DNA from: Paenibacillus solani
GTDB lineage: Bacteria > Bacillota > Bacilli > Paenibacillales > Paenibacillaceae
Reading direction: 5' to 3'
Assembly: GCF_001277345.1 (NCBI RefSeq)
Contig: NZ_LIUT01000002.1
Span: 68,262 to 132,261 of the forward strand
DNA: 64,000 nt
Of the stretch, positions 1 through 64,000 are shown piece by piece. The first letter of the stretch is position 1. Every line of letters begins with the position of its first letter. A program made the translations under genes and the position numbers. The notes under the pieces were generated by a model. It had not been told where the DNA came from. It ran no database searches and saw only the letters and a list, made by a program, of their open reading frames with translations.

Positions 1-156
1 ATGTTCTCCACCAATGACTAGCACAATCTTCTACAAGACAAGGATATTTTCATTTACACATAATTCTTGACGCTACCTCTCCTTACTTAAAGTGTTTTAT
101 ATATGAAACAATATAAATAATGTAAGTAACATATAATAATAAAAGAAGGTGATTTC

Positions 157-489
157 GTGAGAAAACGTTATATCACAACAAGTCTTGTTGTGTTAGTCAT
201 AGGTATAGGTCTTACAGTTGCCGTTATCAATGGTAATATTTTTGCTGATGATAAAAAATCTAACACTCAAAACGAGGTGTTAACGGACGCAGATTTTGAA
301 AGGATAAAAGAAAATCTTAAAGGTCAGCCAGGAGTAGATATTAGAACAGAGTATGGGACCTTTGATTATGTTGAACATCCAAACGAATATCCTGATGAAC
401 AAATCGTTATTTTACCTGATGAGGATGATAAAGTGGGTCCTGAAACCAAACTAATTGAATTCAATGGACACTTTTACGAAAAAAAGTGA
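157..489 (+). CDS. Small exported or membrane-anchored protein, unknown function
   Basis: The 110-residue protein has a positively charged start (MRKRY) and one hydrophobic segment at about residues 8-28, followed by an acidic, hydrophilic tail, so it is probably anchored in or exported through the membrane. I recognise no domain. The start is GTG at 157, chosen because AGAAGGTG lies at the right distance upstream. A strong hairpin terminator follows within 20 bases, so the gene appears to be a single transcription unit. The first 156 bases of the window hold no gene I can support. Confidence 0.6.
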   Translation: MRKRYITTSLVVLVIGIGLTVAVINGNIFADDKKSNTQNEVLTDADFERIKENLKGQPGVDIRTEYGTFDYVEHPNEYPDEQIVILPDEDDKVGPETKLIEFNGHFYEKK

Positions 490-506
490 ATACCTATCAC
501 AAATAA

Positions 507-537
507 ACCACGTCCTGTTGGGCGTGGTGTTTTTTTT
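507..537 (+). terminator. Rho-independent terminator
   Basis: ACCACG pairs with CGTGGT across a GC-rich loop and is followed by a run of eight T. It lies directly after the small exported protein gene on the + strand. Confidence 0.85.
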
Positions 538-622
538 ATATATCGTGCGTACTACTCCATAATCGAAGGGTGCATGCTCCGGATGGCTATCAGCTTGCAT
601 ATCTGGATAGCTACTGGCTCCC

Positions 623-1564
623 CTATCCCAGGGGCAGATAGAAACGGTATTCCTCCTGGTCTTTGGCAAAGCCAACCGACTGATAGAGTGACAACGCAGT
701 TTCATTAGCTGCCTTTACTTGAAGTCTTACCGAAGCAGCTCCGTGATCCTGGAGATAAGACATGGCATGGTAGAGCAGATATTTTGCGATTCCCCGTTGT
801 CTCCACGGTTCTCTCACAAACACATCTTCAATTACGCCCTTGTTCCCCTCTTCCAGCCAGGCCATGGTGCTGCCGATCACCGTATCCCCATCCAAGACAT
901 TCAACGCAATCCAGTTGGGATTCGCTTTATATTCCCGTAATCGTTCAAGACCCAGCGGCGTTTCCGGCCAGATTTCAGCCTCGAGCTTCAAATACGTTGC
1001 TTCCTCTTCCGCATGCTCCATCTTCCACAATCGATGCCGATAGCGATCTTCTAACGGGAAGTCAGGAATAGGCTCCTCAAGCGACCGTTTCATGGAATAT
1101 AAATTCTCAAGAGGCCTAAATCCCGCCTTCTCTGTAAAAAAATTATTATTGCCAATCTCATGTGCATAATTGCCCACACACAAATACGTTCCATACGTCT
1201 CCGGCAAGGTCTTCATTAAGACAAACGCCCGTTCATAGAGAACCTTGTACAGTTCACCTAACAGATCATAATCTCGCTCCCGTTCCGGCAAGGCTTTGAG
1301 GTTCACGTATATATGATGCTTACAGCCAGGCTCACATCCGGACGGGACTATATTAATGATCCCTACCTGTCCTTTAGCCACCATTTTTCCGTCTTCAAAT
1401 GCACAGAACACGTTATCCCAGTTCTCTTGGTCGCCTACCCACCAGAACAGCGCATGCTCAGCGGATACCGCTTGATACAGCTCCCCAAGCCAAGGCATGT
1501 CGCCCTGCTTAAAATTCCGTATGATTCTATTGCTCAATTGAATATCACCAACCTTTACGCTCAT
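623..1564 (-). CDS. GNAT-family N-acetyltransferase
   Basis: About 313 residues, transferring an acyl group from acyl-CoA to an unknown amine. The C-terminal third carries the GNAT fold: a beta strand ending VIEDVFV followed by the acetyl-CoA loop RQRGIA and a helix, then a closing LYQSVGF strand-turn typical of the family. The N-terminal half (FWWVGDQENWDNV, YLCVGNYAHEIGNNNFF) looks like a second, degenerate GNAT-like lobe; tandem GNAT proteins of this length are common. The reading frame is open up to 1591, but I place the start at 1564 because AGGA sits 9 bases before that ATG and nothing similar precedes the longer starts. It is divergent from the regulator at 1730 and could be controlled by the palindrome between them. 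Confidence 0.85.
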   Translation of the reverse strand: MSVKVGDIQLSNRIIRNFKQGDMPWLGELYQAVSAEHALFWWVGDQENWDNVFCAFEDGKMVAKGQVGIINIVPSGCEPGCKHHIYVNLKALPERERDYDLLGELYKVLYERAFVLMKTLPETYGTYLCVGNYAHEIGNNNFFTEKAGFRPLENLYSMKRSLEEPIPDFPLEDRYRHRLWKMEHAEEEATYLKLEAEIWPETPLGLERLREYKANPNWIALNVLDGDTVIGSTMAWLEEGNKGVIEDVFVREPWRQRGIAKYLLYHAMSYLQDHGAASVRLQVKAANETALSLYQSVGFAKDQEEYRFYLPLG

Positions 1565-1656
1565 TGTAGGGCGTCCTGACATGATAAGCATAGAGTAAAA
1601 ACAACTATAAACAAACTAACCGCTTTTCAAATATGAATTTCTTAAGAAAGGTATAC

Positions 1657-1700
1657 ATTTATGTTATTACGTAATATAATAATTACGTAATAACATAAAT
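1657..1700. promoter_or_regulatory. Perfect 19-bp inverted repeat, probable operator
   Basis: The arms 1657-1675 and 1682-1700 are exact reverse complements over 19 bases with a 6-base spacer. Each arm also contains the self-palindrome ATTACGTAAT (1666-1675 and 1682-1691), so the site can be read as two adjacent identical operators. It lies 30 bases before the ATG of the helix-turn-helix/ATPase protein and in the divergent spacer shared with the GNAT gene. Autoregulation is inference. Confidence 0.75.
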
Positions 1701-1729
1701 TGTGAAAAAAGTGAGGTTGATGATCCGAC

Positions 1730-2857
1730 ATGACACGTGATCTGACTCAAGAGATGGATGTCTTAAAGAATCAAATGGCAGAACTGCAGCAGCTTGTTTA
1801 TCAAGCGATTATGGAACGCAAACCTGTAACCGCATCAAACCAAAACCAACAAGAAATAGCTACGGCACCCACTATAAATGAAACAACCCCAGAAGCTGCC
1901 TCCGTCTTCTATGCCGGACAAGTGAATCTGAACGGACATTGTATCCGCTGGGAGCCGCAGGAACGGCGCATGGATCAATTGTTGGACATGAACACCGAGA
2001 AGGCAGCCAAAATCCTCGCTGCACTGGGCAACAAGCAGCGCCTGGATATTCTTAAGGCCGTCATGGCAGAGCCCCTAACCGGTTCCGAACTGGTGGAACG
2101 ATTGAACATGGGAACGACGGGTCAGCTGTATCATCATCTCAAGGCGCTGCTCGGCGCGGATCTACTCGTTCAGGAGCAGGGCGGTCGCTACACTCTACCT
2201 AAGCATCGGAGCCTGCCGTTCCTGCTGCTGCTGTCAGCTGCTGGTGATCTGCTCGATGCGAGCGACTATATCGAAATGTCAGAAACTCGCAGCAATGCGG
2301 GGATGTACTTCGGAACAGCGCATGGCTTCGACATTCATCAGCTGCTGTGGGCAGTGGTGGAAAACTCTATATTGGAGCATACAAACGGGTATGGCGATCA
2401 GATAGGCATATTCCTGCATGAGGATGGCAGTGTGACGGTTACTGATAACGGAAGAGGCATTCCCGTGCAGGCACTTTCGAATTCCAACATTTCAGTTGTG
2501 CAGTCGATTCTGACCGATGTTCACCGGTTGAACGCAAGCGCGAACTTTCTGGTTCCCGGCGCGGAGAAAGGGATCAGCATTGCCGTGGTAAATGCCCTCT
2601 CCAAATATCTGACCGTGGAGATTCGCCGTGACGGGAACATCTATCGGCAAGAATACCGGCATGGCATTCCGCAGACCGGACTGCAAACGGTCGGTTTGAC
2701 CCAAGAGACGGGCACGAGCGTGACATTTAAGCCTGAACCGGAACTGTTCAGCTCTGCTTTTGATTTTGATCAGATTCTTGAACGCAGGGATGCAATTGCC
2801 GCGGACTATCCTGCACTTGCCCTGACAATCCGAAACTTCGCTGAAAAAGAGGCTTGA
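1730..2857 (+). CDS. ArsR-like winged-helix regulator fused to a GyrB-like GHKL ATPase domain
   Basis: 375 residues. An N-terminal coiled coil (about 5-30) and polar linker lead to an ArsR-type winged helix at about 88-160 (LAALGNKQRLDILKAVM, then GQLYHHLKAL as recognition helix). Residues about 198-375 align by eye with the GyrB ATPase domain: VVENSI (N212), the HEDGSVTVTDNGRGIPV strand-turn (D239), VVNALS, YRQEYRHG and TGTSVTFKPEPELF. The GyrB catalytic glutamate (FEVVDN in E. coli GyrB) is alanine here (A208) and the glycine-rich lid is reduced to PGAEKGIS, so the domain probably binds ATP but hydrolyses it poorly or not at all. This suggests an ATP-sensing transcription regulator; that role is inference. 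A conventional ArsR-type regulator also occurs at 14504, without the ATPase domain. The start has GTGAGG upstream. Confidence 0.8.
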   Translation: MTRDLTQEMDVLKNQMAELQQLVYQAIMERKPVTASNQNQQEIATAPTINETTPEAASVFYAGQVNLNGHCIRWEPQERRMDQLLDMNTEKAAKILAALGNKQRLDILKAVMAEPLTGSELVERLNMGTTGQLYHHLKALLGADLLVQEQGGRYTLPKHRSLPFLLLLSAAGDLLDASDYIEMSETRSNAGMYFGTAHGFDIHQLLWAVVENSILEHTNGYGDQIGIFLHEDGSVTVTDNGRGIPVQALSNSNISVVQSILTDVHRLNASANFLVPGAEKGISIAVVNALSKYLTVEIRRDGNIYRQEYRHGIPQTGLQTVGLTQETGTSVTFKPEPELFSSAFDFDQILERRDAIAADYPALALTIRNFAEKEA

Positions 2858-2906
2858 GGAGCGAGCGGGACTTGTATACTTTACTTTTTTGTAGCAGTAC
2901 TTACGA

Positions 2907-2998
2907 TCGACAGCGCACATCGTGCGCACTTCTCCTTGTGCGCACGATGCATGGTTCGGGCATGCATGGATGGCTGTCGACCATAAATGCCCGGAACC
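2907..2998. repeat. Nested inverted repeats in an intergenic region
   Basis: The region from 2858 to 3196 has no gene. It holds an outer pair TCGACAGC (2907-2914) and GCTGTCGA (2973-2980), an inner 12-bp pair CATCGTGCGCAC (2918-2929) and GTGCGCACGATG (2938-2949), and a third overlapping pair, GGTTCGGGCAT (2953-2963) with ATGCCCGGAACC (2987-2998), which has one extra base. There is no T run, so it is not an ordinary terminator. It could be a structured RNA, a REP-like element or a protein target. Confidence 0.6.
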
Positions 2999-3196
2999 AC
3001 GCGCCATTTGCACAGTAAGGCCCCTAGTGGGAAGAAGAAGATAACTTGTGTGGTGGTTACAACTATTCATTCCGATAGGCATGAAGGAAATGAGACGGAA
3101 GCTTTACGTAGGTTCCTGCTTAGTATCCAGGTACTCCGAGTGCCTGTGCTCCTGTGCTATACTGAGCTTGAACGACACAGATCGAGGTGATATAGA

Positions 3197-3259
3197 ATGC
3201 TGGAACGTTCTATGGAGAATGTAATGGAATCGGAACAGAAAAGGGGCTGGTGCGATTAA
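3197..3259 (+). CDS. Possible 20-residue leader ORF before the hydrolase
   Basis: ATG at 3197 is preceded by GAGGTG at good spacing and opens a 20-codon frame (begins MLERSMENV, ends GWCD, stop TAA at 3257). A TATACT-like -10 element lies just upstream. The frame ends 28 bases before the hydrolase start, which has its own weaker Shine-Dalgarno. It could be a leader peptide or a chance ORF; no homology is recognised. Confidence 0.35.
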   Translation: MLERSMENVMESEQKRGWCD

Positions 3260-3287
3260 AATATAAAACGAAACGAGGACGATACAC

Positions 3288-4142
3288 ATGAATACACAAG
3301 GTACGATAATGAGCGAAGGATTTGCGTTAAATGTTTCTATTCATGGAAACGGCAAGCCCATATTGGTGGTGGGAAGCAGCGTTTACTATCCCCGCTTGTT
3401 CTCGGAGCAGCTTTATTCGTCATTTCAATTGATTTTCCTGGACCATCGAGGTTTTGTGCAGCCTCCTCGAACACTGGAACCGGAAGACTATACGCTGGAT
3501 AAGGTTCTGGATGATATCGAAAGGGCAAGGCAAGCGCTGGGACTGGAGGATTTTATCATATTGGGGCATTCGGGACACGCCTTCATGGCGCTGGAATATA
3601 CCAAAAAATATCCGGAACATGTCCGGAAGGTGGTCCTGTTAAACACGGCCCCGACCAATAGCGTAGAGCGGCAGCAGCAGAGTATTGCCTTTTTCAATGA
3701 AACAGCAAGCTCTGAGCGGAAGCGGCAGTTCGAAGCGGATATCGCCCTGCTGGAGGGTGATATCCAGAGGGAGCCTGAACGACGGTTTGTACACATTTGC
3801 ATCCGGATGGGAGCCCACAGCTTCTATGATTATGCCTATGATGCGGCGCCGATGTGGGAAGGAGTCTTCACCAACATGCCCGTCATGGATCATTTATGGG
3901 GGGAAGCCTTCGCACGGCTGAATCTGATCGATTCCCTGAAAGAGGTCGATATCCCCGTCTTCATTGGTCTTGGGCGTTACGACTATTTAGTCAGCCCCGT
4001 ATCGCTGTGGGATGCTGTAGACGGCTCGCAAGCGAACGTGAGAAAGGTCATTTTTGAGCACAGTGGCCATAATCCGATGTTCGAAGAGCCCGAACTTTTT
4101 AACGCAGTCTTGACGGATTGGATTCATGAAACGGAGCGCTGA
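3288..4142 (+). CDS. Alpha/beta-fold hydrolase
   Basis: 284 residues with the alpha/beta-hydrolase layout. The nucleophile elbow GHSGH places Ser95, the acid is probably Asp232 (GLGRYDYLVSP) and the base His261 (HSGHNPMFEEPE), all in family order and spacing; the oxyanion region is the LDHRGF segment near residue 52. It most resembles proline-iminopeptidase/haloperoxidase-type enzymes, and the substrate cannot be read from sequence. No signal peptide, so cytoplasmic. GAGGA lies before the ATG; an alternative start seven codons in is also possible. It is followed by a strong bidirectional terminator, and the last 19 bases of coding sequence recur at 11468. Confidence 0.85.
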   Translation: MNTQGTIMSEGFALNVSIHGNGKPILVVGSSVYYPRLFSEQLYSSFQLIFLDHRGFVQPPRTLEPEDYTLDKVLDDIERARQALGLEDFIILGHSGHAFMALEYTKKYPEHVRKVVLLNTAPTNSVERQQQSIAFFNETASSERKRQFEADIALLEGDIQREPERRFVHICIRMGAHSFYDYAYDAAPMWEGVFTNMPVMDHLWGEAFARLNLIDSLKEVDIPVFIGLGRYDYLVSPVSLWDAVDGSQANVRKVIFEHSGHNPMFEEPELFNAVLTDWIHETER

Positions 4143-4257
4143 TCCGGTAAATACGATACGCATGACGCTATACAAATAAAAAAGGAGCCCACAGCTTTCC
4201 CGCTGGGGCTCCTTTTACGTCTACTTACGTTTTAACCGGTAAACTCTCTTCATGCGG
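4114..4257 (+). repeat. Imperfect direct repeat, copy A (pairs with 11468-11614)
   Basis: This copy starts in the last codons of the hydrolase gene and runs through its terminator. CGGATTGGATTCATGAAAC (4114-4132) is identical to 11468-11486 and ACTCTCTTCATGCGG (4243-4257) to 11600-11614. The terminator stems between them correspond, and the distances differ by only 3 bases (129 and 132). On the minus strand both copies can encode a PHEES-x-PV peptide, possibly the tail of a lost gene. Confidence 0.7.
4178..4216. terminator. Bidirectional terminator after the hydrolase
   Basis: AAAAGGAGCCC pairs with GGGGCTCCTTTT (one mismatch) around an ACAGCTTTCCCGCT-type loop, with A and T runs on the two sides. 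It could serve the + strand hydrolase and anything arriving on the - strand. Confidence 0.8.
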
Positions 4258-4432
4258 ATTCAGTTTCACTGAGCTTGAGAAAACACCTGAACATCAATGG
4301 CACGCCGGCGTGTGCATTTGCCGAACAACCGGACAAAGGATCTGTTATTTGCTGATATTGAGTATAACGATTCCGTACGAGGCAACGTTACTTCCGTTGC
4401 GCATAGGCATGCAATCGCCGGCAATAACGGCT

Positions 4433-6742
4433 TTAGCCAAGCCGAACAGAACGGTACTGCGACGGAGAGACACCTTCCCGTTTGCGGAAAGCACGCGAAA
4501 AATTATTCTCATCAACGAATCCAACCTGCTCGACGATTTCTTTAATGGATAGCGGTGTTGTTTCAAGCAGCTGCTTTGCTTTCTCGATTCGAATTTTCGA
4601 GACATACTGCATTAAAGGCAGTCCATTCTTGTTTTTGAAGTAACGTGTTATGTAAGAAGGAGTCAATGAGAGCTCTTCGGCAATGGTCGAGAGACTAAGA
4701 TTGCAGTCCATATACGATCGGGCAACGTATTCAAGCATGGACGTATACAATCGGTCATGGCTCGAATCCTCCCCTAAGCTGTCTTGAATGCTGCACGCAG
4801 CCTCAAACAAATTGCTGCAAGCCTCTTCAATCGTCTTCGACTGATATTCGGTAAGCGCATCTAGCTTGTATTTAATGGCTTCGCGATGCGATAGCGGGAT
4901 ATTGTTGACGAGCTGGTTCAAGGTGAAAATCATTTGCTGGTACGTCAAGCGGAAGGCGGATGCATCCTCCATAAACGTAAACCGTGCTTTAAGCTCGGTG
5001 ATTTGCCGTTCCAGGTTTTCGGAGTCTTTGGAGCAGACTGCGGCATGAAGCGCATCTGCCAATAGCGAAATTTGCCGTACGTCGCTCGTACCCGCAGCTG
5101 CCTCACTCGCGATTTTTGGCGCGGCTGCCGAAGGCGTAATAATCGATTGTTTGCCGGCAAAGATCCGATATTCGGAAAGCGAAGTCGCCGAGTTGAACGA
5201 TTGGTGCAGTTCATTGGTTGGCTGCGGCTCGCCGACAGCACAGGACAAGGAGAGCGCAAGATGCCTTTCCATGAATGCCAAAATCTGCTCCGCAAACGCA
5301 CGGCTATGCTCCTCCCAGCGACCTGCCTCTTCGGTATTCCACGAGACGATGCCGACAATGCCATTGTCGATAGCCAAATCAAGCGCATAATTGGCACCAT
5401 GCTCGCCCGATAAATTCTCAAAAACGTTGCAGATGGCGTACTTCATCAACCATTGCTCGCTTAGCGGCTCTTTGCTTATTTTGGCGTTGTAGTCATCAAA
5501 CATAAACACTAGCACGCTGCTCGTATTTCGTTTGCCAAGCAGCTTGTCCAATGCATTCCGATTGGTCTCGGATGTATTATCCACGTTCAACTTCCCCATC
5601 AGTACAGCTAATAATAGCTGGTTTCTCGTCAAAATCTCCTGATTATGCATCATATGGGACAAATGCAGGCTTTCATCTCTCATCTGCTCGATATATTGCG
5701 TTAACCGGGTCAGCTCATCCTGCTCCGCGCCCTCGGCTTTATCCCGTACAAATCCTGAAAAACGGTTCGATAGCTCCTGAATCGGCTGATAGCTCTTAAG
5801 AGCCGACCGGAAGCATAGTACCACGCCAAGAATAAGCGAGAACAGGAATATTCCCAGGGAAATAGTCAGGGCAACATAATACTCTTGATTGTAGGCGCTA
5901 CGCCGAATCGCGTTAATGACATGGAACTGTTGTTTGTCGGACGTTTCTTGCAAGAGAAGATAGCCTGGAATGCGCATCTTGGCATCATCAACAACTAGAG
6001 CAAGCCGCCTCCAATCCAAGTCGCTATGGCCTTTCAAGTAGAAAATCGGCGTGCCACTGCGGTCAAAAGCGATCAAGCTGCGTTCGTTATCGGCTACCTG
6101 CCGGAAATTGTTCAATAGAGCGGAATAGTCCAGCTTATAGATCATAATGCCGCTGGAATATGGCGTACCGTCGAGCGGGATCAACAATAATAGAACCTGT
6201 TCCTTGCCCGGTTCTTCATTCGATTGGGTCAGCGAGGAAATAAATACAGGCTCCTTCAGTTTATCCATCACATTATGTAATTCCTCCGGCGCTATTCGGT
6301 TATGTCCGATTAAGCGAACATAGCTTTCCGGGGTATACATGCCCGTATCCGTAAAAATGGTGTTTTCCAGCGATGGATAAGAAGATTGGCGATAGTAAAG
6401 ACCTATCGAATCAAGATTGGCTGAAGGCGCTTTCAAATTTACCAACTCTTTCGCAATATCATACGGATAAGCCACCTGTTCTTGCAATTGATAAGGAAGC
6501 AGCCTTGTATTTCGCGATACGGACAAGGTCAGCATCTGCAAATCGAATATTCGGGTATCGAGCAGCTCGGTCATATGCGCCATCGATTTCTGCGTGTTGT
6601 CCATAAGCCGATTGTACGTGTTCGATAAAAAAATGATATTGGTCAATAAGAACAGAAGGCCGGATACAGCTAATATGAGAAGATACCGGAACAGAAATTT
6701 ACGATACAGCTTGGACTGAATCGCTTTGCGCACACTCGTCAC
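4433..6742 (-). CDS. Membrane-anchored AraC-family transcription regulator of a sugar-uptake operon
   Basis: 769 residues. A membrane segment at about 18-40, a roughly 250-residue extracellular sensor region, a second membrane segment near 290-312, a cytoplasmic linker, and a C-terminal AraC/XylS DNA-binding domain at about 665-769 with two helix-turn-helix units (LSTIAEELSLTPSYITRYFK, then IKEIVEQVGFVDENNFSRAF). This one-protein sensor-regulator type is common in Paenibacillus next to Lpl-like transporters, and it is divergent from exactly such an operon at 7003. It probably senses a sugar outside the cell and activates the operon. The frame begins with GTG at 6742; GTG at 6733 has better spacing to AAGGA, so the start is uncertain by three codons. 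Confidence 0.88.
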   Translation of the reverse strand: MTSVRKAIQSKLYRKFLFRYLLILAVSGLLFLLTNIIFLSNTYNRLMDNTQKSMAHMTELLDTRIFDLQMLTLSVSRNTRLLPYQLQEQVAYPYDIAKELVNLKAPSANLDSIGLYYRQSSYPSLENTIFTDTGMYTPESYVRLIGHNRIAPEELHNVMDKLKEPVFISSLTQSNEEPGKEQVLLLLIPLDGTPYSSGIMIYKLDYSALLNNFRQVADNERSLIAFDRSGTPIFYLKGHSDLDWRRLALVVDDAKMRIPGYLLLQETSDKQQFHVINAIRRSAYNQEYYVALTISLGIFLFSLILGVVLCFRSALKSYQPIQELSNRFSGFVRDKAEGAEQDELTRLTQYIEQMRDESLHLSHMMHNQEILTRNQLLLAVLMGKLNVDNTSETNRNALDKLLGKRNTSSVLVFMFDDYNAKISKEPLSEQWLMKYAICNVFENLSGEHGANYALDLAIDNGIVGIVSWNTEEAGRWEEHSRAFAEQILAFMERHLALSLSCAVGEPQPTNELHQSFNSATSLSEYRIFAGKQSIITPSAAAPKIASEAAAGTSDVRQISLLADALHAAVCSKDSENLERQITELKARFTFMEDASAFRLTYQQMIFTLNQLVNNIPLSHREAIKYKLDALTEYQSKTIEEACSNLFEAACSIQDSLGEDSSHDRLYTSMLEYVARSYMDCNLSLSTIAEELSLTPSYITRYFKNKNGLPLMQYVSKIRIEKAKQLLETTPLSIKEIVEQVGFVDENNFSRAFRKREGVSPSQYRSVRLG

Positions 6743-6821
6743 ATCCTTGATGAATTAGGTCTAAAACGTATTTCGAGTATACGAATTTGATATAAGCTTA
6801 TCAATTCTTCTTTGTAAAAAA

Positions 6822-6886
6822 GCAAAAATTGACTGGTTGCTGAAAAATTTGCAGGGTACATATTCGGCTTGAATCGCAATTTTTGC
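6822..6886. promoter_or_regulatory. Inverted repeat in the regulator/transporter spacer
   Basis: In the 260-base divergent spacer, GCAAAAATTG (6822-6831) is the exact reverse complement of CAATTTTTGC (6877-6886), with a related TGAAAAATTTGC between them. It is a candidate binding region for the adjacent AraC-type regulator. No convincing -35/-10 pair was found by eye. Confidence 0.4.
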
Positions 6887-7002
6887 GTGCATAAGCCGAT
6901 ATCCGCTTGTTGTTGCCGACCGCAGATTCACTTATCATCGAGCCATACGAAAGCGTTTCAGGCGCCGAACCGCTTTTGGCAACGAAGAAGGAGGCCCGTT
7001 AA

Positions 7003-7944
7003 ATGGCTGCTAAAGACAAGACTGCCACCTCGCCCGGATCACGGAGAAGAAGGTTTGCGCTGCGTAAAAATTGGGACTATCTGATCTTCGTTATTCCGGT
7101 CGTCCTTTATTTTCTAATCTTTTGTTACGGCCCCATGTATGGGGTTCAGCTATCCTTTAAACGATTTAATCCGGCCATGGGGATTACAGCCAGCCCTTGG
7201 ATTGGCATGGATAACTTTACGAGGCTCTTTGGTTCGTACCAGTTTTCCCGAATTCTCACGAATACGCTGGTCATTAATTTGTTTAAGACGCTGATCAGCT
7301 TTCCGATTCCCATCATCCTGGCTCTCATGTTTAACGAGATTAAGCGCGAACGCTTGAAGCGAACATTTCAGACGATCACCTATGCGCCGTATTTTATATC
7401 CACGGTTGTATTTGTCGGAATTATTAATTTATTTCTTGCCGGAGAGAACGGGTACCTCAATCATATTCTGGATATATTCGGTTTTGGTCCGATTCCGTTT
7501 CTGACCGATCCGCATTATTTCCCCGGCGTTTACATCGGCACGGACGTGTGGCGAAACGCAGGCTGGAACTCTATTATTTTCATCGCGGCATTGTCCAGTG
7601 TAGATCCGCAGCTGCATGAATCTGCGCAAATCGACGGGGCCGGCCGATGGAAGAGGATCATTCATGTGAACTTGCCATGCCTTCTGCCGACCATTGTCAT
7701 TCAATTTATTTTGCAGATGGGAAAAATGATGACACTCAGCTACGAGCGCATCCTGCTGATGCAAAACAGCTTGAATATCGAATCATCCGAGGTTATCTCC
7801 ACTTACGCTTACAAAATGGGTCTAATCAATATGGATTACGGATTTTCTACTGCCGTGGGGCTCTTTAACAATGTCATCAACATCATTCTGCTGCTCGCGG
7901 CCAACAAGCTCGCCAAAAAATACAGCAGCGGCAGCTTGTTCTAA
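7003..7944 (+). CDS. LplB-like sugar ABC transporter permease
   Basis: 313 residues with about six membrane helices, starting with PVVLYFLIFCYGPMYGVQLSF, the usual first helix of this family. The inner-membrane ATPase-contact (EAA) loop is seen as HESAQIDGAGRWKRI, about residue 206 onward. AAGGAGG precedes the ATG. First gene of a transporter operon with the second permease (14 bases downstream) and the binding lipoprotein. No ATPase gene is present, which is normal for this family; a shared MsmX-type ATPase elsewhere probably energises it. The substrate is unknown, likely an oligosaccharide. Confidence 0.92.
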   Translation: MAAKDKTATSPGSRRRRFALRKNWDYLIFVIPVVLYFLIFCYGPMYGVQLSFKRFNPAMGITASPWIGMDNFTRLFGSYQFSRILTNTLVINLFKTLISFPIPIILALMFNEIKRERLKRTFQTITYAPYFISTVVFVGIINLFLAGENGYLNHILDIFGFGPIPFLTDPHYFPGVYIGTDVWRNAGWNSIIFIAALSSVDPQLHESAQIDGAGRWKRIIHVNLPCLLPTIVIQFILQMGKMMTLSYERILLMQNSLNIESSEVISTYAYKMGLINMDYGFSTAVGLFNNVINIILLLAANKLAKKYSSGSLF

Positions 7945-7958
7945 AGGGAGGAATGACC

Positions 7959-8861
7959 ATGCAGGCAGTGTCCAACAAAATTAAAGAGTCTAAAGGGGAC
8001 CGTTTGTTTCTGATTGTTACATATTCATTAATCGGTATGTTGGTATTAATCATTCTTTACCCGCTTATTCATGTCGTCAGTGCCTCTTTTAGCGATCCCA
8101 AGCTGGTCGTAACCGGCAAAATCGGCCTATTTCCGAAAGGATTTAACTTGGAGGCTTACCGGCGGGTATTCATGAACGAAGAAATATGGATCGGCTATCG
8201 GAATACGATCCTGTACACGGTCATCGGAACGGTAGTCAACATTGCGCTGACGATGATGGGCGCTTACCCGTTGGCCCGCAAAAATTTCCCCTGGCGCAGA
8301 GGGTTCATGGTATTCTTCACGATCACCATGTTCTTCAGCGGCGGCATCATCCCGATGTATTTGCTCGTTAAAAATTTGGGCCTGTACAATTCGATGTGGG
8401 CGTTGATTCTGCCAACCGCCATCAACGTGTACAATATGATCGTCGCCCGGACATTTATTGAATCAACCATCGACGAGCAGATCTATGAATCGGCCTATAT
8501 GGACGGCTGCAGCAATATACGGGCATTTTTCTCCATCGTGCTGCCTTTGAGCGCACCGATCATAGCTGTCCTTGTCCTGTTCTATGCCGTCTACCATTGG
8601 AACTCCTATTTCGAGGCAATGATCTACTTGAAAGATCGATCATTCTATCCCTTGCAGCTGTTCCTGCGGGAAATTCTAGTTATGAATCAGTCGGATAATG
8701 TGATGATGGATTCCATTGAGACCGATTCGAGCAAGTTTCTCGTTGCTGAAGGAGTCAAATACGCGGTTATCATCGTATCCAGCGTACCTATTTTAATGCT
8801 GTATCCGTTTCTTCAGAAATTTTTTGTTAAAGGCATGATGATTGGCGCACTTAAAGGTTGA
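7959..8861 (+). CDS. LplC-like sugar ABC transporter permease
   Basis: About 300 residues, six membrane helices, EAA loop YESAYMDGCSNIRAFF, and the family's closing segment PFLQKFFVKGMMIGALKG. It is the partner of the permease just upstream. An ATG exists at 7953 but it abuts GGGAGGA directly, so the ATG at 7959, with normal spacing, is the better start. The binding lipoprotein follows 21 bases later, so the genes are co-transcribed and probably translationally coupled. Confidence 0.92.
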   Translation: MQAVSNKIKESKGDRLFLIVTYSLIGMLVLIILYPLIHVVSASFSDPKLVVTGKIGLFPKGFNLEAYRRVFMNEEIWIGYRNTILYTVIGTVVNIALTMMGAYPLARKNFPWRRGFMVFFTITMFFSGGIIPMYLLVKNLGLYNSMWALILPTAINVYNMIVARTFIESTIDEQIYESAYMDGCSNIRAFFSIVLPLSAPIIAVLVLFYAVYHWNSYFEAMIYLKDRSFYPLQLFLREILVMNQSDNVMMDSIETDSSKFLVAEGVKYAVIIVSSVPILMLYPFLQKFFVKGMMIGALKG

Positions 8862-8882
8862 ATAATAAAGGAGATGACGACG

Positions 8883-10520
8883 ATGAAAAAGAAGTATGTA
8901 CTGCTCTTGTCTACCCTGCTGAGTGTATCGCTGCTCCTGATGAGCGCTTGCAGCAATACGGGAAATAACGCAGATCATAAGGCGCCTTTGGCGAATGAAA
9001 GCACGGATAATATTAATAAAACGGGCATGCCGATTGCCAATGAGCCCGTCCATCTGAAAGGGCTGGTCGCGAAGTACGAGCTTGTTAAGGATTGGAACGA
9101 GCATAAGGGGTTGAAGGACTACGAGGAGAAGTCCAATGTCATCATCGATTGGGATTCCGTCCCGCAAAATACCTTCGAAGAGCGAAGAAATCTGCTGTTT
9201 GCCTCCAATGACCTGCCGGATTTTGTCATGCGGGCGATGCTGTCGCCGCAATTGATCACATCTTACGCCGCTGCCGGTCAAATCATCCCGCTTGACGATT
9301 TGATCGATGCCGGCTATGCGCCGAACCTTTCTGCGCTAATGGAAGCCAATGACGGTATTCGCAAATCCATTACGTCCGCGGACGGTCATATTTACTCGCT
9401 GCCGAATATTAGCGAAGCAGACGGCCGAATTGCCTCCTCGTGGATCAATAAAGAGTGGCTGGACAAGCTGGGGCTGGAAATGCCAACAACAATGGACGAT
9501 TTCTATGAAGTATTGAAAGCGTTCAAAGAGCAGGATCCGAATGGCAACGGAATAGCGGATGAACTGCCGATTTCCGGTTACAAAGAGAACAATAGCAGCG
9601 GCAATGAGTTCTTCAGATCATTCTATGGCAGCTGGGGCTTCGGTGGTAATTCCGGCATTATCGCACCTTATATGGATGTTGATGATGAGGGCAAGGTTCG
9701 TTATATCGCAACAGACGACACGTTTAAGGATATGCTGACCTTCTTCAACAAATTGTGGGCCGAAGGACTGATCGATAAAGAGATTTTCTCGCAGGATATG
9801 AACCAGGAAGTCGCTAAGATCGATGAAGAACGGGTCGGTTACGTAGCGAAAGGCAACAACAATCTATGGATGGGAGACAATCGCAGCCATTACGTGCAAA
9901 ACCCTATTTTTAAAGCGATTGACGGGGATGTGTATTGGACGGGCGTCAGCCCTAAAGTTCGGGATCTCGGCTCCTTTGTCATTACGAGCAAGAATCCGAA
10001 TCCTGCAGCTACACTCCGCTGGGCCGATTATTTCCTTAGCGAGGAAGGGACCGCGCTGGCTCGGCTTGGCATCCAGGACGTTACTTACACGATTGACGGT
10101 GACGGCTTTTATAAGCTGAAGGACGAATTCTCCAACAATCCTAACGGGCTTACGGTAGATGAAGCGCTCGCGGAGTACACCATTTTCCAAGGCGGCAATA
10201 TTCCACAGCGCGTCACGCAAAATGTTGACCAAAGTGCGGCTGTCCTTCCCGAAATGATCGCCAACAAGGATGTCATTCGCCCATTCCTGGTACCAGACGA
10301 AAAGCTGATGATTCCGAACTTTACGGAAGAAGAAAACATTCAGTTAAGCACTTACGCGACGGATATCGAAGCATTCACGGATGAGCAAATCGTTAAATTT
10401 ATTACGGGCGCAAGACCAATCGGCGAATGGGAGACATTTGTGGAGACGCTCGGTAAGATGAAGCTGGATAAATACCTTGCCATCTATCAAGCCGCTTACG
10501 ACCGTTGGAATCAGCAATAA
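8883..10520 (+). CDS. Extracellular sugar-binding lipoprotein of the ABC transporter
   Basis: About 545 residues. The signal peptide MKKKYVLLLSTLLSVSLLL ends in the lipobox MSAC, so the mature protein is lipid-anchored outside the membrane. The large size and features such as DEDGNGIADELPISG-like DPNGNGIADELPISG place it with the LplA-type solute-binding proteins of Gram-positive sugar importers. ATG at 8874 abuts AAAGGAG, so I use the ATG at 8883. It delivers substrate to the two permeases upstream and precedes the metallo-hydrolase in the same operon. Confidence 0.9.
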   Translation: MKKKYVLLLSTLLSVSLLLMSACSNTGNNADHKAPLANESTDNINKTGMPIANEPVHLKGLVAKYELVKDWNEHKGLKDYEEKSNVIIDWDSVPQNTFEERRNLLFASNDLPDFVMRAMLSPQLITSYAAAGQIIPLDDLIDAGYAPNLSALMEANDGIRKSITSADGHIYSLPNISEADGRIASSWINKEWLDKLGLEMPTTMDDFYEVLKAFKEQDPNGNGIADELPISGYKENNSSGNEFFRSFYGSWGFGGNSGIIAPYMDVDDEGKVRYIATDDTFKDMLTFFNKLWAEGLIDKEIFSQDMNQEVAKIDEERVGYVAKGNNNLWMGDNRSHYVQNPIFKAIDGDVYWTGVSPKVRDLGSFVITSKNPNPAATLRWADYFLSEEGTALARLGIQDVTYTIDGDGFYKLKDEFSNNPNGLTVDEALAEYTIFQGGNIPQRVTQNVDQSAAVLPEMIANKDVIRPFLVPDEKLMIPNFTEEENIQLSTYATDIEAFTDEQIVKFITGARPIGEWETFVETLGKMKLDKYLAIYQAAYDRWNQQ

Positions 10521-10553
10521 TAGACGAGAATTCGAGAAAAGGGGAATACGGAC

Positions 10554-11411
10554 ATGATCTTTTATGGTACGAGCGCAGCCGAAGGAATTCCGAATCCGTT
10601 CTGTTCTTGTCCGGTTTGCGACAACGCGCGAAGCACAGGAGGGCGCGAAATTCGCCGCCGTTCCATGCTGCGGCTCGATGAACAAATCTGCATCGACCTG
10701 GGGGCGGATGCTTTTCAGGAAGCGATCGAATTCGGCGACTTTACCAAGCTGCAGCATGTGCTGGTGAGCCATACGCACGAGGACCATTTCAATTACATGA
10801 TGATGAATGTAAGAAATATGTCGATCGAACGCAACGCAGAGCCTTTGCACTATTATTTTACCGATCAAGCGTATGACATCGTTGATTTCTATCGGCAGAG
10901 CCGGCCGATTATGAAAGGGATGACTTCCGACCTGGAGGCACGCGGCATTGTCGCTTTCCATAAGCTGGCGTTTAACGAGAAGGTTGTGATCTCCGGCATG
11001 GAAGTGACGCCGCTCCGCGGCAATCATTTGGGCAATATGGGTGAGAGCTGCGCCAATTATTTAATTAAACGGCCGGACGGGCAAAAAGTTTACTATGGCG
11101 TGGACACAGGCTGGTATTTGCCGGAGACTTTCAAAGCTCTGGAAAATGCGTCGCTGGACGTGCTGATAAGCGAGTGTACCTTTGGCCTCACGCCTGGGCG
11201 CGGGCTGCACCCGAATGGGCATCTGGACGCATTCAGCTGTATGGAATTGTTCCGCGTACTGCTTGACCAAGGCACGCTGCATGCCGGTTCCCGCATCTAC
11301 CTGACTCATATCAACCACTTTACCTCCAACCATGCTGAGCTCGTGGACTGGATTGCATCCCAGTCGTTCCCATGTCCGATTACCGTGGCCTGGGACGGGC
11401 TAAGCATATAA
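10554..11411 (+). CDS. MBL-fold metallo-hydrolase, PhnP-like
   Basis: 285 residues. It opens with FYGTSAAEGIPNPFCSCPVC, the start typical of PhnP-like metallo-beta-lactamase-fold enzymes with a CxCxxC-type cluster that may bind a structural zinc. The HxHxDH metal motif is seen as HTHEDH near residue 75; LRGNHLGN, YGVDTGWY and ECTFG follow, and LTHINH supplies a late metal ligand. PhnP cleaves cyclic phosphoribosyl phosphates; here the gene is the last of a sugar-uptake operon, so a sugar-phosphate diester or another small ester is more likely. Cytoplasmic. AAAAGGGGAA precedes the ATG, 33 bases after the lipoprotein stop. Confidence 0.85.
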   Translation: MIFYGTSAAEGIPNPFCSCPVCDNARSTGGREIRRRSMLRLDEQICIDLGADAFQEAIEFGDFTKLQHVLVSHTHEDHFNYMMMNVRNMSIERNAEPLHYYFTDQAYDIVDFYRQSRPIMKGMTSDLEARGIVAFHKLAFNEKVVISGMEVTPLRGNHLGNMGESCANYLIKRPDGQKVYYGVDTGWYLPETFKALENASLDVLISECTFGLTPGRGLHPNGHLDAFSCMELFRVLLDQGTLHAGSRIYLTHINHFTSNHAELVDWIASQSFPCPITVAWDGLSI

Positions 11412-11467
11412 TAGATTGCTGAAATGGAACGTAACAACTTTTTAAAAAGGAAGAGCAACCAGATCAT

Positions 11468-11614
11468 CGGATTGGATTCATGAAACAGATCACGAATCCT
11501 TGTAAAGATCAAATGGATGCCTACATTCTAATGAAGAGGAGCCGCAGCAATCCGCTGGGGTTCCTCTTCTTTCTGCTTGGCTTGGGCTTCAACTGGTACA
11601 CTCTCTTCATGCGG
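11468..11614 (+). repeat. Imperfect direct repeat, copy B (pairs with 4114-4257)
   Basis: The 370-base gap between the metallo-hydrolase and metG (11412-11782) holds no intact gene. This part repeats the hydrolase tail and terminator region found at 4114. Only the final bases of the hydrolase coding sequence are present, so it is a remnant rather than a functional copy. Confidence 0.65.
11533..11572. terminator. Terminator-like hairpin
   Basis: GAAGAGGAGCCGCAGC pairs imperfectly with GCTGGGGTTCCTCTTC, followed by TTTCT. It corresponds to the terminator at 4178-4216 within the direct repeat, and here would end the sugar-uptake operon. Confidence 0.65.
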
Positions 11615-11782
11615 CTGCACCCGTATCATCCCGGATACAAGGTACCCTGCATAAAAAATACATCGTGCCCCGTCTATTGTGCGAGTTATCGGCGTATTTG
11701 TAAGATCCTGACATGGTTAAGGCAGTGAATCTGGATTAAGATGCTCATTAACAAAAGCTCGGTAATGGAATGTCCTCCCTGC

Positions 11783-13422
11783 TCAGAGAGATGATTCCCC
11801 CAATCTCCGGGTCTCCTCCTCGATCCGGCTCGGATCGATCCGTTCAAATAATAGCTCCACCCCATGGAGCGGTCTGCCAGCCTGAACGTGGCACCAAGTC
11901 CACACCGGTTGCTCCAGCGAGAGAAAGCCTCTTATTTTATCGCAGGAGAACGGAATGAATGGCTGCAGCAGATTCGCCAGATTGGCTATGATCTGAACAC
12001 AGGTGTAGAGTGTATTTCCGCACGCTTCACGATCCTCCTTCACCTGAATCCACGGCTTCTGTTCATCAAAGTATTTGTTTGCTAGTCGCACCACGCTGAA
12101 TATCAACTCCAGCGCTTCCTTCAGTCGTCCTTCCTCGATGAGTGTGCCAGCCTGACGGTACAATACCTCTACCCGGCTCTGCCACTCTTCGGATATGCTG
12201 CCCTCGGGCACCTTCCCCTCAAACGATTTGTTCACAAACACCAAGGTACGGTTGACCAAGTTCCCGAATGCACCAAGCAGCTCCCCATTATGGCTGTGAA
12301 TGAACTCCCTCCAGGAGAAATCGGCATCTCGCTTCTCAGGTCCGTTCGCGATAAGGAAATAACGAATTGAATCCGGCTCATAACGGCTTAATAAATCCGG
12401 CACCCATATGGCCCAGTTGCGACTGGTTGAGAATTTTCTTCCCTCCAGGGTCATGTACTCGCACGAAATGATCCGATCCGGTAAATGTAGGTCCCCGACC
12501 CCTTTAAGCAGCGCAGGCCAGATCAACGTATGAAACGGAATATTGTCCTTCCCGTGTACATAATAAGCCGTAACCTCGCCCTGACCCTTGCGCCAAAAGG
12601 ACTCCCAGCCGCCGCCCGTTTCCGCGGCCCACTGCTTGCTGGCGGATAAGTAGCCGCTGACCGCTTCGATCCAGACATAAATTTTCTTATCCTCGAAGCC
12701 TGGAACGGGCACATCCACGCCCCAGGCCAGATCCGCGTAGCCGCCCGGTCCTGAAGCCCTTCCTCCAAGTATCGCCTGGTCATTTGCACCGCATTATCCC
12801 GCCAGCCCTGGACGCTCTCGAGTTCATTCGCCAACTCGTCCTGAAAATGCGACAGCGATACGTAAAAATGCTCGGTAGGCCGCTCCACCGGCTGGTTTCC
12901 GCAAATTTTACAGGTTCTGTTACCCAGATCAGACGGATCGAGCATTGTGGAACAAGCATCGCACTGATCTCCGCGAGCCCTGCTGCCGCATACGGGACAA
13001 TCCCCTTCCACATAGCGGTCGGGGAGAAACCGCCGATCGGTTTCGCAGTAGGTCTGCAACACGGTTTTACGATACAGATGCCCATTGTCCAGCAGCTTTA
13101 GAAACAACTCCCGCACCACCTCATGATGAAACGCCTGATCAGTTCGGGTGTATAAATCGTAGGTGAAGCCCAGCTGTTCGAAACATTCCACAAACTCCCC
13201 ATGATACCGGTCTGCGATATCCCCGGGAGACACTCCTTCCTGTATCGCTTGAACAGCCACCGGCGTACCGTGGCAATCACTGCCGGATACATACAGCACC
13301 TGCTCTCCCTTCGCGCGAAAATAACGTGCCAACACATCGCCGGGTAATAAGCTTGCAAGCCTCCCAAGATGCAATGACCCATTGGCATAAGGCCAAGCGC
13401 CACCGATAAAAATGTTCGTCAT
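11783..13422 (-). pseudogene. metG: Methionyl-tRNA synthetase (KFSTS type) with an apparent one-base frameshift
   Basis: The two halves (N-terminal from 13422, C-terminal to 11783) give one roughly 546-residue MetRS core only if a base is restored near 12733: the frame reads DRAATR, then must shift to [12 protein letters not shown]. The class I signature is HLGR in NGSLHLGRL, the KMSKS loop is KFSTS in EGRKFSTSRN, and a double zinc knuckle (CPVC, CDAC, CKIC) lies between. This KFSTS, two-knuckle form differs from the standard Bacillus MetS and lacks the C-terminal tRNA-binding OB domain. It is controlled by a T-box leader upstream. The start at 13422 follows AGGAGG at 9 bases. It may be a true pseudogene or a sequencing error; if intact, it is probably a second MetRS. 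Confidence 0.8.
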
Positions 13423-13448
13423 CTCATTCATCCTCCTTTTTGTAGACA

Positions 13449-13745
13449 ACAAAAAAAGCCCTCATCCCAAAAGGGACGAGAGCTTGTCGCTCACGTGGTA
13501 CCACCCAATTTCATTCATGCCTTGCGGCATTCACCTCTTCGGGTACGACGCGAATGAACGCGGGTATACCCTAGCACGTTAACGGGTGCGGGTTCCGGCA
13601 CAGCCTACAACCCCACACGGCAGGGTTTCGGTGTACAGCTCAGAGACCATATTCCCCAGGTTCTTTCTTTACCCCTTTTCACCAGCCGGGGCTCTCTGTT
13701 CAAAGACGTCGCCAAGGTACTCTTTCTCTTCATTGCTTTTGATTA
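13449..13745 (-). promoter_or_regulatory. T-box leader, probably methionine-specific
   Basis: On the minus strand the T-box sequence GGGTGGTACCACG (13494-13507) is followed by GAGCGACAAGCTCTCGTCCC, a hairpin and TTTTTTT (terminator 13449-13484), ending just before metG. Upstream is a long structured stem I region; GGAATATGGTCTC contains a possible ATG specifier, which fits methionine. Uncharged tRNA would bind and favour the antiterminator. The left (5') end is approximate. Confidence 0.9.
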
Positions 13746-13792
13746 GTATTATTCAAGTTATTGGAAATCATATCCGAACACCAAGGTTGAAG

Positions 13793-14116
13793 TCAAGAGG
13801 ATGATTTCAATGTCGCTCTGGATCTCTCGCGGCCATCCCGTATGGCCTCCAGCTTCTTACCGAGCATCATCTTCAGCTTCTTGCGGGCCCTGCTCATGCG
13901 GTTCCGTACATTTTCAGGCTCAATCTGCAGCACTTCCGCAATCTCCAGGGTGTTGAAATGCTCAAAATAGTACAAATACATCGGCTGTCTCAGGGTTTCC
14001 GGCAGTGTAAGCACAGCCGATAATAGCGTTTCGTCTTGATCCTCGCTTTTCATCACAGATTCTGGAGGAGCCTGCACAGCATCTTCGCTTACACGATCTA
14101 CAGAAAGAAAGTCCAT
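13793..14116 (-). pseudogene. Truncated ECF-type sigma factor (region 4 only)
   Basis: 107 residues containing only the DNA-binding sigma region 4: LPETLRQPMYLYYFEHFNTLEIAEVLQIEPENVRNRMSRA is the standard -35-binding helix-turn-helix. Region 2, needed for RNA polymerase and -10 recognition, is missing, and the full family is usually 160-190 residues. It may be a decayed sigma factor or a stand-alone regulator of region-4 type. It lies next to two other frameshifted genes, which favours decay. Confidence 0.65.
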
Positions 14117-14164
14117 TCATTCCACTCCATTTCCTCTTAGGTTCATTGATGGTACCTGCACTTC

Positions 14165-14346
14165 TTAATTTGAGGTTCGGGCCCTGTTCTTGGCCGCTTG
14201 AAATCCCTGTTTCTTCCCCGGGAAGAGACGCATCCACAAGCTTACCGGATCATGCTTGAATTCGAATTTCCACGCTTCGCTGGCCTTTCGATTCAGCTCC
14301 ATCTGCTGCTGTCTTATGAGATATTCGTATCAAACCAATTGCTCAT
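14165..14346 (-). pseudogene. Small basic protein, frameshifted
   Basis: ATG at 14346 is preceded by AGGAGA at normal spacing and reads MSNWFDT before running into a stop. One base away, a frame continues smoothly: EYLIRQQQMELNRKASEAW, then KFEFKHDPVSLW, MRLFPGKKQGF and a TAA at 14165. Restoring one base gives a 60-residue, charged and probably helical protein. I do not recognise it. It lies immediately upstream of the truncated sigma-like gene and may have been its partner. Confidence 0.5.
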
Positions 14347-14374
14347 CTCCAATCTCTCCTTTTGCCGCCCACTA

Positions 14375-14435
14375 GTTCATAAATTTTTGAACCATTTATT
14401 TAAGTTCAATTATATATGAACCAATGGAAAGTTCA
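14375..14435. promoter_or_regulatory. Two identical-geometry operators GTTCA-N8-TGAAC plus a half site
   Basis: GTTCA-N8-TGAAC occurs at 14375-14392 and again at 14404-14421, and an extra GTTCA at 14431-14435. They lie about 70-130 bases before the ArsR-type gene at 14504. The repeated spacing strongly suggests a dimeric regulator; binding by the adjacent protein is inference. Confidence 0.7.
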
Positions 14436-14503
14436 ATATTTATTTATCAAGTGATGTGGTATCATAAAAATGGAAAGACGAGTACTTAGAGGAGTGAACG
14501 ATC

Positions 14504-15427
14504 ATGACTCATATCAGAATTGACTATTCGCCTGTTCACGAGCTGATAACCAGCTTGTATGCGTATACAGATAATAAAAATCAAATGCATGATCTGGGAA
14601 ATAAGTGGAGGAAGGAAATTGAGAAGAAGCTGCCTGCTTCTTTTACGGACAAGCTGGCAGAGGTAGACCTGTGCGAGATTATTTCTTATCTGCATCTGGT
14701 TATCTTAGACAGCCCGGAAAAAGATAACATCGAGCGTTTTCTCAGCTGGTTTGCCGATTTGGGAGAAGGTCAGCTGTATGAAATCCTGGCTCCTTATCTT
14801 GGAGACGGATTGCCGATGGGACTTAAAGCCTTTCGGGAGTTGAGCGTTGAATTTATGACGGAGTGGTACCGCGCTTATACCATCCCGCCCGAGATTCACG
14901 AGCTGCTTGGGCGTTCCGCTGCCCGGATGGAGCAGCTGAGCCGGGAGCTTCCCTATATTGATTTGATCGATGAAGCAACGAGCGGGATTGTGCTTGACTC
15001 TGAAGACGACTACCATGCCATTCTTCTCATTCCGACTTATCATATCAAGCCGTTAAACCGGATGGACTATGTGAGCAATCAACAGCTCATTATCAGTTAT
15101 GCGGTAGATGATGAGCAGCTGGACGAGGATACGCCGACCAACCAGCTGCTGCGCATGACCAAAGGATTGGCTGACGAAAAGCGGCTGGTGCTGCTGCACA
15201 TTCTGGCTGACGGTCCCGTCACGTTTACGGAATTACAGCAAAAGACCGGCCTGTCCAAGAGCAACCTGCACTATCACCTGTCCCTGCTCAAAACCGCGGG
15301 CCTTCTGCGCATGCATTTTAAGATGCCGAATGAACGATATAAATACAGCGCCAGACCCGAGTCCTTCAATCAGTTGAAGGCTTTCCTGGAGTCTTATGTG
15401 TTCGGTCTCAACAAGGAATCAAAGTAG
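14504..15427 (+). CDS. ArsR-family transcriptional regulator with large N-terminal domain
   Basis: 307 residues. The winged helix-turn-helix is C-terminal (about 222-295): LADEKRLVLLHILADG, then TFTELQQKTGLSKSNLHYHL as the recognition unit. The 200-residue N-terminal part resembles the DUF5937-type domain found fused to ArsR-like helix-turn-helix domains in Firmicutes, probably a ligand-sensing or dimerisation part. AGAGGAG precedes the ATG. Its own promoter region carries two matching palindromes, which suggests autoregulation. The divergent neighbour is the decayed small ORF/sigma region, so the original target may be lost. Confidence 0.85.
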   Translation: MTHIRIDYSPVHELITSLYAYTDNKNQMHDLGNKWRKEIEKKLPASFTDKLAEVDLCEIISYLHLVILDSPEKDNIERFLSWFADLGEGQLYEILAPYLGDGLPMGLKAFRELSVEFMTEWYRAYTIPPEIHELLGRSAARMEQLSRELPYIDLIDEATSGIVLDSEDDYHAILLIPTYHIKPLNRMDYVSNQQLIISYAVDDEQLDEDTPTNQLLRMTKGLADEKRLVLLHILADGPVTFTELQQKTGLSKSNLHYHLSLLKTAGLLRMHFKMPNERYKYSARPESFNQLKAFLESYVFGLNKESK

Positions 15428-15549
15428 CAGGAACCTGCCTAATCCTCTAGCGTTCAACCATTGCGGCCGAAAGGGCCACCCTCTATCAAACTAAGCCTCC
15501 TATAGGTATCTTGACGATAAGGAAAGAATAGGAGAGGAGGAATAAGCCT

Positions 15550-15906
15550 ATGTTTATCATTTTTGTGTTTCTGGTCCTTGGCATCCTGCAATTATTAATG
15601 AGATGGCTTCTCTTGGATAAAGAAGACCGCAAAGCCAGGATCACAGATACAATGGGAGAATCCTATTACTATCGTGGCGGCGCGCTCTTCGTCATCGTAA
15701 TTATAGGAATCGCCATTGTCAGCTTCTTTGGAATTTTTGAAAAAATCACCATTCAAGGAATGTATCTAGTCTCGCTTATTCTTGTTCTTATATTCCGCGG
15801 TTTCCTGGAATGGAAGTATCTGAGGGAAACCAAACAGCATCAAATGACGCTGATTCTGCTCGGTATTCTTATTCTCTTTTCTTTGTTTTTCTTCTCACTG
15901 AAATAA
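15550..15906 (+). CDS. Small integral membrane protein (DUF4181-like)
   Basis: 118 residues with about four predicted membrane helices (residues 1-18, 42-62, 68-86, 100-117) separated by short charged loops such as DKEDRKARITDTMGE and EWKYLRETKQHQ. The layout and length fit the DUF4181 family of Bacillales membrane proteins; no function is known. GGAGAGGAGG lies before the ATG. A single-gene unit ending at the bidirectional terminator near 16050. Confidence 0.65.
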   Translation: MFIIFVFLVLGILQLLMRWLLLDKEDRKARITDTMGESYYYRGGALFVIVIIGIAIVSFFGIFEKITIQGMYLVSLILVLIFRGFLEWKYLRETKQHQMTLILLGILILFSLFFFSLK

Positions 15907-16042
15907 TCTGCCGTATCTATGAAAAAATCGATCAGCTTATCCCCCAGAAGGCAGTCCGCGTATAGCCCCATGCTGGTTTTGCGAGATCAGGTGGATAAGG
16001 CCTCTTGAAGTTTAAATTTTCTGATATCTCTAAACGATAAAA

Positions 16043-16071
16043 AAGCCTGGAACAACCGTTCCAGGCTTCTT
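16043..16071. terminator. Bidirectional terminator between convergent genes
   Basis: AAGCCTGGAAC pairs with GTTCCAGGCTT, flanked by AAAAAA on the left and a T-rich run on the right. It separates the small membrane protein gene (+) from the GH30 operon (-). Confidence 0.85.
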
Positions 16072-16102
16072 ATCATTCAGCTATTTAGACTGCAATCTCC
16101 AA

Positions 16103-17449
16103 TTAGTTGCTCTCCAGCTTGATCGTCAGCGCGCTCTTCGCCGGCATCTCTAAATGCAATGCCTCTTCCCCGTGCAGCTGGATCGCCACACTCTCCGAAG
16201 CCTCGCTGTCGTTAAACAATACGGCGGCAATGGAGCCATCCGTGTTCTTAAATGCAACGGAACGAATCCGATCATCGCTTGTAGAAGCAATACGAACCGC
16301 TTTCGGACGGATCACTTTGCTAAAATGCGCCAAGGCATAGTAATCCAGCGTATAGGTTAGTTCCTTCGTCTGTTGATTCACTGTCACAATGCCGCGGCAG
16401 GTGCTCGTTCCAAAGCCTGGCACCGTAGGGCCGTTCTTCTCATCCAGGGCCATATTCCACAGGACATAGGACTTGCTGTGATTGCGAAGTATCTCAATTC
16501 CCGTCCGCATCACATTGGAGAAGGCCTGCTCAAATGGTGGAATCCACTCCCCGCCGGATCCTTCCGTGAAATGAACCTCTTTCCCCGAGAAAGCTTCGAA
16601 CACTTCCGACTGCGCCGTCGGCTTGCCGCCATACCAGTGCCAAGCGACCCCATCCACGGCGTCGCCCGCCTGCTCAAGCACCGTTAGTGGGTAGTCTGGC
16701 TTATCCCAGTTATGATCATAACAGAGGATTTTGGTATCAATGCCGTTCTTCACGAATTGCGGCTTCAGATGATTCTTGATGAAATCACTTTGCACCTCGG
16801 GCAGCATGATCATGCCGGGATAATGACCTGGCGAGTATAATGCTTCATTCTGGGGTGTGATCGCATAGATTGGCAGCCCGTTGGCTTCATAACCTTGAAT
16901 ATAACGCACAAAATAATTGGCATACACCGAGCAATATTCCGGCTTCAGCTCTCCGCCGATCATCGAACCGCTTGTCTTCATCCAGCCCGGCGGGCTCCAC
17001 GGGGAACCCATCAGCTTCACATCCGGATTCAATTGAAGTGCTTCCTGCAGAAGCGGAATGATGTCCTCCTCGTCATGAGCAATGGAGAACCGCTCCAATT
17101 CCACATCCGTCTGGCCCTCAGGCAGGTCATTGTAACTATAGAAGTCTCGCGCATAATCGGATGCGCCCATCGGTTGGCGTAGAACGGACAATCCGATCCC
17201 TTCGTTCGCATCAAACAGCTGCGTCATGAGCTCCAAACGCTGTTCCGTGTCCAATACTTGATGGATCAGATAAGCCGCGGAATCCGTGAAGGACGCGCCG
17301 AAGCCGTCCATTTCCTGAAACGTCTGCTCCTCATCGATGACAACCGTATGCTTCTCCGCACCCATAGTTACGGGTCCCAGCTGCTCCTTGGTTTTTTTAA
17401 CAAATAGTTCCTCTTCACCGTTTGACTGGTAGATAGTGATGTTCAGCAT
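16103..17449 (-). CDS. Intracellular GH30-family glycosidase (glucosylceramidase-like)
   Basis: About 448 residues forming the GH30 (beta/alpha)8 barrel plus the beta side domain. The acid/base is Glu202 in ITPQNEALY and the nucleophile Glu296 in HFTEGSGG; GFGASFTDSAAY and SPWSPPGWMKT are further family signatures. There is no signal peptide, so it acts in the cytoplasm on an oligosaccharide brought in by the transporter genes immediately upstream in the same operon, probably a beta-glucoside, gentio-oligosaccharide or xylo-type substrate. The open frame extends to 17542, but TGGAGGG lies 8 bases before the ATG at 17449. It is the last gene of the operon. Confidence 0.9.
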   Translation of the reverse strand: MLNITIYQSNGEEELFVKKTKEQLGPVTMGAEKHTVVIDEEQTFQEMDGFGASFTDSAAYLIHQVLDTEQRLELMTQLFDANEGIGLSVLRQPMGASDYARDFYSYNDLPEGQTDVELERFSIAHDEEDIIPLLQEALQLNPDVKLMGSPWSPPGWMKTSGSMIGGELKPEYCSVYANYFVRYIQGYEANGLPIYAITPQNEALYSPGHYPGMIMLPEVQSDFIKNHLKPQFVKNGIDTKILCYDHNWDKPDYPLTVLEQAGDAVDGVAWHWYGGKPTAQSEVFEAFSGKEVHFTEGSGGEWIPPFEQAFSNVMRTGIEILRNHSKSYVLWNMALDEKNGPTVPGFGTSTCRGIVTVNQQTKELTYTLDYYALAHFSKVIRPKAVRIASTSDDRIRSVAFKNTDGSIAAVLFNDSEASESVAIQLHGEEALHLEMPAKSALTIKLESN

Positions 17450-17555
17450 GTTGTTTCCCTCCAGGTTTCTTGTGGTCTTCCTACCCATGTCTCCAGAAAA
17501 AAGCTTGGACAGGACCTCTACTCTGTCAAGATAGGGACCCATCCCTAACGCTTCC

Positions 17556-19202
17556 TTATTTCAGACCCAGCTTCTCTTTATTTGCCTTCATCTTCTCATT
17601 GCGGACTTCGACGATTTTATCCCAGTTGTTATCGTCCAGAAACTTTTTGTATTCGTTCAAAAGGCTGTCGTAAGTGGCATCATCCTTGGAACGAATCATA
17701 CTGATGAGCGTGGTGTTCCACTTCGTATTGATGGCTGTCAGAGAACGTGCTTCAGGCGTTCCTTGATCCGGGTTAATATTCTCGAGAATAAAATGCGGCG
17801 TCAGCTTCCCTTTGCCCCATTCCTGCATTTGCTTGATTGCATCCGGGAAAGCATCTCCGCTCAAGGCTTTGTGACGGTCATGGCCAAAGAACATGAATTC
17901 GCCCATACGGTAATCTTTTTTGAAGGTATCCGGGTTGTTCATCTGCAGATCTTTCACCTCAGGCAGGAACTCTACCGTTCCGTCTGCATTCACTTGGTAG
18001 GTCTCGCCCTCGATACCATAGTTCATCAGCATTTGCCCTTCTTCGCTCAACAGGTACGTGAACAGCTGAATGGACTTGGCAGGATCGGCATTATCTTTTG
18101 TAATAAAGCTGATCATCCAGCCAGTAATACCCGATTGGTTCAATGTCGGCGCATGTCCGACTGTGCTTTGCGGTCCGTCAATCGCGATATACTCTTTGCC
18201 TTTATTGTTGCTGTAGAAGCTCTGCAGGTTACCGCCTTGCTGCGGCGTGCCGTCCAGCATGATTGTTGCGTATTTGCCCGCTTTCACCTTCTCTTCAAAA
18301 GCCGTTCCGTCATCGGCAAAGCTGTCATCGCTGATCAATCCATCCCGGTACACAGTGTTGAACGCTTTGACCCAGGTCAGATAATCCTCATCCAGATTCC
18401 GGTTATAGAAACCGCCATTCTCATCTTCCAGCGGCACGCCGATGAAGTCCTGCAGCACATCGCCAAGCGATCCCGTACCTTCCCCGATCGAGTTGAAGCC
18501 CAGTGGAATCAGGGAAGGGAATTGCTTCTTGATATCAGCGAGAGCAGCCCGGAATTCTTCCGGCGTTCCCATAGCAGGCTTGCCTAGAGCTTCATACACA
18601 TCCTTGCGGATCACAAATGCTGTCTTTGCAGGAATGTTGCCGCTGTCGTAGTCTTCCTGAGTATTGGAGTAGTTCGGATACCCGTAGGTTTTGCCGTCCT
18701 TCAATTGGAACCAATTGATCGTATCCTGAGCAGCTACTTCGTTGAAGTATGGATCATATTTCTCGGCCAGATCGTTCAGCGGCAGCGCCCAGGTGGCGGC
18801 CTTTTGCACGACTGGAGAATTGGAATCAAAAGTAGTAATCAAGTCCGGCATATTGCCGCCCGCAAAGAATGTGTTCAGCTTCGTATCATCGCCGGTAATA
18901 AATTTAATGTTGATGTTTAAATCTTCCTTGATCTTCTTGGTGACAACATCCTTGCCGAAATCCGTGTTCCACCAGTCTGCATTGACATACCATGTGAGAT
19001 CGGTTGTCTCTTCTTTTTTATCCAGCTGCCAGGCCGGTGTATTCGCATCCGGTGTGTAACGATCCTCGATCGAAACCCAGTTTTCTTTCTTGGACCCAGA
19101 TTTCTCGCCTGATCCGCCGCAGCCGCTCACGACCAGCACAACTGCCATGAGTGCCGTAAACAGCATAAGTCCTTTTTTGCCCATAGCTTTGTTCATCAAC
19201 AT
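17556..19202 (-). CDS. Extracellular sugar-binding lipoprotein of the GH30 operon
   Basis: 548 residues; signal peptide with lipobox VSGC (cysteine at about residue 28), then a serine/glycine-rich linker and a large type-1 solute-binding fold like LplA. GGGAGG lies 8 bases before the ATG at 19202. A cre-like site lies just upstream. It belongs with the two permeases at 19300-21197 and hands over the oligosaccharide later cleaved by the GH30 enzyme. Distinct from, but paralogous to, the lipoprotein at 8883. Confidence 0.9.
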   Translation of the reverse strand: MLMNKAMGKKGLMLFTALMAVVLVVSGCGGSGEKSGSKKENWVSIEDRYTPDANTPAWQLDKKEETTDLTWYVNADWWNTDFGKDVVTKKIKEDLNINIKFITGDDTKLNTFFAGGNMPDLITTFDSNSPVVQKAATWALPLNDLAEKYDPYFNEVAAQDTINWFQLKDGKTYGYPNYSNTQEDYDSGNIPAKTAFVIRKDVYEALGKPAMGTPEEFRAALADIKKQFPSLIPLGFNSIGEGTGSLGDVLQDFIGVPLEDENGGFYNRNLDEDYLTWVKAFNTVYRDGLISDDSFADDGTAFEEKVKAGKYATIMLDGTPQQGGNLQSFYSNNKGKEYIAIDGPQSTVGHAPTLNQSGITGWMISFITKDNADPAKSIQLFTYLLSEEGQMLMNYGIEGETYQVNADGTVEFLPEVKDLQMNNPDTFKKDYRMGEFMFFGHDRHKALSGDAFPDAIKQMQEWGKGKLTPHFILENINPDQGTPEARSLTAINTKWNTTLISMIRSKDDATYDSLLNEYKKFLDDNNWDKIVEVRNEKMKANKEKLGLK

Positions 19203-19222
19203 CCTGTAAACCTCCCTTTTAA

Positions 19223-19236
19223 TTAAAGCGCTTTCT
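19223..19236. promoter_or_regulatory. Candidate catabolite-repression (cre) site
   Basis: TTAAAGCGCTTTCT fits the CcpA cre pattern (TGWAANCGNTNWCA) at most positions. It lies in the 97-base gap between the second permease and the binding-protein gene, so it may also be a roadblock or an internal promoter control point. Confidence 0.45.
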
Positions 19237-19299
19237 TATTTGACCCTAGTCATTACAGGCTTGCTTCTGTTCCACTCCCTTAAAGAGCTGCGGACTTCG

Positions 19300-20184
19300 C
19301 TACTCTTTAACCGCTCCGAGCATCATGCCGGAGATAAAATATCTCTGTAATATTGGATACATCACAACAATGGGCAGCGTCGTTACGACGATTGTTGCTA
19401 GTTGGACCCCTTTGGTTGTTGTCTGAATCGCTACCGAGCCGATATTTTGCATCGATTGGGTCTGAGACTGCACAATAATCTCGTACAGCATCATCTGCAG
19501 CGGATAGAGTGACTGATCCGTGATATACAGCTTGGTGGTCATAAAGTCATTCCACTGCCCAACTCCGTTGAACAAAGCGATGGTCGCCATCGCCGGCATG
19601 GAAAGGGGAATGAAAATGCTCAGGAATATTCTCCAGTCGCCCCCGCCGTCGATCTTCGCCGACTCTTCCAGTGAATCCGGCACATTGCGGAAAAAGTTCA
19701 TCAGAATAATGACATCGTAAAAGCTCAATAGAGCTGGAATAATGTACACCCAGAAGCTGTTTAGCAGCCCCAAGTCCTTGATTAACAAGTACGTCGGGAT
19801 CATGCCGCCGGAGAAAAACATGGTGACAACACCCATAGCGACATAAAATTTGCGTCCGCGGACGTATTTTTTGCTCAAGCCGTACCCCACCATGGCACAG
19901 AAGAACACGTGTGTGATGACCCCGACGAGTGTTTTGGCCACCGAGATGAAGAAGGCCTGCCAGATACCTGCATCCCGGAATACGGCTTGATAGTTCTCAA
20001 GCGAAAATTCCGTAGGCCAGAAGATAAACCCGCCCTCGGCAAGCGACCTGCCCGAGCTGAAGGACGAAACGACAACGTTCCATAACGGAACGACAATAAT
20101 GATCGTGAACGCAACCAGTAAGATGATGTTGATCGTATCAAAAATCCGGCTGTCGAGATCCCCTTTTGCTGCTTTCAAATTCAC
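19300..20184 (-). CDS. LplC-like sugar ABC transporter permease
   Basis: 294 residues, six membrane helices, EAA loop LEESAKIDGGGDWRIF near residue 175 and the closing PILQRYFISGMMLGAVKE. The start is GTG at 20184 behind GGGAGG. It follows the LplB-like partner by 23 bases and precedes the lipoprotein gene. Confidence 0.92.
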   Translation of the reverse strand: MNLKAAKGDLDSRIFDTINIILLVAFTIIIVVPLWNVVVSSFSSGRSLAEGGFIFWPTEFSLENYQAVFRDAGIWQAFFISVAKTLVGVITHVFFCAMVGYGLSKKYVRGRKFYVAMGVVTMFFSGGMIPTYLLIKDLGLLNSFWVYIIPALLSFYDVIILMNFFRNVPDSLEESAKIDGGGDWRIFLSIFIPLSMPAMATIALFNGVGQWNDFMTTKLYITDQSLYPLQMMLYEIIVQSQTQSMQNIGSVAIQTTTKGVQLATIVVTTLPIVVMYPILQRYFISGMMLGAVKE

Positions 20185-20207
20185 CGTAATACCTCCCTCT
20201 CCATGAC

Positions 20208-21197
20208 CTACAGAACGGATTGATTATCATTCAATTTACTGGTCACCTTGTTCGCCGTTACGAGCAGAATGACAGAGATGATCGATACACCCAAACCAAC
20301 GGCGGTCGCATATGAGAAATCGCCCTGCGTCATCCCCATCCGGTACACGTACGAGTTAATGACTTCCGCCTTCTCCCGGTTCTGCGAATTCATGAGCACC
20401 AAGGTCTGATCCAGATTCGAGCCCAATAAACCGCTTACAGTAAGAATCAGATTCAAGCTGATAATCATCTTCATGTTCGGGAGAGTGATGTTCCAGATTT
20501 GTCTGAGCCGACTGGCTCCATCGATTCTCGCGGCCTCATAATAGGTCGGATCGATCTTCGCCATGATAGCCAAATAAAGAATGGTTCCCCAGCCCGCCTC
20601 TTTCCAAATATCCGATAATGTCGCGATCCACCAATACTTGCTGGGATCGAGCAAAATGTTTTGCGGCTGAGAGATCAGGCCGAGACTAAGCAAAACTTCA
20701 TTAAACAAGCCGGATGTCGAAAACCAGGTAATGAGCATCCCGCCAAGTACGATCCAGGACAAGAAGTGAGGCAGGTACGAAACCGTCTGCACGAACTTTT
20801 TGAACCGTCCCATTCCCACTTCGTAAATCATAATGGCCAGAATAATTGGAATCACAAAGCCGATCGCCAATTTCAAGAAACTGATGCCCAGCGTATTGAC
20901 AACGGAATCCCAGAAGTATCGGTCTGACATAATAATTTTGAAATTATCCAGGCCCACCCACGGTGCAGAATCCAGCGTATCGATCACGGTGTAGTTCTTA
21001 AAGGCAATCGTCAAACCGTAAATCGGTATGTAGCAGAAAATGAACATAAAGATAATGCCCGGAAGGATCATCGATTGGAGCTCCCACTGCCGCTTGTAAT
21101 CAATGAAGAATTCCTTGATTCTCTGTCCCATCGGTTTCTTGCCAGTTGGCGGTACCGTGCTGGTACCGCTTGACTGAGCCGTAGCTGCTTTGCTCAC
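20208..21197 (-). CDS. LplB-like sugar ABC transporter permease
   Basis: 329 residues with a hydrophilic N-terminal tail, then about six membrane helices (first: LPGIIFMFIFCYIPIYGLTIAF) and EAA loop YYEAARIDGASRLRQI. The start is GTG at 21197, nine bases after GGGGG. First gene of the transporter/GH30 operon; the palindrome at 21228-21245 sits immediately upstream, where the LacI-type regulator would block or overlap the promoter. As with the other Lpl transporter here, the ATPase must come from elsewhere. Confidence 0.92.
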   Translation of the reverse strand: MSKAATAQSSGTSTVPPTGKKPMGQRIKEFFIDYKRQWELQSMILPGIIFMFIFCYIPIYGLTIAFKNYTVIDTLDSAPWVGLDNFKIIMSDRYFWDSVVNTLGISFLKLAIGFVIPIILAIMIYEVGMGRFKKFVQTVSYLPHFLSWIVLGGMLITWFSTSGLFNEVLLSLGLISQPQNILLDPSKYWWIATLSDIWKEAGWGTILYLAIMAKIDPTYYEAARIDGASRLRQIWNITLPNMKMIISLNLILTVSGLLGSNLDQTLVLMNSQNREKAEVINSYVYRMGMTQGDFSYATAVGLGVSIISVILLVTANKVTSKLNDNQSVL

Positions 21198-21227
21198 CTG
21201 CTTAGCCCCCTTCGATCATAAATTATC

Positions 21228-21245
21228 AATAAAAACGTTTTTATT
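21228..21245. promoter_or_regulatory. Operator palindrome before the transporter operon
   Basis: A perfect 18-bp palindrome with the CG centre typical of LacI-family sites (core ATAAAAACGTTTTTAT). The same 16-bp core occurs before the lacI-type gene at 22363-22378. Confidence 0.8.
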
Positions 21246-21317
21246 TTTCGACGAAAAACGCGTCGTCTTTCTATATCCTTTAAAAAAACTTGACGATCCT
21301 TGCTAATTCTCGTGAAT

Positions 21318-22337
21318 TTAAGCCCTCTCGTCTCGGTTCAGCTTAACGTGGCTGGAACCGCGAACGACCAGTTCCCCTTGCAGTTTCTGAATCTTACCCT
21401 TTTCTTTCTTTTGAATCATGCGCACCAGATGATTCACGACCAGGATTCCTTGTCTGGCAATCTGGTTACGTACGGTCGACAGGGGCGGTGTAAAATACTG
21501 CGCGATATCAATATCATCAAAACCCACCACGCTGATATCCTGCGGAACCTCGTAACCCAGCGACTTCAAGGCCTTGATACAGCCAATGGCACTCACATCA
21601 TTACCAGCCAGAAAAGCATCCGGCACTTTGCCGGGATGTTGATGGAGCAGCGATTTCACAGCCGAATAGGAGCCTTCTTCTTCAAAATATCCTTGCAGGA
21701 TATAGTCTCCATCAATCGGATACTGACACTCCCGCAGTGCAGCCAGATAGCCTTCCCGCCGCTGCACGCTGTCAAACATCGTATCCACGCCGGATATATA
21801 AGCGATCTTCTTGTGGCCCAGACTGATCAAGTACTTGGTTGCTTCATAACCAGCCTCATAAGAGTCGAATATAATGCTGCCCATCGTCTCTTTTTGAATC
21901 TCGCGATCCAGGAATACCGCCTTAATCTTATCCTTCTCCATGGCAGCAATATCTTTATCATCGATCTTCAGCTCTTCGAAGATGATGACACCATCCACGC
22001 GGCCGCCCATAATATTGCTCATAATGACCTGCTTATCCTTCGTAACAAACACATTCAACCCGTAACCCAGACGATCACATTCCCGTGACATCGAATCCAC
22101 CAGTGTGTAGAAGTAAGGCCCTGACACGCTAGTCGTGAAAAAGCCCAACATCTTGGTCTTCCCCGACTTCAGCAGCTTTCCGTTCAGGTTCGGCACATAA
22201 TTGAGCCGTTCAGCCACCTTCAGCACATGGGATTTGGTCTCCGGGTTCAATACATCTACGTCATTCAATGCATTAGAAACTGTAGAAATAGAGACTCCAG
22301 CTTCTCTTGCCACATCCTTGATCGTTACTTTACCCAT
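21318..22337 (-). CDS. LacI-family transcriptional repressor
   Basis: About 339 residues. The N-terminal helix-turn-helix and hinge read TIKDVAREAGVSISTVSNAL and ERLNYVPNLNGKLL; the rest is a periplasmic-binding-protein-like effector domain (GFFTTSVSGPYFYTLVDS, RVDGVIIFEE, GHKKIAYISG, VVGFDDIDIAQYFTPPLSTV). Frame open to 22436, but the family start MGKVTIKDVA is the ATG at 22337. It is upstream of and in the same orientation as the transporter/GH30 operon, and identical 16-bp palindromes in front of both indicate that it represses the operon and itself until a sugar inducer binds. Confidence 0.93.
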   Translation of the reverse strand: MGKVTIKDVAREAGVSISTVSNALNDVDVLNPETKSHVLKVAERLNYVPNLNGKLLKSGKTKMLGFFTTSVSGPYFYTLVDSMSRECDRLGYGLNVFVTKDKQVIMSNIMGGRVDGVIIFEELKIDDKDIAAMEKDKIKAVFLDREIQKETMGSIIFDSYEAGYEATKYLISLGHKKIAYISGVDTMFDSVQRREGYLAALRECQYPIDGDYILQGYFEEEGSYSAVKSLLHQHPGKVPDAFLAGNDVSAIGCIKALKSLGYEVPQDISVVGFDDIDIAQYFTPPLSTVRNQIARQGILVVNHLVRMIQKKEKGKIQKLQGELVVRGSSHVKLNRDERA

Positions 22338-22362
22338 ATAACCATTCCAATCTTCCTTCGCA

Positions 22363-22378
22363 ATAAAAACGTTTTTAT
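22363..22378. promoter_or_regulatory. Operator palindrome before the lacI-type gene
   Basis: ATAAAAACGTTTTTAT, a perfect palindrome centred on CG, 25 bases upstream of the repressor start and identical to the core at 21228-21245. Confidence 0.8.
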
Positions 22379-22448
22379 ATACATAAGTTACCATGGAAGC
22401 GAGGGGATTACAACGCTTTTTTGAAAGGGATTTCAAAATAATATGAAG

Positions 22449-22476
22449 AGCCCCTCTCCTTGCTAGGAAAGGGGCT
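22449..22476 (-). terminator. Terminator of the secreted-protein operon
   Basis: AGCCCCT pairs with AGGGGCT around a loop; on the minus strand a T-rich tract (CTTCATATTATTTT) follows. It lies after the stop of the 1,082-residue secreted protein. Confidence 0.6.
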
Positions 22477-22559
22477 GCTCCTACTAAGTTTCTTATAAGC
22501 TAATCATCTCATCTCACATCCAGCTAGGCGGCTTTCCGTGAGCGCTGGTTCCTTATGGA

Positions 22560-25500
22560 TTAATGAGGAACTTGGGAATTAAAATCTTTCTTACTAGATT
22601 GATCTCCATGATAGAATACAACATCGCCATCCAGCAGGCTAAATCGGTTGCCATATGGATCCCGATACGCTTGATCATATCCCTCAAGCCTCCACTGATT
22701 CATCAAGGGAGCGTGAATATACTGCAAGTGCGGCCTGGCCGTGTTGCCATCGCGGATCGTCTCGATGTTGAAGTTCACGATGATATATCCTTTTTTCAGG
22801 AAAATATCAGAACGCTCATCCAATCGATTCGTACGCCCATATTCCGCGATATTCGTCCCCTTCTTCACCACATACACATCTGAGGGAATACTGTATTCGC
22901 CATACCAGCGCTGAATTGCCGCATTCGCGCGCTCCGCATCAACCGATGCTGGCAGACCTGATTTGGGTCCAATCAATGTTCGCACATCGGCCGGAAGCAG
23001 CAGCCAGTCCAATCGTCCAACCCAGGTTTTGTTTTTACTGAGCTTCTCTATATACTGCTTGGCATAGGCTGCAGCCGACATGCCCGCTGGTGCGCTACCA
23101 TGATTGTACAGATACGAAGCGGCATCCTGCAGCTCCTCTTGCGGAACATTGCGCAGCCGATCATTCAGAATGACGTACCGCTTCTCCGTGTCCTGCGGGG
23201 AGCCGATGCGAATGAACTTCCGATTCCCGCTGTGGTAATACAGATCTACCGCTTGTCGGCCGGTTCCATCTTTATTAACAAAATAGAAGCTCGGCGTTAT
23301 CGAAATTCCGTCCTGGGAACGAAACATATTCCCCTTTGTCTTCAGATCGAATTTGAAGTGATACCCCGTCTTGACCGCAGAATTCTTGTATCCTTGAGCC
23401 GGATGCTTGCCTGGTGCAATCGGTAAAGTGTATGGTAATACATTGCCTCGCGTTCCACCGTCAATATCACGGAGACCGATCCAATATGATGCTCCGCTTG
23501 GAGTAGCGCTACCTTTTTGCTTGCGGAAAACAGTCTCCCAGTTGTAATCAGCGATATCTGTGATATGAAAATCATACACCCGGCCTATGACCTCGACTGG
23601 CTCAATATCGGTGGCTACATGGTTCGCAAGATCAAGATTGGCACTGGGCTGTGTGGTGAAATCAGGCGGCGCGTTCTCTGCAATGGTACGGAAATAGACC
23701 TCATAATCTCCCTCATCTACCCATACCGGCAGGAAAAACTCCGTATCGAGCTGAGATGTCGGAATCGTGATCCAGGTATGCTTTGGATAAAATGTGCTCT
23801 TATCGCCACTGTACACATCGAACGGGAAATACACCTGCTTCACTCTTATATACTTTGCATAGTCCCGGTTTCCATAGCCCGGAATATTGCGATGCTGACC
23901 TGAGGTAGGTATACGGACTGTGAACGGGCGATCCAATATGAAGGCGGACCGACTCCGGTTCGGGGTCGTCTTCTGATTGTGGGCCTGATCATCCGTCACT
24001 GAGGAGTAATTGACCACTGGCGTATGGACCGTGACGGTATTGATGGGATTAATCGGGAATTCCTTATTGCTACCGCCATTAATATTTCCAGGTAACAGAC
24101 CGTAGTGGATTGTCCCACTGCTCGGCGTGTTAGCTCTGTTGACCTTATCACTGCTGATCATATTGTTAGGCTTGTAAAGCACTTGGTCATTAATGCGCGT
24201 AGGAGCAGGTATGCTGCCCGGGGTCGGTCCGCTTTCCTGAACGCGGCCTGGATTCATGATCGTTGTTCCGTTAAAAACAAGAGCGTCATTGGTAACCTCC
24301 ACTTTATCAACGGCGGCCTCGGCCACGCTCTGCAAATTCTCACTCGGCGGAGACGGCTTCGATTTATAGGAACTACCTCCATGAGACCCCGAAGGCGCTA
24401 CGATCGGATCAGGTGGTGATGGAGGATAGAAGGCTCCAGACGCATTCGTTGAATACTGCGGCGGCTGATATCCTTGCGGCTGGATCGTAATCTGCCCGCC
24501 AGGCAGGGCGTAGTTACTAAGTGTACCCTGATCGATTTTATAGACCTCCAGATTATCAATCACCCAGTAGGAATAGGGACGCACCACGGTATATCGCTGT
24601 GTAACCGTCTCTTCCTCCGTCTGCGGATCAGGTACCGTAGTCGGTTTGCCATCCGGACCCTTAGGTCCCGGCTTACCCGGATCCCAGCTCAGTGTCCATG
24701 TCTTCTCCACGTTGACCTCAAACGTGCAGCTTCCGGTCATATTGACAAATGAATGCTGAAACAAATAATTGAGCGATAAGATATTGCCGTACAGACTTTC
24801 GGAGGTGGGTATCCCCTGCAAAACATCGAACATCTCCTGACCACGCTGATCGGCTAATATTTTGGCTGAAACCTCCGGGTCCATATACCGGCCATCCATC
24901 TTCATACCTGGAGCTGGTGGGGTACACGAGGCGGTTGGCGGGTCAGGGTCTGGCTGACCTGGTTTGTTTACTTCCTCATAATAGTAATAGACGTAGTATT
25001 TAGGAAAAGATCCGTCATAACGTAATGGAGGTGGATCTCCCTGTTCTATACTGCCTCCAGACGGTGGTCCAGACTCGCTTACTTTATAACCCTCATACAC
25101 GTAATCTGCTGTGCCAGGCGTATGTGAGAACGGATGTGATTTCCCTACGGTAAGTACCTCCGTCCGATCAGTAAAGCCTGGGGTGCCGTTGAGTGGCGTT
25201 CCCGTTGTGGTATAGTGCCGAATTAAAGCCTCGCCACCTTCAGGTTCTAGCTCGATGGTGATGAGAATGGGGAAATAATATCTACGCCCTTGAACTAATC
25301 CTCCCTGGTCTTGCTTGGTAATATTCTCAAATAGAGGTGCGTCAAGAAGTCCATTGATTTTAACAATAAAATTTGCCGAATCTGTTCCTTTCCCTTGCAA
25401 ATTCATTGGATTAAAAACAGTATACGTAGGAGAAACATTATTCTTCCTAGAATCCCAGGTCTCTTGTTTATATCGAGAATTATAATACAATGAAGTGCCT

Positions 25501-25808
25501 GCTGGATCTGTCATATTTGGATCGAATTTATTTGTCTTCACATCTTTGATTTTTCTCCCAGGAAAATCAAAACTATAAGGGAATTCGATATCTTTTAATT
25601 GTCCTGGAGCACCATCCGATGTCCAACCACCTGCAGAGTTTCGCCAAATATCATGGTAAAACAAACCGACAAACAAATGGGTATTATCCGGATCGGACGG
25701 TTTCGGAGTTGTTGGCAATACTGATGCATATGTATACTGCCAAGAAAAGAAGTTCACGACACTAGTTAAAAGTAAGGTTATGAGTATAATCTTCTTTATT
25801 AGCTTCAT
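22560..25808 (-). CDS. Large secreted protein, DUF5704-like, function unknown
   Basis: 1,082 residues. The signal peptide ends near TYAS (residue about 29). The mature protein is rich in proline, glycine, tyrosine and threonine, with a central proline/serine-rich linker (about 480-560) and flanking regions likely to be beta-rich; aromatic runs such as YYVYYYYEE stand out. Length and composition remind me of DUF5704 proteins of Bacillales, but I hold this loosely. No sortase signal, SLH or membrane anchor is visible, so it may be released or held by a partner. It starts 15 bases after the stop of the stalk-domain protein gene with only a weak ribosome site, so the two are probably translationally coupled and act together at the cell surface. 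Confidence 0.6.
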   Translation of the reverse strand: MKLIKKIILITLLLTSVVNFFSWQYTYASVLPTTPKPSDPDNTHLFVGLFYHDIWRNSAGGWTSDGAPGQLKDIEFPYSFDFPGRKIKDVKTNKFDPNMTDPAGTSLYYNSRYKQETWDSRKNNVSPTYTVFNPMNLQGKGTDSANFIVKINGLLDAPLFENITKQDQGGLVQGRRYYFPILITIELEPEGGEALIRHYTTTGTPLNGTPGFTDRTEVLTVGKSHPFSHTPGTADYVYEGYKVSESGPPSGGSIEQGDPPPLRYDGSFPKYYVYYYYEEVNKPGQPDPDPPTASCTPPAPGMKMDGRYMDPEVSAKILADQRGQEMFDVLQGIPTSESLYGNILSLNYLFQHSFVNMTGSCTFEVNVEKTWTLSWDPGKPGPKGPDGKPTTVPDPQTEEETVTQRYTVVRPYSYWVIDNLEVYKIDQGTLSNYALPGGQITIQPQGYQPPQYSTNASGAFYPPSPPDPIVAPSGSHGGSSYKSKPSPPSENLQSVAEAAVDKVEVTNDALVFNGTTIMNPGRVQESGPTPGSIPAPTRINDQVLYKPNNMISSDKVNRANTPSSGTIHYGLLPGNINGGSNKEFPINPINTVTVHTPVVNYSSVTDDQAHNQKTTPNRSRSAFILDRPFTVRIPTSGQHRNIPGYGNRDYAKYIRVKQVYFPFDVYSGDKSTFYPKHTWITIPTSQLDTEFFLPVWVDEGDYEVYFRTIAENAPPDFTTQPSANLDLANHVATDIEPVEVIGRVYDFHITDIADYNWETVFRKQKGSATPSGASYWIGLRDIDGGTRGNVLPYTLPIAPGKHPAQGYKNSAVKTGYHFKFDLKTKGNMFRSQDGISITPSFYFVNKDGTGRQAVDLYYHSGNRKFIRIGSPQDTEKRYVILNDRLRNVPQEELQDAASYLYNHGSAPAGMSAAAYAKQYIEKLSKNKTWVGRLDWLLLPADVRTLIGPKSGLPASVDAERANAAIQRWYGEYSIPSDVYVVKKGTNIAEYGRTNRLDERSDIFLKKGYIIVNFNIETIRDGNTARPHLQYIHAPLMNQWRLEGYDQAYRDPYGNRFSLLDGDVVFYHGDQSSKKDFNSQVPH

Positions 25809-25823
25809 AAGTCACTTACCACG

Positions 25824-26726
25824 TTATTTAAATGGATTAACTAAAAACGCAAGATGATCAGCTATCGTATTAATATAAATATATTCGGCTTCTTTCACCT
25901 GATAATTGCGCCAATTGGGATCAAAGTCTTTATCATTTTCACTCCAACTTTGATATGTCTTTGTGAAAGTTTTATCCGAGTAGCGCTCTGGAAAAGCATT
26001 ACTTCTATGTCTTGGCTCCACACCTTCCTGTAGATATGCCATTTGCCCAACTCCTTTATGGAATCTGGCTTTCAGATAAGGGTAATTGTTGGTAGTCCAT
26101 TTTTCTTCCCAAACATCATAGAGGATAAAACCATCGAAACTTAAAGGCAGATCATCAATAGTGAAAACATAAATGTTTTCTTTACCCTCAGCTAGAAATT
26201 GTGCAGATCCAAATAAATGCCTAAATTTTTGTAGCGGATACTCCTTTATAGTCTTAACTGTTCTGTAATCAGGAACTTCCTTCGATCCGATCCAAACCCA
26301 ATTCCCAACCTGATCCCAGTTAACCGGGACACCTAGATTCTCACTAACAAACCGCAGTGGAACATAAGTCCGACCTTTAATTGCTTTGGCTGGTGTATCC
26401 ATTGCCACTGTCCTACCGTTTACCAGTGCCTGCTTGCTGCCCAGTGTCAAAACAATTTGGTTGTTGTCTTTCGTATAGCTGACCTTTTTCCCATCGAATC
26501 CAATCTTGGCTCCAAGTGCCTCCCCGATCCCGCGCAGCGGCACCTGCACTCGACCGCTTTCTTGAAACGGCTCTCCTCCTTTAAACTTCACTTTACGGGC
26601 ATCTACAAGCACCTGAACTTTGCGATACTCCACTTTTGCAGCATCTGCCGTGGTTGGTCCCACAAATAACCCAAGTATCGAAGATGTGACCAAAGCGCCC
26701 ATGAGTAAACTTTTTACAAGTTTCAT
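25824..26726 (-). CDS. Secreted protein with copper-amine-oxidase N-terminal (stalk) domain
   Basis: About 300 residues. After a signal peptide ending near TTADA, the stalk domain occupies about 35-150: VLVDARKVKF, VPLRGIGEALGAKI, GSKQALVNGRTVAMDTPA, GRTYVPLRFVSENLGVPVNW. These domains are common in exported Paenibacillus proteins and probably bind the cell wall or other proteins; no oxidase domain is present. The C-terminal half is unrecognised. GGGAG lies 8 bases before the ATG at 26726; an ATG five codons earlier is less likely. First gene of a two-gene unit with the 1,082-residue secreted protein. Confidence 0.8.
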   Translation of the reverse strand: MKLVKSLLMGALVTSSILGLFVGPTTADAAKVEYRKVQVLVDARKVKFKGGEPFQESGRVQVPLRGIGEALGAKIGFDGKKVSYTKDNNQIVLTLGSKQALVNGRTVAMDTPAKAIKGRTYVPLRFVSENLGVPVNWDQVGNWVWIGSKEVPDYRTVKTIKEYPLQKFRHLFGSAQFLAEGKENIYVFTIDDLPLSFDGFILYDVWEEKWTTNNYPYLKARFHKGVGQMAYLQEGVEPRHRSNAFPERYSDKTFTKTYQSWSENDKDFDPNWRNYQVKEAEYIYINTIADHLAFLVNPFK

Positions 26727-27305
26727 AGAATCAACTCCCATTTCCTAATTTCCTTGAATAAGGGAAGCGGTTCCAACAATGCAACTTCAACTTCAACTTC
26801 AAATTCCATTCCCGTTCATTCTGGATTCCGCTACCGTCATTCTACATAAAACCCATTACACTACACACATATCTCTATGTACTAAGCCTCTAATCTCCTT
26901 TCTACGCCCTTGCTTAGGGACGTCAACCCGCCTCTCTCAATCTCACCGGAATTTACATTTGTACATATATTGAGAGAAATTATAGTTATTTTATCATAAA
27001 AACATATATTTTGGTATAATATGCCTATTGTTGTGATAGTCTAATAGTCTCCCTTAACTATTATTCGCCTTTTAGAACAGCGAACAACCCTGAAAGTTCA
27101 TTTCAGGAGAATGGAATGAACTTTCAGGGTTCCTATATATATTTTTAAGGCTATTTTCTAAAATATTGTTGCTAAGTAAAAATAGCTATCATAACTCATA
27201 TTAATAACATTCAAATATTGAGAACATATGTTCTTTACAGGTTCGATTCCTTTAAAGTATAATAATTCCAGAATCTAAATTTTAAATATGGTGGGAGAGA
27301 GTCAA
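26727..27305. other. Intergenic region without a gene
   Basis: About 580 bases, AT-rich, without a supported ORF. It holds three tandem AACTTC units at about 26784-26801, a TATAAT at 27015-27020 on the + strand (with a weak TTATCA 18 bases before), and the strong hairpin at 27086-27131. Confidence 0.6.
27086..27131 (+). terminator. Strong 17-bp hairpin, terminator or end of a small RNA
   Basis: The arms 27086-27102 and 27115-27131 are exact reverse complements over 17 bases (AACCCTGAAAGTTCATT), with a 12-base loop. On the + strand an imperfect T-rich tail (CCTATATATATTTTT) follows. No + strand gene ends here; a TATAAT box lies about 70 bases upstream. Confidence 0.6.
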
Positions 27306-27761
27306 ATGAGCTTGAAAGCAATTATTAGTTATCAGGACACAACCAAAGAGATAGCAATGTTAAAAGAAAATGAAGAGTATAAAATGCTTGACCCTATTAA
27401 AGAAGGGAAATGGTCAATTAGGGAAATAATTGGACATCTACACTATTGGGATAAATTTATTTTAGAACAACATATCCCTTTCATGGCGCAAGGAGCAAAT
27501 CTAATTGCATTCCCTGATCATGATTTCCACAATAATGAAGGAATTCAGTATATCAGTAGCTTCAAAAATGTGGTTGCTTTAATTCATGAGGTTGTATATA
27601 CACGAAACCAATTATTTGAGGCTATCGATAGCATTAATAGCGATCTACAATTCACTATTGGTTCGGATGAACGACCATTTACTATTGAAAGTTACATTAG
27701 TATATTTTCAGAGCATGATATTCATCATTTAGAGCAAATCAGGAATAAACTGTCACGCTAA
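27306..27761 (+). CDS. DinB-like four-helix-bundle protein
   Basis: About 151 residues. The pattern WSIREIIGHLHYWD, then HDF and finally EHDIHHLEQIRN provides the three histidines expected for the metal site of the DinB/YfiT superfamily. Proteins of this fold act as thiol-dependent transferases or have unknown roles in stress. GGTGGGAG precedes the ATG at 27306; the ATG at 27288 has no ribosome site. Stand-alone gene in an AT-rich stretch near an insertion-sequence remnant. Confidence 0.75.
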   Translation: MSLKAIISYQDTTKEIAMLKENEEYKMLDPIKEGKWSIREIIGHLHYWDKFILEQHIPFMAQGANLIAFPDHDFHNNEGIQYISSFKNVVALIHEVVYTRNQLFEAIDSINSDLQFTIGSDERPFTIESYISIFSEHDIHHLEQIRNKLSR

Positions 27762-27886
27762 TTGTTAGACCCTTAAATATGAACATAGACATGTCCACTG
27801 TCGAGTTTGATTGAAATTAGTTGGCTTGTTAAAAAGAGTTCACTCTTGTAAAAGAAGGCTTCTGGGAAGCAGCTAATAATATTGTG

Positions 27887-28690
27887 TTAGAAAGTGACTT
27901 GTCGTGTAGCCACACCATCAAAACGCCTCAACCAATATTTCAGTTCACCGTGATATCGATTAACGTGTTGAATATGATAAATCCCCTTTTTTACATATCC
28001 ATCTGTTCGAACATTTATTACTTCATGATTAATGTTATTTTGCTGGGCTAATGACTTGTAATTAGTGGCAGAATCCGTACATAACACGGCTTCTTCATGA
28101 AGAAGATCCCCCATTACATCATTAATTTGAGATGCTGTAACTCGTCCATGCCCAGCAATTTGTGAAAAAATAGCACCATTACGGTCAAGAGCGACCACGA
28201 TGGATACTTGTTCATCACTTATCCCACGTTTTTTAGCTTTACCGCCTCTTTTACGAGGCTTACGATGTGCAATGCCTCCTTTTTTGCCCTTTTCACTTTC
28301 CAAGACATAAGTTTCATCACTTTCAACAATGCCACATAAAGTGGCATGACCTACTGACCGCAAGGCATTGAGTATCTTGTGCCTCCAATAAAATGCAGTA
28401 GCAACGTGAATATCGAGTTCAACAGCTATTTTGGGCAGTGACTTCCCTTTGTTTTCAACCATCAGTAAAAAATATTTCATCCATTTTTCAGGACTGTGTG
28501 TGCCAGAAAGTGGCGTTCCGCTTATGTCGTTAAAACTTTTTCTACAATCCTTGCATAAGTATCGTTGACGCTCGCGATAAGTACCGTTTCTCTTCACACG
28601 AAGACTCCCACAATGAATACAAGCTAAACCATTCCGACGAACTCCATTAATAAAATTCAAAAAAAGATCGAACGGGAAATACAAAATCAT
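27887..28690 (-). mobile_element. IS1595-type transposase remnant, truncated at both ends
   Basis: A zinc ribbon (CIHC...CKDC at about 24-50), the helix-turn-helix segment SLPKIAVELDIHVATAFYWRHK and part of the ISXO2-like DDE domain (GIVESDETYV, CTDSATNYKSLA, HHVNRYHGELKYWLRRF-type end) are present. The protein stops after GVATR with a foreign QVTF tail, where family members continue for some 20-30 residues, and its first 14 residues are antisense to the neighbouring host gene. No terminal inverted repeats were found. It is therefore almost certainly inactive. Confidence 0.8.
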
Positions 28691-29212
28691 TCTACCTTAG
28701 CACTAAGTAGCAACCCTTACGATTACGTGAATAACATCAAAGGAATTGAGAGCATTGTTGATTTAGGATACAGGGCATTACCTTATATTGAACAGAATAT
28801 TGACGAGAGCGAGGGTAGTGGTCTTATGGATTACATTTTAGCTATTGCTGCTGAAAAAATAGCTAAAGTAGACCTCAAGAAAAACTCAAAGACATTTTGG
28901 GACACTGGTAATGCATTTTCACAGCAGTGGAAAAAACAGCTTCATCAAACTCCACAAGAAGTTAATAATATCGCAAATTCAAACCTCTCAGCTGATGAGA
29001 AAATCAAGTCATTAGAATCTCTCGGTATACCTGCAATTCCATTCATAATAGAGAGGGTTAAAGAAGGCAATAACGAGTTTTTCCCTGCAATACCACTAAT
29101 TTTAGGGGAAGAAAGTACACTTCAATCATCTCAATCCGGGAATGAAGCAGCATGGATGAAGAACAACGAAACGAAATTTGAAGACTTAAAGGCATACGTT
29201 CTATCGAAATAA
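28652..29212 (+). pseudogene. HEAT-like repeat protein, 5' end lost to the IS remnant
   Basis: A + strand frame is open from the edge of the transposase remnant (KIQKKIEREIQNHSTLALSS) to a stop at 29212, so the intact protein started further upstream. The first ATG-type codon used by a short ORF (GTG/ATG near 28727) lacks a convincing ribosome site. Two similar segments, VDLGYRALPYIEQNI and ESLGIPAIPFIIERV, suggest HEAT-like helical repeats. A strong terminator follows. Function unknown. Confidence 0.6.
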
Positions 29213-29223
29213 AACAAATTACT

Positions 29224-29270
29224 AAATACAGCCATGAATACTGGGGTCCCCCAATTCATGGCTGTATTTA
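29224..29270. terminator. Bidirectional terminator
   Basis: AAATACAGCCATGAAT pairs with ATTCATGGCTGTATTT around CTGGGG/CCCC, with A and T tails both ways. It separates the broken + strand gene from the - strand helicase gene. Confidence 0.85.
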
Positions 29271-29310
29271 TTATAAAACAAACTCATGTCGAACCATTAC
29301 GACTATCACA

Positions 29311-31512
29311 CTAGCCTTTCAGATCATTGACTGCCCCCAGCGCTTCAGCCAATCCACCTAGGTCCAATCCGTCGGCAGCAAAAGCGGTGCGAACGAGCTT
29401 CGGTGGGACGAACTCGTCATATTTGCCGAGATACGGCGCCTCGTCCAGGTCAAGGAGGTCGCCAGCGTCCTCGCATTCGGCCAGTTCCTTTTTAATTTCC
29501 TCCATCAGCGTCTTATTATCAACCTTGCCCGCGACAACCATATAATACGGCTCCATCGGCACGATGGAGCGCAGGGCCAGTCGCTCGGACAGATTATGCT
29601 TCAGCAATCGCTCCAGGGTGCGGAACTGCTTGCTGCCCGCCCAAGGCAGGATGAACAAGGAGTCGCCGCCTGCTGGAAGAACTACCTGCTTCAGCAGTCC
29701 GCTTTCCCGAGCTAGTCGGCGGGCCCGCTCCAGGCGATTGACTGCCCCCGGCGCCAGGTACGGATAGATGGCGCTGTCGGCCAGCACCTCCCGCATCTTC
29801 TGTACCACCCGGGTATGCACATCGCCGCCTGCACCAAGCCACAACGTATCGACCTTGCCCTTGGCCGACTTCACGTACAGGGCTTTATGCTTCGTATCGA
29901 CTTCCTCCACCTTCCACAACTTGCCCGCCAATGAGAAGCAGTAGCCCGGTGGCGGCACGGTCGTAATCGATCCGATTTCTTCGGAACCGTTATATACAAC
30001 ATGCTCTTCATCATCCTTGAACACCGCATAGAAGCGGTAGTTGTTCACGATCTTCTCCCCACCAAGCCCGATGATTAGGCTGCCTTCTTCCGTACGCTGG
30101 ATATGATCAGTCTGAAGCAAATACTGCAAGAACTCCTTGTATTCCTCCGGCTCAATGCCGCGGAAAGCTGGCAGTGTCAGCACCGCTCTCGCCAAATCCG
30201 GGGGTTCTGCCTCGCCCATGCTCTTGAGCGTGCTCATCGTCTGATGATAAAGCACGCCCACAGGCTTCTTCCGCAGAGCCAGCGGCTCAACCCACTTCTC
30301 GCGAATATAAAGCTCAATGACCGCGATGGCCCGAAGCAGCATCCATGGCATGCGGGCAGGCAGCATAGCCTCCTCATCCTCGTCCTCCGGACAGAGGAAC
30401 ATCATCTCGGAGGCCTGATCTCCACGGCGGCCGGAGCGGCCGAGCCGCTGAACGAAGCTGGAGCAGCTGTACGGCGCGCCCAGCTGGATCACCCGCTCCA
30501 GCTCGCCGAGATCGATACCGAGCTCCAGCGTCAGGGTGGCCGCCGCAACTGCCGGCCCCGGACCTTCGCGGAGCGCGGCCTCGGCTTCCTCGCGCAGCAT
30601 GGCGGAGATGCTTCCATGATGCACATGGAAGACATCCCGCTGCTCGCGCTTGGCGGCAATCCGGCGCAGCTCGAGCGTGGTCAGCTCGGCATCCGAGCGG
30701 CTGTTCGTGAAGACCAGCGCTTTTTTCAGATGCGTGTTGTCGTATACGAAGTCGTAATAGGCTTTGCGCGCAAGCTCCAGCTGCTCCGCCTGCTTCTCAT
30801 CCCGCGCATCCGGGAAGGAGAAATGCTCGACCGACAGCCGCAGCTTCCGTCCTCCTTGCGGGGCGATGACTTCTACCGCGTTCTTCGTGCCCGCGCCCAG
30901 CCAGCCAGCTGCGGTCTCATAGTCGCTAAGCGTTGCCGACAACCCGATGCGGCGAGGCGAGCAGGAAGCCATCCGCTCGATCCGGGTCAGCTGGCTCAGC
31001 ACCTGAATGCCGCGGTCGGCCCCCATAAAGGCATGAACCTCGTCAATGATGACATACCGCAGATCCTGAAACAGCGCCGGGATGGCGTTCGGCCGGTTCA
31101 TCAGCAGCCCCTCAAGCGACTCGGGCGTAATCTGCAGCACGCCGCACGGCTTCTGCATCAGCTTGGTTTTCTCAGCCTGGGACACATCACCATGCCAATG
31201 CCATACCGGGACCCGGCCTTCCTTCAACAGATCGGTGATACGTTCAAATTGGTCGTTAATCAGCGCCTTAAGCGGCCCGATATACAGAATCCCGACTGAG
31301 CTGGAAGGCAGGTTGTACAGCTCCGTCAGCGCCGGGAAGAACGCGGCTTCGGTCTTGCCCGATGCCGTGCCCGAAGCAATCAGCAGATGATTCGGCGTAT
31401 CAAACAGGACGCGGCAGGCTTCCACCTGCGCCTCGCGAAGCGTGTCCCATCTTTTTTTATAGATAAACTCCTGAATGAACGGGGCCAGTCTGGAAAAAGG
31501 ATTCGCACTCAT
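29311..31512 (-). CDS. Lhr-like superfamily 2 DEAD/DEAH-box helicase
   Basis: 733 residues. Motif I GTASGKT (48-54), motif II DEVH (157-160), motif III SAT (192-194), motif VI QRLGRSGRRG (355-364), with the two RecA lobes in order. The C-terminal 330 residues resemble the accessory part of Lhr-type helicases. It should unwind or translocate on nucleic acid with ATP. The start codon overlaps the stop of the ATPase gene (ATGA at 31509-31512), so production is coupled. Helicases of this type accompany BrxD-like ATPases in BREX-type and Ter-related systems. Confidence 0.9.
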   Translation of the reverse strand: MSANPFSRLAPFIQEFIYKKRWDTLREAQVEACRVLFDTPNHLLIASGTASGKTEAAFFPALTELYNLPSSSVGILYIGPLKALINDQFERITDLLKEGRVPVWHWHGDVSQAEKTKLMQKPCGVLQITPESLEGLLMNRPNAIPALFQDLRYVIIDEVHAFMGADRGIQVLSQLTRIERMASCSPRRIGLSATLSDYETAAGWLGAGTKNAVEVIAPQGGRKLRLSVEHFSFPDARDEKQAEQLELARKAYYDFVYDNTHLKKALVFTNSRSDAELTTLELRRIAAKREQRDVFHVHHGSISAMLREEAEAALREGPGPAVAAATLTLELGIDLGELERVIQLGAPYSCSSFVQRLGRSGRRGDQASEMMFLCPEDEDEEAMLPARMPWMLLRAIAVIELYIREKWVEPLALRKKPVGVLYHQTMSTLKSMGEAEPPDLARAVLTLPAFRGIEPEEYKEFLQYLLQTDHIQRTEEGSLIIGLGGEKIVNNYRFYAVFKDDEEHVVYNGSEEIGSITTVPPPGYCFSLAGKLWKVEEVDTKHKALYVKSAKGKVDTLWLGAGGDVHTRVVQKMREVLADSAIYPYLAPGAVNRLERARRLARESGLLKQVVLPAGGDSLFILPWAGSKQFRTLERLLKHNLSERLALRSIVPMEPYYMVVAGKVDNKTLMEEIKKELAECEDAGDLLDLDEAPYLGKYDEFVPPKLVRTAFAADGLDLGGLAEALGAVNDLKG

Positions 31513-32846
31513 AATTCAAACTCCGCCAGCAGATCGTCCAAATCGTCCGAAGCCGTTTCGTTCGTCCCTTTGCCCTGCGGCTGTGCCGTAGCGCGTTCAC
31601 CCAGCAAATCATCAAACGTGGCCTCCGGATGCTGATGCAGCGTATGCAGCAGATCCATGAAATCCCGCACCACCTCGCGGGTGGTTAGCAGCTCCTCAGC
31701 CCCCAGCCGATTCACGGCCGTCTGCATGAATGCGATGAGCTGATCATCCGTTAACTGCGCTTCATATTTGAAGTGCAGAGCGTGAATATCCCGCAGCTTT
31801 TGCAGGAGGATCAAAATCTCCTCATACGACAGCATGTCCAGCTTCAGAATGGGCGAGGTGTAGGTTTTCAGCGAACCACTGCCGTAACGCCCGTCAATCA
31901 GGCGGGAGCGCAGCGCGTCATAACTGAACAGCCCCCGGCGCTCATCCTCGACAAACTGCGGCGTTCCGCCCATATAAATGCCCAAATGCTCCGCTTTGCC
32001 CTGCATCGTGTCGTTGAACATGGTCAGCAGCTTCTCGTAGTTGCTCTGACGAGACACGCTGTTGGTGATTTTGTAGAGGTTAACCCCTTCGTCTATGAAC
32101 AATAGCAATCCCTTATAACCGATGGCAGCCGTGAATTCCGACCACAGCTTCATATACTCGTACCAGTTGTCATCATCGATAATGACCCCGACGCCAAGGT
32201 CCTTGCGGGCCTCCGTCTTCGTCGGGACTTCCCCGCGGAGCCAGCGCAGCGCCGCTCCCTTGCGGTCATCGTCGCCAAGCTTATAACCGTTCCAATAAGC
32301 AGCCAGCACCTTCGCAAAATCAAACCCGTGCACCAGATTTTGCATGTCGTTCGTCACCGCATAGATCTGCAGCTCCACCCGATCGTTCAGGGCAGGGTCA
32401 TCCGGGCGCATGCCCGTCTCCTGCATGATGTCCTGCTGGATCGCGGCGATCCATTTCTGCAAAATGGCCTCCAGCGCGCCCCCGTCCGGACGCGTCCTTG
32501 TGGACAGATGGGTCATCAGCTCACGGTAAGTGGCAAGCCCTTGCCCTTTCGTACCTACCAGTCGCCGCTCCGGCGACAGATCCGCATCCGCCACCACGAA
32601 ATCGCGGTCCATCGCGTAGTTGCGGATGATCTGCAGCAGGAAGCTTTTTCCGCTTCCGTAGCGGCCCGTAATCAGGCGGAAGGCAGCGCCGCCCTCGGCG
32701 ATATTATCCATATCGCGCAGGATGGACTCCACCTCCGGCTTCCGGCCGACAGCGATGAACTCCAGCCCCACTCGCGGCACAACCCCTGCCGTTAAAGAGT
32801 TTACGAGGGCCGTTGTGAGCCGTTTCGGTATTTTTAGTTCGGTCAT
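31509..32846 (-). CDS. BrxD-like P-loop ATPase (DUF2791-type)
   Basis: About 445 residues. Walker A GRYGSGKS (61-68) and Walker B LLLFIDE (Asp252-Glu253) are clear; VPRVGLEFIAVGR near the start and SGRYGSGSLKTYTSPILKLDML-type segments are family hallmarks of the ATPases called BrxD or DUF2791. GAAAGAGG precedes the ATG at 32846; an earlier ATG at 32867 is less likely. Known relatives sit beside an SF2 helicase, either in BREX phage-defence loci or with TerB-N/TerB-C proteins. Here the helicase follows with a 4-base overlap and the Ter protein precedes it by 63 bases. No PglZ, BrxC or methylase gene is present. Confidence 0.88.
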   Translation of the reverse strand: MTELKIPKRLTTALVNSLTAGVVPRVGLEFIAVGRKPEVESILRDMDNIAEGGAAFRLITGRYGSGKSFLLQIIRNYAMDRDFVVADADLSPERRLVGTKGQGLATYRELMTHLSTRTRPDGGALEAILQKWIAAIQQDIMQETGMRPDDPALNDRVELQIYAVTNDMQNLVHGFDFAKVLAAYWNGYKLGDDDRKGAALRWLRGEVPTKTEARKDLGVGVIIDDDNWYEYMKLWSEFTAAIGYKGLLLFIDEGVNLYKITNSVSRQSNYEKLLTMFNDTMQGKAEHLGIYMGGTPQFVEDERRGLFSYDALRSRLIDGRYGSGSLKTYTSPILKLDMLSYEEILILLQKLRDIHALHFKYEAQLTDDQLIAFMQTAVNRLGAEELLTTREVVRDFMDLLHTLHQHPEATFDDLLGERATAQPQGKGTNETASDDLDDLLAEFEL

Positions 32847-32909
32847 GATCTCACCTCTTTCAAGCATCTATCAAACGTGAATAAGTCTGGTCTATTACAA
32901 TTCTTCCGC

Positions 32910-35045
32910 TTACACGCTCTTCAGCGTATCCAGCATCTCTATATAATCATCTGCAATAGACTCCCCATCGATCAAAAGATCACCAATAGTATCCATTGCA
33001 GCCTCATTGATCTCATCGAGCAGCAGCGCTGGCATGGAGCCGGCCCGCTCTGCAATCCGCTGCAGCTCAGAACGGTTCGCGCCCGCTTTCAGGGCGTGGA
33101 GAACTTCCAGATGGAGAGGACTGAGACGCTCTGCAAGCATCTGCCATTCTTCATCCTCTACTTCCCATTGCCATGCCTGCTCTCTCAAAATGACTTCCTC
33201 TATAGACGAGGACTTGGAAATCCCCTCGTTCAAGTCATGCGACTCTGCATCATGGGCAACAACGTGGTTAACATCGGCTTGAGCTGCAGATGCTTTCTCT
33301 TCTGGAGAGCCCGTTGATTGCACTAGGTCCACACCGCTGCCGCCTAACGCTTTCGACCTTCTCCCGCTCTCGGCCCCTGTTCCTTCCCAGTTACGGGAGT
33401 TCCCAACGGCTTCTACTCTCATATCTTCCGAGTTCCCGGAGTTGATAGGGACTTCAGCTCTCGCTCCCTCCGAGTTCCCTAAGTTCACGAAGGCTTCTTC
33501 TCCCGTTTCTTCCAAGTTATCGGAGTTCATTGTAACCTCAGCTCCGCCCCCAAGCGCCTCCGGCCCCTGCAAGGCATCAGTCTCATACGGAACCGCGTCA
33601 AAATCCATCACTGCCTGGAATACATCCGGTTTCTTCGCCGCAGACTTTCTAGATGATCGGCCCTTCTTCGTGGACCCGACCATGTTCGTGTCTGCTTCCG
33701 CATCTTCGGAGCGGCCTGAGTAAGCTTCTGCTGAAGGGGCTGGCTCCCGTTCCAGCTGGCTGCTGATCACTGCAGCCTGCTGCATGGCTTCCTCCGTAAG
33801 CAGCATGTCGCGGACCTGGTCCGACTCCTGCTGTAATCGGCGCAGCTTCCCTGTATCGATCTGAACCTCAGGTATCGCCTGTACGCGCTGGGCCTCTATC
33901 TGCTCCTGAATCTCTTTTTTCAAATAACGGGTGATAATCTCTACTATTTCGGGATCCACCACATCAGGGCCGCGCAGCCGTCCCTTAAAACCTCTCAGCT
34001 CCCGCAGCTTATTCTCGGTCAAGCGAACCAGCGCCGTTATATAGGAACGCAAAGGTGCATACTCGCTTAAGGACACCACCGTCAGCACGACGCTTCGCCC
34101 GTATAACCCATGATCGTACACCGCGCTGCGGAATAAATGCCGTTTCACCTGCCGGGGCCGGGGCTGAAAATGGTCGATGAAGCGCTGCCCCTTGATTTTG
34201 GCCCAATAGCTGTCCACGAGTGCAATGACTTTGGGGACATATTGTTCCAGATCTTTGCGGCCTTCCTCCTGATAAAAACGGCTCTTCTCCACGTCATAAT
34301 CCAGCAGGTCCAGCAGCAGGTCCCATGTCAGCTCTATCGGCTGGAGGGAGAACCGACGCTTCCATTCACTCTCCTTCAGCTCACTGGATAAAACGCGCGG
34401 AAAGCGCTCGTACGTTTCCCGAATCGGCATATCCAGACTATGCACAATCATAAAATCATATAGCCACTCACGCAGGTACGTATCCAGCTTGTTATACCGC
34501 TTGCGGTAGGCCGTCCATGCCTGTTCCATCAACTCATAACCCTGCACGGGATCGCTCCAGCCAACACCATGGATCAGCTCGTAAAAATAAACAAACAAAT
34601 AGGACAAGTCCGTATCCGGGTATCGTCCGGATCTTACTTCCTCACGCCAGTAAAAATACCATTTGAACTGGTCGCTGGCCATTTGGTCGTAGGTCGGCCA
34701 ATAGCTTTTGAAAGGTACAAAAGGGGACTCCCCCTCCACATGCCAGGCGAGCTCCCTTGCCTTCTGCACGAATTGCTGCTCCTTGGTCACGTAGCGGAAG
34801 TCTTCATCCCAATTGATACTCAGCGGCTGCTGGGGTTCCACAATCAGGGACTTCTTCGTTGTTGCTGAAGTATCGACTTGTTCGTGCACTGGCTTCTGCA
34901 GATCCGTCCGCTTGTCCGGCAGCAGCACGTCCTGCTCATCCCCGGCCAGCTCGAATTCGGCAAAACGAATCCCTTGGTCATTCACGTGCGTAGTATGTTT
35001 TATCAAATCAATGTGATTGTCGTTGTTAGGCTTATCATTTGTCAT
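32910..35045 (-). CDS. TerB-N / TerB-C domain protein
   Basis: 711 residues. The TerB-N region covers about 75-330 (PFVPFKSYWPTYDQM, WYFYWREEVRSGRYPDTDLSYL, FVYFYELIHGVG), a long coiled, charged middle (about 330-430) follows, then a low-complexity linker (430-620) that includes four 14-residue repeats, and a TerB-C-like end (about 640-711). Anantharaman, Iyer and Aravind described such proteins in predicted Ter-linked DNA-processing systems with a P-loop ATPase and an SF2 helicase, the same three genes as here. The role may be DNA repair, stress response or phage defence; this is inference. First gene of the operon. Confidence 0.82.
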   Translation of the reverse strand: MTNDKPNNDNHIDLIKHTTHVNDQGIRFAEFELAGDEQDVLLPDKRTDLQKPVHEQVDTSATTKKSLIVEPQQPLSINWDEDFRYVTKEQQFVQKARELAWHVEGESPFVPFKSYWPTYDQMASDQFKWYFYWREEVRSGRYPDTDLSYLFVYFYELIHGVGWSDPVQGYELMEQAWTAYRKRYNKLDTYLREWLYDFMIVHSLDMPIRETYERFPRVLSSELKESEWKRRFSLQPIELTWDLLLDLLDYDVEKSRFYQEEGRKDLEQYVPKVIALVDSYWAKIKGQRFIDHFQPRPRQVKRHLFRSAVYDHGLYGRSVVLTVVSLSEYAPLRSYITALVRLTENKLRELRGFKGRLRGPDVVDPEIVEIITRYLKKEIQEQIEAQRVQAIPEVQIDTGKLRRLQQESDQVRDMLLTEEAMQQAAVISSQLEREPAPSAEAYSGRSEDAEADTNMVGSTKKGRSSRKSAAKKPDVFQAVMDFDAVPYETDALQGPEALGGGAEVTMNSDNLEETGEEAFVNLGNSEGARAEVPINSGNSEDMRVEAVGNSRNWEGTGAESGRRSKALGGSGVDLVQSTGSPEEKASAAQADVNHVVAHDAESHDLNEGISKSSSIEEVILREQAWQWEVEDEEWQMLAERLSPLHLEVLHALKAGANRSELQRIAERAGSMPALLLDEINEAAMDTIGDLLIDGESIADDYIEMLDTLKSV
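33363..33530 (-). repeat. Four tandem 42-bp repeats in the TerB-N/C gene linker
   Basis: The units start at 33530, 33488, 33446 and 33404 and each encodes 14 residues of the pattern x-N-x-x-N-x-E-x-x-x-x-E-x-x (for example INSGNSEDMRVEAV). On the + strand the shared AGTT occurs at exactly 42-base steps (33389, 33431, 33473, 33515). The number of copies may vary between strains. Confidence 0.85.
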
Positions 35046-35185
35046 TGAACATGAACCTCCGTCACAACTTCAATTATATCATTTAAACCTGCGGGGACTT
35101 CTTTCGTTTTCACATGTTTCCTATCTGTATTATAATGGACGGAATGATAGTGTAGCGAACGACTTTACGCTGAAAGGACCTTCGA

Positions 35186-35848
35186 ATGAATAAATGGTTG
35201 AAAGCTTTGTTATTTCTGGTGGGTGCAGCTTTTCTGACGAGGCTGATTCCCTTCTCTTCTTGGTTCCGTATCCTGGATACGATGATCCATGAGCTGGGGC
35301 ATGCCGTGATGACCCTCCTGATGTCGGGGCGGGTGCTCAGCATCGAGCTGAATCCCGATCACAGCGGCGTGACGTATTCCATGCTGGCTTCCGGCGGGTG
35401 GAGTCCGATCGTGGTCTCCCTGGCAGGTTATATGTCGGCATCGCTGTTCGCCATTCTGATGTTCTACGGCTATGCCAAGAAAAAACAGGACACTGGCCTA
35501 ATCACCATTACCGTGCTTGCCCTCCTTATGATCATCTTCTTCGTTCGTGCTGGATACGGATTGTGGTGGCTTGTTATTTTTATGATCGTGAATCTAATCT
35601 TCTATTTCATTGGCGGAAAGATCCGCAATTTCTATTACCTGCTGCTCGCCTTTCTCGTACTGGAAGAGTCCGTGGTCAGTCCACTAACCCTCCTTACCAT
35701 GGCGCTGACCCGTCCCAAGCAAGCAGGCGATGCCACGAATCTGGCCAACATGACCTTTCTCCCGGCCTTCGTCTGGGCGCTGCTGTTCCTGCTGTTCTCC
35801 CTGTGGTGCGCGAAGACGGCACTGCAGCTGTTCTGGAAGAAGCGGTGA
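35186..35848 (+). CDS. M50-family metalloprotease-like membrane protein
   Basis: 220 residues with about six membrane helices. HELGH at 35-39 supplies two zinc ligands and the catalytic glutamate of site-2-protease-type (M50) enzymes; the third ligand is not clear, and the NPDG motif is replaced by NPDHSG (about 56-61). It could be an active intramembrane protease or an M50-like protein of the Bacillus type with another role. AAAGGA precedes the ATG. Divergent from the Ter-ATPase-helicase operon by 140 bases, and followed by its own terminator. Confidence 0.8.
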   Translation: MNKWLKALLFLVGAAFLTRLIPFSSWFRILDTMIHELGHAVMTLLMSGRVLSIELNPDHSGVTYSMLASGGWSPIVVSLAGYMSASLFAILMFYGYAKKKQDTGLITITVLALLMIIFFVRAGYGLWWLVIFMIVNLIFYFIGGKIRNFYYLLLAFLVLEESVVSPLTLLTMALTRPKQAGDATNLANMTFLPAFVWALLFLLFSLWCAKTALQLFWKKR

Positions 35849-35874
35849 ATACGATGTATGTGAGACAAACAAAG

Positions 35875-35917
35875 AAGCCAGCGTTATCCCATGATGCGGA
35901 TGATGCTGGCTTTTTTA
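35875..35917 (+). terminator. Terminator after the M50-like gene
   Basis: AAGCCAGC pairs with GCTGGCTT, with a second small pairing in the loop and a TTTTTT tail. Confidence 0.85.
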
Positions 35918-36037
35918 TAACGGTTCGAATCTCATAAGGAGCAATGAACATCCTAACATTAAATTAAGATATAACTATTTCGTTCTTAACACGTTTTATA
36001 TAGAAGAGATGGGTACAATCTTCAGGAGGGAATAGAC

Positions 36038-36424
36038 ATGAGAAGAAAAAAACTTGTACTTTCACTGACAGTCCTATTTGTTGCTGCCTATGTTTTGTTC
36101 GGCGTATGGATTGCACATGACATAAAGGTTATTTTAGAAAAGGCCATGAGCGGAGCGACCGATCATGCGGATTATATGAACCAAATGACATATCAAAAAA
36201 TCAATCCAATCGAGCGTGGAGTTAATATTGAAGAAAATTTTACGTATAACAAGAAATCACATCGCATAGGATTTGTTCTGCCGCTGCATTTCTTTTTCGT
36301 CTCGAAGGTCTTTGTAACACAACAATATGAGAATGATAGTTTCGGATTTAAGGAACCCATCAATTTAACCCTAAAACTAAAGTTTAGGGGATGGTATGCT
36401 ACCCAAGCACATATCGAGCCTTAA
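36038..36424 (+). CDS. Membrane-anchored protein, unknown function
   Basis: 128 residues: a basic start (MRRKKL), one membrane helix at about 7-27 and an extracytoplasmic domain likely rich in beta strands. CAGGAGGGA lies 7 bases before the ATG. I recognise no family. A single gene between a terminator and the convergent TetR gene. Confidence 0.65.
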   Translation: MRRKKLVLSLTVLFVAAYVLFGVWIAHDIKVILEKAMSGATDHADYMNQMTYQKINPIERGVNIEENFTYNKKSHRIGFVLPLHFFFVSKVFVTQQYENDSFGFKEPINLTLKLKFRGWYATQAHIEP

Positions 36425-36492
36425 AAAAGGTAACTCATACTTGTGCGTACTCATGCCTATTTAGAGTTTAAGGGTACTTTTGGGGGACACAC

Positions 36493-37092
36493 TCACAGCG
36501 GTAAACCTTCCTCTAATTTGGCCAAGGCTTCATCCAGCATTTTAGCAAAATCCGCCTCAGGATTCTCTGCACAGTAAAACATCACCGAGATGTTTACCCC
36601 TACGACAGCCCCAGCAAATGTACGCACAGCTAAGTCATCAGATTTATGGCCCGTGCGTTTGGCTATCATCTCTGTGAGCAGCTGCATGGTCTGGGTCAGG
36701 TTATTCAATGTCGCTGCCCTAAGTTCAGGAACTGACATGATAAGCTGATTTCGCTCGCGCATCGTCTTTATCTCATCAGCAGACAACTCGGAGATTCCTG
36801 ATAACATCGCATTTCTCACCGCCTGAAGTGTACTCAGTTCAGGAGGCTGTTTTTCAAATGAAGCGATTAGGAGAGGATCATAGTTATCTGTGATCATCAC
36901 ATCCTCTTTTGTCGAAAAGTACCGAAAAAAAGTGCTGGGGGAAATCTCCGCAGCCTCCGCAATCTGCTCCACAGTTGTGGCATTATATCCAATTTCGCGA
37001 AAAAGCCGCAGCGCATGCATCTGCACGTTTGCCATGGTTTTTGCCTTTTTGCGCTCACGCAATCCGCCGTTCCGTTTATTATTCGTTGACAC
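36493..37092 (-). CDS. TetR-family transcriptional regulator
   Basis: About 199 residues. N-terminal helix-turn-helix: ALRLFREIGYNATTVEQIAEAAEISPSTFFRYFSTKEDV, followed by the all-helical ligand domain. The frame is open to 37218, but AAGGAG 10 bases before the GTG at 37092 and the usual family length favour that start. It is downstream of, and in the same orientation as, the MFS exporter gene, so it probably represses that exporter and responds to its drug-like substrates; the large palindrome upstream of the exporter gene is its likely target. Confidence 0.88.
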   Translation of the reverse strand: MSTNNKRNGGLRERKKAKTMANVQMHALRLFREIGYNATTVEQIAEAAEISPSTFFRYFSTKEDVMITDNYDPLLIASFEKQPPELSTLQAVRNAMLSGISELSADEIKTMRERNQLIMSVPELRAATLNNLTQTMQLLTEMIAKRTGHKSDDLAVRTFAGAVVGVNISVMFYCAENPEADFAKMLDEALAKLEEGLPL

Positions 37093-37298
37093 TTTAATCT
37101 CACTCCTTAATGCTAGTTTGTTCAGACTCCATGTCTCCATCCCCCTCTTTACGCCAAGCATGAAGGTACTGAATACAACTCTAGCGCGGGAACGACCTTG
37201 AATCGGTTGAATCCGCAAAAGGTGAGGATTTTAATCGAGTCTACATATATAGTGATAGTTTGTTCCATTTAAATGTGTATGTCAAATTTTGAAAGGTG

Positions 37299-38807
37299 TT
37301 AAACTCCAACATCCGTAACTTCATTACGGTGTACCCTCGTCTTTACGAATTTCATCGTTATGAGAACACCGATAACTGCCACTCCCGCGCACACCCACAA
37401 CGTGATTCCCATTCCATGAACAAAAGAGGACTTTACCGAATCTATCAATGTGTTCGAATGAATCTGGCGAGCCACAGCTACACCAGCCGATACGTTTCGT
37501 CGAATCGATTCCACAGCTTCCGCAGGTAACCCTTGTAAATCCAGTTTACTTCGATACCCACTGCTAAGTATGGTGCCCAAGATAGCTACCCCCATCGTTC
37601 CACCAACCTGACGTAAGGCCATAAGGAGCGCTGAACCCACACCACTTGTTTCGGCAGTAAGTGCGGACATTGCCTCATCCATGGCAGCTGGCAGTGCAAA
37701 TCCAATTCCAAGCCCGACAAGGGTTACCCATATCGAGGCAAATCCATAATCACTAGTAACACCCGTATTGGCTCCAATAACCAAAGCAATTCCGAGTACT
37801 AAAAAGCCGAATGAAAGAGTGACCTTGGTACCGAAACGGGACTGGAGCAGATCGGATACTTGTGATCCAACTAAAAGCCCACCAACGAGCGGCAATAATC
37901 GTAAACCTGCACTTAATGCATCCACCCCTTCCACCGCTTGGAAGTATTGCGGCATTACAAACAACACCCCAAACATGGCAAAAGAAACAACCGTCGCTAA
38001 TACAGTACCCCAGGTGAAGCTTCGCGAACGGAACAAAGCAGGGTCAATAAGCGGATGACTCGTTCGACGCTCCCATAACATAAAGACCACTAGAAGTACT
38101 AGTCCTGTGAGGATTGTAGTAATTGCTGTGATGTCCCCCCAGCCTCTTTCCCCCACTTCAATTACGCCGTAGGTTACACCGACTAGACCGACACTTGAAG
38201 TCAGTATTCCGATGAGATCCATCCTTTGATTCTGTAAACCTCGAGATTCTGGCAGAAGGAAAGAAACTGCAAACAGAGCGATAACAATGAGAGGAATATT
38301 AATCAGAAACACGGACCCCCACCAGTAATTATCGAGTAGCCACCCACCTAGAACTGGACCGAGCGGGATACCAAAAGCGTTAGCCATCATCCAAACTCCT
38401 ATTGCCTTAGGCCGTTCTTTTTCAGAAAACATCACGGGTATGATGGACATAGACAAGGGTACCAACAGTGCGGCTCCAAGTCCTAGTAATGCACGCCCTG
38501 TTATGAGCTCCCATGGGGAACTAGAATACGCACACACTAACGATGCAGCTCCGAATATAATCAGCCCGATGATGAGCATCTTTTTACGCCCTAACCGATC
38601 CCCGAGCAAACCTGCCGGAAGTAGCGCTGCCGCGAATACAAGATTGTACGCATCCGCAAACCATTGAAGTTCCCCATTCGTTGCCTGCATGTCTGTAGCT
38701 AAAATAGGCAAAGCAAGGTTGAGGATCGTCATGTCCAAACCTACCGCGAGTATGCCTATGGCCAGTGCCCCCAACACCCACCATCTTCGCTTGTATTGAC
38801 TGTTCAT
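37299..38807 (-). CDS. MFS multidrug exporter, DHA2 (14-helix, QacA-like) family
   Basis: About 502 residues with 14 predicted membrane helices. Helix 1 carries the DHA2 signature LDMTILNLALP, the helix 2-3 loop GDRLGRKK, and helix 5 the antiporter motif C-type GPVLGGWLL. It should export drugs or other amphipathic compounds in exchange for protons. AAAGGTGG precedes the ATG at 38807. The tetR-type gene follows 207 bases downstream. Confidence 0.92.
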   Translation of the reverse strand: MNSQYKRRWWVLGALAIGILAVGLDMTILNLALPILATDMQATNGELQWFADAYNLVFAAALLPAGLLGDRLGRKKMLIIGLIIFGAASLVCAYSSSPWELITGRALLGLGAALLVPLSMSIIPVMFSEKERPKAIGVWMMANAFGIPLGPVLGGWLLDNYWWGSVFLINIPLIVIALFAVSFLLPESRGLQNQRMDLIGILTSSVGLVGVTYGVIEVGERGWGDITAITTILTGLVLLVVFMLWERRTSHPLIDPALFRSRSFTWGTVLATVVSFAMFGVLFVMPQYFQAVEGVDALSAGLRLLPLVGGLLVGSQVSDLLQSRFGTKVTLSFGFLVLGIALVIGANTGVTSDYGFASIWVTLVGLGIGFALPAAMDEAMSALTAETSGVGSALLMALRQVGGTMGVAILGTILSSGYRSKLDLQGLPAEAVESIRRNVSAGVAVARQIHSNTLIDSVKSSFVHGMGITLWVCAGVAVIGVLITMKFVKTRVHRNEVTDVGV

Positions 38808-38834
38808 GGAAGTTACCACCTTTCGCCATTAACT

Positions 38835-38893
38835 TTTATTGACACTATAAATCAATTGAAAGTTTATGTCATTTGATTTAAACTGTCAATAAA
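38835..38893. promoter_or_regulatory. Large imperfect palindrome before the exporter gene
   Basis: The 24-bp arms 38835-38858 and 38870-38893 match as inverted repeats at 21 of 24 positions, the outermost ten (TTTATTGACA) perfectly. Each arm end also contains a TTGACA-like -35 element. This size and symmetry suit a TetR-type repressor; binding by the gene product at 36493 is inference. Confidence 0.7.
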
Positions 38894-38941
38894 TTATTTG
38901 GGAAATTCATACACTTTGGCTTTGGAGACAAAATAGCGCAC

Positions 38942-38982
38942 AAAAAAAACCATCCCTTTCGATTAATCAAAGAGATGGTTTT
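38942..38982. terminator. Bidirectional terminator-like hairpin
   Basis: AAAACCATCCCTTT pairs with AAAGAGATGGTTTT (one mismatch) around GATTAATC, with AAAAAA before and TTTT after. No + strand gene precedes it. It marks the left edge of the AT-rich cassette region. Confidence 0.6.
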
Positions 38983-39215
38983 GTCGTGTGTGCTTCATTC
39001 ATTTTTGCTTTATATCGCTTTAGCTGTGCTCTAGCCGAATAGTCTCAGAGAAACATGATTCATGAACAATCTCACACATTTGTCGGAGAGTGAAACCGCA
39101 CTAGAGGTATATTCAGGAACACTTCCGTGACCTCAGAACCACATTATGTGAAGAATTCTGCCGAAAATGTAGGAGGATTGGCCTCCTCTTTGTCTAATAT
39201 ATGTAAGTATGGCGT

Positions 39216-39280
39216 TAGACGAATTCGTCTATTTGGACCTGTCTGGGAAATGGATGAATACGTGGAAAAGAGTTATAGGA
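39216..39280 (+). repeat. attC-like repeat h, right end only
   Basis: GATGAATACGTGGAAAAGA followed by GTTATAGGA (39272-39280) matches the right end of the other repeats (CGTGAATACAAGAAC-GTTA). GTTATAGGA is the exact reverse complement of TCCTATAAC at the left end of the next repeat. The left end is not recognised; a perfect 16-bp palindrome (39216-39231) and an AGGAGG-CCTCCT hairpin (39172-39187) lie in its place. Confidence 0.6.
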
Positions 39281-39319
39281 AATCAGCGCAAAAATACGAA
39301 AACAAGAAGGTGCAAACTC

Positions 39320-39973
39320 ATGACAATGGTAATTGCTCATGTATGGCAGAACAAAATCATTATTATGGCAGATAGTAGATCATCTGCTAGAGATAAAGAT
39401 GGGAAAATGCTTGAATTTGATGATAAAGCCAATAAAATCATTGAGATTCAAAATAAGCTATTCATTGGTCATGCAGGTTTACGAAAAATACCAATTGGAG
39501 AACACTTTGATTTAAATGAAATAACAATGCATTTTATCAAAATGAATCAAAATAAATTGTTTGATTATTCCGGCGAGTTGATTTTCAGAGGATTAGTGGA
39601 AACATGGAACAGAACACTAAGCGAGAAGCTGGGACGTAATCCTTTTGATTTAAACAATCGCTTTTGCTTGTTGATGGGAATATTCGAAAATGATAATGGA
39701 AAATTAATACCAAAAATTCATAGTTATCAATCTCATTTTAACGAATTTCAATGGGGAGGAACTAAAGCAGTTATTGGTGATGATCCAGTTTATGAGATTA
39801 TTTTGCCTTATTATGAAACTGATAATGCAGATTGGACATTTGATGAGATTATTGATTTTTATCGAAAAGGATTTTCAGAGGTAATGAATAAAGTTGAGAC
39901 AGTCGGAGGACCAATTGATATCTTTGTACTTGATGAAGTACCAGAAAAATCATATTGGTTAGATCGAAAATAA
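39320..39973 (+). CDS. Proteasome-beta-like Ntn hydrolase (cassette gene)
   Basis: 217 residues. The start MTMVIAHVW puts a threonine right after the initiator methionine, as in Ntn hydrolases where it becomes the N-terminal nucleophile. Asp18 (ADSRSS; position 17 of the mature form) and Lys39 (KANKIIEI) match the Asp17 and Lys33 of HslV/proteasome beta subunits, and IGHAGL corresponds to the following AG turn. It should be a protease or amidase and may assemble into a ring. The frame is open to 39209, but AAGAAGGTG precedes the ATG at 39320, which is also needed for the N-terminal Thr. AT-rich compared with the flanks. It fills one cassette between repeats h and a. Confidence 0.7.
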   Translation: MTMVIAHVWQNKIIIMADSRSSARDKDGKMLEFDDKANKIIEIQNKLFIGHAGLRKIPIGEHFDLNEITMHFIKMNQNKLFDYSGELIFRGLVETWNRTLSEKLGRNPFDLNNRFCLLMGIFENDNGKLIPKIHSYQSHFNEFQWGGTKAVIGDDPVYEIILPYYETDNADWTFDEIIDFYRKGFSEVMNKVETVGGPIDIFVLDEVPEKSYWLDRK

Positions 39974-40023
39974 ATAATCAGATAATATAACGAAGTGTGA
40001 GTGATTCGAGGAAGGCGCTGACA

Positions 40024-40217
40024 TCCTATAACACCATGTTCACGCATCGGTCCATTCGGCCCTCGGTCCGGCAGAAGGTAGAAGTGGATTCGGAGAGGGA
40101 TTTCAGCAGTAGGGAAGGCATATTCAGCCGGACACATCCAACTCCCTAACCGCGTCGCGGCCGCCCCTTCGGGGCTTAAGGGAGTTGGACGTCGTGAATA
40201 CAAGAACGTTACATGAA
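40024..40217 (+). repeat. attC-like repeat a
   Basis: Left end TCCTATAAC (40024-40032) then ACCATGTTCACG; right end CGTGAATACAAGAAC then GTTACATGAA (40208-40217). TTCACG and CGTGAA form the inner pair. The interior shows the shared CCCTCGGTCC motif and a stem CCAACTCCCTAA...TTAAGGGAGTTGG around a GC-rich tip. Confidence 0.8.
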
Positions 40218-40235
40218 ATTCATAATACGGAGGGA

Positions 40236-40829
40236 ATGCAATTGTATAATTTCTTTGATAGTAATCTTTTTCAAACAATTATTATTTTTGTGGTTGGTTT
40301 TTTTGTGTTTTTTCTTTATAAAAATCAAAAAAAAGATGAGTTAAAAAGTGCTGCAAATATAGTTGTTTTAGAAATAAAAAGTATTGAAGAATCTCTGGAT
40401 AAACTTAGAGGTTCTAATGACTACTACGAAAGTACGCCAGTAATCGAAATCAATTCATGGGACAAGTATAAGCATTTGTTTGTAAAAAAGCTGGATTTAC
40501 ATCACTACACAACTATTAATGATTTCTTTAACCAAGTTAGTAGAATAGAACAGGAACGAAGAATTTTGAGAAAACAAGTAGAAGTTACAATTTTTGAAAA
40601 AGCCAAGGTGCTACAAAAGCAAGTTGTGATGATTGCAAGTGAAACAATGGAAGAGGATATAAATGCTTATGAGGAGAAGATCAATAGAGTTGCTGAGAGG
40701 TTTTCTAAATCAAGAGTTGAATTTGTAGGTGCTTTTCCTGCTCGTTTAATTCAGAGACTTTTACAAGAGGTTAATACAGTTACAACTACCACGGCGTTTG
40801 ACAAACTAAATAACATAGCAAATTCATAG
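40236..40829 (+). CDS. Single-helix membrane protein with coiled-coil cytoplasmic part (cassette gene)
   Basis: About 197 residues. One membrane helix near the N-terminus (TIIIFVVGFFVFFLY), then a cytoplasmic region dominated by charged heptads (for example IEQERRILRKQVEVTIFEKA) that should form a coiled coil. No enzyme motif is visible. GGAGGG abuts ATG 40236 closely, and TTG at 40242 has better spacing, so the start is uncertain by two codons. AT-rich. The only gene of the cassette between repeats a and b. Confidence 0.6.
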   Translation: MQLYNFFDSNLFQTIIIFVVGFFVFFLYKNQKKDELKSAANIVVLEIKSIEESLDKLRGSNDYYESTPVIEINSWDKYKHLFVKKLDLHHYTTINDFFNQVSRIEQERRILRKQVEVTIFEKAKVLQKQVVMIASETMEEDINAYEEKINRVAERFSKSRVEFVGAFPARLIQRLLQEVNTVTTTTAFDKLNNIANS

Positions 40830-40840
40830 TAGCAATAAAC

Positions 40841-41013
40841 TTCATGTAACATAATATTCACACTTCGGAACCTAACGATTCCTCGGTCCGTCCGAGGAGA
40901 TTGCAAGGGAGCGGAATCATGCAGACATATTTGCGAGGCTAACTGCGCAAGTGCAGCCGGTCCCTTTGTGACCTTAAGCCTCTCGACGTCGTGAATATCT
41001 TATAGTTTAAGAG
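40841..41013 (+). repeat. attC-like repeat b
   Basis: Left end TTCATGTAAC (40841-40850), the exact reverse complement of GTTACATGAA at the right end of repeat a; then ATAATATTCACAC, the shared CCTCGGTCC motif, a stem ending CTTAAGCCTCTCGACGTCG, and CGTGAATATCTTATA-GTTTAAGAG at the right (41005-41013). Confidence 0.8.
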
Positions 41014-41105
41014 CTAGATATGCAGATCAAGAACTCCATTTACTGAGGATTAACCGATCATTGTTAGTTAAATAATGATAAAACTACTGCAAGGGAGTTT
41101 ATAAA

Positions 41106-41298
41106 GTGAAATGTAATAATTGTGGTTCAGTTAATGTTATTGAAGGGAAGCTTTCGACTGGACTTGATGGTGTAGTATTTACAACGATAACCTCACCTTA
41201 AGAATTATTTCGTTATACAGGCGACTGCATGTAAAGATTGTGGACATATTTTTTCCTTAAAATTAGTTACACCTGAATATGTGAACCCAAACAAATAA
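41106..41298 (+). pseudogene. Zinc-ribbon protein, frameshifted (cassette gene)
   Basis: GTG at 41106 behind GGGAG reads MKCNNCGSVNVIEGKLSTGL, then DGVVFTTITSP and a stop. In another frame the sequence continues NYFVIQATACKDCGHIFSLK to TAA at 41298. The two CxxC pairs together would form a zinc ribbon of about 63 residues, so an indel near 41190-41205 breaks the gene. The remaining 180 bases up to repeat c hold nothing I recognise. Confidence 0.6.
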
Positions 41299-41477
41299 GT
41301 AATATAGTGAGGTCATTGTAAATATGCCAGGCACTGTTTGCTCAGAAGTTTCATACATACAGATAGAGAACTATATGTGCAAATCATTAATAACAAGATC
41401 AAAAAAACCTATATGGTAAAGATCATAGATTTTTAGTAACAATGCTTAGTCTGGTGAATCGGAGAAGTCAGTTACAT

Positions 41478-41640
41478 CGCTTAACACCATAATCATGCGT
41501 CGAGCATTCACCCTCGGTCCCAGGAGGGATTTCAAGGAAGATGAATCAGGCGACAACTCTGCACTGACTAAGTCCGTCAGACCCGCGCTGTTGCGCTTAA
41601 GCCAGTGAAGGTTCGTGAATACAACAACGTTCTCCGAAAG
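41478..41640 (+). repeat. attC-like repeat c
   Basis: Left end CGCTTAAC (41478-41485) then ACCATAATCATGCG; shared CCCTCGGTCC; a stem ACTGACTAAGTCC...GCGCTTAAGCCAGT; right end TTCGTGAATACAACAAC-GTTCTCCGAAAG (41629-41640). Confidence 0.78.
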
Positions 41641-41673
41641 AATCGAAATTTACTAACTCAGAGGTGATTATGT

Positions 41674-42516
41674 ATGGAGTATATTAGAGATCTAATAACT
41701 TCTAAAGAGTTTGATAGAATCGCTAGGGAGTTCCCATTAGATAGCGTACTAGTCACTAATAAATTGATATTGAAAATCGATAAGCGATTTGAAAATACTA
41801 CCCTAGAAGATCTAAATATGAATACTGAACAATTTACTAAATTCACAGAAATTAAGTATTGGCTTCAACTAATTGAATATGACTTAGCTTGTACGCATGG
41901 ATGCTTAGTTTATTTGACTTATAAAATTGAAAAAGATTATTTCAAAAATACAACTGAAAAAATGACTGTAATGGATGTACAAGATTTCTCATTCTTTTTT
42001 GAAAGTGCATTGAGCAAACTGTTTACACTTGTAGAAAGGGTAGCGCAATTTATAAATTGTTTGTTTAGTCTAAAATTAATTGAAGATAAACTTGGTTCAA
42101 ATGGAGTATCTATTAAAAATGTAATACGAAAACTACAAGAGAGAGACTTAATCGAAATTAAAGAATGTATTCAAATCATAGATAATGAATCTGAGAAGTT
42201 AAGAAAGTTAAGAAATGCAATAACTCATCATTTTCATCCATTAAATTCACCATTCTACATACATAGTAACGTTAACGGTGTGGTGAGAATTGATAGAGCC
42301 AAACTGTTTGCAAAAGACATAATCAATAAGGAATTAATCTCTTCTTTCCAGATCTCATTCGATAATATAAATGATATGATCAATATGTTGGTAGGAGTAG
42401 CTGTAGGCTACTTTAAGATTGATTGTATATTGATTAAAGATAGAACGGTTGTTGATGCAACTCACTTGAGAATAGGGTTTGAAAGTTTAATAAAAGAAGA
42501 CGCTTCCTTCGGATAA
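41674..42516 (+). CDS. HEPN-domain protein, Cthe_2314-like (cassette gene)
   Basis: 280 residues, all helical in appearance. LRKLRNAITHHFHP contains the HEPN R-X4-H motif (Arg180, His185), the active-site pattern of HEPN ribonucleases; FTLVERVAQFINCLF upstream is a typical first HEPN helix. Cthe_2314-type HEPN proteins are my best family guess. A role as an RNA-cutting toxin or abortive-infection effector is plausible but unproven, and no antitoxin gene is alongside. AGAGGTG precedes the ATG. The TAA stop lies inside the left end of repeat d, leaving almost no spacer, as in integron cassettes. Confidence 0.65.
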   Translation: MEYIRDLITSKEFDRIAREFPLDSVLVTNKLILKIDKRFENTTLEDLNMNTEQFTKFTEIKYWLQLIEYDLACTHGCLVYLTYKIEKDYFKNTTEKMTVMDVQDFSFFFESALSKLFTLVERVAQFINCLFSLKLIEDKLGSNGVSIKNVIRKLQERDLIEIKECIQIIDNESEKLRKLRNAITHHFHPLNSPFYIHSNVNGVVRIDRAKLFAKDIINKELISSFQISFDNINDMINMLVGVAVGYFKIDCILIKDRTVVDATHLRIGFESLIKEDASFG

Positions 42517-42668
42517 CATTATTTTCACGTTCGGGCCTGGCAGCCCTTGGTCCGCAAGAAAAGATTGCTAGAGTAGCAGAATCAGTGGACACATACGTAC
42601 CGACTTAAGGCTGCTTGCGCAGCCTTAAGTCGGTGGGAGGTGGCGAATACGGGAACGTTAGGTGAAAT
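42506..42668 (+). repeat. attC-like repeat d
   Basis: Left end CCTTCGGATAAC (42506-42517) matches the reverse complement of the right end of repeat c (GTTCTCCGAAAG) at 10 of 12 bases. TTATTTTCACG follows. The interior stem CCGACTTAAGGCTG-CTTG-CGCAGCCTTAAGTCGG is nearly perfect. Right end GGCGAATACGGGAAC-GTTAGGTGAAAT (42657-42668). Confidence 0.82.
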
Positions 42669-42690
42669 CATCGAAAATGAGGTGTATAAA

Positions 42691-43494
42691 TTGCCAGAAA
42701 ATAATATTAATGATCGGATTACAGATTGGTTAAATTCTCAAGGATATCCGTTGGAGATGAGTGTAGCAGAAGTTTTACAGAAATTAAACTTTAATGTACG
42801 CCAGTCTGAATACTATATTGATGAAGAGTCAACTCAACACAGAGAAATTGATATAGTTGCAAGTCTTCAAAAAGAAATAGGAGACAAGCTTATTAGAATA
42901 AGTTTGATACTTGAGTGCAAGGTCTCGAAAGATAAACCATGGATAATATTTACCTCAAGTAATACTAGATTAGCTTCGCCTGCTAGAATTGCTCAAAGAG
43001 CAGGATCAAAGATTGGTACTATTATCTTGAGAAACTTAGCACATGAGAAAGAAATTCAAGATCTAAAACTTTTCAGTTTGCCTGAACGTCCTGGTTACGG
43101 GCTGACACAAGCTTTTACAAGTGGTAACGATGTTGCATATAACTCATGTATATCGGTCTCGAAGGCAACTAGAGCAATAGTCAAACAGGCTGATCAAATA
43201 AGGAATGATAGATATGTAAACATTAGCTTTCCGATATTAGTAATTGATGGCAGGTTGTTTGAAACCTATTTAAATGACAGTAATGAAATGAGTGTAAACG
43301 AAGTTTCTCAAGGTATTCTACTATGGCGAAATCCTATTATTGGGATGCCTCATACAGTAATAAACGTTATTACTAAAGATGCATTAGAAGATTATTTGAC
43401 GAGAATTAGAATGGATATTATAAAAATTTTTGATTATATTTCAGAAAACCCATCATTAATCTCAAGAGAACCACAAGTAACTCTAAGAAATTAA
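42691..43494 (+). CDS. PD-(D/E)XK nuclease-like protein (cassette gene)
   Basis: About 267 residues. HREIDIVAS followed 20 residues later by LILECKVS gives the D...ExK metal-site pattern of PD-(D/E)XK nucleases (Asp54, Glu75, Lys77 from the chosen start). It therefore probably cuts DNA. The frame is open into repeat d (GTG 42640), but GAGGTG six bases before the TTG at 42691 gives a better start that lies inside the cassette. It is followed after 14 bases by the HEPN-like gene, and the two form a two-gene unit in one cassette. Not recognised as a named restriction or defence family. Confidence 0.6.
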   Translation: MPENNINDRITDWLNSQGYPLEMSVAEVLQKLNFNVRQSEYYIDEESTQHREIDIVASLQKEIGDKLIRISLILECKVSKDKPWIIFTSSNTRLASPARIAQRAGSKIGTIILRNLAHEKEIQDLKLFSLPERPGYGLTQAFTSGNDVAYNSCISVSKATRAIVKQADQIRNDRYVNISFPILVIDGRLFETYLNDSNEMSVNEVSQGILLWRNPIIGMPHTVINVITKDALEDYLTRIRMDIIKIFDYISENPSLISREPQVTLRN

Positions 43495-43508
43495 TCGGAG
43501 GTTTAAAC

Positions 43509-44828
43509 ATGCAAGAATATTACTCATTAAAATCAGATGAAGCAGACGGAGACCGAGATACAAAATCTATAGTGCTAGAAGAACATGCAAATGAAATAAG
43601 AGAACGCTGTTTAAAATCAAATATTGATTACGAATATACTGATGATTACGAAGTCATAGTTAAATTAAACTCCGGTCGAGAAAAATATAGTGTAATAATT
43701 GATAATTGGTTATCGGCTGTTGCGTTATTAGAAATACGGTTTGAAGAATATATAGTCATCAATAATTATTTGGCAATTTGTGATTATAAATCGGGATATA
43801 TCGAAGCTATTATTGAACCGATCCATACTAGTTTAATTGTTATGTATAGAAAGTTGTTTGGTATTAATTCAGTTCGAGAGGTTACTGCAATTTCACCAAT
43901 TCAACTTACGCAAGAAACAGATAGTGGAAAGATTGAAATAGAATTAGGAGCAGCCTCCCGAGAAATCGCGGTTTTATTAAATAAAAATCTAAGAAGATCA
44001 GGGAGCATTTCACTTAAAATTAAAGGATTAAATATATCGACACATGATAAGGCTTTAGAAGTATTACAGAAGGTCTCCGATTCATTATTCTTTCAAATAG
44101 ATTTGAAGTTTAAATTACCAATTATTTTATCTAAACAATATAATTCAGTTTCTTTTGGGATGGTTCCGAATCAGGCGGATGTTAGCATGTTAGAATTTCC
44201 AAATATGCAATATAATATGGAATCCATCTCTCTCTACTGGTATGCAAGAAGTGCAAGACGAATGCCCTTATTACAGTATCTTGCTTACTATCAGGCGATA
44301 GAGTTTTATTATCCAATCTATAGTGATGTGAATGCGAAAAAAACATTAAAAAACATGTTAAAAGATCCAATGTTTAATGTTAATAATGATGTGAATTTAA
44401 CGAAATTAATAAATTCCCTACGATTGAAGCTTGGGAAAGGTTATAGTAATGAAAAAACCCAACTAATGTCTACTTTGAATGAGTGCATTGAATTAATTGA
44501 GTTAAGAGAATTTCTTGATTCAAATACTAGAAGAGAGGAGTTCTTTTCATATAAATTGCAAGACGGTAAGAAGCCTCAAGCTAAAAGACTAACAGATATT
44601 AAATTATCCTCTTCGATGCCAGATAATGAATTAATTAATGCACTTAGAGATAGAATCTACAATATTAGGTGCAAGATAGTACACAGCAAATCTAACGAGA
44701 GCGAGGAGGATATTGAGATTATACTTCCGTTTTCAAAAGAAGCAGACTTACTTGTATATGATATAGAACTAATTAAATTTATTGCTCAAAAAGTAATTAT
44801 CTCCAGTTCCAACCAGATGTTTTTGTGA
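43509..44828 (+). CDS. Large protein with C-terminal HEPN-like motif (partner of the nuclease)
   Basis: 439 residues. The C-terminus carries RDRIYNIRCKIVHSKSN, an R-X4-H HEPN motif (Arg387, His392) of the kind found in ApeA-like and other defence-linked HEPN proteins; YYQAIEFYYPIY (about 260-272) matches the conserved first helix of such domains. The first 230 residues appear beta/alpha-mixed and are unrecognised, possibly a sensor. CGGAGG lies 8 bases before the ATG. It follows the PD-(D/E)XK gene by 14 bases in the same cassette, so the pair is likely a functional unit, for example a nuclease with an RNA-cutting or sensing partner. Confidence 0.6.
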   Translation: MQEYYSLKSDEADGDRDTKSIVLEEHANEIRERCLKSNIDYEYTDDYEVIVKLNSGREKYSVIIDNWLSAVALLEIRFEEYIVINNYLAICDYKSGYIEAIIEPIHTSLIVMYRKLFGINSVREVTAISPIQLTQETDSGKIEIELGAASREIAVLLNKNLRRSGSISLKIKGLNISTHDKALEVLQKVSDSLFFQIDLKFKLPIILSKQYNSVSFGMVPNQADVSMLEFPNMQYNMESISLYWYARSARRMPLLQYLAYYQAIEFYYPIYSDVNAKKTLKNMLKDPMFNVNNDVNLTKLINSLRLKLGKGYSNEKTQLMSTLNECIELIELREFLDSNTRREEFFSYKLQDGKKPQAKRLTDIKLSSSMPDNELINALRDRIYNIRCKIVHSKSNESEEDIEIILPFSKEADLLVYDIELIKFIAQKVIISSSNQMFL

Positions 44829-44843
44829 CTCATAGAGAAGTAA

Positions 44844-45009
44844 CTTTACATAACAAAGTGTCTACACCATCGTCGCGGTCATCCTTTGTTCTGCCGAGGG
44901 TTTTCGAGGAAGCGTATCAGCAGATGACCCTGCACTTCCTAACCACATCGCGGCCAGTCGCTTGCTCCTTTAAGGTAGTGAGGGTTCGTAGTTACAAGAA
45001 TGTTAGATG
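44844..45009 (+). repeat. attC-like repeat e
   Basis: Left end CTTTACATAAC (44844-44854), a partial match to the reverse complement of repeat d's right end (8 of 11). The interior keeps CATCCTTTGTTC and a stem ACTTCCTAACCAC...TTTAAGGTAGTGAGG. Right end TCGTAGTTACAAGAAT-GTTAGATG (45002-45009). Confidence 0.72.
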
Positions 45010-45041
45010 AACTCCCCCTAAAAATTTATACAGGAGAAGAT

Positions 45042-45524
45042 ATGAAAAAATATTTATTGTCTTTAGCATTGATAGCTCTACTAATCGGCTGTAGTAAACC
45101 TGAACCAGTGTATAAACCCCCAACCAATGAACAAATAACTGATTATGTATATAGCAATAATCTGGATTTAGAAGATAGCATATGGACTAATGATTCCGCA
45201 ATCATTTTGCTTAATAATTCATTAATTACACTTTATGCAGACCAGCAAGGAAAGATATATGATCAAAAAATGTCATGGGGAGCAAATTCTTCAGATCCAG
45301 TGTTTGTAGGAGACGGTAGCCCTTTCATAGCCATTATCATTAATGAAAACTTGTTAAGCTCTGGTGCTGATCGTATCTTAGTTACTTATACCAATGGTAA
45401 ATCCCACTCAAGAGGAATTACAGGAAAAAAGGGTTACTTGATTCCTAATACAGAAACTAGTGAAGTAGATAACATAATAATACTTGATAATGATGGTGAA
45501 GAACTTTACAGAAAGCGTGAGTAA
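45042..45524 (+). CDS. Small lipoprotein, unknown function (cassette gene)
   Basis: About 160 residues. MKKYLLSLALIALLIGC is a lipoprotein signal with the lipobox LIGC, so the mature protein is anchored outside the membrane. The remainder looks like a small beta-rich domain with no known motif. AGGAGAAG precedes the ATG at 45042; an ORF starting in the right end of repeat e (45000) is less likely. AT-rich; a hairpin GGAGAATCCG...CGGAGTCCTCC at about 45584-45613 may terminate it. Confidence 0.65.
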   Translation: MKKYLLSLALIALLIGCSKPEPVYKPPTNEQITDYVYSNNLDLEDSIWTNDSAIILLNNSLITLYADQQGKIYDQKMSWGANSSDPVFVGDGSPFIAIIINENLLSSGADRILVTYTNGKSHSRGITGKKGYLIPNTETSEVDNIIILDNDGEELYRKRE

Positions 45525-45617
45525 CTAATCTCCAGTACTTATTACCGCAGCCCAACTATTACAAGAAACAAGAAATTTAAAAAAGGAGAATCCGTGTATT
45601 CGGAGTCCTCCTCTACA

Positions 45618-45660
45618 TCATCTAACATTGTTTTCACGCTATAGGGCTTACGCCCCTAGT
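45618..45660 (+). repeat. attC-like repeat f, left end only
   Basis: TCATCTAAC (45618-45626) is the exact reverse complement of GTTAGATGA at the right end of repeat e, and ATTGTTTTCACGC follows as in repeat d. Then the similarity stops; no central motif and no right end were found before the GNAT gene. A TATAAT lies at 45670-45675. Confidence 0.65.
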
Positions 45661-45720
45661 CTTCCGATGTATAATCATGGAAGATACATGATTACTACAA
45701 CAACTGGAGGACTCAATCAT

Positions 45721-46137
45721 ATGATTGAATATCTATATTCCTTAGACGGGATAAGTGAAGAGCAATTGGACTCAGGATTTTTTGATGGATGGCCGAATCC
45801 ACCGTCAAGGGCGAATTTTTATAGAATACTACAGAATTCAACCTATGTTTGGCTGGCAGTTGATAAGGATAGCAACAAGGTAGTCGGATTTATTAATGCA
45901 ATTTCAGATAAGGTGTTAACAGCATACATACCATTACTAGAAGTCATACCGGAGTATCAGAAACAAGGGATTGGCTCAGAATTAGTTGACAGAATGTTAG
46001 AACAGTTGAAGGATTATTATATGGTGGATTTGTTATGTGATGCGGATCTACAAGGATATTATGAGAATAGAGGAATGAGAGTAACGACTGGCATGATGAA
46101 GCGCAACTATAATCAACAATCAGGGAAGGCACTGTAG
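45721..46137 (+). CDS. GNAT-family N-acetyltransferase (cassette gene)
   Basis: About 138 residues, the usual size of a single GNAT domain. VVGFINAISD, LLEVIPEYQKQGIGSELVDRMLEQL (acetyl-CoA loop QKQGIG) and GYYENRGM are the standard motifs. GGAGG lies about 10 bases before the ATG at 45721. The substrate is unknown. It lies between the partial repeat f and repeat g and is followed by a terminator hairpin. Confidence 0.85.
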   Translation: MIEYLYSLDGISEEQLDSGFFDGWPNPPSRANFYRILQNSTYVWLAVDKDSNKVVGFINAISDKVLTAYIPLLEVIPEYQKQGIGSELVDRMLEQLKDYYMVDLLCDADLQGYYENRGMRVTTGMMKRNYNQQSGKAL

Positions 46138-46175
46138 GGCAAACCTCATAATCGCGTTATTGTATTCACAAAACG

Positions 46176-46210
46176 ACCCAGCCATAGATAGCTCTTATCA
46201 TAGGCTGGGT
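46176..46210 (+). terminator. Terminator after the GNAT gene
   Basis: ACCCAGCC pairs with GGCTGGGT, with a further ATA...TAT-type pairing towards the loop; a short TATTT tail follows. Confidence 0.7.
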
Positions 46211-46285
46211 TATTTGCTATGTGGATTTTCTCATCAGCATAGAATACGGGAGGATATTGGTGGGCTTTTGTAGAATTCTATAACG

Positions 46286-46455
46286 TCACCTAACAATCAA
46301 TGAATTTATACCATATCTCTGTCTAGGTCCTAGCCTGCAGAGTTTTTTTCGAGGAGGCTGGATCAACAGACACCCCTGCTAGGCTAAGTCCGTTGGCCCA
46401 TTCGATGACGCTCCCTTATGCCTCTTGGGTTCGTAGATACAAAAATGTTCCCCTG
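46286..46455 (+). repeat. attC-like repeat g
   Basis: Left end TCACCTAAC (46286-46294); interior CTAGGTCC and a stem CTGCTAGGCTAAGTCC...; right end TTCGTAGATACAAAAAT-GTTCCCCTG (46447-46455). Its left end is the exact reverse complement of GTTAGGTGA at the right end of repeat d, not of a neighbour, suggesting rearrangement. Confidence 0.7.
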
Positions 46456-46495
46456 CAATCGGCTAATTATTTTAATTTTCTATTTGGAGGATATA

Positions 46496-46957
46496 ATGAT
46501 GACCCTGAATCATGAATTCTTATCATTTCTTGTTCAAGCTAAGAAAACAACTTATGCATCGGGAAGCGGAGCATTGATAGAACCACGTCGAATGGGCTCC
46601 AAAGATTTGCCCTACAAAGATGGCGATTATGCATATATGGACAGTTATTTTGGTGAAATTAATTTTATTGGACAAGAGATTGTTTGGCATCAAGAGAAGG
46701 CGCTATGGGGAATGAATTATTATGGCTACACTTATGATCCCATCGAGGGCTTCCCGGATTTTTTATTTGAGTGCTTGAAGCAGGTTACTGCTGAGGTCCC
46801 TTATCGTGGACCGAATCATTATAAGAATGATATTTTTGAGTACCATTGTTCTTGGACAGGCGATCTCAATAAATTTCAGGGTGAGGAGTCTATTCGATTT
46901 GATGATCGAGTGATTTTCAGTCTATTATTTCATGGGGGGAATATTCAGCATGTGTAA
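46496..46957 (+). CDS. DUF5680-like protein
   Basis: About 153 residues. The core SGSGALIEPRRMGSKDL, DYAYMDSYFGEINFIGQE and WGMNYYG matches what I know as DUF5680, a small family of unknown function in Firmicutes. No signal or membrane segment. GGAGG lies 5 bases before the ATG at 46496 (another ATG follows directly). It is the first gene after the last repeat; no further repeat was found downstream, so it may be the last cassette or belong to the host flank. Confidence 0.7.
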   Translation: MMTLNHEFLSFLVQAKKTTYASGSGALIEPRRMGSKDLPYKDGDYAYMDSYFGEINFIGQEIVWHQEKALWGMNYYGYTYDPIEGFPDFLFECLKQVTAEVPYRGPNHYKNDIFEYHCSWTGDLNKFQGEESIRFDDRVIFSLLFHGGNIQHV

Positions 46958-46969
46958 AGGGATGAAAGC

Positions 46970-47479
46970 ATGAAAAAAGTAACGATTGTTAGCAGTACAT
47001 TAATAGCAGTTCTGGTTATTGTTTTTTCTCTAACCTATTACAATCGTTTATCACCATCAATAACTAGCGCTGATATTCAAATTGAAGGGCGTATTACCCC
47101 ATTTGATGAAAATAATGTTCTAGTAGAGCTCGATATTGTTAGATTGAAAGATGAATTAGCCAGTCATTATATATATCCGGTTGCATCTGGGTTAGGAAAT
47201 ATTAGTTTTGTTGAGGATCCAGGGTACTATACTCCAGGCTCCATTGGAACTTGGTATGAATCAGAGGAATTATTAAGAAGAGAAACTTCAGATAAGATCG
47301 CGATGGATCATATTGGATTTGCGATTCCTACTCAGAAGGGCAACTACAAAACGAAATTTACGATGAATAAACTGGAAAATACTAATGGACAAGCTGAGAT
47401 TGAGTTGTATTATGTACATGTAGAGAAAAAGTACGGGAAGACACTAAGCTGGATTAAGAAAATCCCACTGTCATCTTAA
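46970..47479 (+). CDS. Membrane-anchored protein, unknown function
   Basis: 169 residues with one N-terminal membrane helix (IVSSTLIAVLVIVFSLTYY) and an extracytoplasmic domain of likely beta structure. AGGGATG precedes the ATG. It follows the DUF5680-like gene by 12 bases, so the two are probably co-transcribed. No family recognised. Confidence 0.6.
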   Translation: MKKVTIVSSTLIAVLVIVFSLTYYNRLSPSITSADIQIEGRITPFDENNVLVELDIVRLKDELASHYIYPVASGLGNISFVEDPGYYTPGSIGTWYESEELLRRETSDKIAMDHIGFAIPTQKGNYKTKFTMNKLENTNGQAEIELYYVHVEKKYGKTLSWIKKIPLSS

Positions 47480-47508
47480 CAATTACAGACCTCTAAAGGA
47501 GCCCACGA

Positions 47509-47862
47509 ATGAGCGTTCTTAAAAAACTCAGAAATGACTATGTCACTTGGCATGCGAACCGTATTAAGATTCCAGACTTTAAACCAAGCCAAATAGTCAG
47601 ACAAAAAGCAGTCTTTGCCGGAAAGGTACAAAAGGTTGGGTTCCGCCTGGAAATATCCTGTATTGCTCAAAGAATGAAATTAACCGGCTGGGTGAGGAAT
47701 TTAGAAGATGGCAGCGTGGAAGCAGAATTACAAGGGGAAGAGCTGCATATTGATTTTCTGGTCAAATGCATGCAGTCATTGAAACGTGCGAGTGTAAACC
47801 AATTGACGATAACAGATCTGCCTACGATAGAGGGTGAAGATAGCTTTACAATTGAGAAGTAA
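47509..47862 (+). CDS. Acylphosphatase
   Basis: 117 residues. The acylphosphatase core is at about 34-115: GKVQKVGFRLEI supplies the catalytic arginine and GWVRNLEDGSVE the catalytic asparagine. It hydrolyses carboxyl-phosphate bonds in the cytoplasm. It carries about 30 extra N-terminal residues compared with the usual 90-residue enzyme. AAAGGAG lies before the ATG. Confidence 0.88.
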   Translation: MSVLKKLRNDYVTWHANRIKIPDFKPSQIVRQKAVFAGKVQKVGFRLEISCIAQRMKLTGWVRNLEDGSVEAELQGEELHIDFLVKCMQSLKRASVNQLTITDLPTIEGEDSFTIEK

Positions 47863-47882
47863 CAGGACATGATACATAACTA

Positions 47883-47914
47883 GAAGCCAAAAGCATTCAC
47901 CCGCTTTTGGCTTC
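47883..47914. terminator. Terminator between convergent genes
   Basis: GAAGCCAAAAGC pairs with GCTTTTGGCTTC, followed by ATTTTATT. It lies between acylphosphatase (+) and the lipoprotein gene (-). Confidence 0.85.
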
Positions 47915-47948
47915 ATTTTATTCTTATCTGATGGAAAGCCGCGACACC

Positions 47949-48611
47949 CTACCCTTTGGCTCTGGCTATTTCCTCATTGACCATGTCTTCTCCCATTCGC
48001 TCTTGTGCAGCTTCATCTTCTTTAAAATTCTCCAGGAAATATTCTCTGGCTGGATGTAATGTGACCTCTTCCCCATTCGTTACGGGATATAATAGTTGAT
48101 ACTCCAAATCGCTGTTACCATTGTTAGTTACTTCTACTTTAAGCGGAAGGCTGAGTTGTTGTTCTTGATTGAATTCAGGCTCCTTTTCCTTAAGGTAGCC
48201 ATCTATCATATCTTGAGCTATTTTTCTTTCATCATCAGGTTTAATTTTTGCTAAGGCCTCTTTCATCCCTCTAATTAGAGGACTGTCCGCAGGATCCCTT
48301 ATTAAAGTCATGGTATAACTGATATTTGCATCGATGGATATTTTATCGCCTTCATCCTGTTCATTAAGAAAATGAACCGAGATATTTTCGATTCTGTAAT
48401 GTTGGCGATCCCAGGTTTCTGAGAATAGCGCTTCAATGTCTTCAGTAATCGTGTTCTTATCTTTCACAGATAACTCGTTGGGTTTCTTCTCTTGATGTTG
48501 TTCAGCCTCGGGATTATCCTCTTTTACTTTGGTCGGTCCGCAACCTGTCAACAAAATGACAAGCACCATTGCAGACCATAAGAGGTATGTTTGCTTTTTC
48601 GTTTTGGGCAT
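47949..48611 (-). CDS. Lipoprotein, unknown function
   Basis: 220 residues; signal peptide with lipobox LTGC (cysteine at about 24), an acidic/lysine-rich linker, then a domain with an NTF2- or DUF-like mix of helix and strands that I cannot name. It is probably a cell-surface protein. No neighbour shares its orientation closely; the next - strand gene is almost 300 bases upstream. Confidence 0.65.
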   Translation of the reverse strand: MPKTKKQTYLLWSAMVLVILLTGCGPTKVKEDNPEAEQHQEKKPNELSVKDKNTITEDIEALFSETWDRQHYRIENISVHFLNEQDEGDKISIDANISYTMTLIRDPADSPLIRGMKEALAKIKPDDERKIAQDMIDGYLKEKEPEFNQEQQLSLPLKVEVTNNGNSDLEYQLLYPVTNGEEVTLHPAREYFLENFKEDEAAQERMGEDMVNEEIARAKG

Positions 48612-48822
48612 ACCTGTAACCTCTTTCCTTTAGTGTGATTGGATGAGATCATTGGGACTATTCAGGCCTATATATAATACAACGCTAACTTTCATAAGAT
48701 CGTTATGCGATTTCCACCAAGTATTTTGAATATAGACATATATAGTAAAAATTCCTCATGGGTTATAGACTGATAGAAGCGTGGATATCGATCATTTATA
48801 AACATCGTCTCTTGTACCAAAA

Positions 48823-48862
48823 AAAGAGGCATCCCAAAGTCGGTTAGACTTGTGAGATGCCC
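48823..48862 (-). terminator. Terminator of the opuC operon
   Basis: AGGCATCCCA pairs with TGAGATGCCC-type sequence (one mismatch); on the minus strand CTTTTTTT follows. The 290-base gap 48612-48903 holds nothing else I can support. Confidence 0.8.
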
Positions 48863-48903
48863 CTTCAATCCTGAAAACTGTGCTTCTATACGTGTTGTAA
48901 GCT

Positions 48904-49605
48904 TCAGGCGGTTTTCTGTGGTTTCGCAGGAGCTGTAACCGCACCGCCTGACTTGCGCTTGGATAGATCCATCTTACGCTGCAGGATGCCAAGCACGACA
49001 TCCGCTACGATCGCCAGCACGGCGGCAGGAATGGCGCCTGCAAAAATTCGCAGGGAGTTATTGCTGTTCAGACCAGCATAAATCTCCCGTCCAAGTCCCC
49101 CTCCTCCTACGAGAGGAGCGATCGTCACCACGCCGATGGCAATGACGGCTGCAATGCGCAGACCTGACATAATATACGTCAGAGAAAGCGGAAATCGCAC
49201 GTTAATAAGCAATTGGAAGGGGCTCATACCGATCCCCTTGCCAGACTCCAGATAGCTGGCGTCCACCTGCTGCAATCCAACATACGTATTACGAGTGATT
49301 GGATTCAGTGAATACAGGAACAGTCCAACCATGACCGTCGTCGTGCCGAGGCCCAGCCATAGCATGAGGATAACCAGCATGGCAAGGCTCGGTACGACTT
49401 GAAGAATATTGGTTATAAACAGAATGATCTTGGCCGCCCATTTGTTCTTAGAACAGAGAATGCCGAGCGGCACTCCGATAATGACGGCCAGCCCGAGACC
49501 GATTACAACCATCGTAATATGCTGGGTGAAGAACTCCCAGAGCATATCTTTATTTCGTGATATATACGACAAAAAATCTGAAAATGTTAAATGTTCACTT
49601 TCCAT
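48904..49605 (-). CDS. opuCD: OpuCD-like permease of a glycine betaine/carnitine/choline ABC transporter
   Basis: 233 residues with about six membrane helices. LVPSLAMLVILMLWLGLG-type helices, LNPITRNTYVGLQQVD (permease signature) and GGGGLGREIYAGL match the OpuC/ProW permeases. It forms the translocation pore with OpuCB. Last gene of the opuCA-CB-CC-CD operon, starting 12 bases after opuCC. Confidence 0.9.
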   Translation of the reverse strand: MESEHLTFSDFLSYISRNKDMLWEFFTQHITMVVIGLGLAVIIGVPLGILCSKNKWAAKIILFITNILQVVPSLAMLVILMLWLGLGTTTVMVGLFLYSLNPITRNTYVGLQQVDASYLESGKGIGMSPFQLLINVRFPLSLTYIMSGLRIAAVIAIGVVTIAPLVGGGGLGREIYAGLNSNNSLRIFAGAIPAAVLAIVADVVLGILQRKMDLSKRKSGGAVTAPAKPQKTA

Positions 49606-49617
49606 GCTAACCCTCCT

Positions 49618-50520
49618 TTAGCTTTTCAAGAGGCCCTGCTCTTTCAAGTACGCGATCGCAACCTCCCGCTCGCTTTTCTTCTCGATATCCACCTGATAAT
49701 TGAGCGATATCATCGTGTCTGCATCCAGCTTACCGATGATAGGCGTTATCGCATCCTGAATTTCAGGATGCTCCTTCAAGAGGTCCGAACGCAGTACCGG
49801 ACTTGCATCATAAGGAGGGAAGAATTGCTTGTCATCCTGAAGCGTCTGTAGTTCGTAGGCTTTCAGCCGGGAATCCGTTGAATAGGCCAGCACGATATCG
49901 ACTTGCTCGTTGGCTACCGCGCTGTATACCAGGCTGATTTCCATAGGGAATATTTGACCGAATTTAATATCATAAGCTTTGGAAAATGCCGGATATCCAT
50001 CCGTGCTTCTCTCCAGCCACGTCGTATCTACGCCAAGCTTCATATTGGCCATGTCTTTTTTGACATCGGAAATTTTGGTATATCCATTGGTTTCGGCAAG
50101 ATCTTGTCTTACCGTGAACGCATAGGTGTTCTCAAAACCCAGGGGATTCATCCAGGTGAAACCGAAGTATTCCTGAAATCCTTCCTGCGCTTCCTTGAGC
50201 ACCTCTGCGCGGTCTTTCGTACCGCTAATCGGAAAATGGTTGTTAAATATTTCACCCGTATAGAGTGTCGATATCTGAACGTCATTTTTCTTCATCGCAT
50301 TGATGACCAATGAGCTCGATGCCAGATCCGGGATAATATCCACTTTCAGATCGGTTTGGTCTTCGATCAAAGCTTTATAAATTTCGGCAATAATCTTGGT
50401 TTCGGTATAGGTTTGGGTCCCGATCGTAATATCACTTTTGATTCCGCATGCGGAAGTGAATGCAATAATCATCATCAGGCCGACCAACGTAGTTATCCAC
50501 TTGAGTTTCTTCAGTTCCAT
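49618..50520 (-). CDS. opuCC: OpuCC-like osmoprotectant-binding lipoprotein
   Basis: About 300 residues. The lipoprotein signal ends in the lipobox TSAC, followed by the substrate-binding fold of the OsmF/OpuCC family (ITIGTQTYTETKIIAEIYKALIE, QISTLYTGEIF, DIVLAYSTDSRL). It captures quaternary amines outside the cell. The frame runs to 50571, overlapping opuCB, but GGGAGG lies just before the ATG at 50520, which gives a proper signal peptide. Confidence 0.9.
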   Translation of the reverse strand: MELKKLKWITTLVGLMMIIAFTSACGIKSDITIGTQTYTETKIIAEIYKALIEDQTDLKVDIIPDLASSSLVINAMKKNDVQISTLYTGEIFNNHFPISGTKDRAEVLKEAQEGFQEYFGFTWMNPLGFENTYAFTVRQDLAETNGYTKISDVKKDMANMKLGVDTTWLERSTDGYPAFSKAYDIKFGQIFPMEISLVYSAVANEQVDIVLAYSTDSRLKAYELQTLQDDKQFFPPYDASPVLRSDLLKEHPEIQDAITPIIGKLDADTMISLNYQVDIEKKSEREVAIAYLKEQGLLKS

Positions 50521-50567
50521 CACGCCTCCCTTGTTCCGCCGGTTCGCTGTTTTTTCGCTGATATGGC

Positions 50568-51242
50568 TCATATCGCAGCGTCCCGGGTCTGATTCTGATG
50601 GTAATGTTTGCTGAGCCAGCCTTCGAGAAGACCAAGCAGGCCGTCAGCCACCAGCGCCAAGAGAATCGCCCCAATACCCCCGATGAATATCATCTCAGGC
50701 TTGTTGACGCCAAGGCCCGATACAATAAGCTGACCTAAACCGCCAGCACCAATCAGGGAAGCCAGTGTGGCCCAGCTGATGATGTACACCGTCGTAATGC
50801 GGATACCGGACATGATGTAAGGAAGCGATAAGGGAAGCTGAATTCTCAAAATCGTTTGGGCAATGCTGTATCCCATCCCTCTGGCGGAATTGAGCGCGCC
50901 CTTATCCACGGAGTGAAACCCGTCATACGTGTTCCGCAGGATTGGCATCAAGGAATACAGAAACAGCGCCAATATGGCCGGCTTCATGCCGATGCCAAGC
51001 AGCGGAATAAGAATCGCCAGAAGCGCCAGGCTGGGAACCGTCTGAAACAGGTTCGCAATGAAAAAGACAATACGATTGATCCAGCCCACCCGGTTATATA
51101 CAAGCAAAATGCCGATCGGTACGGCAATGATCGTTCCGAGCAGCACGGCAGAGAACGATAGGACGAGATGCTCCTGCAAAGCCTTCAGAATATCCGGATA
51201 ACGATCCGTGATAAAACTCCAGAATGCATTCATATTACTCAC
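50568..51242 (-). CDS. opuCB: OpuCB-like permease of the osmoprotectant transporter
   Basis: 224 residues, about six membrane helices, PILRNTYDGFHSVDKGALNSARGMG permease signature and SLIGAGGLGQLIVSGL. Its start overlaps the end of opuCA by 8 bases, so translation is coupled. Pairs with OpuCD to form the pore. Confidence 0.9.
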   Translation of the reverse strand: MSNMNAFWSFITDRYPDILKALQEHLVLSFSAVLLGTIIAVPIGILLVYNRVGWINRIVFFIANLFQTVPSLALLAILIPLLGIGMKPAILALFLYSLMPILRNTYDGFHSVDKGALNSARGMGYSIAQTILRIQLPLSLPYIMSGIRITTVYIISWATLASLIGAGGLGQLIVSGLGVNKPEMIFIGGIGAILLALVADGLLGLLEGWLSKHYHQNQTRDAAI

Positions 51243-52398
51243 CCTCTCCGCTTAGCTCCGGAGGAGCTATCGTTGGGTAGACTTCAGCTAGATGTTTAAC
51301 GACACTACCTCTCGTAATGAGCCCGAGGAACCGATTATTGCTGTCGATGACAGGAAGATTGCTGAGCTGGTGGCTGTCCATAATCTCGATGGCCTGCGGA
51401 AGCGTACTTCCCGACGCTACGGAAAAACGGACCGGATGCATGACGTCCGCCACGGTTTTGCCTTCTTCGCCATACTGGTCCAGTACGCGGTAGATGGAGA
51501 CCGCACCCTGCAGCTGCTTGTTGCGATCCACGATCAGCAGCGAATCGACCCGCTTCATTTCCATCATTTTGATGGCTTCTGCCAGTCCCCGGCTCGGGAA
51601 AGCCGTTACCGGATTCGTAATCATCACCTCATCAACAAGCGGAATTTCATAGGTGCTTTCGTTTTCGTTTTGCAGGCGCTTCGAACCGATAAAGTCACGC
51701 ACAAAATCGTTGGCAGGATGCCGCAAAATGCTGTCCGGTTTACCCGTCTGAACCACTTCACCATCTTTCATCAGAACGATGGTATCGGCAATTTTAATAG
51801 CCTCATCCATATCATGCGTAACAAAGATAATCGTTTTATTGAGCTCCTGCTGAAGCCGAATCAGCTCATCCTGAAGCTGCTCACGGCTGATCGGATCCAG
51901 TGCCGAGAACGGCTCATCCATCAGGATGATGTCAGGTTCTGCGGCAAGCGCACGCACGACACCCACACGCTGCTGTTGTCCGCCACTAAGCTCGGATGGA
52001 TAGCGAGTGCCATAAATGGTATGATCCAGTCCCACCATATCCAGCAGTTCATTCACTTTCTGTTCTGTTCTCTCTTTATCCCATTTCTTCAGGCGCGGAA
52101 CCACAGCCGCGTTCTTGGAGATATTCATATGCGGAAATAAACCAACGCTTTGAATGACATAACCGATATTGCGCCGAAGTTCGACCGGATTCATTTTGGA
52201 AATATCCTTACCATCAATCAGCACTTTACCCGATGATGGCGTATTGAGCGCATTGATCAGCTTCATGGTTGTCGATTTGCCGCAGCCACTCGGTCCGATC
52301 AGGACGCTAATCTCCCCTTTTTTGAATTCGAGATTAATGTCTTTCAACGCGTGAAAGCCATTATCATAAACCTTGTTCACATGCTCCAGTACTATCAT
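51235..52398 (-). CDS. opuCA: OpuCA-like ATPase with CBS domains
   Basis: 387 residues. Walker A GPSGCGKST (35-43), signature LSGGQQQR, Walker B IILMDEPFSALD, then two CBS domains at about 255-370 that, in the family, sense ionic strength or cyclic-di-AMP. It drives uptake of glycine betaine, carnitine or choline during osmotic stress. First gene of the operon. Confidence 0.94.
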   Translation of the reverse strand: MIVLEHVNKVYDNGFHALKDINLEFKKGEISVLIGPSGCGKSTTMKLINALNTPSSGKVLIDGKDISKMNPVELRRNIGYVIQSVGLFPHMNISKNAAVVPRLKKWDKERTEQKVNELLDMVGLDHTIYGTRYPSELSGGQQQRVGVVRALAAEPDIILMDEPFSALDPISREQLQDELIRLQQELNKTIIFVTHDMDEAIKIADTIVLMKDGEVVQTGKPDSILRHPANDFVRDFIGSKRLQNENESTYEIPLVDEVMITNPVTAFPSRGLAEAIKMMEMKRVDSLLIVDRNKQLQGAVSIYRVLDQYGEEGKTVADVMHPVRFSVASGSTLPQAIEIMDSHQLSNLPVIDSNNRFLGLITRGSVVKHLAEVYPTIAPPELSGEGE

Positions 52399-53311
52399 TC
52401 AATCGCCCCTTTGCAAGCAGTATCCATATTATGCGGAGCATTTGGCAATTCATCCATCCATGACAAAAAAACGGTTGCGGGGAACGTTAATGCCGGATTT
52501 AAGGAAGGCAGCAGCCATGTTATGTAGAAACGGAAATGAAGCTAACAAGTTAGCTTTTAAAGAAAGCAAAAATCGATAAAATTAAAGCGTATCATCTAGG
52601 GGTGGAAACAAATCATAGAGGAAACCCTGAGGTATAAACCATTTAAGTCAAAAAACTTCGTTACAACATTGACTTACTGACCAAAAACTCCACCTTATTT
52701 GCTTTTGTAGCCTGCCAAGCTCTGCAATCCCCTGTTACATCCATCCGACAAAACATTTTCAAGCCTGTGTGCCCCAGTTCGTATATGGGAATGGCTGCGT
52801 TCTCATTTCTTTAACATGAATCCCTTATATACTTATAGGCAGTCAGACAGCAATAAAATCGCGCCCCTGCTCCTCTCAGCCCAAATGGATCTATGCCAAA
52901 TGCGTAAGCAGGAAACGAGTCCCTTATGAATAGGTCCGTATAACTGCAATAATATGTTTAGTACAATTACCCAATTTGCATAGAAGTGAAACATGTATTA
53001 CGAACGAATTAGATATTGATGCGTCGGAACCAGAATTACCCAGTGGGCAAGCATGCTCTTTAACGATAATCCAGGGATTTATTCGGAAGAACAAAGACAG
53101 CAGATAACAATATATTGATGCATCTTGTCTACCGGCATTTACGCTCTCGGATGTATAATGGTTAAGGGGATTTGTTCCTTAATTCAACATTCGAAGTTAA
53201 GAGCATCCAAGTGCAGCAATTGATGGTGATGAGAACATATATAATGGGATTGACCACGAATTGCAGATAGCTCTGTCGCAGAAGCCTGTTGATGGAGGAG
53301 AGGGGATTAGT
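52399..53311. other. Long intergenic region without a supported gene
   Basis: About 900 bases between divergent opuCA and the kinase-like gene. The opuC promoter must lie in its left part but no clear -35/-10 pair was seen. A short frame near 53030-53120 (SMLFNDNPGIYSEEQR) has codon-like character between stops and may be gene debris. A TATAAT occurs at 53154-53159 on the + strand before the kinase gene. Confidence 0.5.
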
Positions 53312-54124
53312 ATGAGAATAGGTGAATTAGTTGGGGTTGGTAATACAGCTAATGTCTATCGCTGGGGAAATCATGAGGTTATCAAGGTATTCCATGATCA
53401 TTTCAATTCAACGTATGAAGCACATAAGGAAGCAAAAAATGCAGAGATGATCAGCAGCTTGAATTTACGCGCTCCCCAATATTCAGGGTTATTGGAGTAT
53501 GAAGGGAAGTCCTGCCTTATCTATGAACGAATTGATGGGCTGACCATGCTCTGGCAGATCGAACCCACCAAAGATAATATTTCTTATCATGCCAAGTTAA
53601 TGGCACAGCTTCACGCTGAAATCCATCAGGCCAAGGTCGATATGGAGCCGAATCTCAAAACAGAGATTGGGTCATTAATCGACTCGTCAGCAGTCATCAA
53701 TGAACATGAGAAACAGATGACTCAGCATATTCTTCACGTTTTGCCTGAAGGCCATGCTGTCTGCCACTATGATTTTCACCCGGATAACATCATCATGTCG
53801 CCCCAAGGCCCGATTGTGATTGACTGGCTGAATGTATGGATTGGACATCAAGCAGCTGACGTTGCCAGAACCTCTATGATGATGCAGTCTCATTCACTTC
53901 CACCGAATGCTCCACAATGGTTGATCAACAGGCCATTTCGCGAGTTATTTCATCATGAATATTTGAAAGAATACGGTCTGCTAACAGGAATGGACGAAGA
54001 CATGGTCAATGAATGGATGGCCCCTACTTTAGCCGCCCGCATTGTAGAGATGAAGAATGATAGGGAAAGTGAAAATGCTAAGAAGCTCCAGATGATACTT
54101 CAGCATAGCAGTGAAGTTCGTTAA
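53312..54124 (+). CDS. APH-fold phosphotransferase / kinase-like protein
   Basis: About 270 residues. The N-lobe has GELVGVGNTANVYRW and the lysine in VIKVF; the catalytic loop is HYDFHPDNIIM and the metal aspartate IDWLN, the motifs of the aminoglycoside phosphotransferase/choline kinase superfamily. The substrate cannot be told: it may be an antibiotic, a sugar, or a metabolite. GAGGGG precedes the ATG at 53312; the longer frame from 53261 has no ribosome site. Confidence 0.85.
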   Translation: MRIGELVGVGNTANVYRWGNHEVIKVFHDHFNSTYEAHKEAKNAEMISSLNLRAPQYSGLLEYEGKSCLIYERIDGLTMLWQIEPTKDNISYHAKLMAQLHAEIHQAKVDMEPNLKTEIGSLIDSSAVINEHEKQMTQHILHVLPEGHAVCHYDFHPDNIIMSPQGPIVIDWLNVWIGHQAADVARTSMMMQSHSLPPNAPQWLINRPFRELFHHEYLKEYGLLTGMDEDMVNEWMAPTLAARIVEMKNDRESENAKKLQMILQHSSEVR

Positions 54125-54229
54125 TACAATTATCGGCCTTGTGGTAAGGTAAGCAAATGACCCGAAGGGGAGATAGACTTGGGAGCTTCTTAAGTGAAAT
54201 AATAAATAGCGAATCATATTAAAATATTA

Positions 54230-54273
54230 AAAAGAGCCTGAGTTCTCCTTTAAGAGAAGAACCCGGGCTCTTT
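54230..54273. terminator. Bidirectional terminator
   Basis: AAAGAGCC-T-GAGTTCTC pairs with GAGAAGAACCCGGGCTCTTT (small mismatch), with A and T tails. It separates the kinase gene (+) from the large SLH protein gene (-). Confidence 0.85.
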
Positions 54274-54308
54274 CTGTCGTGCCGTTACATCATTCTATAT
54301 TGCTCATT

Positions 54309-57300
54309 TTACTTCACATCATCGCTGATGTTCTTGACCCACTCTTCGATTCCGTCAGCGTTTCTTTCGGATTCATGGGATATGGTCGCTTCCTGCACGT
54401 CACCAAATGCCCAATGGATCTTCGGCATATCCGGGAATTGCTGCTCCACACCTTGCAGTGGACCGCGATACAGCATCCGGTTGATCAAGGTTACGGCTTC
54501 GGACCGGATAATCTGGCTCTTCGGTTTGAAGGATCCATCCGGGTAGCCGGACAGGAACTGGTTACGATATAACCCTTCAATCGCATCGGCAGCCCAGTAT
54601 CCCTCAATATCATTAAAATGCAGTTCTCCTGACTTACTGATATCAAGCTTCAGGAACCTGGTCATGACCGAAGCGAGCTCGCCCCGCGTTACCTTCGCAT
54701 CCGGACGGAAGGTACCATCAGCAAAACCATTGAAATAACCATGCTTGGTTGCAATCTTGATATAATTCACAGCCCAGTAGTCCGCTGGCACATCCTTATA
54801 GCTCAGTGGAGCGGACAATTCGTTATTCTCAGTCAGACGTGCCACAATTGCTGCCAATTCGGCACGAGTCAGTGACCGATTCGGTTTGAATTCGCCATCC
54901 GGGTAACCCAAGATATACCGCTGGTGATTCAAATGTTCGAATCCAGTAGAGAATACTTTAATTTTCAACATGGATGTTGCTTGTACCTTAGTACTGGATC
55001 CCGCTGTGAAAATTCCTTTTACATCATAGATGACTTCTTTGACATCCAAGTTTGGCCACTTCAATACAATTTCATATTTTCCGAACTGTTTTCCTGTCAG
55101 ACTTCCAACCGTCCAAGTAATCGTGCTGCCTTCTACCAAACCACCAGCCGCATCTATCACTTCCACTCCTTCAGGAAGTTGGATTGTGATTTTGCCACCT
55201 TCTATAGCAGTAGAAGATTCATTCTTATAATTGACTGTGATCTTGGATTGTCCGCCTTCTTGAACAAGGTTCTTATCCACGGACAGATTTAAAGATACAG
55301 CCGGTTGATCTTTAGGAGTCTCCTCCGGTTTAACTGGCGAAGCAGGTTCTCCCTGACCCTGGCCAGTTGGCCGGTGCAACTGAACATCATGCTTCACAAT
55401 ATCCCAATTGACTTCAAGTGTTGGGCTTGTGTAAGAAGTGTATCCATTCTTCGTTACGGACAGATAGTAATCCGTCTCAGGGTATACCATATAGGCATAA
55501 AAACCGTTCATATCACTCTTCTGACCAGGGCTTGCGTTGCCGTTAGGAGCAAAGTCCGCGATCGGCGGCAGGTACACCTTGGTATTCGGTGTGATACCGT
55601 TCGCTTTGTTTCTTGCTGTATTGGCATAGTACAATGTCACATCGGCGCCCTCAATAGCGGCTTTCGTTTTCCCATCGGTAATGGTTCCGTATGGGTCAAC
55701 TAATTCCTGCACAATATTCAGCTCGCCATCCTCCGTAACCCGAACCTCTGGATAGCTGATCTTTTTCGGATCCTGCGGATCCCGTTTCCCGTTGATCAGG
55801 ATTTCTTTATATGTGCCGGTAGGTCCGTTCTCGTCGTAGACTTCCATCTCGTACCAGATTTCAAGACTATACTTCTGATTAGCCACTAAGCCATCGGCGC
55901 TAAATACGCCTTCTGCCCCCAGCTCAAACGGCTTCTTCACGCCATTCCCATCTTTGATATAATTGCCGTTCTCGTCTTTCAGATAAACTTTCATATGCTC
56001 CGACATTTTGCTGCCGAGCAAACTCGACTTGCCGTCAGGATTCTTGAATAAGACGATACCTGTTACGGTTTTATCGGAATCAAATACCTCGCTGTTCCCG
56101 TTGAGCTTATCAACACGGGCTTTTTGCGTGAATGTTACTGGAGTTCTAACACCGCCGATGACAACGTCTTGCGTAAACTCAATATGATAGGTTGCATCGC
56201 CTTTTGGAACCGGAAGTGAATATGCACCGTTAGCATCCGTAGTCACGGTCTCGATGAAATCAACACCCGGTTCGATTTTGCCATCCCCATTCAGGTCCAG
56301 CGTCACCTGTATTTTGGTATTGGCTACCGGTGTACGGGACACGCCTTCTGTAATGACCCCTTGAATCGTAGCAGGCTGGAATGTGATGAGAATATGATCT
56401 TCTCCATACAAACCCTGTTCCGGTTCATCTACCGTCACGGTAACAGCGATGGATTGGTTCTCCACTCCGCTGATCTGAGGTGATTTGAATGTTACAACAG
56501 CTTTTCCGTCCTCATCCGTTACTGCGATATTCGAACCAATAAATTCGCCTTGTCCAGCCGGTGCATCGAAGACCACTTGAACGCCCTTAACTGGTTTTCC
56601 GTCTCCATCCTTCAATACGGCTGTTAACTCTGTCGTCGACTTGCCGTCTCCAGGAATAGCCGCTGGATTCGCTGTGACCGTAAGCTCCGTGCCTACAACC
56701 TTGAATTGATTGTCCTGAAGCTTCGTTTCTGGTGGCAATTCCTGTCCTGACCCGCTATATGCCTCAAAAGTTACGGTATACGTACCAGCAGCCGTGTCCA
56801 TAGGCAGTACGCAATTACCCGGATTGACTCCCTTCGGCAAGGCGCAGCTGCTGTTGCTCCATGTTTTATAACCAGCGGTTTCCGCTTCTTGCGGGTTTAC
56901 CTCCGTAAGTGGAACGACAACCCCGTTTACAATCGCATTCACCTGCTGAGCCTTAAGCGAGCTGACCGCAGACAGCTTCAAAGGCTTCCCGGGAATGGCT
57001 GTAACAATTTCATTGTCTCCTTGATTCTGTTCACCGACCCAGCCATCCAGCGTGCGGTTCATCTGGATCGTAACAACTGCAGGTTCACTGACCTGGCTGT
57101 ACACATCATCGGTTACGGTAAATGAGAAGGTATCCTTGCCGCCGATGAAATCAGAGTTCGGAATATAGTTCCGCACATGATCGCCGGAAGATGTCGGTTC
57201 CAATAAGCCCTTGGCAGGCTGCCCTACAATGTTGTAGCCCAGAACCGAACTCTCGGCATCTTGTCCTGTTAATGTGATCGGGATTGAAGGGGTACCCTCT

Positions 57301-59414
57301 TCTACCTCAATCAACTGGGCATTAGCTACGGGTCTTCCATCATAGGTGATGATGATCTTGCCTGTGTTCTCCGAATTCTGCTTCCCGTCTCCTCCCTGCC
57401 ATTCAATCGTAACTGGTGGAGATAGCGGCAGATCCGGTACAGGAATAAAGATTACATTGGCCAAATCTGCTACATCAATCTTGCCTGTAATATCTCTATA
57501 AGTTGTATCTGACACTGTATTATATTGAAGCTTCCCTTGACTAGCATCCACGCTTATAATCTCAATGCTCTTCAGTGCGTCGCCATCTGCATCGGTAATT
57601 TTAAAGTCGCTTGCAGGGATGGTCACGGTTTGCCCTTCAAGCCCCGGCTTTGCAAAATCTAAGGAAACAGGCGGATTATTGATTTGGATTTTCACCGTTG
57701 CTGGATCCTTTGCATACTGCACACCGTCTGAAGCATTCCATGTAAAAGATACGGTACCCGTCTGATCTTTGTCAGCTGGTATGTACACTAGTGAGCCCAA
57801 ATCGGCCCAAGGGATCTCCATACCTTGTGTTACATCAACAGAACCTAGAGTTAATTTTCCCTTATCCGGTGATGGCAGCGAGAGAATGGTTATATGCTTC
57901 GGATCTGCTTGCGCGTCCCCATCCTGGATCGCTTTCTTGATCTCAGTGCCAAGAGGGATCGTATCCTCTCCCTTATTAGCCGGAATAACGACATGCTCAA
58001 GGATCGGCGCAAGATTAGGCGTGATGGTTACATCCGCATCAAACTGAGCGTATTTCTGTTTGCTCTGATCATAGCCGTTCCACTTGAAAGTAACCGGCTG
58101 CTTGAAGCTGCCGTCTTGGGCAGGGACAAACTTGAGGTTGTCCAATTCCGCAGTCGGAATCTCATCTCCCGCAGCTACATCATCATCTCCAAGCACGAGA
58201 CGACCTGCTGCCGGATCTGGTAGAGACACGATCTTTACTTTTTCTAGTGTATTATCCTGCTGACCATTGATTTTGGAGAACTTCTCCTTAAAATCTTGCT
58301 GGCTAAAGTCGGTTGTTTCATATTGAGGACTATCGTTCTTCTCGATATTAGCCACCTTAGGGTCAAAGGTAGAAATAGAATAGATGTGCTGAGCTTCTTG
58401 TGGGTCCGTAGGATCTTTTTTGCCACTATTAGCCCCTGTATCCTCAAACAATATGATATTCGCAATATATTCTTTATTCGGACTATAGTTTGGAACCTTA
58501 TATTTCAGTTCTGTTCCCTGTTTCTCCGTATTTGCAGTTAAACCAGCCTGGTTATAGAAATCCTTAGAGGTCGTCAGGTTACGCTCGGTACCATCGGGAT
58601 CGCGTTCAACAATATTCACTTCCATAGAGAAGTTGCCCTGTTGTTTAGGCGTAAACCAGGTCTTAATCTCAGCATTTCCATTCGGATCTATCGTAAAAGA
58701 GCCGTTTGTGATTTCCCCCTTGTTACGGGAGCCTCCATCAATCACGAGCTGCGCCCAATCAATCTCAACAATCCAATTACTGACTGTGACATCATTGGCA
58801 GTCACATAATGATGAGTAGAGACGCCGACATAGTGATCGCCCGACTTAATCTTCAACAGATCTTCTATCTTCAACACGGTGGTATTCCAAGTGTCGTTTT
58901 GACCAGATAGTGCACCGATATAATTAGCTTGCTTGAACTCATCCAAATATGGATGTCCTTTAGAAGCCACCTTGTTACCAGCCCACTTCGTCTGACCAGG
59001 CTCATTCTCCCTGTTGGCTAATACGATATCCTCGGCTTTATCCGAAAAATAAACCCGATCCCATTCCCCGGTGCCAGATGGTGACTTCGCATCATATTCA
59101 TCCACATCATACGCGCGGACTAATAGATAGGCGCTCTCTTGAGGTGCATGCCTTATATCTCTCATCTTGAATTCAATCGGATATAAAGCATCATTTGAAG
59201 CACCTTTATTACCAACTTTGATATTTGCCCCGAAATCATTGGCTTCATTATTTGGATTCCAATTATCCTTGTTCTCAAAATAAGTAGCCCCATTTACCGG
59301 GCCTCCCGCAGCTGCGGCGATTGCAGCCGGCGAGAACGTGCTGATCGTAATCAACAATGCCATGAATGTTGAGAACCATCGTTTACTCCATCGTAATCGT
59401 GATCTTTCTTTCAA
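54309..59414 (-). CDS. Large S-layer-homology (SLH) surface protein with Ig-like repeats
   Basis: About 1,701 residues. A signal peptide (WFSTFMALLITISTF, ending near AAIAAA) is followed by an unrecognised N-terminal adhesion-like part (to about 380), four or five cadherin-like/tandem domains of roughly 100 residues with ITILSLPSPDKGKLTLG-type repeats (380-830), an invasin-like Big domain (about 925-1020, ELTVTANPAAIPGDGKSTTE), two or three Cna-B/carboxypeptidase-regulatory-like domains (1030-1420), a DUF11-like domain (about 1450-1540) and three SLH motifs at the C-terminus (NRSLTRAELAAIVARL; TFRPDAKVTRGELASVM; SFKPKSQIIRSEAVTLI), which bind pyruvylated wall polymer. The start is TTG at 59414, 9 bases after GAGGGAG; the frame extends 18 codons further. 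Confidence 0.9.
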   Translation of the reverse strand: MKERSRLRWSKRWFSTFMALLITISTFSPAAIAAAAGGPVNGATYFENKDNWNPNNEANDFGANIKVGNKGASNDALYPIEFKMRDIRHAPQESAYLLVRAYDVDEYDAKSPSGTGEWDRVYFSDKAEDIVLANRENEPGQTKWAGNKVASKGHPYLDEFKQANYIGALSGQNDTWNTTVLKIEDLLKIKSGDHYVGVSTHHYVTANDVTVSNWIVEIDWAQLVIDGGSRNKGEITNGSFTIDPNGNAEIKTWFTPKQQGNFSMEVNIVERDPDGTERNLTTSKDFYNQAGLTANTEKQGTELKYKVPNYSPNKEYIANIILFEDTGANSGKKDPTDPQEAQHIYSISTFDPKVANIEKNDSPQYETTDFSQQDFKEKFSKINGQQDNTLEKVKIVSLPDPAAGRLVLGDDDVAAGDEIPTAELDNLKFVPAQDGSFKQPVTFKWNGYDQSKQKYAQFDADVTITPNLAPILEHVVIPANKGEDTIPLGTEIKKAIQDGDAQADPKHITILSLPSPDKGKLTLGSVDVTQGMEIPWADLGSLVYIPADKDQTGTVSFTWNASDGVQYAKDPATVKIQINNPPVSLDFAKPGLEGQTVTIPASDFKITDADGDALKSIEIISVDASQGKLQYNTVSDTTYRDITGKIDVADLANVIFIPVPDLPLSPPVTIEWQGGDGKQNSENTGKIIITYDGRPVANAQLIEVEEGTPSIPITLTGQDAESSVLGYNIVGQPAKGLLEPTSSGDHVRNYIPNSDFIGGKDTFSFTVTDDVYSQVSEPAVVTIQMNRTLDGWVGEQNQGDNEIVTAIPGKPLKLSAVSSLKAQQVNAIVNGVVVPLTEVNPQEAETAGYKTWSNSSCALPKGVNPGNCVLPMDTAAGTYTVTFEAYSGSGQELPPETKLQDNQFKVVGTELTVTANPAAIPGDGKSTTELTAVLKDGDGKPVKGVQVVFDAPAGQGEFIGSNIAVTDEDGKAVVTFKSPQISGVENQSIAVTVTVDEPEQGLYGEDHILITFQPATIQGVITEGVSRTPVANTKIQVTLDLNGDGKIEPGVDFIETVTTDANGAYSLPVPKGDATYHIEFTQDVVIGGVRTPVTFTQKARVDKLNGNSEVFDSDKTVTGIVLFKNPDGKSSLLGSKMSEHMKVYLKDENGNYIKDGNGVKKPFELGAEGVFSADGLVANQKYSLEIWYEMEVYDENGPTGTYKEILINGKRDPQDPKKISYPEVRVTEDGELNIVQELVDPYGTITDGKTKAAIEGADVTLYYANTARNKANGITPNTKVYLPPIADFAPNGNASPGQKSDMNGFYAYMVYPETDYYLSVTKNGYTSYTSPTLEVNWDIVKHDVQLHRPTGQGQGEPASPVKPEETPKDQPAVSLNLSVDKNLVQEGGQSKITVNYKNESSTAIEGGKITIQLPEGVEVIDAAGGLVEGSTITWTVGSLTGKQFGKYEIVLKWPNLDVKEVIYDVKGIFTAGSSTKVQATSMLKIKVFSTGFEHLNHQRYILGYPDGEFKPNRSLTRAELAAIVARLTENNELSAPLSYKDVPADYWAVNYIKIATKHGYFNGFADGTFRPDAKVTRGELASVMTRFLKLDISKSGELHFNDIEGYWAADAIEGLYRNQFLSGYPDGSFKPKSQIIRSEAVTLINRMLYRGPLQGVEQQFPDMPKIHWAFGDVQEATISHESERNADGIEEWVKNISDDVK

Positions 59415-59468
59415 TAAAATCGACTCCCTCTGCTTCTGAATGACTTTTTTCAAAACCAAAAATATCAA

Positions 59469-59826
59469 ATGACACTTATTACAAACAATATGTTCTTCCC
59501 TTGATTTCTAATGGGAGGAAAGTTCATGGGCAACAACCACTGTAACAGATCGATCTCTACAAAAACTCTACAAATACCGAGTCTCCTTGTCGAAACTATA
59601 GCCAACCTTCTTCTGGGCAGCCCGTAGCCTCCGTAGAGGGCTTTTTCATGAAACAGGTCTCATCATTCTACCTGCTGACATACGTAAAAAAAGGCTAATT
59701 CATGTCACCTCTTGGGTAACTATGAATCAGCCATTTCACTTCACAACCTATTTAGCAGGCAAGAGAAACCTGATATACCAAGCAACTTATGCCCTGAGGG
59801 AGCCGGATTCATTCTAGAACAATATA
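59469..59826. other. Intergenic region between the SLH protein gene and the metallopeptidase gene
   Basis: It must contain the promoter of the SLH gene (transcribed leftwards). On the + strand AGCCC...GGGCTTTTT at about 59627-59646 resembles a small terminator but no + gene ends there. The right part is the terminator-bearing repeat described separately. Confidence 0.5.
59647..59749. repeat. Direct repeat with terminator, copy 1 (pairs with 61154-61251)
   Basis: About 100 bases closely similar to 61154-61251: both read CATGAAA-AGG, TGACATACGTAAAAA, then a hairpin GGCT-A-TTCATGTCACC...ATGAATCAGCC. In minus orientation the hairpin is followed by T runs, so it should terminate the metallopeptidase transcript. 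Confidence 0.8.
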
Positions 59827-60657
59827 TTATAACTGCTCGGCTTTAAAGGTGTCTCCTCCTTCGATCGTGCCGCTCTGAAATCCTTTATAGAACCAGCGCT
59901 TCCGCTGTTCGGATGTCCCGTGGGTAAAGCTCTCCGGCACGGCATACCCCTGCGCCTTCTTCTGCAGCGTATCGTCACCGACCGCCGACGCCGCAGTCAG
60001 CGCCTCTTCCAGATCTCCCTGCTCAAGAACGCCCAAGTCATCCCGGGCATGATGGGCCCACACGCCGGCAAGATAATCCGCCTGAAGCTCAAGCCGCACC
60101 GATTGAGCATTCGATCGCTGATTCCCCGCCATTTGCCGCTCCGTCGTTCCAAGCAAGGTCTGGACATGATGCCCCACCTCATGCGCAATGACATAAGCCA
60201 TCGCAAAATCGCCCGGAGCCTGGAATTTCTGCCTCAGCTCGTCGTAAAAGCTCAGATCGATATAAAGCTTCTGGTCGCCCGGACAATAAAAGGGGCCCAC
60301 GGATTTCCCAGCCGTCCCGCATGCCGATTGAACGCTGTTCGTATACAAGACAAGAGTGGGCTCTTCGTAAGTCAGTCCCTTTTCCTTGAACAAGGATGTC
60401 CATACCTCCTCCGTATCCGCCAATACCACGGACACGAATTGTGCCAGTTCCTTCTCTTCTTGCGTTTCCTGATAAGGCGCGCTGGATTCCGTACTCACGG
60501 ACGTCAAAGAGTTCAGCAAATCCCCGGCATTCCCGCCTCCAAGCAGCGTCACTACAAGCAAAATGATAATGCCTCCGATCCCGCCGCCAATCATTGCGCC
60601 GCCTTTTCCCCGGCGATCCTCCACATTCGTGCTGCCGCGTCTTCCCTTCCATTGCAT
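59827..60657 (-). CDS. Neutral zinc metallopeptidase, YpfJ-like
   Basis: 276 residues. A cytoplasmic basic stretch with GRRGSTNVEDRRGK, one membrane helix (IIILLVVTLLGG, about 29-41), then an external peptidase domain with the zinc motif HEVGHH (near residue 160), CGTAGKSVGPFYCPGDQKLYID upstream and QADYLAGVWAHHA downstream supplying the third ligand. These define the YpfJ/neutral zinc metallopeptidase family, probably a wall-associated housekeeping protease. It lies alone between two copies of the same terminator. Confidence 0.9.
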   Translation of the reverse strand: MQWKGRRGSTNVEDRRGKGGAMIGGGIGGIIILLVVTLLGGGNAGDLLNSLTSVSTESSAPYQETQEEKELAQFVSVVLADTEEVWTSLFKEKGLTYEEPTLVLYTNSVQSACGTAGKSVGPFYCPGDQKLYIDLSFYDELRQKFQAPGDFAMAYVIAHEVGHHVQTLLGTTERQMAGNQRSNAQSVRLELQADYLAGVWAHHARDDLGVLEQGDLEEALTAASAVGDDTLQKKAQGYAVPESFTHGTSEQRKRWFYKGFQSGTIEGGDTFKAEQL

Positions 60658-60703
60658 GGCGATTCCTCCTTCAACGGAAACGATTTGAGTTTATGGAATT
60701 CAT

Positions 60704-60979
60704 TCATTGCTTTTTTCTTAAATATATACCCATAATCTCGCTTCGTCTGACAAGCCATGTTTTTCCGCCACAACTATCCAAACGCCAGCAGAGAGATTCG
60801 AAAGCTCCAGGAAAAAGCGCTCTGCGAAAAGTACGTTTCCGCAGAAGACCGCCGCGTTGGACCGGGCCCGGTTGATGGCGAAACCAATAGATGAAAGGAT
60901 AGGGAGAAATATTGATAATGACGACAATCCCCAATAACAGCAAAACCGGAGTAAGCACGATCCATCTCAACAGTTTCAT
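60704..60979 (-). CDS. Possible truncated membrane protein
   Basis: ATG at 60979 lies behind a perfect AGGAGG and begins MKLLRWIVLTPVLLLLGIVV, one membrane helix, followed by INISPYPFIYWFRH, which looks like the start of a membrane-tethered alpha/beta hydrolase. After that the frame becomes arginine-rich and loses character, so it is probably a broken gene of which only the beginning remains. An overlapping + strand frame at 60912-61163 (83 residues, one hydrophobic segment) is an alternative but has a poorer ribosome site. Confidence 0.35.
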   Translation of the reverse strand: MKLLRWIVLTPVLLLLGIVVIINISPYPFIYWFRHQPGPVQRGGLLRKRTFRRALFPGAFESLCWRLDSCGGKTWLVRRSEIMGIYLRKKQ

Positions 60980-61114
60980 TCTCAGCCTCCTTGCTTGCTT
61001 AATCGTAGTGTCCATATTCTATTCTTTAAGCGAAAAGACGTCTGCTGTTTATCCGACCAAATCGTTGTCGTTTTACGACTTTATGGAAACGGCCGGCCAA
61101 AAGAAAGAGACGAC

Positions 61115-61139
61115 CCCTTCGTTCCAGGTGAACGAAGGG
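61115..61139. terminator. Terminator-like hairpin
   Basis: CCCTTCGTT pairs exactly with AACGAAGGG over a 7-base loop. A pyrimidine-rich tract (CGTCTCTTTCTTTT) follows on the minus strand. Confidence 0.5.
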
Positions 61140-61153
61140 ATCATTTCGTATTT

Positions 61154-61251
61154 CATGAAATAGGCCCCTTCATTCTGTCTAATGACATACGTAAAAAGGC
61201 TAGTTCATGTCACCACTTGGGTGCCTATGAATCAGCCTTTTCACTACACAT
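61154..61251. repeat. Direct repeat with terminator, copy 2 (pairs with 59647-59749)
   Basis: Ends the siderophore permease transcript on the minus strand: GGCTGATTCAT ... ATGAACTAGCC followed by TTTTTACG. Its sequence is closely similar to copy 1 some 1.5 kb away. Confidence 0.8.
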
Positions 61252-61253
61252 TT

Positions 61254-63359
61254 CTATTTTCTCTTCAGCTTATTGGTTTTTCCCATCAGATATAACAGAT
61301 ACGGCGCACCCAGCAGTGCTGTAACGATACCGGAAGGCAGTTCCTTCGGAATAATGACCACTCTTCCGATCCAGTCTGCTCCAGCCAGCAGTATGCCGCC
61401 GAGCAGTGCAGCGACGACCATGGATTGTCGATGGCGGGCACCGACCAGCATCCTGGCAGCATGCGGCGCCAGCAGTCCGATAAAGCCGACCGAGCCGACA
61501 TTCGCCGCAGCAATGGAAGCCAGCAGCACCGCAATGATAGCCACATATACTCTTGTGTTCCGTACATGGAGTCCAAGACCCGTGGAGCTTTCCTCGCTGA
61601 AGGTCAGCAGGTCCACCTTCCGTCCGAGCCATGCGGCCAGGGGCAGCAGGATGAGAATCGCCGGAACAATGCGCTGTACCTCCGTCCAGCCCCGGTTATA
61701 CGTGCTTCCCGCCATCCAGGATAAGGCGGGGGCGACGTCGACCTTCGCATGAACGATCATCAGATTGATAATAGCAGATCCCAGCGCGGCAACGGCAATA
61801 CCGACCAGCGTGAGGATCGTCGGATGAAGCCCTCTCTTCCAGGAGACCGCGTACACCAGAGCAGCCGCAGCCATTCCCCCAAGCACTGCACCGACCGGTA
61901 CCCAGCCCGCAGACAATGAAGGAAAGCCCACCATCAGGAGCAGCGCTCCTGCACCGGATCCGCTGGTTACCCCGATCACCTGCGGATCGCCCAGCGGATT
62001 ACGGACGGCATTTTGCAGGAGGCTGCCGCTGACGGCAAGCGCCATACCGGACAGCCCAGCCGTTAGCAGCCTCGGCAGCCTGAAGTCCAGCAGGATTTGG
62101 CGATACATCGCATCACCGCCGCCTGTAAGTACAGCCCACACCTCTGCCAAGGGGATGCGCAGGGTGCCGCTCATCAGGCTGAGCACCCATACAACCACGA
62201 GCAGTACGCTCAGCAGCGCAACCAGAACCGGATACGGAATCCGGCGCAGGCTTGTGCCCGCCATCATCGATCCCCCTGAGCCGCTGCGTCCACCGATCAG
62301 CGTACGGGATACCCGCAGCGCCAGCCAGATGAGACACGGAGCCCCGATCATGGCGGTAATGGCACCGACCGGAAGCTCGCCGTATGCATTGATGAACATT
62401 CTAGCTACCGTATCAGCCCCGACCAGAAGCGCCGAACCCCATACGGCCGCCAGCGGAATTAATCCTGCATGCCGGACCACGCCCGACAAGCGCACCAGAT
62501 GGGGAGCCACCAGCCCGATAAAGCCAATCGGACCCACCACGCTTACCGTCACGCAGGCTAGCACAATAGCTGCCCCCATCGCAAGCAAGCGGGTGATTCC
62601 GACTTTTTGGCCAAGCGAACGCGCCGACTCTTCATTCAGCGTGAGAATATCCCACTGGCGCACCGCCGTATACAGCACGATTAACCCGCCGATGATCCAG
62701 GGCCATGAAAAAGCTACGCCATCCCAGTCATTCTGAATCAGCGAGCCCGAGCCCCATAGAAAAATCCCCTGTGTCGTTTGCTGGTTCAACAGCAGCAGCG
62801 CACTCGTAACGGAGGAGAGAACCAAGGTTACGATCATGCCGGACAAGGCAATCCGCAGGGGCGAGCCCTGTGTCCTGCCTGCCAATGCATAGACTGCTAC
62901 GGCCGCTAGTGTTCCCCCAGCAACTGCCAGTGGAAGAGCATATTGATGCAGCAGTCCCGGCCAAAAGATCATCCCGGCCACGACAGCCAAATAAGCGCCT
63001 GCATTCACACCAAGCGTTGTCTCCGACGCCAGCGGATTGCGTGTGACGGTCTGCATGAGCACACCCGATACCGCCAGGGCAGCACCCGCTAGCAGTCCCA
63101 TCACCGTACGCGGAAGCCGCACGCTGCGAATAAGGTGATGATCCGCGATATCCTGTGGAGACACCAAAGCTTGCACAACCGTTTTGACCGATATATCCGC
63201 AAGGCCTTGCGTTAAACTGATGAACGTGAGGAATAGTAGTGCCGCAAGACCCGCAGCCAGCATCCATAACGGCTTCCAGCCCGCGCCTGTAGAACGGGGC
63301 AGGGCTGGATGGATGCTCATTGGCTTAGCGCCTTGAGCTAGTTTCTTGCCGGGACTCAT
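61254..63359 (-). CDS. Fused FecCD/FhuB-type iron-siderophore ABC permease
   Basis: 701 residues made of two FecCD permease halves in tandem (about 30-345 and 375-695), each with near ten membrane helices. The paired signatures are MTVRNPLASETTLGVNAGAYL-type in the first (TRNPLASETTLGV) and VRNPLGDPQVIGVTSGSGAG in the second, and GFIGLVAPHLVRL and GFIGLLAPHAARML for the ATPase contact. The E. coli FhuB has the same two-in-one layout. The ATG overlaps the stop of the binding-protein gene (ATGA). The ATPase gene is not next to it on this side. Confidence 0.92.
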   Translation of the reverse strand: MSPGKKLAQGAKPMSIHPALPRSTGAGWKPLWMLAAGLAALLFLTFISLTQGLADISVKTVVQALVSPQDIADHHLIRSVRLPRTVMGLLAGAALAVSGVLMQTVTRNPLASETTLGVNAGAYLAVVAGMIFWPGLLHQYALPLAVAGGTLAAVAVYALAGRTQGSPLRIALSGMIVTLVLSSVTSALLLLNQQTTQGIFLWGSGSLIQNDWDGVAFSWPWIIGGLIVLYTAVRQWDILTLNEESARSLGQKVGITRLLAMGAAIVLACVTVSVVGPIGFIGLVAPHLVRLSGVVRHAGLIPLAAVWGSALLVGADTVARMFINAYGELPVGAITAMIGAPCLIWLALRVSRTLIGGRSGSGGSMMAGTSLRRIPYPVLVALLSVLLVVVWVLSLMSGTLRIPLAEVWAVLTGGGDAMYRQILLDFRLPRLLTAGLSGMALAVSGSLLQNAVRNPLGDPQVIGVTSGSGAGALLLMVGFPSLSAGWVPVGAVLGGMAAAALVYAVSWKRGLHPTILTLVGIAVAALGSAIINLMIVHAKVDVAPALSWMAGSTYNRGWTEVQRIVPAILILLPLAAWLGRKVDLLTFSEESSTGLGLHVRNTRVYVAIIAVLLASIAAANVGSVGFIGLLAPHAARMLVGARHRQSMVVAALLGGILLAGADWIGRVVIIPKELPSGIVTALLGAPYLLYLMGKTNKLKRK

Positions 63360-64000
63360 TGTGTGAGCAGATCAGCTGTCTTCCGGGCCATTGTCTGGGC
63401 AGACAGTGGGCCGCCGTATGGCCACATGTCACCGCCAAGTGCATATACGCGGTCTTCTTTCACAAAATTCAAGCCTTTCCAAACGGGATTATCTTTCAGT
63501 TGGTTCTCAATGACGTTGTCACTGTCCTGGATAATATGCAGGAAATTCGCGTCCTGAAGGGCAGGCAGCGCCTCCACGTCAGCTGTGGTAAAACCATAGA
63601 CTTCAAATTGTTTAGGCTTATAGGCGTTAGTCAGGCCGATATGCTCCAGGATTTTAACCGCCAGTGAATTGTCCGTTGAAATCCGGAACGTCACTGCATT
63701 CTGATTGCTGTAACCCATTGCGAGCACAAACGGTTTGTCTGTCATGCCAGCGGCTTCAAGCTTGGATTTGGCATCGGCATACGTTTGGTCCAAGTCGCTA
63801 AGCACTTTGGACGCTTCCTCTTTTTTGCCAAGCACGTCAGCGATCGTGTTAAACGTATTCACCATCTCTTCATATTGATCTCCTTGTCCCTCACCCGGAT
63901 AAGGATCGAATACCAATGTAGGCGCGATGCTCTTAAAAGCTTCATAGTTTCCTTCAATATTTGATTTCAAACCAATGATCAGATCCGGCTTCAAGGAAGC
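63356..64000 (-). CDS. Siderophore-binding protein, FhuD-like (partial, cut by the window edge)
   Basis: The C-terminal 214 residues are visible, running past base 64000. PDLIIGLKSNIEGNYEAFKSIAPTL, AGMTDKPFVLAMGYSN and VWKGLNFVKEDRVYALGGDMWPYGGPLSAQ are the hallmarks of Fe-siderophore binding proteins of ABC transporters. In Gram-positives these are lipoproteins; the signal is outside the window. Coupled to the permease gene by a 4-base overlap. Confidence 0.88.
   Translation of the reverse strand, partial: ASLKPDLIIGLKSNIEGNYEAFKSIAPTLVFDPYPGEGQGDQYEEMVNTFNTIADVLGKKEEASKVLSDLDQTYADAKSKLEAAGMTDKPFVLAMGYSNQNAVTFRISTDNSLAVKILEHIGLTNAYKPKQFEVYGFTTADVEALPALQDANFLHIIQDSDNVIENQLKDNPVWKGLNFVKEDRVYALGGDMWPYGGPLSAQTMARKTADLLTQ

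Follow-up and report, generated by a model that had tools for sequence, protein, structure and literature searches.

The window, a stretch of 64,000 nucleotides from contig C5 of Paenibacillus solani, very probably holds an integrase-less array that belongs to an integron-like system and comprises seven cassettes preceded by an attI-like site; the system is present in full on contig C8 of the same genome. As judged from its sequences, this system works like an integron without belonging to the IntI systems and is a member of a new, widespread class. Seven attC-like repeats, a to g, all on the plus strand, and the attI-like site make up the array as follows.

39150..39275, plus strand: attI-like site (previously 'h', 39216 on), which includes what is left of a recombinase gene's 3' end; the crossover GTT occupies 39272-39274
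39273..40208, plus strand: cassette 1, ORF 39320-39973 and repeat a; own ends pair over 9+7 nt; no Pfam match
40015..40225, plus strand: repeat a, attC-like; AAC ends at 40032, GTT at 40208
40209..41005, plus strand: cassette 2, ORF 40236-40829 and repeat b; own ends pair over 10 nt
40833..41022, plus strand: repeat b, attC-like; AAC ends at 40850, GTT at 41005
41006..41629, plus strand: cassette 3, repeat c, with no long intact plus-strand ORF in the ORF list; ends decayed
41468..41646, plus strand: repeat c, attC-like; AAC ends at 41485, GTT at 41629
41630..42657, plus strand: cassette 4, HEPN-domain ORF 41674-42516 and repeat d; own ends nearly pair
42500..42674, plus strand: repeat d, attC-like; AAC ends at 42517, GTT at 42657
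42658..45002, plus strand: cassette 5, two ORFs and repeat e; ends in part decayed
44837..45019, plus strand: repeat e, attC-like, degenerate; AAC ends at 44854, GTT at 45002
45003..45690, plus strand: cassette 6, an ORF ending at 45524 and the truncated repeat f
45608..45690, plus strand: repeat f, of which the left half is preserved; AAC ends at 45626, and the nhmmer match is confined to model positions 23-97
45691..46447, plus strand: cassette 7, GNAT acetyltransferase ORF 45721-46137 and repeat g; ends decayed
46277..46464, plus strand: repeat g, attC-like, degenerate; AAC ends at 46294, GTT at 46447

A profile search agreed with a preliminary description of this DNA on the positions and plus strand of repeats a, b, c, d, e and g. 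All six contain the TAAC...GTTA-type ends and the inner TTCACG/CGTGAA-type pair that it had pointed out, as well as the CCTCGGTCC-like core, which is best in a and c; repeats e and g are degenerate and obtained lower profile scores. Its repeat f (about 45608-45690) is half of one, with the left half kept and the right half missing. The element that it had counted as a further repeat, 'h', was missed by both the six-repeat and the iterated profiles and aligns instead with what follows the recombinase gene on C8. The stop codon that it had seen within the left end of a repeat is the TAA of ORF 41674-42516 in cassette 4, located inside the left end of repeat d. This ORF encodes a HEPN domain (Pfam PF18730, E 3.3e-15) and that of cassette 7 a GNAT domain (PF00583, E 1.9e-11), while a Pfam search with the two ORFs of cassette 5 (listed as 42640-43494 and 43509-44828) gave no matches. 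A comparison of the cassettes' own ends indicated that the array is partly decayed.

The profile was first built from repeats a, b, c, d, e and g and then iterated. A search of the whole genome with these repeats, which had been proposed as a check, identified same-strand copies on C8, where the iterated profile matched 65 same-strand repeats at E < 1e-6, a result that excludes chance as the source of the repeats. The C8 array is ~63 kb in size, contains about 65 repeats and directly follows a tyrosine recombinase gene, so that the proposed hunt for a recombinase also yielded one, at the head of the sister array. Its product, P0001, is 380 aa long, and the attI is located about 90 nt behind the stop codon. 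There was no recombinase match on C5, and the partner recombinase of the window array is likely the one on C8. Same-strand repeats were found behind the recombinase gene in 30 of the 33 loci examined, and by set this order held for 15 of the 17 relatives and for 14 of the 15 loci added later. In the three loci that had no repeats behind the gene, the contig ends 430-610 nt past it.

We compared the two ends of each cassette, which are complementary over 18 nt although the bases vary among cassettes and the two ends sit in different repeats. For this analysis we used 171 of 240 repeats, those with both ends placed well enough. Pairing at the four variable positions (4-7) was perfect for 87 of 120 own-end pairs and imperfect for 33, whereas only 12 of 120 were perfect with the following cassette; 2000 shuffles yielded a mean of 16.1 and a maximum of 29 (of 120). 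A later set gave 39 of 67 perfect pairs against 12 of 67. The canonical integron L141, used as a control, obeyed the same rule in both of its script-anchored pairs (8 and 10 nt), and its remaining two pairs, read by eye, fit as well. Arrays of related Bacteroidota recombinases also follow it. Because the ends of a cassette complement each other, we take the own-end rule to mark recombination unit by unit at the GTT. The comparisons show these units, at the level of sequence, to be cassettes that run from GTT to GTT and contain a single repeat along with one gene or a few.

The GTT of the attI-like site in the window was found by the own-end rule: the 18 nt that start from it pair (9+7) with the 3' end of cassette 1. 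The rule also placed the attI GTT in 9 of 15 arrays, 74-131 nt past where the recombinase frame ends. Among 7 pairs of related loci compared, 4 lose their likeness 4-12 nt behind the attI GTT, by which related loci are shown, at the level of sequence, to differ from that GTT onward. We also identified 14 cassette pairs with a likeness of at least 80%, of which 9 were between species, with unrelated neighbours and flanks that were only 0.55-0.67 identical. One control gene was more diverged than the exchanged cassettes. These alignments show that single cassettes have moved between places and species. There is strong support for the proposed array of gene cassettes with attC-like sites, in that a recombinase heads the sister array and single cassettes move at the GTT. 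Neither isolated, gene-independent repeats nor transposition of whole elements, the outcomes named beforehand as contrary to it, was seen among the arrays examined, though 27 of the 78 repeat-bearing same-genus genomes had just 1-4 listed matches each.

Residues R225, K250, H316, R319, H342 and Y351, which we take to be the catalytic residues and a full tyrosine recombinase set, were invariant in 11 recombinases. The recombinase has an N-terminal extension of about 90 residues and an SPLD C terminus, and its gene is co-directional with the array, with the attI behind its 3' end. The best NCBIfam match of P0001 was the XerA-like NF040815 (218.9 bits, under the cut-off of 220), followed by TIGR02249 (212.6 bits, under the cut-off of 265). 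The KDR patch and the LFP motif lie 25 aligned residues apart in every one of the 21 array-linked recombinases and 56 apart in all 12 canonical IntI, and 67 residues of structure 2a3v stand opposite 26 of P0001. In the tree, the 12 IntI rows (including L137) formed one clade with a support of 100/100 and with the array recombinases outside, while the fork uniting the IntI side with the array recombinases had a support of just 80/33. The available part of one article calls the IntI-specific additional domain defining for integron integrases (PMC9668308), and another describes it as essential, though not fully conserved (PMC8138268). By alignment and tree, the recombinase is thus not an IntI, since it is without the IntI-specific insertion and falls outside the IntI clade.

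A canonical integron, with an IntI-type integrase acting on ordinary attC sites and merely rare in the phylum, would account for the TIGR02249 match, for the SPLD motif and catalytic residues in common and for the presence of attI, GTT crossover and cassettes. We nevertheless consider it improbable, given how closely the KDR patch is followed by the LFP motif, the exclusion of the array recombinases from the IntI clade, the slightly higher score of the XerA-like model and a multibranched site with an 18-nt outer arm; in the strict sense it is ruled out by the missing insertion. The earlier suggestion of a true integron relative is unsupported in the IntI sense because the insertion is missing, the recombinase lies outside the IntI clade, its gene is co-directional and the site is multibranched.

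The site has the layout R''-L''-L'-R', with the crossover at the GTT, an outer arm of 18 nt and a multibranched repeat core of about 150 nt (median). In the restored sites, base changes affected both partners of pairs in every helix, and the restored form was predicted to be more stable than the array form in 114 of 120 cases. The bottom strand was predicted to be the more stable one in 109 of 120, and a strand test by wobble gave a modest signal (A.C versus G.T, 244 to 180) that was opposite for the outer arm and two inner helices. A bulge in the L boxes, as an extrahelical base would give, was needed in 0 of 120, a figure that is biased, like all those for the L helix, because the anchors were picked by ungapped L pairing. 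No LexA box was found above background. If the repeats were structured RNAs or regulatory elements that moved by homologous recombination between repeats, their strongly conserved structure and position behind genes would be expected, yet this seems very unlikely since an Rfam search matched no family, the arms pair with the far end of their own cassette rather than with adjacent sequence, the arrays begin behind one recombinase gene, and likeness ends at the GTT of attI, which is no repeat. Least credible is that each unit is an independent transposon inserting beside its kin, for although the complementary ends look like terminal inverted repeats, a transposase reads fixed ends whereas these vary from one cassette to another, the repeat orientation is fixed and a recombinase adjoins the array.

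In the integron-like system that we favour, the P0001 recombinase would excise a cassette by crossover at the GTT between two repeats, and the circular cassette would join its own two ends, which would restore the 18-nt outer arm and the folded multibranched site. The folded site, probably on the bottom strand, would then be inserted by the recombinase into the double-stranded attI. Less certainly, the window array may be a copy made long ago of the attI end, once or even now served in trans.

Of 82 same-genus genomes that gave no strong match for the recombinase, 60 still had repeats; 20 regions from 19 such genomes contained a decayed or diverged recombinase in 10 cases and none in the other 10. 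A literature search found no account of such an integron-like class. We think it likely that a second integron system, whose Xer-like recombinases form a separate lineage with an N-terminal extension and whose sites fold differently, extends across Paenibacillaceae, other Bacilli and Bacteroidota and is missed by standard finders, integron function having emerged or persisted in it without the IntI-specific domain. The recombinase was present in 83 of the 295 Paenibacillaceae genomes sampled. If the reading is right, these genomes, over a quarter of the sample, would have a gene-capture platform's recombinase of another class, and Flavobacteria and their relatives would hold cousin systems. 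This would separate the integron functions that need the IntI domain from those that do not, open up many unfamiliar cassettes, some of which match models of anti-phage genes, and raise the question of two origins of integrons.

Chromosomal superintegrons with IntI are exemplified by that of Vibrio cholerae, and clusters of attC sites without an integrase are referred to as CALIN. Integrons are reported to be nearly absent from the Firmicutes, for which the available part of the IntegronFinder 2.0 article (PMC9024848) gives one complete integron and a few CALIN in its complete genomes. The IntI integron, as described in the same part, and the Paenibacillus system have in common a recombinase gene, an adjoining attI and a long array, in one orientation, of small gene cassettes, to which the R''-L''-L'-R' layout, the GTT crossover and the own-end rule can be added (control L141). 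The Paenibacillus system differs in that its recombinase is outside the IntI clade and without the insertion, its gene is co-directional with attI behind the 3' end, its outer arm pairs over 18 nt versus 8 and 10 nt in L141, and its core of about 150 nt (median) is multibranched. The window array resembles a CALIN, by layout only, in having cassettes and no recombinase match on the contig, but retains an attI-like site. Compared with XerA/XerC/XerD (NF040815; PDB 4a8e, 5hxy), P0001 has the ~90-residue N-terminal extension, the SPLD C terminus and an adjoining cassette array. Archaeal integrons, reported in the available part of PMC9668308 to have the IntI-specific domain that the Paenibacillus recombinases lack, share with the latter a putative attI directly downstream of the integrase gene.

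Seeded with six repeats of the window and then iterated on the P. solani genome, the repeat profile found 7 copies in the window and 65 (E < 1e-6) on another contig, C8, where they lie on a single strand over about 63 kb. Past this main array, C8 holds 8 further, weaker copies on the same strand at the same threshold, and one weak copy was found on the opposite strand. The 8 weaker repeats (L009-L012), mostly partial, are spread about 14-75 kb past the point where the main array ends and are perhaps an old, decaying array tail. None of Rfam's families matches the repeats. The two principal loci are as follows.

Window 39150-46464, + strand: attI-like site followed by repeats a-g
C8:3361411-3362553, same strand as the array: gene for P0001, the genome's best integron-integrase match

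The alternation with genes claimed in the preliminary description was borne out, as all repeats in the window are on the + strand with one or two genes between neighbours. Its set of repeats held in part: a-d are well preserved, e and g are degenerate, f is a left half only, and the element labelled 'h' is an attI-like site instead of another repeat. The tyrosine recombinase that it proposed to look for is encoded on C8, directly 5' of the first cassette of the array and on the same strand. The window also contains an ordinary T-box leader (13469-13742, - strand) that scores above the Rfam gathering score.

In the C8 array, 64 of the 74 ORFs of at least 80 aa run in the array direction. Among 43 measured stop codons, 28 fall 21-55 nt ahead of the repeat's AAC and 4 within the repeat. 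Family matches in a scan of 69 ORFs predict, among others, five acetyltransferases, three S51 peptidases, two nucleotidyltransferases and one HepT-like protein, and a few matches at the array level are to models of anti-phage systems (PtuA/AriA-type and PDC types). Two adjoining ORFs of 444 and 308 aa (L015:1242-2573 and L015:314-1237), the first AAA ATPase-like by eye, may be the source of the PADLOC matches to PtuA/AriAB models. DUF6809 matches occur in three array members, and three similar-looking short ORFs (L015:5204-5488, L014:3978-4271 and L013:15233-15517) run against the array.

If recombination takes place at GTT, the bases past it belong to the next cassette, and a full site requires the joining of both ends of one and the same cassette. 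The left arm of each repeat was therefore compared with two sets of bases, those following the preceding repeat (the cassette's own start) and those following the repeat itself (the start of the next cassette). For this analysis, 120 consecutive pairs from 12 arrays were used, restricted to repeats with both ends located (171 of 240) and with anchors placed without use of positions 4-7. At these positions the match was perfect with the own start in 87 pairs and with the next cassette's start in 12, while shuffling the starts within arrays (2000 rounds) gave a mean of 16.1 and a maximum of 29. The own-end match spans positions 0-8 and 11-17 and is at background level from position 18. Since, on the inner side, L'' finds a better partner in L' of its own repeat than in that of the previous one, we place the crossover at or very near GTT. 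A later set of 15 additional loci yielded 39 of 67 perfect matches for the own start and 12 of 67 for the next. Applied to first cassettes, the rule locates a GTT 3' of the recombinase in the window and 9 of 15 arrays; in three arrays it leads into an earlier, unanchored repeat, and in the other three the own-end search found nothing. The GTT sites found in this way lie 74-131 nt past the end of the recombinase frame. The window fits the rule completely in cassette 1, with partial decay in later cassettes.

When the 120 sites were restored with the cassette's own start and folded, the predicted structure comprised, from the outside in, an outer arm (7 pairs), a 2x2 loop, an R helix (9 pairs), an asymmetric loop, an L helix (9 pairs) and at least three hairpins. 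Both-sided changes were observed in every helix, without formal covariation statistics. Predicted stability was higher for the restored than for the array form in 114 of 120 cases and higher for the bottom than for the top strand in 109. Mismatches on the top strand were more often A.C, which corresponds to a G.T wobble on the bottom strand, than G.T (244 vs 180). The excess came mainly from the L helix (79 vs 8), by whose pairing the anchors had been picked, and was reversed in the outer arm (35 vs 44) and two inner helices. These predictions suggest that the restored site likely folds as the bottom strand; for classical attC sites, the portion of PMC8946536 consulted describes recombination of the folded bottom strand.

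Movement of single cassettes was detected among 276 cassettes from 39 stretches, comparing pairs of similar length over the whole body: 14 pairs were at least 80% identical, 9 of them between species, with a maximum of 99.1% (G000 vs G032). Their 200-base flanks were 0.55-0.67 identical (random mean 0.59, maximum 0.65). The cassettes shared with genomes G032, G036, G014 and G060 were 99.1, 93.1, 91.3 and 96.7% identical; for one ABC-transporter gene of the window, taken as control, the values were 90, 84 and 82% in the first three, and there was no match in G060. Seven pairs of related loci were also compared. In four of them (L067/L071, L063/L068, L058/L072 and L058/L070) likeness extends through the recombinase and stops 4-12 nt past the attI GTT, and in L070/L072 it stops at the same points. 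In L056/L057 it stops about 60 nt 5' of attI, and in L059/L060 attI was not located. An inner cassette of L068 recurs in L063 as its first cassette (96.4%).

The recombinase was found (E <= 1e-60) in 18 of 100 same-genus genomes, all 18 of which had at least 6 repeats among the matches listed (up to 28 scored per genome). Same-strand repeats lie 3' of the gene in 15 of 17 relatives' loci, including a single repeat at a contig end in L061; the contigs of the other two stop 559 and 613 nt past the gene. For further loci from other genera and families, at least one repeat lies behind the recombinase in 14 of 15 (3.6 kb away in L205) and at least two in 12; the fifteenth contig stops after 431 nt. 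With our own locus, the sum is 30 of 33. At least one repeat was also present in 60 of the 82 genomes of the genus that lacked a strong recombinase match, and 27 of the 78 repeat-bearing genomes had 1-4 repeats among the matches listed. In 20 regions from 19 of these 60 genomes, picked for high repeat number, fragments of the recombinase, for the most part decayed or diverged, precede the first repeat in 10, and none were seen in the other 10. One of these regions, L187, was alone in having a repeat in the opposite orientation. Among the 17 relatives (L056-L072), the recombinase frame is full-length in 8, is missing its N-terminal part in 2 and is reduced to open pieces in 7; integrase decay while the array persists is thus common. 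The recombinase occurs in at least 83 of 295 sampled Paenibacillaceae genomes (13 of 19 genera) and at least 20 of 398 in the class sample (4 outside the family), lower bounds because samples were drawn evenly and few candidates scored per genome.

P0001 is a tyrosine recombinase of 380 aa with a complete set of catalytic residues. It has a SAM-like DNA-binding domain, and its N terminus is extended by about 90 residues (AF2 model). Its NCBIfam scores were 218.9 bits for XerA (cut-off 220) and 212.6 bits for integron integrase (cut-off 265). Compared with the IntI structure 2a3v, it has 26 residues where the 2a3v chain has 67 (171 to 239). Across 81 aligned recombinases, the KDR patch and the LFP motif are separated by 25 residues in each of the 21 array-linked rows (12 from Paenibacillaceae and 9 from Bacteroidota), by 25-32 in other Xer-like rows and by 56 in every one of the 12 canonical IntI rows, so that the IntI-specific insertion is absent from the array-linked recombinases. 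In the tree of all 81, the IntI rows form a single clade (100/100) with L137, a Treponema MAG locus that also has 56 residues; by a loose pattern, L137 carries a motif resembling the one in the N-terminal extension. A separate clade (98/96) comprises the 12 array recombinases of Paenibacillaceae, adjoined by Bacteroidota recombinases, and a weak fork (80/33) links both to the IntI side.

Among 80 Bacteroidota loci retrieved with the recombinase profile, same-strand arrays, mostly 3' of the recombinase, were found in Flavobacterium, Algibacter, Winogradskyella, Arcticiflavibacter, Arundinibacter and others, with repeats unlike those of Paenibacillaceae in sequence. In most loci no array was seen in the stretches examined with the models used, and many contigs stop near the gene. 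The own-end rule was perfect at six positions in 25 of 34 consecutive pairs (L103 9/10, L091 4/4, L086 3/3, L078 3/4, L083 2/3, L101 4/8, L084 0/1, L100 0/1), compared with a mean of 1 and a maximum of 4 in 300 rounds of shuffling, the anchors being the best of several in both.

The preliminary description's 'true integron relative' is upheld for the integron-like working and not for membership of the IntI family: judged from sequence, the system works like an integron and is no member of that family. It may have arisen independently or have branched off early. No comparable system was found in the literature searched, which did not extend to subscription papers and preprints. A canonical integron, L141 of Calditrichia, also obeys the own-end rule, over 8 and 10 nt in two script-anchored pairs, the remaining two pairs being read by eye. 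In two Flavobacteriaceae loci, L104 and L130, repeats resembling those in other Bacteroidota are located 5' of the recombinase and on the opposite strand, an arrangement as in classical integrons.
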